A stretch of DNA of 35,167 nt from Rhodospirillaceae bacterium (lineage in GTDB: Bacteria; Pseudomonadota; Alphaproteobacteria; Rhodospirillales; UBA2165), in assembly GCA_018649245.1 (NCBI GenBank), contig JABIIH010000241.1:1-35167 (forward strand). Direction: 5' to 3'. The notes under the pieces were generated by a model. That model searched no databases and was not told where the DNA came from. It saw only the letters and a program-made list of their open reading frames with translations. A program made the translations under genes and the position numbers. Positions 1-35,167 of the stretch are shown piece by piece; positions within the stretch are counted from its first letter, which is position 1, and each line of letters starts with the position of its first letter.

Positions 1-2
1 CG

Positions 3-650
3 CTGAGCCCGGCCAATGGCTTTGCCGATCCTCCCAGCAGTGCGGGTTATGAACCTGCTTACGTTGAAAAATACCGTGCTGCCCAGCGCGCCCGGGTGGA
101 GCGTCTTGACGCCATCGCTCACGAGCTGATCGACACGAGAATGACTGCTCGCAAACGTTTCAAAGAGAGTGATGCTGATGATGATCGCCGTATTGGTGCC
201 CACACACCGGTGATGACGATTTGGCGTACTGCTGCCGATCTCCGCTATTTCGATCTCAGCCTCGATCCTTCAGACAGAAAATATGGCTCGGTCTGGGGCC
301 AGGATCCGTACCAGTCGAATTACGGTAATGTCGGCTTCGCGCGCTTTTGCTCGCCGGAAAGTTGGCTCTCGACTTGGTCCGGTCTATCGTCGAAAGCAGA
401 GATGGCGAAAACCGCGCCTTCTGTGGAACAGCCGTCGATTGTGATATCCTACACTGGTGATAACACGGTCTATCCCTCAGACAGCGCGGCGATCTTTGAG
501 GCGCTGGGATCATCTGATAAAGTTAAACACAGCGTGCGCGGTGATCATCACGGTCATGCTCTGGCCGAAGGTGAGGAGCCAGGACGCATAGAAGTTGGCA
601 GATTACTGACCGAGTGGTTGGCAGCAAGATTTCCGGCAGAGAAGGAATAA
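3..650 (+). CDS. alpha/beta-hydrolase family protein, C-terminal part (5' end outside the window)
   Basis: The frame is open from the left edge (LSPANGFADPPSSAGYEPAYVEKY...) through to the stop at 650. The C-terminal pattern 'PSIVISYTGDNTVYPSD...VRGDHHGHAL' resembles the Asp/His end of an alpha/beta hydrolase. The track's 96 start is an internal GTG. Confidence 0.6.
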   Translation: MSPANGFADPPSSAGYEPAYVEKYRAAQRARVERLDAIAHELIDTRMTARKRFKESDADDDRRIGAHTPVMTIWRTAADLRYFDLSLDPSDRKYGSVWGQDPYQSNYGNVGFARFCSPESWLSTWSGLSSKAEMAKTAPSVEQPSIVISYTGDNTVYPSDSAAIFEALGSSDKVKHSVRGDHHGHALAEGEEPGRIEVGRLLTEWLAARFPAEKE

Positions 651-655
651 AAAAG

Positions 656-1240
656 ATGTTAGATAAAACTAAGCCAGTATTACACGGCGTCCATCACACC
701 GCCTTTCCAACCTGGAAGCCGAAGGAGACCGTTGAATTTTACCGCGATGTACTGGGCCTGCCGGTGCTGCACGCCATCACCGCCAAGGGTTGGGGCCGGG
801 AAGCTCATCCGGATTTTCTGCATTTCTTTTTTGATGCCGGCAATGGCGCGGCGATTGCCTTCTTTTATTATATTGGCACCGAGCCAATGAAAGAGCTGGC
901 CGGTCCCCGGGGCTATCTCGGTATGGCGCGGCATACGTCGTGGCGGGTCGAAAGCGATGAAGAAATTGTGGCTTGGAGAGAGCGTCTGGTCGCCAAAGGT
1001 GTTGTTATCAGTGAAGAAGTTCAACACGAAGTCATCAAGTCGCTCTATTTCCGTGATCCCAATGGCTATCCGCTGGAAATCTCCTTGACCACAAGGGCTT
1101 TGGGTGAAGCGGATGCCGCAGATGCGGCGCTAACGCTAGACGCCATGATCGAAACTTTTGTCGATGGCGATGATCCTCAGAGCAAAACCATCGAGGATAT
1201 GTGGCGGCTCAAAGGTGAGAAGGTGAGGGAGCTCGCCTAA
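656..1240 (+). CDS. VOC (glyoxalase/extradiol dioxygenase-like) family protein
   Basis: MLDKTKPVLHGVHHTAFPTWKPKETVEFYRDVLGLPVLH...YFRDPNGYPLEIS is a typical VOC fold pattern. ATG at 656 is preferred over the upstream GTG at 614, which overlaps the previous gene. Confidence 0.75.
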   Translation: MLDKTKPVLHGVHHTAFPTWKPKETVEFYRDVLGLPVLHAITAKGWGREAHPDFLHFFFDAGNGAAIAFFYYIGTEPMKELAGPRGYLGMARHTSWRVESDEEIVAWRERLVAKGVVISEEVQHEVIKSLYFRDPNGYPLEISLTTRALGEADAADAALTLDAMIETFVDGDDPQSKTIEDMWRLKGEKVRELA

Positions 1241-1479
1241 TGGCCGTACTTTATGTCCTTGATGTCCCGGAATTCCAGCCTTTGGTGAACTATGCCGAGG
1301 GCGCGCCCGATCTAGCCGTTTCCCAACACGGCGCTTATCACAAAATCGAAGCGGCTGGTGAACTTACTATCTTGCGCGAGCCCACCGGTATGGATGCGGC
1401 AATTTGGTTCGGCGGTCTCGTCGGCGGCTATGAAGGCGAGGTCAAAGAGTTCAGTGAGGATGTGCTCAGGATAGGATGA
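1240..1479 (+). CDS. small hypothetical protein, translationally coupled to the VOC gene
   Basis: 79 aa ORF whose ATG overlaps the preceding TAA (TAATG). Confidence 0.5.
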   Translation: MAVLYVLDVPEFQPLVNYAEGAPDLAVSQHGAYHKIEAAGELTILREPTGMDAAIWFGGLVGGYEGEVKEFSEDVLRIG

Positions 1480-1547
1480 GTAGAACATTTTCCTGTGGAT
1501 AAGCTCATTTTAGATGATGACAGGAGCAGGAGAATCGTGGAACTCTC

Positions 1548-4500
1548 TTGAGTATGTCACACGCTGAATTTGTTCATCTCCGGGTCCACTCTGCTTATTC
1601 ATTGTTGGAAGGCGCTCTAAAGGTCAAAGACCTTGTCCAGCGTACCAAAGACCTCAACATGCCGGCAGTGGCCATCACCGATACCGGCAATTTATTTGGT
1701 GCCTTGGAGTTTTCCGAGACTTGCCGAAAAGAGGGCATCCAGCCGATCATTGGCGGCCAGCTTGATGTCACACCCTACCGGCTAAGTGGTGATGACGAAA
1801 ACAGAATGGCCAACAAAAACGCCAGTATTTTGCAGGAGCCGGATCAAATTGTGCTGCTGGCGCAAAACGAAGCCGGCTATCGCAATATTCTTAAACTCGT
1901 CAGTCAATATCACCTGGCCCCGGATGGGGAAGGCGAGCCGCGTATTTCCGTTGATGATCTGGCCGCACACAACGAAGGTGTGATTGCCTTTACAGGCGGC
2001 TCTAAAGGTGGTGTCGGGCGCTTGCTTGCCGAGGGGCAAAATGATGCCGCAGAAGAACTGCTGACGCGGCTCAAGGAAATTTTTGTTGATCGACTTTATG
2101 TCGAAATCCAGCGTCATAATTTGCCGGTTGAGATTAAGATTGAAGCTGCGCTGATCGACCTCGCCTATAAACATAATCTGCCACTGATCGCGACCAATGA
2201 ATGTTTTTTCGATACCGAAGACAAATACGAGGCCCATGATGCGTTGATCTGTATCGCTGCCGGCGCCTATGTCGATCAGTCGGGCCGGCGGCGTCTCACG
2301 GTTGATCACCGCTTTAAATCGCCGCAGGAAATGCGCGCCTTGTTTGCTGATCTTCCGGAAGCTGTCGATAACACGCTGGTTGTCGCCGAGCGCTGCGCCG
2401 TGATGTCGGAGCCTCATGATCCACTACTGCCGGCGGCGCCTAAAGAAATTGAGAATGAAGGAAAGTCAGATGCTGAGGTTTTGGCTGAGCTGGCAAAAGC
2501 AGGACTGGACGAGCGTCTCGAAGTTCAGGTCTATCAGGATGAAATGGACACGGCGGCGAAAGAAATTGCTGCCCGGCCTTACGTCGAGCGAATGGAGTAT
2601 GAGCTCGAGGTTATCACCGAGATGGGTTTTCCAGGCTATTTCCTGATCGTCGCCGACTTTATCAAATGGTCGAAACAACAGGAAATTCCGGTCGGACCAG
2701 GCCGTGGTTCGGGAGCGGGCTCGGTGGTGGCCTGGGCGCTGACAATCACGGATCTGGACCCGCTGCGTTTTGGTCTGCTGTTTGAACGCTTCCTGAACCC
2801 GGAACGCGTATCCATGCCGGACTTTGACATCGACTTTTGTCAGGACCGGCGAGATGAGGTTATCCACTATGTGCAGGATAAATACGGCGATGACCGAGTG
2901 GCGCAGATCATAACTTTTGGTACGCTGCAACCACGTGCGGCGTTGCGTGATGTTGGCCGCGTATTGCAAATGCCCTATCCGCAAGTCGACCGTATTTGCA
3001 AGCTGGTGCCGAATAATCCTGCCGCCCCGGTAACACTTCAGCAAGCGATCGATGGTGAGCCGGCGCTGCAAGAAGAGATTAAATCTGACAATCGGGTCGC
3101 GAAACTAGTCGATATCGCCAAGCGCCTTGAAGGGCTCTACCGCCATGCCTCGACCCACGCTGCCGGCGTGGTGATTGGCGACCGGCCTTTGGATGAACTG
3201 GTACCGCTTTATCGTGATCCACGCTCGGATATGCCGGTGACGCAATTCTCGATGAAATGGGTTGAGCCCGCTGGTCTGGTGAAATTTGATTTCTTAGGCC
3301 TCAAAACGCTGACGGTATTGGCCAAAGCACTTGATCATTTGAAAGCGCGCAACATTGAAATTGATATCGACAATTTGCCGTTTGATGATCCGGCGACGTT
3401 CGAGATGCTCGGCAAAGGCGACACCACTGGCGTCTTCCAATTGGAGAGTTCCGGTATGCGCGATATCTTGCGCAATATGAAGCCCGATAGTTTCGAAGAC
3501 ATCATCGCTATTGTGGCGCTCTACCGGCCGGGTCCGATGGATAATATTCCAAGCTATATCCGCCGCAAACATGGCGAGGAAGCGCCGGATTATCTTTATC
3601 CCAATCTTGAGCCAATCCTCAAAGAAACCTACGGCATCATGATCTACCAAGAGCAGGTTATGCAGATTGCTCAAGAATTGGCGGGCTATTCACTCGGTGG
3701 TGCTGATCTGTTGCGGCGCGCCATGGGTAAGAAAATCAAAGCGGAAATGGATGCGCAGCGGAAAAACTTTGTCGAAGGCTCGGTGGCCAAAAGTGTGCCG
3801 GAACAAAAAGCCTCCGACATTTTTGACCAAGTGGCGAAGTTCGCCGGCTACGGTTTCAACAAATCTCATGCCGCCGCTTATGCGCTGGTTGCCTATCAGA
3901 CGGCGTATCTGAAAGCCAACTACCCGGTAGAGTTTATGGCGGCTTCGATGACGCTTGATATGCAGAACACCGATAAGCTTTATACCTTTAAACAGGAGCT
4001 CGAACGCCTGAATATCGACTTGTTACCACCAAATATCAACAAATCCGGCGTGACCTTTACGGTCGAAGAAACGGCGGAAGGTGGAGCCGTCCGCTATGCT
4101 TTGGCGGCGATCAAAAATGTCGGCGAAGGGGCGATGCAGACGGTCATCAATGATCGGGATGTTAATGGCGATTATCAAGATGTCAGCGATCTGGCTAACC
4201 GGCTAGATACAAAATCGATCAATAAGCGCCAGGTAGAAAACCTGATCAGGTCGGGCGCAATGGATGTGCTTAATCCTAACCGCAAACAAATGCTGGAAGG
4301 GGTGGCCGCAATCGTCAGTCACGCCGGCGCTGCTCAACAAGAGCGGGAAAGCGATCAGATTGGCTTGTTTGGTGCTGAGGAAAGCGTTGTCGCCAATATT
4401 TCCTTACCGGAAATATCAGACTGGCTGGAAACCGACCGGCTGAAAGAAGAGTTCGACGCCATCGGTTTTTATCTCTCGGCCCATCCGTTGGACAGCTATG

Positions 4501-5042
4501 GCAAGGCTTTAGAACGGCTTAAAATCTCTTCCTATGCACAACTTGAGGCAGCTAATGCATCCGGGCCGGTTAAACTTGCCGGCATGGTGATTTCCAAAAA
4601 AGAACGCATTTCGGCCAAAGGAAATAAATATGCCTTTGTCCAGTTATCGGATGCTTCCGGTTCTTTCGAAGTTACGGTGTTCGCCGATGTTTTATCCGCC
4701 GCCCGTGAATTATTGGAAGCCGGCAACAAAGTGATTGTCAATGCCGCCGCCGACAATAAAGATCAGTTTAAACTGCTTGCCAACCGCATTGCCTCGCTGG
4801 ATGAAGCGACCGCCAAAACCAGTGCCGGGCTCAAAATCTATGTCGATGACGCGGCGGCTCTTGGTTCAATCAAAGAAATTCTCGATCGGGAAGGGCGCGG
4901 CAAAGGCGATGTTATGCTGGTCTCTAGAATTGATATGCAGACCGAAGTGGAAACAAATCTGCCGGATAAATACGCGGTCTCACCCGCCATGGCGCAAGCC
5001 GTTAAAGCCATCCCTGGCATTGTTGAGGTGCGCGAAGTTTAG
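1548..5042 (+). CDS. dnaE: DNA polymerase III subunit alpha
   Basis: 1164 aa. PHP-domain start (FVHLRVHSAYSLLEGALKV), PVGPGRGSGAGSVVAWALTITDLDPLRFGLLFERFLNPERVSMPDFDIDFCQDRR, and GYGFNKSHAAAYALVAYQTAYLKANYPVEFMAA. The start is TTG 1548 or ATG 1554. Confidence 0.97.
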   Translation: MSMSHAEFVHLRVHSAYSLLEGALKVKDLVQRTKDLNMPAVAITDTGNLFGALEFSETCRKEGIQPIIGGQLDVTPYRLSGDDENRMANKNASILQEPDQIVLLAQNEAGYRNILKLVSQYHLAPDGEGEPRISVDDLAAHNEGVIAFTGGSKGGVGRLLAEGQNDAAEELLTRLKEIFVDRLYVEIQRHNLPVEIKIEAALIDLAYKHNLPLIATNECFFDTEDKYEAHDALICIAAGAYVDQSGRRRLTVDHRFKSPQEMRALFADLPEAVDNTLVVAERCAVMSEPHDPLLPAAPKEIENEGKSDAEVLAELAKAGLDERLEVQVYQDEMDTAAKEIAARPYVERMEYELEVITEMGFPGYFLIVADFIKWSKQQEIPVGPGRGSGAGSVVAWALTITDLDPLRFGLLFERFLNPERVSMPDFDIDFCQDRRDEVIHYVQDKYGDDRVAQIITFGTLQPRAALRDVGRVLQMPYPQVDRICKLVPNNPAAPVTLQQAIDGEPALQEEIKSDNRVAKLVDIAKRLEGLYRHASTHAAGVVIGDRPLDELVPLYRDPRSDMPVTQFSMKWVEPAGLVKFDFLGLKTLTVLAKALDHLKARNIEIDIDNLPFDDPATFEMLGKGDTTGVFQLESSGMRDILRNMKPDSFEDIIAIVALYRPGPMDNIPSYIRRKHGEEAPDYLYPNLEPILKETYGIMIYQEQVMQIAQELAGYSLGGADLLRRAMGKKIKAEMDAQRKNFVEGSVAKSVPEQKASDIFDQVAKFAGYGFNKSHAAAYALVAYQTAYLKANYPVEFMAASMTLDMQNTDKLYTFKQELERLNIDLLPPNINKSGVTFTVEETAEGGAVRYALAAIKNVGEGAMQTVINDRDVNGDYQDVSDLANRLDTKSINKRQVENLIRSGAMDVLNPNRKQMLEGVAAIVSHAGAAQQERESDQIGLFGAEESVVANISLPEISDWLETDRLKEEFDAIGFYLSAHPLDSYGKALERLKISSYAQLEAANASGPVKLAGMVISKKERISAKGNKYAFVQLSDASGSFEVTVFADVLSAARELLEAGNKVIVNAAADNKDQFKLLANRIASLDEATAKTSAGLKIYVDDAAALGSIKEILDREGRGKGDVMLVSRIDMQTEVETNLPDKYAVSPAMAQAVKAIPGIVEVREV

Positions 5043-5058
5043 GGTTTCACCGCAATAG

Positions 5059-5754
5059 CTACCACCTGGAACATTGCTGGGTAAGCATCTGATAACTTAA
5101 CGGTGTGTCAATTTGGCGGTTACGTGAGTTCATGCGTCTTTCGATTGGGGCTTTTATCCGGTTGAGGTTAGCTCCAAGAATTTTAAATGCGCGTTGACTT
5201 GCCTGCTTCGGTGTGGAGCCAAAGCCGGGTTGTAGATTGCGAATAATCCGCCATATCCGATCGTTAAATGTTTGCTCAAGCGTTTCGATGCCACTTTGAA
5301 ATGTCGCAACATGTTCGTGTTCGTGGTCGACAACAGCCTTATATTGACAGGTGCCTCGCCGGTACTTACCGAGGATGTATACTTTCAATTTTTTCACCAG
5401 AATCTCTACATCAACAGATTGGATGCGCGCGCAATACCGATTGGACCCAAGGCGGGCGACTTGGGAGTTCATTTCGAAGCCAACGCTATGTTGGCTGGAG
5501 GTCAGACCTAGGGCCCGTTCGTTCGATTTTAAACGTGAGCTTTTGAATCTATTGGCCAAACGAGCCAGCTGCTGTTGATTTAAGGAAACATCATAATCAA
5601 TAGGCCGAGACGTTGTCTTGACCGTAAACTCAATCTTTTTTTGTAGAACCGGGCAGGTGCTGCGTCGTTTTTGGGCATCAGCCGAAGAGTTTAAAATCAG
5701 CAAAAAAACCACAGCAGAGGCAGTGCCCAGAAACAATTTTGATAAATTAGTCAT
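5059..5754 (-). CDS. DUF922-type secreted Zn-dependent protease
   Basis: Signal peptide-like N-terminus (LFLGTASAVVFLLILNSSADAQ), an HExxH motif within VVDHEHEHVATFQSGIE, and a DUF922-like domain beginning with 'TTSRPIDYDVS'. Confidence 0.75.
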   Translation of the reverse strand: MTNLSKLFLGTASAVVFLLILNSSADAQKRRSTCPVLQKKIEFTVKTTSRPIDYDVSLNQQQLARLANRFKSSRLKSNERALGLTSSQHSVGFEMNSQVARLGSNRYCARIQSVDVEILVKKLKVYILGKYRRGTCQYKAVVDHEHEHVATFQSGIETLEQTFNDRIWRIIRNLQPGFGSTPKQASQRAFKILGANLNRIKAPIERRMNSRNRQIDTPLSYQMLTQQCSRW

Positions 5755-5837
5755 ACGCTATTGAAGCATTCGATCAAAACATACTCAAATCACAATTTGG
5801 CGTCTGGAAAAAGGCCGCAGTTTTTCGCCTTTTGTTC

Positions 5838-5866
5838 TTGCAATCGCCGGCTAAAGCGCCTAAAAC
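5838..5866 (+). promoter_or_regulatory. putative sigma70-type promoter for rpsB
   Basis: TTGCAA (5838-5843), 17 nt spacer, TAAAAC (5861-5866). Each hexamer matches the consensus at only 4/6 positions. Confidence 0.25.
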
Positions 5867-5932
5867 GCGCGCTTAAATCCACACACGGGCTTAGCGGTCG
5901 CGGCGCAAATTCGCTGAAGTATCGCTCCGGTG

Positions 5933-5949
5933 TTTCGAAAGGTTCGAAA
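5933..5949 (+). promoter_or_regulatory. rpsB leader hairpin TTTCGAA-AGG-TTCGAAA, with possible outer CGCT/AGCG pairing (5923-5954)
   Basis: Perfect 7-bp inverted repeat with a 3-nt loop, 40 nt upstream of the rpsB ATG. Confidence 0.4.
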
Positions 5950-5989
5950 TAGCGTCCGTGGAGGTCTAACCGGAAAAGGGAAAGAAAAC

Positions 5990-6958
5990 ATGGCTTTGCC
6001 AACTTTTACCATGCGCCAAATGCTTGAATCTGGCGTTCATTTTGGTCACGTAACCCGCCGCTGGAATCCGAAGATGGACGAATACATCTTTGGTACTCGC
6101 CAAGGCATTCATATCTTAGATTTACAACAAACAGTGCCGATGATGTATCGGGCGATGCAGGCTGTCGGCGAAATTGTCGCTGGTGGTGGTCGCGTATTAT
6201 GGGTTGGCACCAAGCGCCAAGCCAGTGAGCCGATATCAGAAGCAGCCAAACGCTGCGGCCAGTACTATGTTAATCATCGCTGGCTCGGTGGCATGATGAC
6301 CAATTGGAAGACCATCTCGAATTCGATTAAGCGGCTCAAAACGTTGGAAGAACAGCTTTCAGAAGACAACGAAGAAGTTGCCGGTCTGACTAAGAAGGAT
6401 CTGCTCAAACTTACCCGCGAACGCGATAAGCTGGACCGCTCCTTGGGCGGTATTAAAGATATGGGAGGTTTGCCGGATATCGTTTTTGTCATCGATACCA
6501 ACAAAGAAGGCATTGCAGTAGCCGAAGCCAATAAACTCGGAATTCCGGTTGTTGGTGTTATTGATAGTAACTCCGATCCCAAAGGTATCGATTACCCCAT
6601 CCCGGGCAACGATGATTCTATCCGTGCGATTAATTTCTACTGTGAAATGATTGCCGGTTCGGTGTTGTCTGGTATTCAGACCGAGATGGCTGCAAGTGGC
6701 AGCGATTTGGGTGAGCAAGAAGTCGCTCCCGATGAAGCACTGCCAACCGAAGCTCCCGCTGAGGAAACGCCTGCAGAAGAAGCACCAGCCGAAGCAGCAC
6801 CAGCCGAAGCAGCACCGGAAGCGGCTGCAACTGAGGAAGCACCAGCCGAAGCGGCACCAGAAGCGGCTGCAACTGAGGTAGCTCCAGCAGAAGAGGCTGC
6901 ACCTGAAGCTGCTGCTGAAACAGCGGCAGAAGAACCGGAGCAACCGGCAGCGTCTTAA
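5990..6958 (+). CDS. rpsB: 30S ribosomal protein S2 with a long Ala/Glu/Pro-rich C-terminal tail
   Basis: [48 protein letters not shown]... The start is moved from 5930 to ATG 5990 on homology. Confidence 0.97.
6803..6877 (+). repeat. in-frame coding repeat in the rpsB 3' end (33-nt unit at 6803-6835 and 6845-6877, 2 mismatches)
   Basis: gccgaagcagcaccggaagcggctgcaactgag versus gccgaagcggcaccagaagcggctgcaactgag. Confidence 0.85.
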
Positions 6959-7004
6959 GGCTGAGGGTCTCCATACAGATACGATTTTAAGATAGAGGTA
7001 TATT

Positions 7005-7931
7005 ATGGCAGAGATTACTGCTGCTTTGGTTAAAGAGCTGAGAGAATCAACCGGCGCCGGCATGATGGATTGCAAAAAAGCGCTGATGGAAAACGACGGT
7101 GACATGGAAGCATCGGTCGATTGGCTACGCTCGCAAGGCCTTGCGGCAGCGGCTAAAAAAGCCGGTCGGGCAGCGTCCGAAGGATTGGTCGGTGTCGCTA
7201 CAAGTGGTGCCAAAGGAGCCGTTGTTGAGCTTAATGCTGAAACAGATTTCGTAGCACGCAATGAATCCTTCCAGGATTTTGCTGAATCACTGGTCCAAAT
7301 TGCCTTAACTGGTGATGGTGACGTTGAAACTTTAAAAGCAGCTGATCATCCGTCGGGAGATAACGTTGCGGAACACCTAACTCAGCTTATTTCGACCATT
7401 GGCGAAAATATGGATTTGCGCCGCAGTGCCGTCCTGGAAGTCGAAAACGGTGTTGTGTCGAGCTACATGCATAATGCAATGAAGCCGGGTCTTGGAAAAA
7501 TTGGTGTTTTGGTGGCACTTGAATCAACCGGAGATGCTGCAGCCTTGGACGCCTTAGGTAAGCAACTCGCCATGCATGTTGCCGCTGCTAGCCCGCTCGC
7601 TTTGACACGTGATGATGTTGATGCCGGCGATCTTGAGCGTGAAAGAAATATTCTGATGGAACAAGCCAGAGATTCTGGCAAGCCTGAAGAAATCATAGAG
7701 AAAATGGTCGAAGGACGGCTGCGTAAATATTACGAAGAAATTTGCCTGCTGGAACAAACCTATGTCATCGACACGGATAACAATGTCGAAAAGGCAGTTG
7801 AAGCGGCAGCTAAAGAAATTGGCGCCCCTGTCAGCATTAAAGGCTTTGTTCGATTCGCACTCGGTGAAGGTGTAGAGAAAAAAGAAGAGGACTTTGCTGC
7901 TGAAGTAGCAGCGGTTGCTGGCGGCTCTTAA
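7005..7931 (+). CDS. tsf: elongation factor Ts
   Basis: [46 protein letters not shown]...[14 protein letters not shown]. Confidence 0.97.
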
Positions 7932-8105
7932 CAGTAAAACTTAAGGGATTTGCTGAAAAAAAATAAGATTTTCCTAGCAACCAGAACTATTCACACTTCT
8001 GCCATAGTTTGCCACGTTTTGCTGGTGTATGCTCTGTTGTAATTTGACCGTTACAGCGGGCCGCAACTGTGCCTAAAAATTGCCGTTAAAGGATTTTGAT
8101 ACTTC

Positions 8106-8834
8106 ATGCCCACATCCCCGAAATATAAACGTGTTTTGTTGAAATTGTCCGGTGAAGGTTTAATGGGCGAGCTGGATTTCGGCTTTGAACCTGAGGCCAT
8201 GGAGCGCATTGCTAATGAGGTCAAGGCCGTGTGTGAAATGGGCGTGCAAGTCTGTCTGGTGATTGGTGGCGGGAATATATTTCGAGGACTTAAAGGCGTC
8301 GCTTCTGGCTTGGAACGTTCAAGCGCCGATCATATGGGCATGTTGGCGACGGTGATGAATGCGCTGGGTGTACAATCTGTATTGGAAAAAATGGGCGTAG
8401 CAACCCGTGTTCTATCAGCTATCCCAATGACCACGGTTTGCGAGCCCTACATTCGCCGCCGCGCCATGCGCCACATGGAAAAAGGCCGGGTTGTCATTTT
8501 TGCCGCCGGCACCGGTAATCCTTATTTTACGACCGATACTGCGGCAGCTTTAAGGGCCGCTGAGATGAATTGTGATGCCTTGCTCAAAGGCACGCAAGTG
8601 GATGGTGTTTACAGCGATGATCCTAAATTAGTTGTAGATGCCGAGCGTTACGATAAACTATCTTACCGGGATGTTTTAACCCGTGATCTGAAAGTTATGG
8701 ATGCGTCGGCAATTTCGCTATGCCGGGAAAACGATATTCCCATTATTGTTTTCTCTATTCATTCGACAGGCGCGTTTGCCGATGTTATGACGGGCAAAGG
8801 TAAGTCGACAATAATTGGTGAAGGGGAGGAATAA
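8106..8834 (+). CDS. pyrH: UMP kinase
   Basis: [16 protein letters not shown]...[10 protein letters not shown]...[20 protein letters not shown]. Confidence 0.97.
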
Positions 8835-9395
8835 GTGGATTTTCAAGCGCAAAAAAAGGATATCCAGCGCCGTATGGAAGGCGCTTTAGAAGTGCTGCAC
8901 CGCGAATTTGGTGGTTTGCGTACCGGGCGGGCCTCGACCAGTTTATTGGACCCCATCACCGTTGATGCCTATGGCCAGCAAATGCCGATGAACCAGGTTG
9001 GCACCGTCGGTGTTCCAGAGCCCCGCATGTTGACGGTGCAGGTTTGGGACAAAGGATTGGTTGCCAGTGTCGAAAAAGCTATTCGTGATTCTGACCTCGG
9101 CCTAAACCCTGCCTCGGATGGACAATTAGTGCGCATTCCAATTCCAGCGCTAAATGAGGAACGCCGGGCGGAAATAGCAAAAATAGCTGGCAAGTATGCC
9201 GAAGAAACGCGGGTTGCTGTCCGCAATGTTCGCCGTCACGCTATGGATGAACTTAAGAAAGCGGAGAAAGACGGAGATATTTCGAAAGACGAGCATCATG
9301 ACTATGATGTTGAAACTCAAGAACTTACGGATGATTACGTCAAGAAAATTGACGAAGCCTTTCATAATAAAGAACAGGAAATCATGCAGGTCTAA
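8835..9395 (+). CDS. frr: ribosome recycling factor
   Basis: GTG start abutting the pyr[40 protein letters not shown]...[14 protein letters not shown]. Confidence 0.96.
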
Positions 9396-9423
9396 ACGGC
9401 CAAATTGTATATAATACGAGATC

Positions 9424-10158
9424 ATGAAAGCTGAACCGATCCCAGATTACGGTGACTTAGTCGTCCCAACTCATATTGCTATTATTATGGATGGCAATGG
9501 ACGTTGGGCCAAAGCGCGCGGCTTGCCGCGGGTAGCCGGGCATCAACGGGGAGCTGATTCAGTGCGCACAGCCATTGAAAGTGCGATTAAATATGGCGTG
9601 CGTTATTTAACGCTTTATAGTTTTTCCTCAGAAAATTGGAAACGGCCGGCGGATGAAGTTAGTGATTTAATGGGACTGCTCAGACGGTATCTGAGAAGCG
9701 AAATTGCCGAGTTACATAAAAATGGTGTTCGTTTAAGAGTGATTGGTGAGCGTTTTGATTTGAGTGCTGATATCGTCGATCTTATTGAGGAGTGCGAGAA
9801 ACGAACCGCTGGTAATACACGTCTCGATTTGATCATAGCTCTTAGCTATGGCGGGCGCACTGAAATTGCAAATGCGGCGAAAGTGATTGCTGAGAAAACT
9901 AAAGCCGGCGAAATTACGCCTGACCAGATCGATGAAAACTTGCTTGAGAGTTATCTTGAGACATCAGGTATACCTGATCCGGATTTACTCATTCGCACCA
10001 GCGGCGAAAAAAGAATTAGTAATTTTCTGCTTTGGCAGTTGGCCTATGCCGAATTTATTTTTCTCGATACGTTGTGGCCAGATTTTACGCAAGAAGATTT
10101 TTATTCCGCAATTTCTGAATATGGCCGTCGGGAACGACGATTTGGCGCAACTGAATAA
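9424..10158 (+). CDS. uppS: isoprenyl transferase (di-trans,poly-cis-undecaprenyl diphosphate synthase family)
   Basis: HIAIIMDGNGRWAKARGLPRVAGHQRGADSVR...PDLLIRTSGEKRISNFLLWQLAYAEFIF. Confidence 0.96.
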   Translation: MKAEPIPDYGDLVVPTHIAIIMDGNGRWAKARGLPRVAGHQRGADSVRTAIESAIKYGVRYLTLYSFSSENWKRPADEVSDLMGLLRRYLRSEIAELHKNGVRLRVIGERFDLSADIVDLIEECEKRTAGNTRLDLIIALSYGGRTEIANAAKVIAEKTKAGEITPDQIDENLLESYLETSGIPDPDLLIRTSGEKRISNFLLWQLAYAEFIFLDTLWPDFTQEDFYSAISEYGRRERRFGATE

Positions 10159-10186
10159 ATGTTAGCAGCCTGGTTTTATTGACCCC

Positions 10187-10852
10187 ATGTTAACTCGCAT
10201 CCTTTCAGCTCTGGTTATGGCTCCGCTCGCACTAGCGGCGATGTGGTTTGGTTTTCCGTATTTTGAACTCATGGTAGGTGGCGTCGGTGTTTTGGCAGCC
10301 CTGGAATGGCAGCGGCTTATCCGCAGCAATGGACCACAACAGCGAAACATTTCTTGGCTGCTTTTCGGCCTGCTATACATTTTTGTGCCATGTCTGATTT
10401 TAGTCTGGCTGCGCGACATTGACGGCCAGGGCCGGCAAGTCGTTATCTGGTTGTTTGCAATTATTTGGGCAACCGATATTGGGGCCTATTTTTCTGGTAA
10501 GTCTATTGGTGGCCCGAAACTGGCGCCAACTATCAGCCCTAATAAAACCTGGGCCGGATTTTTTGGCGGCTTATTTTTTGCTGGTTTAATGGGATTTATT
10601 TTGAACAGCTACGCTGAGCCGTCATTTGATATGCTTGAGATATTTATCGCCTCTGTGGCCTTATCAATAGTCGGCCAATTAGGCGATCTATTGGAATCTT
10701 GGGTTAAACGGACCTTTGAAGTAAAGGATTCTGGTTCATTAATACCCGGTCATGGTGGTGTTTTAGACCGAATAGATGCTATTCTTCTGGCAATTCCCGT
10801 CGCTGGGATAATTGTCCTGATATATGATATTGGTGAAGTTCCATGGAAATGA
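10187..10852 (+). CDS. cdsA: phosphatidate cytidylyltransferase
   Basis: Multi-TM protein with SIGGPKLAPTISPNKTWAGFFGG...VGQLGDLLESWVKRTFEVKDSGSLIPGHGGVLDRIDA. Confidence 0.95.
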   Translation: MLTRILSALVMAPLALAAMWFGFPYFELMVGGVGVLAALEWQRLIRSNGPQQRNISWLLFGLLYIFVPCLILVWLRDIDGQGRQVVIWLFAIIWATDIGAYFSGKSIGGPKLAPTISPNKTWAGFFGGLFFAGLMGFILNSYAEPSFDMLEIFIASVALSIVGQLGDLLESWVKRTFEVKDSGSLIPGHGGVLDRIDAILLAIPVAGIIVLIYDIGEVPWK

Positions 10853-12042
10853 AGGTTTCGCCCGACCTGACGAATGATAGTCGTGCAAAACGCCGGGTAA
10901 GCATTTTGGGCGCTACGGGTTCAATTGGCTGCAATACCTTGGATCTTGTCCGAAATCAGTCAGATCTTTTTACGATCGAAGCACTGACCGGGAATAAAAA
11001 TGTCGATCTTCTTATTAGCCAGGCGAAGGAATTTAATCCCAAGTTAGCGGTTATCGGCGATGATGCATTATTTGGTGAGCTTAAAGATGGATTAAGTGGA
11101 ACCGACATTGCTGCGGCTTCTGGCCAGACGGCGTTGTTAGAGGCTGCTGATGTAGATTCCGATATTGTGATAGCAGGCATCGTTGGCGTTGCTGGTTTAG
11201 CGCCAACATTAAAAGCAGCCCAAAGAGGTGCCATTGTCGCGCTCGCAAATAAAGAATGTTTGGTTTGTGCTGGCGATTTTTTCTTAGATGAAATAGAACG
11301 CAGCGGCGCAACTTTGTTGCCGATTGATTCAGAACATAATGCAATTTTTCAAGTGTTTGATTTCGAGCAATCGGAAAACGTTGATCATTTAACGTTGACG
11401 GCTTCGGGCGGTCCATTTCGCAATGCTTCATTAACCGAGATGTCCGCCGTGACACCAGAGCAAGCAGTGGCTCATCCGAATTGGGACATGGGTGCAAAAA
11501 TCTCAGTAGATTCAGCCACCATGATGAATAAAGGGCTGGAACTCATCGAGGCTTTTTATCTGTTTCCAGTGGAAGAAAAGCAAATTGAAATTCTCATTCA
11601 TCCGCAATCCGTAATTCATAGTATGGTGAGTTACAAAGATGGCTCTGTATTAGCTCAATTAGGCACGCCGGATATGCGTACGCCGATTTCCTATGCACTC
11701 GCATGGCCGGACCGGATGGAAACACCTGGCCGTCAACTAGATCTCGCCCAAATCGGCAAACTTACATTTGAGGCACCCGATTTAGAGCGCTTTCCGGCTC
11801 TAACATTAGCGCGAGACACCTTGAAAGCAGGCGGCTCTCTGCCTACTATATTAAATGCTGCCAACGAAGTCGCCGTCAGGTGTTTCCTGGAAGAAAGAAT
11901 AGGCTTTCTTGATATCACGCGGGTGACGGCAGATGTTTTAGATAGGACGCCGAACAGTGAGCCAAACACGCTTGATGAAATTTGCCATTGCGACGAGGCT
12001 GCCCGAGTACTCGCCGAAGAAATGGTTAGCGCCCTGATATAG
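10843..12042 (+). CDS. dxr: 1-deoxy-D-xylulose-5-phosphate reductoisomerase
   Basis: RRVSILGATGSIGCNTLDLV...ALANKECLVCAG...LLPIDSEHNAIFQ...MMNKGLELIEAFYLF. Overlaps the cdsA end by 10 nt. Confidence 0.96.
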   Translation: MEMKVSPDLTNDSRAKRRVSILGATGSIGCNTLDLVRNQSDLFTIEALTGNKNVDLLISQAKEFNPKLAVIGDDALFGELKDGLSGTDIAAASGQTALLEAADVDSDIVIAGIVGVAGLAPTLKAAQRGAIVALANKECLVCAGDFFLDEIERSGATLLPIDSEHNAIFQVFDFEQSENVDHLTLTASGGPFRNASLTEMSAVTPEQAVAHPNWDMGAKISVDSATMMNKGLELIEAFYLFPVEEKQIEILIHPQSVIHSMVSYKDGSVLAQLGTPDMRTPISYALAWPDRMETPGRQLDLAQIGKLTFEAPDLERFPALTLARDTLKAGGSLPTILNAANEVAVRCFLEERIGFLDITRVTADVLDRTPNSEPNTLDEICHCDEAARVLAEEMVSALI

Positions 12043-12082
12043 AAGTATCGAGCAAATTTTCGACAAATAAACGGATTAAAAA

Positions 12083-13267
12083 ATGGAAATATTAAGCCTG
12101 TTTATGGCTAAGCTAAGTTTTATTTGGGAAATTGGTATTCCCTTCCTTGTTGCCTTGACCATATTGGTGTTCGTTCACGAACTTGGCCATTATGCGGTGG
12201 CGCGCTGGTGTAATGTAAAAATTGAGGTGTTTTCGATTGGCTTCGGCCCTGAATTAAAGGGCTGGGATGATCGTCACGGCACGCGCTGGAAATTAAGCGC
12301 AATTCCACTCGGTGGTTACGTCAAAATGTTTGGCGAAAGTGAAACCATCTTGGAAGGTGAGGGTGAGGATGAAAAAGAACGTCCAATGACCCCGGAAGAA
12401 GAAGCTGTTTCGTTTCATCACAAATCACTACCGCAACGTGCGGCCGTCGTCTTCGCGGGGCCGTTTATAAATTTTATTTTTGCTGTTTTGGCTTTTGCCG
12501 CTTTATTTATGACATTAGGTGTGCCCGAACCGGTTTCTGATAAACCATTAGCCGTTGTTGGTGCCGTATCACCAAATAGCGCCGCGGCTGCGGGCGGATT
12601 AAAAATGGGCGATCAGATTACCCGAATAGGTGATAGCAATGTTTCCTACTTTACTGATTTACAACGAATTATTGGCGCTAATCCTGAACAAAATCTGGTT
12701 TTGAAAATTGTCCGTGACGGTAAAAATCTAACCGTTGATATTAAGACCGGCTTTCGCAATGGAAAAAATGCCGCCGGCGAGACGATTAAAATTGGCTTGC
12801 TAGGCGTATCGGCGCATCCGGGTGAGGTGAAATATACGCGCCAAAATCCGGCAAAAGCGTTGTGGATGGGAGTTGAACGGACTTACATATTTACCGTTCG
12901 CATCTTGGAATACATCAGAGATATATTTGTCGGTAAACAATCGGCAGATGAACTGGGTGGAATACTCAGAATTGCGCAGATATCAGGGCAGGTCGCTGAA
13001 TTGGGTGTTGCAAGTTTTGTTTCCTTTTTGGCCATTCTTTCCGTAAATTTAGGATTAATTAACCTCTTCCCTATACCGCTGTTAGACGGTGGTCATTTAG
13101 CGTTTTATATAATCGAGGCAATACGCGGGCGTCCTTTGGGGCCGAAAGCTCAAGAATATGGGTTTCGGCTCGGGTTGACGTTCGTTATTGCCTTATTTTT
13201 GTTTGTAACGTGGAATGATCTTGTGCATTTAAAGTTTTTCGAGTTTATTACGGGGCTTCTGACATAA
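12083..13267 (+). CDS. rseP: RIP (site-2) metalloprotease
   Basis: FVHELGHYAVARW (HExxH) plus a single PDZ-like region and a C-terminal NLFPIPLLDGGHL motif. Confidence 0.93.
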   Translation: MEILSLFMAKLSFIWEIGIPFLVALTILVFVHELGHYAVARWCNVKIEVFSIGFGPELKGWDDRHGTRWKLSAIPLGGYVKMFGESETILEGEGEDEKERPMTPEEEAVSFHHKSLPQRAAVVFAGPFINFIFAVLAFAALFMTLGVPEPVSDKPLAVVGAVSPNSAAAAGGLKMGDQITRIGDSNVSYFTDLQRIIGANPEQNLVLKIVRDGKNLTVDIKTGFRNGKNAAGETIKIGLLGVSAHPGEVKYTRQNPAKALWMGVERTYIFTVRILEYIRDIFVGKQSADELGGILRIAQISGQVAELGVASFVSFLAILSVNLGLINLFPIPLLDGGHLAFYIIEAIRGRPLGPKAQEYGFRLGLTFVIALFLFVTWNDLVHLKFFEFITGLLT

Positions 13268-13273
13268 GTCTTT

Positions 13274-13354
13274 GAATCTTTTGGGAATCTTTTAGGAATC
13301 TTTTAGGAATTATCTAGGAATCATTTGGAATTTCTCCAAGAATCGTATAGAACT
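13274..13354 (+). repeat. phased 10-12 nt GAATC-like tandem motif array in the rseP-bamA intergenic region
   Basis: GAATC/GAATT/GAACT motifs start at 13274, 13285, 13296, 13307, 13318, 13328, 13340 and 13350. The spacings are 11, 11, 11, 11, 11, 10... wait-free count: 11, 11, 11, 11, 10, 12, 10. Confidence 0.8.
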
Positions 13355-13382
13355 CGATAATTCGATATTAGGGAGTTGTTAC

Positions 13383-15656
13383 TTGTACTGGATTAGAATG
13401 TTTGCGTTAGGCGCAGCCATGATTGTGGCTGTTGCATTGCCTTTCGGGGCCGAAGCGCAGAAATCCAACATCGTCGAAGAAATCGTCGTTCAAGGTACGC
13501 ACCGGATCGAGCAAAGTACTGTGCGATCATACCTCCTGTTACAGGAGGGAGACAGATTTGACGAGCGTCGGATCAATCAATCATTGAAGAGCCTTTTTGC
13601 AACCGGTCTATTTGCAGATGTCGCCATTACTCGCGAGGGTAAGGCTATGATTGTGAAGGTTGTTGAGAACCCGGTAATTAACCGGATCGCCTTTGAAGGC
13701 AACAAGCGTATTGAAGACGATATGTTGCGAAAGGAAGTTATCCTGCGCCCGCGGGTTGTTTTCACCCGCACTAAAGTTCAAGCCGATGTTAAACGGATAA
13801 TGGATGTTTATCGCGTCAATGGACGTTTTGCTGCTTCGATCGTGCCAAAAATTATTCAGCTGCCGCAAAACCGGGCTGACTTAGTATTTGAGATTGATGA
13901 AGGACCGTTAACGACTGTTGAACGGATTAGCTTTGTTGGTAATAAATTTGAAAGCGACTCTGATCTACGGGAAGTTATCCGGACTAAAGAATCCATTTGG
14001 TATCGTTTTCTATCATCTGATGACACTTATGATCCTGATCGTCTGACCTTGGATCGCGAATTATTGCGCCGCCATTACCTGGCTGAAGGTTTTGCCGATT
14101 TCAGAGTGGAATCAGCGGTTGCGGAATTAACACCAGACGGCAAAGCATTTTTTATTACTTTTAGTGTAAACGAAGGCCAGCGTTACAAATTTGGTGCAAT
14201 TGATGTTGCTGCTGGCTTGCGTGGCCTGGATGCTAAGAAGCTACGGGCGCTGGTTGAATTTGATACCGGCGATCAGTACGACAACACCAAAGTTGATGAG
14301 GCGATTGACAAAATTACCGATGCAATTGGTAATTTGGGTTATGCGTTCGTTGAAGTTAGGCCGCGTATCAATCGAAATCGCCGGGATAAAATTGTTAATT
14401 TAACATTTGATGTGAGAGAAGGTCCGCGCGTATTTGTCGAGCGGATCGATATTTCAGGTAATATTCGAACAGTTGATAAAGTAATTCGCCGGGAATTTCA
14501 GGTTGTTGAAGGTGATGCTTTTAATGCCGCTAAACTACGTCGTTCACGGCAACGCATTCGGGATTTGAACTTTTTTGATAAAGTTGAAATTGAACGTTTG
14601 CCCGGCAGTTCGCCTGATAAAACTATTGTTAAAGTGCAGGTCGAAGAAAAATCTACTGGTTCTTTGAGTTTCGGTGTGGGTTATTCGACTGACAATGGGC
14701 CACTTTTTGATCTTGGTGTAAGTGAGTCTAATCTGTTGGGCAAAGGTCAAAAGCTTGGTCTTAATCTTTCTATAGCCGCCGAGAAAAGCACAGTTAATAT
14801 CTCTTTTACCGAACCATATTTCTTAGACCGAGATGTTGCTGCTGGATTTGATCTCTATCATTCCAATCAGGATTTGCAGGATACCCGGTCCTATGATTTT
14901 AAGAAAACGGGTTTGGGCTTGCGGGCAGGATTTCCCATTGCACCGTTTATCCGTCAAAATTGGCGATATACGATTGAGCAATCAGAAATAGAAAATGTCG
15001 CCAGCACGGCCTCCAGTCTTATTAAATCGCAAGAAGGAAAAAGATTTTTATCGGAGGTCGGTCATACGCTAACTTACGATAAAAGGGATAGCCGGCTTTC
15101 CCCGACCGAAGGTTTTGTTGTTAGGGTAACAAATGATTTGGCAGGTTTTGGCGGCAATATTCGCTACCTTCGTAATCGTCTAAACGCTGGTCAGTATTAC
15201 GAAGTAATTGATGACTGGGTTCTTGCCGTAACCGGCGGTGTCGGCCATATTCTCGGGCTCGGCAAGGATGTTGAAATCGCAGATAGATTTTTCTTAGGCG
15301 GCGATTCTTTGCGCGGCTTCCAAACTGCCGGCGTTGGTCCGCGTGATAGGTTAACTAAAGATTCCTTGGGCGGTGAGTGGAAGTATAACGGTTCTGTTCA
15401 GGTGACTTTTCCGCTCGGTTTACCAACTGAATTTGGCGTTTCTGGCCGGCTATTTACTGATTTTGGTAGTATCGGCCAAGTTAGTCCATCCAATTCCAAT
15501 ATCCAGGATACCGGCAGTATCAGGGCAGCAGCCGGTGCCGGCTTAGGCTGGGTGTCGCCGTTTGGTCCGATTAATATGGACTTTGGTTTTCCAATTGTGA
15601 AAGAGAGCTTTGATCAAACGGAGCTATTTAGATTAAACTTCGGAACGAGGTTCTAA
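13383..15656 (+). CDS. bamA: outer membrane protein assembly factor BamA
   Basis: Signal peptide, POTRA repeats (e.g. VERISFVGNKFESDSDLREVI, VERIDISGNIRTVDKVIRREF) and a C-terminal barrel ending LFRLNFGTRF. TTG start at 13383 with GGAG 7 nt upstream; ATG 13398 is the alternative. Confidence 0.96.
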   Translation: MYWIRMFALGAAMIVAVALPFGAEAQKSNIVEEIVVQGTHRIEQSTVRSYLLLQEGDRFDERRINQSLKSLFATGLFADVAITREGKAMIVKVVENPVINRIAFEGNKRIEDDMLRKEVILRPRVVFTRTKVQADVKRIMDVYRVNGRFAASIVPKIIQLPQNRADLVFEIDEGPLTTVERISFVGNKFESDSDLREVIRTKESIWYRFLSSDDTYDPDRLTLDRELLRRHYLAEGFADFRVESAVAELTPDGKAFFITFSVNEGQRYKFGAIDVAAGLRGLDAKKLRALVEFDTGDQYDNTKVDEAIDKITDAIGNLGYAFVEVRPRINRNRRDKIVNLTFDVREGPRVFVERIDISGNIRTVDKVIRREFQVVEGDAFNAAKLRRSRQRIRDLNFFDKVEIERLPGSSPDKTIVKVQVEEKSTGSLSFGVGYSTDNGPLFDLGVSESNLLGKGQKLGLNLSIAAEKSTVNISFTEPYFLDRDVAAGFDLYHSNQDLQDTRSYDFKKTGLGLRAGFPIAPFIRQNWRYTIEQSEIENVASTASSLIKSQEGKRFLSEVGHTLTYDKRDSRLSPTEGFVVRVTNDLAGFGGNIRYLRNRLNAGQYYEVIDDWVLAVTGGVGHILGLGKDVEIADRFFLGGDSLRGFQTAGVGPRDRLTKDSLGGEWKYNGSVQVTFPLGLPTEFGVSGRLFTDFGSIGQVSPSNSNIQDTGSIRAAAGAGLGWVSPFGPINMDFGFPIVKESFDQTELFRLNFGTRF

Positions 15657-15659
15657 CCA

Positions 15660-16238
15660 ATGAACGTAAGTTTTAAATTTTTAATTTCTGTTTTGATTTT
15701 GTCGTTAACGTTGATCAGTGAAGGCAGCGCGCAAACCCCAAAATCTCGTGAAATAAAAATGGGCATTCTCGACATTCAGCGGGTTATGCAAAAATCATTG
15801 ATGGCGAAAGATATTGCTCGTCAAATTGATACCAAGCGCCGGAAGTTCCGTGATGAAATCAAAAAAGAAGAAGAAGCTTTGCGTAAAGCGAATGATGAGC
15901 TTCAGAAACAGCGGGTAATCCTGTCACCAGAAGCTTTTGCTGAAGAGGCACGTAAATTCCGCGTAAAAACGACAACATTGCAAAAAAAGGTTCAGTTGCG
16001 AAATCAAGAATTTATTCAACTTCGCTCTGGCGCCAACCGTGCTTTACAAGCCGCCATTCAAAAAGCCTTAACCCAGATTACAAAACGTCATAGCTATAAT
16101 TTGGTGTTGCGTTATTCGCCACAGGCTATACTCGTCCGGCCGGATTATCTCGATATATCGGATATTGTGTTAGAGCAGTTGAATAAGAATATTAAAAAAT
16201 ATCAAATTCCCTCCGCAGCTCCAAAAACTGGAAAGTAG
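15660..16238 (+). CDS. skp: OmpH/Skp family periplasmic chaperone
   Basis: Signal peptide plus MGILDIQRVMQKS followed by a long Lys/Glu-rich coiled-coil region; located between bamA and lpxD. Confidence 0.9.
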   Translation: MNVSFKFLISVLILSLTLISEGSAQTPKSREIKMGILDIQRVMQKSLMAKDIARQIDTKRRKFRDEIKKEEEALRKANDELQKQRVILSPEAFAEEARKFRVKTTTLQKKVQLRNQEFIQLRSGANRALQAAIQKALTQITKRHSYNLVLRYSPQAILVRPDYLDISDIVLEQLNKNIKKYQIPSAAPKTGK

Positions 16239-16241
16239 GCG

Positions 16242-17270
16242 ATGGCTGATCCCCGCTTTTTTAAGGTTGCGGGACCATTTAGTTTAGAACAATTAGCTGA
16301 AATTAGTGGTTCTGAAATCGGTGCTACAAGCCGGGAAGAGCAAATATTCTCGGATATTTTGCCGCTGGATTCCGCGACCCCAAACGATGTAAGCTTTATT
16401 GATAACCGCCGTTATGTTGAGGCTTTTAAAAGCACCAATGCGGGTGCTGTTGTAGTTCATCCGGAACTGGTTGGTCAAGCGCCTGAAAAAACGGCGCTTT
16501 TAATTACCGATAATCCCTATACAGGTTATGCCAAATTAACCCAGGCTTTCTACCCGCAAAACACGCCGCAGGAAGGGAGCGTAAATGCCCGCGCCATTGT
16601 CGATCCATCGGCGAAGCTTGGTAAAAATGTTTCAATAGATGCTGGTGCCGTAATCGAGGCAGAAGTTGAAATTGGAGATGACAGCCATATTGGCGCAAAC
16701 GCCGTTATTGGAGGCGGCGTCTCAATCGGCAATAATTGCCAAATAGCCGCCAATACAACTTTGACCCATTGCCTCATTGGTAGTGAAGTAATAATTCATA
16801 CTGGCGTCCGGATTGGCCAGGATGGTTTCGGATTTGCACCCGGCATGCCACGTCATACCAAAGTGCTTCAATTGGGCCGGGTCATAATTGGAGATGACGT
16901 TGAGATTGGTGCCAATACAACGATTGATCGCGGTGCTGGCCCGGACACGATTATTGGCAGTGGGACAAAAATAGATAATCTGGTTCAAATCGGCCATAAT
17001 GTGCAAATTGGCGAAGGGTGTTTTATCGTCGCGCAAAATGGCCTGTCCGGAAGTACCGTAATCGGCAATTTTGTAGCGTTGGGCGGGCAAGTAGGGGTTG
17101 CCGGTCACCTGACAATTGGCGATGGTGCCCAAGTGGCGGCTAAAAGCGGCGTATCGACGGATGTTGCGCCAGGTACGACTGTTGCTGGCAATCCGGCGCA
17201 AAATGCGCGAGATCACTGGAAAGGGCTCGCTCTGCTGAAAAGATTGGTTAAGGAAAAAAGAGGTAAGTAA
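16242..17270 (+). CDS. lpxD: UDP-3-O-acylglucosamine N-acyltransferase
   Basis: N-terminal LpxD domain, left-handed beta-helix hexapeptides, and [59 protein letters not shown]. Confidence 0.96.
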
Positions 17271-17737
17271 TGGATAGTGAAGCGAAGACTACCGAAGACA
17301 CCATCATCGATATTGAAAAAATTGTCGAGATGATCCCTCATCGGTACCCTTTCTTGATGATTGACCGGGTGACAGATCTGGTGCCGGAAGAAAGCGCTAT
17401 CGGACATAAAAATGTGACCATCAATGAGCCGCATTTTCAAGGCCATTTTCCGGGCAAACCAATCATGCCTGGGGTGCTGATAATCGAGGCGATGGCACAG
17501 ACTTCGGCCGTGCTTGTTGTTCATACATTAGGCGGTGATACTGAAGGTAAGCTGGTTTATTTTATGTCGGTTGAAAACGCCAAATTCCGGCGGCCGGTTC
17601 AACCAGGTGATGTGCTGAAAATTCACGTAAATACTAAGCAACACCGCAAAGCCGTTTGGAAATTTGATGGGGTCGCAAAAGTGGATGAGCAAACTGTAGC
17701 TGAAGCCACGTTTACCGCGATGATTATGGACGAATGA
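17270..17737 (+). CDS. fabZ: 3-hydroxyacyl-ACP dehydratase
   Basis: IVEMIPHRYPFLMIDRV...HFQGHFPGKPIMPGVLIIEAMAQ. Confidence 0.97.
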   Translation: MDSEAKTTEDTIIDIEKIVEMIPHRYPFLMIDRVTDLVPEESAIGHKNVTINEPHFQGHFPGKPIMPGVLIIEAMAQTSAVLVVHTLGGDTEGKLVYFMSVENAKFRRPVQPGDVLKIHVNTKQHRKAVWKFDGVAKVDEQTVAEATFTAMIMDE

Positions 17738-18534
17738 GTAAAATTCATGAAACAGCCATTATCGAAGATGGCGCTAAAATCGGTCAGGAGGTTCAAATCG
17801 GGCCGTATTGTTGCATCGGCAGTGAAGTGACGCTGGCCGATGGTGTTAAGTTTGAGTCTCACGTTGTTGCTTCCGGTATAACGTCAATTGGCGAAGGTAC
17901 CCACATTTTTCCCTTCGCCTCAATCGGCACACAACCCCAAGATCTAAAATATCAAGGCGAGCGTTCTCGCTTGGAGATCGGCGCTAATAATGTCATTCGG
18001 GAACATGTGACCATGAACCCAGGCACTGATGGCGGCGGCCTGGTGACCAAAGTCGGTGATAATTGCCTCTTTATGATGGCCTCGCATGTTGCCCATGACT
18101 GCCAAATTGGCGACAATGTTATCATGGTGAACAATGCGACCTTAGGCGGGCATGTAGAAATAGGCGAATTTGCTATTGTCGGCGGGCTTTCTGCCGTTCA
18201 TCAGTTCGTCCGGATTGGCCGTCATGCGATGATTGGTGGCATGTCAGGTGTTGAGAATGATGTCATACCATATGGTTCCGTAGTCGGTAATCGGGCGCAT
18301 CTTTCAGGATTAAATTTGGTTGGGCTCAAACGACGTGGATTTTCGCGTGATGTTATCCATGATCTGCGCCGAGCCTATCGCCTCTTATTTTCACTGGAAG
18401 GGACGCAGACGGAAAGATTAGCCGATGTCGCGGAACTTTTCTCCACTATCGAACCGGTCATGGAAATCCTTGATTTTATGAACGAAGATTCCAGTCGTGC
18501 AATTTGTCAGCCTTTATTAGAGGATGCAGCCTAA
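17734..18534 (+). CDS. lpxA: acyl-ACP--UDP-N-acetylglucosamine O-acyltransferase
   Basis: IHETAIIEDGAKIGQEVQIGPYCCIGSEV...IREHVTMNPGT...MMASHVAHDCQIGDNVIMVNNATLGGHVEIG. Confidence 0.97.
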   Translation: MSKIHETAIIEDGAKIGQEVQIGPYCCIGSEVTLADGVKFESHVVASGITSIGEGTHIFPFASIGTQPQDLKYQGERSRLEIGANNVIREHVTMNPGTDGGGLVTKVGDNCLFMMASHVAHDCQIGDNVIMVNNATLGGHVEIGEFAIVGGLSAVHQFVRIGRHAMIGGMSGVENDVIPYGSVVGNRAHLSGLNLVGLKRRGFSRDVIHDLRRAYRLLFSLEGTQTERLADVAELFSTIEPVMEILDFMNEDSSRAICQPLLEDAA

Positions 18535-20524
18535 GCTCGGCATCATTGCCGGCGGAGGGAGTCTGCCGCAGCGGATAATTGATATCTGTCGTGCGTCGGG
18601 TCGAGAATTTTATGTAATCGCCATCGAAGGTCACGCACTGCCCCAGCAGCTTGTAGACACACCGCACAGCTGGATTAGAATTGGCGCTGCGGGAAGTGGC
18701 TTAAATATTCTCAAACAGCAGAATGTCAAAGAACTTGTGATGATTGGCGATGTCAAAATGCCATCGCTCAAAGATTTGCGCCCAGACCTGCGAACGGCAA
18801 AGTTCTTTGCTAAATTGGGCGTCCAGGCGCTGGGTGACAATAGTTTGCTGTCAGCTGCGGCAGCCGAACTTGAAGCAGAAGGCTTTAGGGTCGTTGGTGT
18901 TGATGAAATACTCAGTGATCTGTTGGCACCAGAAGGGATGCTTGGAAGTGTCTCCGCCGCCGAGTTTGCCGAAGATATTATACTCGGCATTAATGCTGCC
19001 CGTGATTTAGGGCGTCGAGACGTCGGGCAGGCGGTAATTGCAAATTCCGGTCAAGTTATCGTTGAAGAAGATAGTGCCGGTACGGCCGATATGATTAACC
19101 GGAGCCGAGAGTGTTCACCTAATGGCGAAGGCGGCATTTTAGTTAAAATTAAAAAGCCCGGACAAGACCGGCGGATGGATTTGCCGACAATTGGTGCAGA
19201 CACCGTTGAACAGGCACGGCAAGCGGGGCTAAAGGGTATCGTTATTCAAGCTGACGAGAGCATCGTTGTTGATCTTGAGGAAGTTGTTAAGGCAGCCAAT
19301 AGTGCAGGTATTTTTATCGAAGCCGTTCGTTTGGCGGATGATAAGGCAACAAATGTTCCTGAAATCTATCTCATTGCTGGTGAGCCTTCAGGCGATCACT
19401 TGGGCGCCCGGTTAATGGCTGCTCTAAAATCCCAAACCGGTGATGAGGTTAGGTTTTCCGGCATCGGGGGGCCTGAGATGACAAAGCAGGGGCTCTCTAG
19501 CCTATTCCCGATGTCTGAGCTTACGGTTATGGGCCTGGCAGAGGTTCTACCCAGGTTACCGAAACTGTTGCGGCGGATTCGTGAGGCGGCCCGTCATATT
19601 CTTAACATCAAACCTGATGTCGTGGTTACCATTGACGCCCCGGATTTTTCCTTGCGGGTGGCTAAAAAAATTCAGGGCAAGTCGATCCCGCTGGTACATT
19701 ACGTGGCGCCGTCAGTTTGGGCCTGGAAGCCGGGTAGAGCGAAAAAAATTGCGCCGATCCTTGATCACTTGATGACCTTGCTGCCTTTTGAGCCGCCTTA
19801 TTTTGAGCGGGAAGGTCTTGCCAGTACCTTTGTCGGTCATTCTATACTTGAAAGTGATGCGGCAATGGGGGATGGCGCCGCATTTCGTTCTCGCCATAAT
19901 ATCGATCCAGTAGCAAAAGTGTTGACCGTTCTGCCTGGCAGTCGCCATAGCGAGGTTAAATTCCTGTTGCCGGCCATTTTTGATGCAATTAAACATCTAG
20001 ATCATTCAAACTTACGAGTAATTCTGCCGACTGTTGAGACATTGGAAACAGAAATAAAACAGGCGATTACAATTTGGCCGGAGGAAATTTCTAAACTGGT
20101 GACGATTGTTACTGGCGAAGAGGCGAAAATTGATGCTTTTGCGGCTTCTGACGCCGCGATTGCCGCCTCAGGCACTGTTGCCCTTGAATTGGCTATGGCG
20201 CGGGTGCCTTACGTGACAATTTATAAATTTAACGCGTTAACCGCGGTCATTGCCCGCCGCCTGGTTAAAACGCCTTTTGTGAATATTATCAATGTACTGC
20301 TGGACCGAGAGGTAGTGCCGGAGCTTATCCAGGAAGATTGCCGGGGTGACGTAATTGCCCCACACATTACAAAGTTTTTATCGGGCGATGACAGTGCCAA
20401 ACTTCAAGTTGCAAACTTCGAAGAAGCTATCGCCCGGCTGCAGGATGATGACCAGAAACCAAGTGAAAGAGCTGCCAAGGTCGTGCTTGAAGTCATTGTC
20501 CAACATGCAAAACTTAGCAAATAA
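18524..20524 (+). CDS. lpxI-lpxB: LpxI-LpxB fusion: UDP-2,3-diacylglucosamine pyrophosphatase (LpxI/DUF1009) joined to lipid-A-disaccharide synthase (LpxB)
   Basis: One uninterrupted 666 aa frame. The N-terminal half, KLGIIAGGGSLPQRIIDICRASG...MDLPTIGADTVEQARQAGLKGIVIQADESIVVD, is LpxI. The C-terminal half, EIYLIAGEPSGDHLGARLMAALK...HYVAPSVWAWKPGRAKKIAPILDHLMTLLPFEPPYFE...VLPGSRHSEV, is LpxB and begins near 19361. Confidence 0.93.
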   Translation: MQPKLGIIAGGGSLPQRIIDICRASGREFYVIAIEGHALPQQLVDTPHSWIRIGAAGSGLNILKQQNVKELVMIGDVKMPSLKDLRPDLRTAKFFAKLGVQALGDNSLLSAAAAELEAEGFRVVGVDEILSDLLAPEGMLGSVSAAEFAEDIILGINAARDLGRRDVGQAVIANSGQVIVEEDSAGTADMINRSRECSPNGEGGILVKIKKPGQDRRMDLPTIGADTVEQARQAGLKGIVIQADESIVVDLEEVVKAANSAGIFIEAVRLADDKATNVPEIYLIAGEPSGDHLGARLMAALKSQTGDEVRFSGIGGPEMTKQGLSSLFPMSELTVMGLAEVLPRLPKLLRRIREAARHILNIKPDVVVTIDAPDFSLRVAKKIQGKSIPLVHYVAPSVWAWKPGRAKKIAPILDHLMTLLPFEPPYFEREGLASTFVGHSILESDAAMGDGAAFRSRHNIDPVAKVLTVLPGSRHSEVKFLLPAIFDAIKHLDHSNLRVILPTVETLETEIKQAITIWPEEISKLVTIVTGEEAKIDAFAASDAAIAASGTVALELAMARVPYVTIYKFNALTAVIARRLVKTPFVNIINVLLDREVVPELIQEDCRGDVIAPHITKFLSGDDSAKLQVANFEEAIARLQDDDQKPSERAAKVVLEVIVQHAKLSK

Positions 20525-20547
20525 ACTAACTAGAAATAGAGGGAAAA

Positions 20548-20955
20548 ATGAACGATTTATCTAGTAAATTCAGACTGTTACACACCATGATCCGGGTTCG
20601 GGATCTAGACAAATCAATTGATTTTTATACCCGCTTGTTGGGCATGAACGAATTGCGCCGGACGGATTTTGAAGGTGGCCGTTTTACCTTGGCCTTCGTC
20701 GGCTACGGTGATGAAGAAAGTAGTGCCGTTGTTGAACTAACCTACAATTGGGATCAGGCAGAGCCTTACGAACTTGGTGATGGCTTTGGCCATCTGGCGA
20801 TTGCTGTACCGGATGCCTATGCAGTCTGTGAGGCAATGGAAAAAGAGGGTATCGATGTGCCACGCCCGGCGGGTCCAATGAAGCACGGCACGCGCGTCAT
20901 CGCCTTTATTAAAGATCCAGACGGGTATATGATTGAGTTAGTGCAAAGAGACTGA
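20548..20955 (+). CDS. gloA: lactoylglutathione lyase (glyoxalase I)
   Basis: LLHTMIRVRDLDKSIDFYTRLLGMNELRRTDFEGGRFTLAFVGYGDE...GFGHLAIAVPD...FIKDPDGYMIELVQ. Confidence 0.93.
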   Translation: MNDLSSKFRLLHTMIRVRDLDKSIDFYTRLLGMNELRRTDFEGGRFTLAFVGYGDEESSAVVELTYNWDQAEPYELGDGFGHLAIAVPDAYAVCEAMEKEGIDVPRPAGPMKHGTRVIAFIKDPDGYMIELVQRD

Positions 20956-20960
20956 CCGTA

Positions 20961-22265
20961 TTAGCGTTTTTTCAATTCCACATAGTCTCGAGTATCTGAA
21001 CCGAGATAGAGCTGACGTGGCCGGCCGATTTTTTGTGTTGGATCTTCAATCATTTCATTCCATTGAGAAATCCAGCCAACCGTACGGGCTACGGCAAATA
21101 GCACGGTGAACATAGAAACCGGGATGCCGATAGCTTTAAAAATAATGCCTGAATAGAAATCGACATTAGGATAGAGTTTCCGCTCAACGAAATAATCGTC
21201 TTCCAGAGCAATACGTTCCAGTTCCATGGCCAGATCAAGCAGCGGCTCATCGGTAATACCCAACTCACCCAAAACCTCATGACAGGATTGCTGCATAACT
21301 TTGGCGCGAGGATCAAAGTTCTTATAAACCCGATGGCCAAAACCCATCAGACGGAACGGATCATCCTTATCCTTCGCCTTTTTAACGAATTCATTGATCT
21401 TGCTGACATCGCCAATTTGATTAAGCATGGTCAGTACAGCTTCGTTTGCGCCACCGTGAGCTGGACCCCACAGGGACGCAATGCCAGCGGCGATGCAGGC
21501 AAACGGGTTGGCGCCACTGGAGCCGGCCAGACGAACCGTCGAGGTCGAGGCGTTTTGCTCATGATCCGCATGGAGAATAAGAATTCGATCCATTGCTTTG
21601 GCGAGTGTTTCGCTGACTTCGTAATCTTCGGCCGGTGTGGCGAACATCATATGCAGGAAGTTTTCGGCAAAGCTGAGATCATTACGTGGCGGGATGAAGG
21701 GTTGGCCAACCGAATATTTAAAGGCCTGAGCAGCGATTGTCGGAACCTTGGCGATCAAGCGATAGGAGGACACCATACGATGATGGGGATCGTTAATATC
21801 AAGACTATCGTGGTAAAAAGCGGAAAGTGCGCCGACGACGCCGCACATGATAGCCATCGGGTGGGAATCGCGCCGGAAACCGTGGAAAAAGGAGTTAAAT
21901 TGTTCATGCAGCATCGTGTGATGGGTAATATCATGAACAAATTTCGATTTTTCTTCGGTGTTTGGCAGTTCACCATATAGCAGCAGATAACAGGTCTCGA
22001 GATAGTCTGATTTTTCTGCTAATTGATCGATCGGATAACCGCGATACAGCAAAATACCTTCATCACCATCGATGTAGGTGATTTTAGACTCGCAGCTGCC
22101 GGTGGAGGTGAAACCGGGGTCATAGGTGAAGCAATCTGTATCGGCATAAAGACGTCTAACATCTATGACCTTGGGGCCGACGGAGCCTTCTAAAACAGGT
22201 AATTCCCAAGATTCTCCTGAAGCATTATCGGTCAGCGTAAAGGAGTTTGAGTTCTTGTCGTTCAT
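20961..22265 (-). CDS. gltA: citrate synthase
   Basis: [32 protein letters not shown]...[48 protein letters not shown]...[18 protein letters not shown]. Confidence 0.97.
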
Positions 22266-22363
22266 GGTCTTTAACCCCCAAGGATTATTGATTGTTGGTT
22301 GCCGGTCGCGGGCGGAAATATGAATTTTTTTACCGGAATGTCAAGCTAGGCAGGTTAGAGTAC

Positions 22364-23767
22364 CTACAAAAAAACGTCATCTAGCCGAGCCAAAGCCTCT
22401 TCTTTACCGAGTACTTCCATGACTTCAAAAATACCAGGAGAGGCGTGTGAGCCGCTCAATGCCGAGCGCAAAGGTTGGGCAATTTTACCTAAGCCGACTT
22501 CCTCTTTTTCAGCTACATCTCGCGCAATTTGATCAATTGAATCCTGCTCCCAAATCTCAATTTTTGCCAATTCGGTGCGTATTTTAGCCAACATATCGAG
22601 GCCATTTTGATCCAAATTTTTGGCTGCTTTTGGTGTGATTTTAATTGGCCTTTTGGCTGCATAAAAGACTGCATTTTCAGCGAGTTCTAAGATATTTTTA
22701 GCGCGATCCTTTAGGCTTTCCATACCCTGTTCAAGGCGGCTTTCCGCTTCTTCGGAAAGATTTCCATCTAGCAGTTTTGAAACTTCCGGCAGGATCAACT
22801 CAACCAATCGCTCGTTATCCGCTTGATTGATATAATGACTGTTTAAACTTGAGAGTTTATCCAGGTCAAAGCGGGCAGCACCCTTGCCGACAGCAGCTAA
22901 ATCAAACCACTCAATCGCTTGCTCCTGACTGATAATTTCATCATCACCGTGGGACCAGCCGAGGCGCAATAAATAATTATTTAGTGCCTCGGGTAAGAAG
23001 CCCATATCGCGATAGGCCTCAACTCCAAGGGCGCCATGACGCTTCGAAAGTTTAGCGCCATCGCTGCCGTGAAGCAGCGGCATATGAGCAAAAATCGGTA
23101 TTTCCCAATCGAGGGCATGGTAGATTTGAATTTGGCGGAAGGTGTTGGTCAAATGATCGTCACCTCGGACAACGTGAGTGATTCCCATATCATGATCATC
23201 GACGACAACGGCCAGCATATAGGTTGGTGTGCCGTCCGCCCGCAACAGGATCATATCGTCCATTTGATCATTATTAACCGTGACTTCACCTTGGATGGCA
23301 TCGGATATGCTGGTTAGCCCATCCAATGTTGCTTTCAGCCGGACCACCGGATCAATACCGGCCGGGGCATCAGCTGGATCACGATCCCGCCAAGTGCCGT
23401 CATATAATCGAGTGCTGCCTGCCGCCCGCGCAGATTCACGCATTTCAGTTAGTTCATCCGGCGAGCAATAGCAATGATAAGCCTTACCATCCGCCAATAA
23501 TTGGCGGGCAATCTCGGCATGATGGTCACGCCGTTCAAACTGCGAGTAGGCGTCGCCATCCCAGTCCAGACCAAGCCATTTCATACCACCATAAATGGCT
23601 GCAACAGCTTCATCGGTTGAACGTTTACGGTCGGTATCTTCAATGCGCAGTAAAAACTCACCGCCATGGTGTTTGGCGTAGAGCCAATTGAATAAGGCAG
23701 TGCGCGCGCCACCAATATGGAGAAAACCTGTAGGAGAGGGTGCAAAACGAGTAACGACTTTGGGCAA
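22364..23767 (-). CDS. gltX: glutamate--tRNA ligase
   Basis: VVTRFAPSPTGFLHIGGARTALFNWL...KLSKRHGALGVEAYRDMGFLPEALNNYLLRLGWSHGDDE. Confidence 0.96.
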   Translation of the reverse strand: MPKVVTRFAPSPTGFLHIGGARTALFNWLYAKHHGGEFLLRIEDTDRKRSTDEAVAAIYGGMKWLGLDWDGDAYSQFERRDHHAEIARQLLADGKAYHCYCSPDELTEMRESARAAGSTRLYDGTWRDRDPADAPAGIDPVVRLKATLDGLTSISDAIQGEVTVNNDQMDDMILLRADGTPTYMLAVVVDDHDMGITHVVRGDDHLTNTFRQIQIYHALDWEIPIFAHMPLLHGSDGAKLSKRHGALGVEAYRDMGFLPEALNNYLLRLGWSHGDDEIISQEQAIEWFDLAAVGKGAARFDLDKLSSLNSHYINQADNERLVELILPEVSKLLDGNLSEEAESRLEQGMESLKDRAKNILELAENAVFYAAKRPIKITPKAAKNLDQNGLDMLAKIRTELAKIEIWEQDSIDQIARDVAEKEEVGLGKIAQPLRSALSGSHASPGIFEVMEVLGKEEALARLDDVFL

Positions 23768-23889
23768 AACGGTTCAACCTATTGAAATTATTAGATAAAT
23801 TATCAGAAGGCGGCCAGTTTAGCGGCTGCTTTCGGCTCTGTCACTCTGAAAACCAAGGCCTTAAGATTAGTCGACGGCCATAGGTATTA

Positions 23890-23904
23890 ATGCTAGTAAA
23901 TTAG
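23890..23904 (+). CDS. candidate 4-codon leader mini-ORF (MLVN*) immediately upstream of comEC
   Basis: ATG CTA GTA AAT TAG, with a weak AGG (23882-23884) upstream. The stop is followed by 1 nt and then the comEC ATG. Confidence 0.25.
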   Translation: MLVN

Positions 23905-23905
23905 C

Positions 23906-26017
23906 ATGTCCCAACACTTAAAAATAATCATCAATCAATTCCTCGCTGACCGTGACCGCTGGGTGCTCTGGTTGCCGGTATTTGTAGGTCTTGGCGTGGG
24001 ATCTTATTTCAGTCTCAATAGCGAGCCCCCAGCGTGGACTGGCATTCTCATCGTTTTAGCTGCCGGGCTCACGGTGTATTTCAGGCGACAAAATTTTATA
24101 GTGCTTTGTGGTGGCGTGGTGATAATTGCCATCGCCATTGGTTTTAGCGCGGCGCAATGGCGGACTTTGACGGTTGCCCATCCGGTACTGCAAAAACGCA
24201 TCGGACCGACTACTATCAGCGGTCGTATTCTACAGGTTGAAAATTTTGAAAACGGACCGCGCATTACGCTTGAAAAAATCCACTTGGCGTTTTTAGCACC
24301 CTACGAGATGCCGCAACAGGCTCGCCTGAAATTACGTGGGAATCAGCCAGACTTTGCCCCCGGGCAGTGGATTAAAGTGCGGGGTGTGCTAACGCCTCCG
24401 CCGGCGCCCGTCATGCCCGGGAGTTTCGATTTTCAACGCCGTTTCTATTTTATGGAAATAGGCGCTACCGGTTTTGGTATGGGAAAGGCAACGATAATAC
24501 AAAGGTCGGATACTGGAGCCTCTAATATTCCAATTTCAACTGCGGTCAATTTGTTTATTGCCGAGCTTCGCCATGAGATGGCCGAAAAAATACGCCGCGC
24601 CATTCCAGGGGCAATTGGCGGCGTCGCCGCAGCACTCATGACCGGTGATCGAAGTGGCATTCCGAAGTCGGTCCTGGAGGCTTTCCGGCAATCCGGCTTG
24701 GCGCATTTGCTGGCTATTTCAGGCTTACATATTGGCTTGGTGGCAGGGCTGCTTTTTGGTGGAATTCGGACCATTTTTGCGCTTATACCTGCCGTGGCGT
24801 TACGCCAGCCGATCAAGAAATGGGCAGCATTTTTGGCTATTTTAGGCGCTTTCGCCTATGCGGTTATGGCGGGGGCGACAGTGCCGACCCAGCGCGCTTT
24901 TTTAATGATTAGCCTGGTCTTAATGGCGGTTATCGTTGACCGCCAGGGTATCTCGTTGCGCCTGGTTGCCTGGGCGGCATTGGCAATTCTCCTGCTGCGG
25001 CCCGAGAGCTTGTTGGGTGCCAGCTTCCAACTTTCCTTTGCCGCTGTCATTGCGCTGATTGCTGCTTATGAATTTTTGAAGGAGCGAAATATCGAGCAGG
25101 ATAGAACTGTCTGGTGGCGGCGACCGGTGCGCTATATCGCCGGCATTGCGTTGACGACAATCATTGCGACCGCTGCTACCTCACCTTTTGCAATTTACCA
25201 TTTTAACCAATTGGCGCAGTTTGGTCTATTTGCCAATGTTCTTGCCGTCCCGGTAACCGCACTGTGGATTATGCCCTGGGCTATTGTGTCCTTTCTTTTG
25301 CTGCCACTCGGCTTGGCGGAATTTGGCTTGATCCCAATGGGCTGGGGCGTCGAGCTTATTATTACCATCGCCCAAACTATTGCGGGTTGGAAAGGTGCCG
25401 TTGTCATTGTTCCGGCGCTGCCGGTTTCAGCACTCGTGGCCGTTGGTATTGGTGGTTTATGGCTTTGTTTGTGGCGGCAAAAGTGGCGATTGGGTGGGGC
25501 CGGACTGGTGGTTTTAGGATTCAGTTCGGTATTTTTTGTTTCATCTCCGGATATTGTCGTTGAAGAACGCGGCAAGCTCTTTGCCGTTAAAGGATCTAGC
25601 GGAACATTACACCTGTCTTCCCAGCGTGTTTCAAAATTTGCCGGTGAAACCTGGTTGCGGCGGGTAGGGCAAAGTGATCAAACCCGGCAGAATTGGCCCA
25701 AACAAGGCTTTTCCCAGGATAAATCGCTGACCTGTGACCGGTTAGGCTGCATATTTTTGCAAAAAGGGCACAAAGTTGCCCTGATCACCGATTCTCAGGC
25801 TGTTCCGGAAGATTGCCAAAGCGCCGATATCGTTGTCAGTGCGGTGCCGGTGCCGTGGCACTGCCCTTCCGCCGAGCTGGTTATCGACTGGTTTGATTTG
25901 TGGCGCCATGGCGCGCATGCGATTTGGTTGCGGCAAGAAGGCGTCTTGGTCGAGAACGTCAACGGCAAAAGAGGACATAGACCTTGGGTCTTACGGCCGC
26001 GTGAAAAAGAAAAATAA
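23906..26017 (+). CDS. comEC: ComEC/Rec2-family competence membrane protein
   Basis: Multi-TM protein with DUF4131-like N-terminus, the Competence-domain motif LLAISGLHIGLVAGLLFGG..., and VPTQRAFLMISLVLMAVIVDRQGISLRLVAWAALAILLLRPESLLGASFQLSFAAV. Position next to gltX/lexA agrees with alphaproteobacterial gene order. Confidence 0.92.
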   Translation: MSQHLKIIINQFLADRDRWVLWLPVFVGLGVGSYFSLNSEPPAWTGILIVLAAGLTVYFRRQNFIVLCGGVVIIAIAIGFSAAQWRTLTVAHPVLQKRIGPTTISGRILQVENFENGPRITLEKIHLAFLAPYEMPQQARLKLRGNQPDFAPGQWIKVRGVLTPPPAPVMPGSFDFQRRFYFMEIGATGFGMGKATIIQRSDTGASNIPISTAVNLFIAELRHEMAEKIRRAIPGAIGGVAAALMTGDRSGIPKSVLEAFRQSGLAHLLAISGLHIGLVAGLLFGGIRTIFALIPAVALRQPIKKWAAFLAILGAFAYAVMAGATVPTQRAFLMISLVLMAVIVDRQGISLRLVAWAALAILLLRPESLLGASFQLSFAAVIALIAAYEFLKERNIEQDRTVWWRRPVRYIAGIALTTIIATAATSPFAIYHFNQLAQFGLFANVLAVPVTALWIMPWAIVSFLLLPLGLAEFGLIPMGWGVELIITIAQTIAGWKGAVVIVPALPVSALVAVGIGGLWLCLWRQKWRLGGAGLVVLGFSSVFFVSSPDIVVEERGKLFAVKGSSGTLHLSSQRVSKFAGETWLRRVGQSDQTRQNWPKQGFSQDKSLTCDRLGCIFLQKGHKVALITDSQAVPEDCQSADIVVSAVPVPWHCPSAELVIDWFDLWRHGAHAIWLRQEGVLVENVNGKRGHRPWVLRPREKEK

Positions 26018-26024
26018 ACCAGGC

Positions 26025-26714
26025 TTAGTGATAGGAGCGGATCAAGCCGACGAGTTTACCCTGCACCTTAATCCGGTCGGGTCCAAATATCTGTGTTTCA
26101 TAATCTTTGTTGGCCGGTTCCAAGGCAATGGTGTCGCCTTTTTTGCGAATGCGTTTGAGCGTCGCTTCGCTGTCATCTACCAAGGCGACGACAATAGTTC
26201 CGTTTTCAGCCGTATCGCATTTCTCAATGACCACGGTATCGCCATCGTAAATGCCGGCTTCAATCATGGAATCACCATCAATTTCAAGGGCATAGTGTTC
26301 GCCGCGGCCCATTAGACCAGGCGGTACACCAATAAAGCTGGTGGCATCACTGATGGCTTCAATGGGCGTGCCGGCAGCAATTCTACCCAATAGGGGCAAC
26401 TCGGCAGCATCATTGGCCGCAGCCGGTTGAGCGTCGCCATTGCCAAAATCACCTTTAATGACATTCGGTGCATAAGTCGGTGCAGTAGAATTTTGCGCAT
26501 TTTCAGGCAGCTTAATAACTTCCAAAGCACGAGCGCGATGGGGCAGGCGGCGGATAAATCCGCGCTCTTCCAAGCCGGTGATCAGGCGATGAATGCCTGA
26601 TTTAGATTTCAGGTCGAGAGCGTCTTTCATTTCATCGAAGGAGGGGGAGACACCAGATTCGCGAAGACTGTGATCGATATACATAAGCAATTCATATTGT
26701 TTTTTAGTGAGCAT
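26025..26714 (-). CDS. lexA: LexA repressor
   Basis: [59 protein letters not shown] cleavage-site region ([12 protein letters not shown]); [19 protein letters not shown]. Confidence 0.96.
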
Positions 26715-26851
26715 ATCTTAACTCCTGATTATAATTGCTCTGCACCAATTCAACTCTGTCGTTATTTGCGATTTTTTTGTCAAAATCACAATATAGCCGC
26801 CTTAGTTGTGCTACCTACTAAATGTAAAACAAAACCAAAACGTCTATACAT

Positions 26852-26866
26852 GTTCTAGTTTGGTTC
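26852..26866 (-). promoter_or_regulatory. alphaproteobacterial LexA/SOS box GTTC-N7-GTTC (GAAC-N7-GAAC on the minus strand)
   Basis: + strand gttc tagtttg gttc, exact match, 138 nt upstream of the lexA ATG in the moeA-lexA intergenic region. Confidence 0.85.
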
Positions 26867-26936
26867 TTTTTTGAGGTCAAGAGGGAAAATTGCAAAAAGG
26901 GGAGTTTTTTTAGCTAAAGTGACATAAAAACGACTA

Positions 26937-28157
26937 TCAGCCATCCAATCGAATGATTTCGACTCGCTCACCGGCTTTTATTGGCTCGGCAAAGGGCGCA
27001 CGAATGACCAAACAGTCGGCTTCGGCGAATCGCGCCAGCATTGAGCTATCCTGACGGTCGAAAGGTGTTGCGGTGAGAGCGCCGTCACCACCAATCGTCA
27101 GCGTGGCGCGAATATAGTCCTGGCGTTTGTCATTTTCAGCCAAATCCAGCCCCAACACAGCGGTTTCAGTCACATGCGTGGTATCTTCGGCACCCAACAT
27201 TTTACTGATGGCAGGGCGCAGAAAGAGGGCGGCAGTGACACCGGCTGAAACCGGATTGCCGGGAAGGCCCAGCATCGGGATACCGTTGATCTTGCCAAAT
27301 ATAAGTGGTTTTCCAGGGCGCATGGCCACCCGGCTAAAGGTAATATCAAGGCCTTCTTCACCCAGCACGGTTTTAACTAGATCATAGTCTCCAACCGAGG
27401 CGCCGCCGATTGTCACCAGCATATCGGTGCCGGTTATGGTCGCTAAAATTTCACGGAGAGAGTCCGGATCATCTTTGGCAATACCGAGATTAATCGGCAC
27501 GCCGCCATTGGCTTGCACGAAAGCCGCCAGACCGATGCTGTTGGAGCTGATGATCTGATCGGGACCAAGCGGCTCACCTGGCATGACCAATTCATCGCCA
27601 GTTGAGAGAATTGCTACACGAGGCTGGCGAGTTACTTTCAACCACGGCACATTCATCGCCGCCGCCAGCGCCGTATTTCTGGAGTTCAGCTTGATGCCGG
27701 CTTTCAATAAGACATCGCCGGTTTTAAAATCGAGCCCGGCTGGTCGGATAAACTTGCCGGCAGGAGAGGCTTCTTTCATGGTGATTTGGTCGCCGTCGAC
27801 ATCGGTATCTTCCTGGATAACGATGGTATCCGCACCTTCGGGAACAGGTGCACCGGTAAATATTCGGGATGTCTGGCCGGCTTCTATTTTACCGTCAAAG
27901 CCGCTGCCAGCAGCAGATTCACCGATTTGCGTTAAGGTTGCCGGGACCTTGGCCACATCGGCGGCCCGCACGGCATAACCGTCCATCGCCGAGACATCTA
28001 CCGGCGGCTGAGTGAGGTGTGAGGCGACATCGGCGGCCAGGATGCGGCCTTGCGCTTCACCCACACTGATATCTTCACTGCCTAATTGAGAGACGCCCGC
28101 GAGGACGTTTTTAAGCGCGTCATCAACCGCGATCATGCCTTCTGTTATTTCCGGCAA
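26937..28157 (-). CDS. moeA: molybdopterin molybdotransferase
   Basis: VSAMDGYAVRAADV...IFTGAPVPEGADTIVIQED...VAILSTGDELVMPGE...VTIGGASVGDYDLVK...MRPGKPLIFGKINGIPMLGLPGNPVSAGV. Confidence 0.96.
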   Translation of the reverse strand: MPEITEGMIAVDDALKNVLAGVSQLGSEDISVGEAQGRILAADVASHLTQPPVDVSAMDGYAVRAADVAKVPATLTQIGESAAGSGFDGKIEAGQTSRIFTGAPVPEGADTIVIQEDTDVDGDQITMKEASPAGKFIRPAGLDFKTGDVLLKAGIKLNSRNTALAAAMNVPWLKVTRQPRVAILSTGDELVMPGEPLGPDQIISSNSIGLAAFVQANGGVPINLGIAKDDPDSLREILATITGTDMLVTIGGASVGDYDLVKTVLGEEGLDITFSRVAMRPGKPLIFGKINGIPMLGLPGNPVSAGVTAALFLRPAISKMLGAEDTTHVTETAVLGLDLAENDKRQDYIRATLTIGGDGALTATPFDRQDSSMLARFAEADCLVIRAPFAEPIKAGERVEIIRLDG

Positions 28158-28175
28158 GGTATTCTCCTAAATATT

Positions 28176-28652
28176 TTAACTAGCTTTAAATTCACCCGAC
28201 TTGCCGCCGGCTTTGTGGATCAAGCGGATATCGCCAATACGCATGGCCCGGTCAACTGCCTTGCACATATCGTAGACTGTGAGGGCAGCTATCGAGACAG
28301 CGGTTAAAGCTTCCATCTCGACACCTGTTTGGCCTGACAATTTGCAGGTCGCACTAATGTCGACAGCGTTTCTTGTAGCATCACAGCTCAGCTCGACCTT
28401 TACCGAAGTTAAGGTCAGGGGGTGACAAAGTGGAATCAGATCAGGTGTGCGTTTGGCGCCCATTATTCCGGCTAGCTGGGCAATCGACAGCACATCACCC
28501 TTTTTAACGCCTTTATCCGTGATCAATTTAAGCGTTTCGGGTTCCATATAAATCGATCCCGCCGCGGTCGCGGTGCGTTCGGTGCTATCCTTGTCACCGA
28601 CATCGACCATGATGGCGTTACCGTCTTTATCTAAATGGGTGAGGTCGTTCAT
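28176..28652 (-). CDS. moaC: cyclic pyranopterin monophosphate synthase
   Basis: [18 protein letters not shown]...[27 protein letters not shown]...[27 protein letters not shown]. Confidence 0.97.
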
Positions 28653-28655
28653 CTA

Positions 28656-29474
28656 TTAAGCACTCGCTGACTTTAAATTTGGTTCTAGCCCGAGCAACCG
28701 CCGGGTTGCCGCTTCGACATCTGGTTCACGCATCAAAGACTCGCCAACCAGAAAGCAGTCGATACCGGCATTGTTCATGCGTTGTAAATCTTGATGGTTA
28801 TATAACCCGGACTCACTGACCAGCAAGACATCTTCTCCGGCTAGCGGCGCTAAGGTTTCTGTCGTCGCCAGATCAACCTCAAGTGTTTTCAAATTTCGGT
28901 TGTTGATACCGAGTAAAGCGGGCGAGAGCTTGAGTGCGCGTTCCATTTCTAACTGGTTGTGAACTTCGACCAAGGCATCCATGCCAAGCTCATCTGCTGC
29001 GGTTTTAAGTTCCTGGGCTGCATTGTCATCAAGGCAGGCTATGATCAGCAAAATACAATCGGCACCAAGAGCTCGCGATTCGATAATTTGATAGGAATCG
29101 AGCATGAAGTCTTTGCGGATGGCCGGCAGATCAACGGCGGCCCGAGCCTGCTGCAAAAATACATCGGCGCCCTGAAAATAGGGCTCCTCGGTCAACACGG
29201 ATAGGCAGGTTGCCCCACCATTTTTATAGGCAACGGCGAGGCTGGCGGGATCGAAATCTTTGCGGATTAGGCCTTTCGACGGCGAGGCTTTTTTAATTTC
29301 AGCAATCAGGCCAAAATTGTTGGAACTCTGCGCTTTTTTTAAGGCATTGATAAAGCCGCGGGGCGGTTCGTTTTGCTTGGCTTGATCGAGCAGGGAAGCT
29401 TCCGAAACAGCGCTTTTCTGTTTTTGGATATGGTCACGTTTGACAGCACATATATCGACCAGCACGTCGCTCAA
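28656..29474 (-). CDS. trpC: indole-3-glycerol phosphate synthase
   Basis: [47 protein letters not shown]...[12 protein letters not shown]...[22 protein letters not shown]. Confidence 0.97.
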
Positions 29475-30535
29475 ACGTCATCTCCATCATTACCCGAATT
29501 GGTGATCTCAACGAGCTTAGCCAAAGTAGCTTTAGCTTTACCAGAATCAACGGCATCGGCGGCCATCGCCACACCGTCTTTGAGATTGTTGACTTTGTCC
29601 GCCACCAATAAAGCGGCAGCCGCGTTATAAAGCACGACGTCCCGATAGGCCGACGCTTCACCATCGAGCATGACATGAATGGCGCCAGCATTATAGCCGG
29701 CATCACCGCCTTTAAGATCTTCGGCGGCGGCGATCGGCAGACCGGCATCTTCCGGATTAACCTCAAAGCTTGTCACCTTGCCATCTTTAAGCTCAGCTAC
29801 ATATGACGGACCCGTGGTGGTCAATTCATCGGTGCCGTCTGCGCCATGCATGATCCAGGCGCGCTCACTGCCAAGCTGGCCAAGTGTTTGGGCGATCGGC
29901 TCAACCCATTCCTTGGCGAAAACGCCGGTCAATTGACGCTTCACGCCAGACGGATTGCAGATCGGACCCAGCAAATTAAAGACGGTGCGGGTCGCCAGCT
30001 CGACCCGGGGCCCAGCAACATGCCTCATCGCACTATGGTGGCGGGGCGCCATGAGAAAACCGATCCCGGCCTCCCAGATGGATTGTTTGACCAACTCGAA
30101 ATCAGCATCATTGTTAACACCGAGTGCAGACAGCGTATCCGCCGCCCCTGATTTCGACGACAAAGCGCGGTTGCCGTGTTTGGCCACCGGTACACCGCAG
30201 GCGGCAACCACAATCGCTGCGCCGGTTGAGATATTATATGTGCCGGAACCGTCGCCACCGGTACCAACGACATCTATCGCATCTTCCGGTGCCTCGACAT
30301 ATACCGCTTTGGCTCGCATCGCTCGTGCCGCGCCGGTGATTTCGTCAACGGTTTCACCTCGAACGCGCAGCGCCATCAAAAAACCGCCAATTTGAGACGG
30401 CGTCGCATCACCAGACATGATTATATTAAAGGCGATTTCGGCATCGGCTTCGTTCAGTGAATTACCATCAGCCACTTGGGCAATGAAGGATTTCATATCT
30501 TTAATTTCGTTACTCATTTTAAAACGCTTCCCCAA
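29471..30535 (-). CDS. trpD: anthranilate phosphoribosyltransferase
   Basis: [53 protein letters not shown]...[36 protein letters not shown]. The likely start is the internal Met at 30517 (MSNEIK). Confidence 0.96.
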
Positions 30536-30546
30536 GCAAAATTTTA

Positions 30547-31116
30547 TTAGTTAACAAGTGCGACAAAGTTTTGCAGCAGCTTATGACCATGTTCAGAGGC
30601 AATGCTTTCCGGATGAAACTGGACACCGGATATAGCATGTTCTTTATGAGCAATCGCCATTATAACGCCATCTTCACTTTTTGCAGTAATTTCAAGGCCT
30701 TCGGGCCAGTTATCTTGTTCCAACATGAGTGAATGGTAGCGGGTGGCATCAAATTCCTTCGGTAATTCAGCAAATATACCGGTGCCGCTGTGACTAATTT
30801 TGCTCAGTTTACCATGCATTGGCAGGGGAGATCGCACGACTTTGGCGCCAAATACCTGGCCAATGGTCTGAAATCCGAGACAAACGCCAAATATTGGCAG
30901 CTTAGCAGCCGCTTTTTCAACTAATTCTAGACAAATGCCAGCTTTATCAGGATCGCAGGGTCCGGGGGATATGATGATAGCATCAGGATTGAGCGCCAAG
31001 GCTTCGTCCGCGCTTACAGCATCATTGCGGCGCACTTCAACCTCTACCCCAATCTCGCTTAAATAGTGCCAAAGATTGTAGGTAAAACTGTCGTAATTAT
31101 CGATCAGTAAAAACAT
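30547..31116 (-). CDS. trpG: anthranilate synthase component II (glutamine amidotransferase)
   Basis: [16 protein letters not shown]...[43 protein letters not shown]...[16 protein letters not shown]. Confidence 0.95.
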
Positions 31117-31216
31117 CGCAGATTTTCGCTAAATACCTGAATTCCAGTGTAAATTTCGGCGCACAATGCAATTAGAGGCCAATAACGTCAAGCGTCACGA
31201 TAATTACGAATAGTAT

Positions 31217-31247
31217 TTGACCTTCCAGAGACTAGAAGGTTTATAGT
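31217..31247 (+). promoter_or_regulatory. CueR/MerR-type promoter of copA: -35 TTGACC, 19-bp spacer with dyad ACCTTC-N9-GAAGGT, -10 TATAGT
   Basis: ttgaccttccagagactagaaggtttatagt. The dyad spans 31220-31240 and lies within the long spacer. Confidence 0.9.
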
Positions 31248-31268
31248 AAAGCTTCCATCATACTATAA
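31241..31268 (+). repeat. 8-bp perfect inverted repeat TTATAGTA-N12-TACTATAA overlapping the copA -10 element
   Basis: Arms at 31241-31248 and 31261-31268. Confidence 0.55.
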
Positions 31269-31285
31269 GGTACGAAAGCAAGAAT

Positions 31286-33730
31286 ATGAATGAAATGTCC
31301 CATAACGCCGTCAAAGACCCGGATAAGGATCCGGTTTGTTTTATGTCCGTTGATGCTGAAAAGACGGAGCATCACCATGATTTCGAGGCAGAAAGCTATC
31401 ATTTTTGTTGTGATGGCTGCCGGACGAAGTTCGGCAAAGACCCCGAAAACTATTTGATTCAGATTGATCCTGTTTGCGGCATGAAGGTGGACATCCGCAA
31501 AAAAGGAGACAGCGAATTTAGTCATGAGGGCAATCGTTATTATTTCTGCAGTGGGGGTTGCCGGACTAAATTCAGTGGTGATCCAGAAAAATATCTTAAT
31601 CCAAGTGAACAAAATGCGGGTGATCCGGAGGCGATCTATACCTGCCCGATGGATCCCGAGATCGAGCAAGTCGGTCCCGGCGCCTGCCCAATCTGTGGTA
31701 TGGCGTTAGAGCCAAAAGACCCCATTGCGGCTATTTTGGAAACCGAAAATCCTGAACTCGATGATATGAGGCGCCGTTTTTGGTTTACCGGCGCACTGGC
31801 GCTGCCGACCCTGATATTGGCCATGGGTGATATCATACCCGGTGATCCATTGGGTAAACTTATCCCTTTAAACATCAATATCTGGGTGCAGTTTATTTTG
31901 GCGACTCCGGCAGTTTTATGGGGCGGCAAGCCGTTTTTCGAGCGTGCCTGGTCTTCAATCGTCACCCTCAATTTTAATATGTTCACGCTGATCGGCATCG
32001 GCGTTGGCGTGGCTTATCTCTATAGCGTTGTCGCGACGTTGTTTCCGGGGATTTTTCCGGCTGCCTTTATGCATAATGGCGTTATTGCGGTTTACTTTGA
32101 GGCGGCTGCCGTGATCACGGTCTTAGTTCAGCTCGGCCAAGTGATGGAGCTTAAAGCCCGGGCTGAAACCGGCAGCGCCATTCGCGGACTGCTTGATTTG
32201 TCGCCCAAGACAGCTTTCCGGGTAGCAGACGGCAAAGACGATGAGGAAATCTCACTTGAAGACGTCAAGGTCGGCGATCATCTGCGTGTTAAGCCGGGCA
32301 GCGCCATTCCAGTAGACGGTAAAGTTGTTGAGGGCTCGAGCACCGTCGATGAATCGATGATTACCGGTGAGCCGATCCCCTTAACCAAACACATCGATGA
32401 TCCCGTAACGGGCGCTACCCTCAATCAAACTGGCGGTTTGGTGATTGAGGCAGAGCATGTCGGCTCCGAGACTTTGCTGTCACAAATTGTGCGCATGGTC
32501 GGTGAGTCACAACGTAGCCGCGCTCCGGTGCAGCGTGTCGCTGATCGGGTATCAGGCTATTTCGTGCCGGCTGTTGTCGGCTCAGCTGTTCTTACCTTTA
32601 TATTGTGGTCTATTTTTGGTCCGGCGCCGGCTTTTGCCTTTGCGCTCGTCAATGCGGTCGCCGTGCTGATTATTGCCTGCCCCTGTGCGCTTGGATTGGC
32701 GACACCGATGTCGATTATGGTCGGCATGGGTAAAGGTGCCCAGTTGGGCGTCTTGATCAAAGATGCCCAGGCGCTTGAGCAAATGGAACTGGTCGACACC
32801 TTGATTGTCGATAAAACCGGCACGCTCACGGAGGGTAAGCCAAAGCTGACAGATGTTTATCCGGCCCCGGGGTTTGACGAAAACACGTTACTTGAATTTG
32901 CGGGCAGCCTGGAACAATCAAGTGAGCATCCCTTGGCGGCTGCAATTGTTGCCGGGGCGAAGGAAAGAGATTTGACGTTTAGCAGCGTCGACTACTTTCA
33001 ATCAACTACCGGGCAAGGCGTAAAGGGAGTTATCAAGGGTCAACGGGTCGAAATCGGTAATCACATAACTGACTATGGCCCCTTGGATAATCAGGCAGCC
33101 TCTGCGCAACAATCAGGCGGCACAGTGATCGCCATGACCATCAGTGATAAATTTGCCGGGCTGCTGATTGTCACTGACCCGATTAAAGAAACCTCGCGAG
33201 AGGCGGTTATAAATCTTCAAGCCAATGGTGTTGAAATCATCATGGCCACGGGTGATGCCCAGGCGACGGCAGAAGCCGTGGCCAAAGAATTGGGCATCAG
33301 CACGTTTCGCGCCGGTGTCATGCCGCAAGACAAAAACAATTTGGTCAAAGAATATCAGGAAGAGGGCCGCATCGTCGCCATGGCCGGTGATGGCATCAAT
33401 GACGCGCCGGCGCTGGCTCAAGCCAATGTCGGCATCGCTATGGGCACGGGCACCGACATTGCCATGCAAAGTGCCGAAGTAACCCTTGTTAAAGGAGATC
33501 TTCGGGGCGTTTTACGAGCTCGAAATCTGAGTAAAATGACCATGAGAAACATTCGGCAAAATCTATTTTTCGCCTTTATTTACAATAGTCTAGGCGTACC
33601 CATCGCGGCCGGTGTACTGTTCCCGTTCTTTGGCATTCTCTTAAGCCCGATGATCGCCAGTGCGGCCATGAGTTTGAGCTCGGTTTCGGTCATAAGCAAC
33701 GCCTTACGGCTTCGTAATTCGTCTATTTAG
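31286..33730 (+). CDS. copA: Cu(+)-exporting P-type ATPase with N-terminal tandem YHS modules and a heavy-metal-binding (CPMDP/CPICGM) module
   Basis: YHS-like [11 protein letters not shown]...FCCDGC and DPVCGMKVD...[36 protein letters not shown] motif ([13 protein letters not shown]), [29 protein letters not shown], and [17 protein letters not shown]...[18 protein letters not shown] as in PIB-1 Cu+ ATPases. Confidence 0.95.
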
Positions 33731-33763
33731 CAACCAGTGTAGTTTTTTCATTGGAGAAACGTA

Positions 33764-34165
33764 ATGAATATTGGGCAGGCATCTGAGTTAAGTGGCATCC
33801 CGTCAAAGACCATCCGCTACTATGAAAGTATCGGTTTGATTCCGGCACCGGCGCGAACTGATAGCGGCTACCGGGATTACAGCCAACCCGAAATTGAAAC
33901 CATGAGGTTTATCCAGCGGGCGCGGAATCTTGGCTTCACCATTAAGGATGTCTGCGAGCTGGTTGATCTCTGGCACGATCAACATCGGACCAGTGCCCAG
34001 GTGAAATCTCTCACCCAACGTCATATCCATGAGATCGAGATTAAACTTAAAGAACTGGAAAGCATGCGGCATACCCTGGTGACGCTATCGGATAAATGTC
34101 ACGGCGACGACCGGCCGGATTGTCCGATCTTGGAAGATCTCGCCTCGCTTAATAACGGTAATTGA
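33764..34165 (+). CDS. cueR: MerR-family copper-responsive regulator (CueR type)
   Basis: MNIGQASELSGIPSKTIRYYESIGLIPAPARTDSGYRDYS; C-terminal metal loop DKCHGDDRPDCPIL as in CueR. Confidence 0.92.
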   Translation: MNIGQASELSGIPSKTIRYYESIGLIPAPARTDSGYRDYSQPEIETMRFIQRARNLGFTIKDVCELVDLWHDQHRTSAQVKSLTQRHIHEIEIKLKELESMRHTLVTLSDKCHGDDRPDCPILEDLASLNNGN

Positions 34166-34222
34166 CCGTAAAGGTTTTTGGCGTAGGCTTTCCTCATTGA
34201 ATTTTATGGGGACGAGACTTCA

Positions 34223-35167
34223 GTGTCGGCTAATTCAAAAAACCTATTTGTCAGACTAATCGAGTTTGCGCAAAAGAGCATTCCAATGCATGTCTGGATA
34301 TTCTCCGGCATTATTGTCGTGGCGGTTATTGTTGGTGCGACTGGAGCACTGACGCTCAAGAAATCAATCAATGGGCATAAGAAAAAAGATGTTGTTGTGC
34401 GTTCGCTTCCGATCGCGCCAAAGCCCGAAGCGGCGAAACCCATTCTGCCGGAACCTGATGTGGTGCCGGCGGAAAACAATGTTAAACCTTATGAAGAAGC
34501 CTTGCCTGAACAGGTGTTTGAGCCGCAAAAGCCCGCTCCGGCGCCACCACCTGAAATCATCAAGAAAAGTGACCCGGTCATTGTTGCACCTGAACTTGCC
34601 GGTACTTGGCGTAAAAATGCTGTCCAGCTCGCCGAGCTGCCGCCGGGCCCAAGGATCGCCATTATTATTGATGACGCGGGACTTGACCGGAAACGTACTG
34701 CCGCCGCGACCAGCTTGCCGGGTCCGCTAACCATCGCCTTTCTCACCTATGCCGGGGCACTACCAAAGCAAGTAAAGGCAGCGCGCCAAGCCGGTCATGA
34801 AGTAATGGTGCATATGGCGATGGAACCACTCGATAAATCAGTCGATCCAGGACCGAACGTTTTGCAAAGCGATATCGAGGCTGCGGAAATACTCAAACGA
34901 TTGACCTGGGGCTTGGATCGCTTCACCGGCTATGTCGGGATCAACAATCACATGGGCAGCCGTTTTACCGCCGATCCTGTTGGTATGAACGTAGTGATGC
35001 GGGAGCTCAAACGCCGGGGCCTGCTGTTTGTCGATTCCCGCACTTCAGGCCAAACCGTCGGCGCTTCGGTGGCGCTCGCCAATGATGTGCCGTTTACTCA
35101 GCGCAATATATTCCTGGATAATGTGCCAACCGTTGAAGCCGTCAACAAACAGCTTCGCCGCATGGAG
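34223..35167 (+). CDS. divergent polysaccharide deacetylase family protein (COG2861/YibQ-like), truncated by the window edge
   Basis: My translation from GTG 34223 is open to the edge: one TM segment, a Pro/Glu-rich linker, then GPRIAIIIDDAGLDRKRT...PGPLTIAFLTYA...AGHEVMVHMAMEP...GINNHMGSRFTADPVGMNVVMRELKRRGLLFVDSRTS. The ORF track omits it because it has no stop in the window. Confidence 0.85.
   Translation, partial: MSANSKNLFVRLIEFAQKSIPMHVWIFSGIIVVAVIVGATGALTLKKSINGHKKKDVVVRSLPIAPKPEAAKPILPEPDVVPAENNVKPYEEALPEQVFEPQKPAPAPPPEIIKKSDPVIVAPELAGTWRKNAVQLAELPPGPRIAIIIDDAGLDRKRTAAATSLPGPLTIAFLTYAGALPKQVKAARQAGHEVMVHMAMEPLDKSVDPGPNVLQSDIEAAEILKRLTWGLDRFTGYVGINNHMGSRFTADPVGMNVVMRELKRRGLLFVDSRTSGQTVGASVALANDVPFTQRNIFLDNVPTVEAVNKQLRRME

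Follow-up and report, generated by a model that had tools for sequence, protein, structure and literature searches.

The window, by which we mean the whole 35,167-nt stretch of DNA analyzed, belongs to a MAG of an uncultured bacterium (G000), a genome that is 69% complete. Between the stop codon of rseP (13265–13267) and the start codon of bamA (TTG, 13383) sits an array of eight short motifs. The initial annotation had placed their starts at 13274, 13285, 13296, 13307, 13318, 13328, 13340 and 13350, with steps of 11, 11, 11, 11, 10, 12 and 10 nt, and all eight positions and all steps proved exact. In order, the motifs read GAATC (three times), GAATT, GAATC, GAATT, GAATC and GAACT. TRF delimits a repeat at 13274–13331 with a period of 11, 5.4 copies, 85% matches and a score of 74, compared to a best score of 63 over 60 dinucleotide shuffles of the window. 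A TTG start (13383–13385) is apparent for bamA here and likewise for bamA of several congeners. The features of the region are as follows.

12083..13267, plus strand: rseP (site-2 protease), the upstream neighbour; TIGR00054 E = 6e-85, PF02163; stop codon TAA.
13265..13278, plus strand: TAAGTCTTTGAATC, a 14-mer that includes GANTC site 1 and, by sequence match, recurs in the ccrM promoter at its -53 site (TAAGTCATTGATTC).
13274..13278, no strand: GANTC site 1 (GAATC), kept in G006, G007 and G002 as GAATC, GAATC and GATTC.
13285..13317, no strand: 33-bp expansion of three 11-bp units, without counterpart in sister genomes; its exact placement in the repeat is arbitrary.
13318..13322, no strand: GANTC orthologous to site 2 of the relatives, GAATC here and GATTC there; N differs and the fixed bases are the same.
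13340..13344, no strand: GANTC site 3 (GAATC), invariant in 4/4 genomes, 22 bp after site 2.
13346..13351, plus strand: TATAGA, a candidate -10 element directly after site 3, as read from the sequence.
13370..13375, plus strand: AGGGAG, the likely bamA ribosome-binding site, kept in G006 and G007.
13383..15656, plus strand: bamA (outer membrane protein assembly factor), TTG start; TIGR03303 E = 2.2e-232.

CcrM is the cell-cycle-tied DNA methyltransferase of alphaproteobacteria, and its target is GANTC. Judged by their sequence, the GAATC repeats are CcrM recognition sites, a point missed in the initial annotation, which had the positions right. The GANTC form is confined to five of the eight units (13274, 13285, 13296, 13318 and 13340), and these sites lie 39–109 bp upstream of the bamA start codon. 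None of 60 dinucleotide shuffles of the window contained five GANTC in 71 bp.

CcrM is present in the window's genome as a 362-aa protein (P0002) with N6_N4_Mtase and RAMA domains and a full-length match to Caulobacter CcrMI (6pbd, E = 1.8e-161); under the Caulobacter-specific NF050803 model it scores 636 bits, below the cut-off of 830. GcrA is encoded at G000:C5:8257-8589 (PF07750, E = 7.2e-16, both model ends matched) and is present in 22 of 25 related genomes by the same family model. In a 255-kb sample, GANTC was observed 390 times versus 978 expected from dinucleotides, and this 2.5-fold depletion (ratio 0.40) is the lowest ratio among 16 palindromes of the same form. Depletion of GANTC has been reported for CcrM-bearing alphaproteobacteria (PMC3973325). 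Density is 1.95 per kb outside ORFs versus 1.38 inside. We also took a census of GANTC clusters in 872 kb, or 31% of the assembly, and the rseP-bamA gap was the only cluster with five sites in 71 bp. The other clusters, with four sites each, fall in the ccrM leader, a REP-like dispersed palindromic repeat and ftsZ coding DNA; the GANTC-rich cluster at L133:7854 is the dispersed repeat, and those at L147 and L171 are coding DNA. The palindromic repeat itself (TTCCAGGTACCGGASTCGCAACAACTC...), found at L133:7854 and L126:377 (contigs C101 and C41), holds three to four GANTC sites, and one copy adjoins a RAYT-like (TnpA_REP) transposase ORF, which suggests a REP element with many CcrM sites. No preference for an 11-bp GANTC spacing emerged genome-wide, the 9 pairs in 2.85 Mb equalling the reversed-pattern control; a second tally of such pairs is biased, because some contigs were chosen for holding them.

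The genus set comprises nine genomes, and the rseP-bamA gap could be read in eight; in G004, the bamA match starts only within the gene, where the contig ends. Three relatives, G006, G007 and G002 (BamA 91%, 80% and 81% identical to that of the window), carry TAAGYYATT-GANTC-6 nt-GANTC-17 nt-GANTC in the gap, with site starts 11 and 22 bp apart. No GANTC occurs in the gap of the more distant congeners G001, G003, G005 and G008 (BamA 63–67% identical), and hence the link between GANTC and bamA is not general; in G005, one GANTC falls inside the signal-peptide region of bamA. A family-wide link was considered and rejected, as single sites in short gaps were not clearly beyond chance. The initial annotation had proposed comparing the spacer among relatives for conserved period and copy number. 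The spacing of the triplet is conserved in three relatives, and copy number differs, with 33 bp extra in the window. Relatives without repeats, which that annotation would have counted against a role for the array, are found among the more distant congeners and not among the three closest with a readable gap.

For the four genomes with the triplet, we aligned the gap after removing the extra 33 bp of the window. The fixed bases of GANTC are identical in 12 of 12 columns, compared to 9 of 29 other columns (Fisher p = 3.7e-5), and the central N differs at two of the three triplet sites. The GAATT at 13328 and the GAACT at 13350 lie outside the conserved element. Fourfold-degenerate sites of rseP and bamA are 33–38% identical among three lineages (54% for the window versus G006), and the former values indicate that unconstrained positions are near saturation. 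The three-site pattern occurs 0–2 times per genome in 60 genomes, yet it lies at bamA in all four of these (G000, G002, G006 and G007).

Sites 1 and 2 are separated by 44 bp in the window's genome and by 11 bp in the three relatives. Since the window holds exactly 33 bp more between these founding sites, the conserved sites came first and slippage later. On this alignment, the extra 33 bp (three 11-bp units, two with GAATC) is a slippage expansion private to the window's genome, bringing GANTC at 13285 and 13296 along with a decayed GAATT at 13307. Two proposals of the initial annotation thus gain support: repeated sites for a regulator, from the conservation of the CcrM sites, and slipped-strand expansion, from the 33 bp seen in this genome only.

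The candidate -10 element after site 3 is TATAAA in G006, TATAGA in G007 and not clear in G002, so that TATARA stands directly 3′ of site 3 in three of four genomes, without a good -35. A consensus promoter scan of the gap called no plus-strand sigma-70 promoter, TATAGA included, and a consensus terminator scan gave no support. The resemblance of the repeat units to an ECF -35 element, raised in the initial annotation, is unsupported, because site 1 does not retain the GGA.

The ccrM gene offers a comparison. We located ccrM in eight genus genomes, and every one of the eight leaders carries GANTC at -30 and -19 relative to the start codon; five of them carry a third at -53. The layout TAAGTCATTGATTC...TTGAC..GANTC-6-GANTC-A.. 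recurs at ccrM through the family (loci L184–L191 and L198–L219), with the GANTC pair, at its 11-bp step, lying between a good -35 (TTGAC) and a weak -10 (CANNNT at 17 bp, in our reading). From this layout, the leader is likely an autoregulatory CcrM/GcrA promoter. Like it, the bamA gap has the 14-mer TAAGYCWTTGAWTC, an 11-bp GANTC pair and a last GANTC just before a -10-like stretch. First-to-last GANTC distance is 33–34 bp in both promoters, and in the window's genome the last GANTC is followed by TAT within two bases in both. The ccrM promoter differs in its strong TTGAC -35 and in a middle site 23 bp downstream of the first; at bamA there is no clear -35, and the middle site is at 11 bp. 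We found 17 exact matches to TAAGYCWTTGAWTC in 25 genomes and none to the reversed control. Upstream of ccrM there are seven, and at bamA three; one is close to a tatA-like ORF, another precedes a hypothetical gene, and the remainder include chance coding matches. One caveat here is that the bamA match needs care, because the rseP stop codon fixes its first three bases.

Several further loci turned up in these searches. The ccrM leader of the window's genome (G000:C107 (L055) 8761-8908) has six GANTC upstream of the start codon. The copies of TAAGTCATTGATTC upstream of the tatA-like gene and the hypothetical gene are at L232 (G013:C161:5470) and L220 (G028:C86:33827), and the hypothetical-gene copy has a second GANTC 11 bp on. 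A third exact 14-mer in the window's own genome (G000:C270:4655) was set aside, as it sits where a reverse-strand transporter ORF ends and no promoter context was found. A GANTC-rich intergenic region by a ROK-type kinase and a 70-aa ORF (MYTIYYTDEDTPDE...) is present in G002, G004, G006 and G007 (L087, G002:C18:43395; L088, G004:C280:2851; L194–L197), with the 11/22-step triplet in two. The triplets of G002:C18 and G004:C280 were rejected as bamA counterparts: they lie upstream of the 70-aa ORF, and not all relatives preserve the spacing.

Most known CcrM/GcrA targets come from Caulobacter and its relatives. Caulobacter promoters under this control include mipZ, podJ and ctrA P1, with two juxtaposed sites at mipZ (PMC3667746). 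As at these promoters, multiple GANTC lie beside a gene in an alphaproteobacterium that encodes both CcrM and GcrA. In contrast to them, the target here is bamA, the five sites form a regular 11-bp tandem array, and YGAKTCK is absent; the present case is also one known from its sequence. The sites read TGAATCT, GGAATCT, GGAATCT, GGAATCA and AGAATCG, and none matches YGAKTCK, the extended activation motif of C. crescentus. B. subvibrioides likewise shows no YGAKTCK preference (PMC7987155). The array also resembles tandem-repeat expansions of promoter regulatory sites, in that whole 11-bp units have been gained and helical phase kept, and it differs from other promoter repeat expansions in that its unit is a DNA-methylation site.

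We think it rather probable that the array is a CcrM-site cluster in the bamA promoter or leader, an ancestral triplet under selection that slippage enlarged to five sites, and that it serves CcrM/GcrA control. By likeness to the published promoters, bamA here is probably a CcrM/GcrA target and, on the same analogy, probably under cell-cycle control in this genome. The best explanation is a bamA promoter under CcrM/GcrA control and confined to one clade, for which we infer methylation, GcrA binding and the start site. In such a promoter, CcrM would act late in the cell cycle to methylate the GANTC sites of the bamA leader. GcrA, which is bound to the sigma factor and reads methylated GANTC, would then help RNA polymerase open a weak bamA promoter beside the sites. 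Passage of the replication fork would leave the sites hemimethylated, and bamA output would shift with replication of the gene. Published work indicates that GcrA recruitment depends on GANTC methylation (PMC3667746), that GcrA so recruited acts with the housekeeping sigma factor and polymerase (PMC3667746, PMC7403470), and that cell-cycle timing goes with GANTC position relative to -35 and -10 (PMC4287350). The extra sites may strengthen binding, may keep the DNA hemimethylated for longer or may be neutral, and most bamA transcription may come from operon promoters further upstream.

The array could instead be a functionless, microsatellite-like expansion of an 11-bp unit whose GANTC content is incidental, a reading we judge fairly unlikely. 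It would fit the identity of copies 2 and 3, the decayed GAATT units and the private nature of the 33 bp. However, the three founding sites are older than the expansion and persist in three lineages whose silent sites are near saturation; moreover, constraint falls on exactly the GANTC bases, in a genome that otherwise avoids this sequence. Neutral slippage therefore covers the extra copies only and not the founding triplet. Somewhat more doubtful still is that another regulator (e.g. CtrA, MucR or an unknown factor) reads TAAGYCWTTGAWTC and its flanks, with GANTC methylation modulating this recognition or merely overlapping it. The 14-mer is common to the ccrM promoters of many related genomes and also precedes the tatA-like and hypothetical genes, some flanking bases are conserved (AT.. 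before site 1, G before site 2), and in other alphaproteobacteria MucR is able to shield GANTC (PMC5172544). The TAAGYCWTT flank, though, is missing at sites 2 and 3, and conservation across all three sites is confined to the GANTC bases.

Two other proposals of the initial annotation fared poorly. Bending of DNA at the bamA promoter by phased T-tracts was suggested by TTTT at 13279, 13290 and 13301, one helical turn apart. We compared the region with shuffled sequence in a wedge model and saw no excess bending: 28% of shuffles were equally compact for 13268–13360, and 68% for 13268–13330. In addition, the tracts are lost in G007 (ACAAAG) even though GANTC stays. These data make curvature very improbable. 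An RNA-level element, be it GGA repeats for a CsrA-like protein, decoy ribosome sites or a structured leader, seems to us the least credible of these readings. GGA is found in several units, but CsrA is encoded in none of the nine genus genomes, there is no Rfam match, and GGA at site 1 is not kept in relatives.

As far as sequence comparison tells, the array is a clade-specific, expanded CcrM-site cluster, and it most likely belongs to the promoter of bamA, an essential envelope gene; its target and its regular five-site arrangement are unusual. Among the papers searched, none ties CcrM or GANTC to bamA. If CcrM/GcrA control holds, an uncultured marine lineage of Rhodospirillaceae would have an essential outer-membrane assembly gene under the epigenetic clock. 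Rewiring of the CcrM/GcrA regulon is reported to be fast (PMC7987155), and here it would have been caught in the act, with sites gained in one clade and then multiplied by slippage in one genome. A more speculative idea, to which we give little credence, is that helically phased tandem GANTC arrays constitute a distinct promoter architecture of this lineage in which site number is a slippage-tuned dial on the strength or timing of bamA expression after replication; were it true, outer-membrane assembly would be tied to the CcrM/GcrA cell-cycle clock.

Elsewhere in the window, at 6776–6915, there is another tandem repeat (GAAGCAGCACCAGCC), with 15-bp and 42-bp units. Since both unit lengths are multiples of three, this repeat is probably coding.
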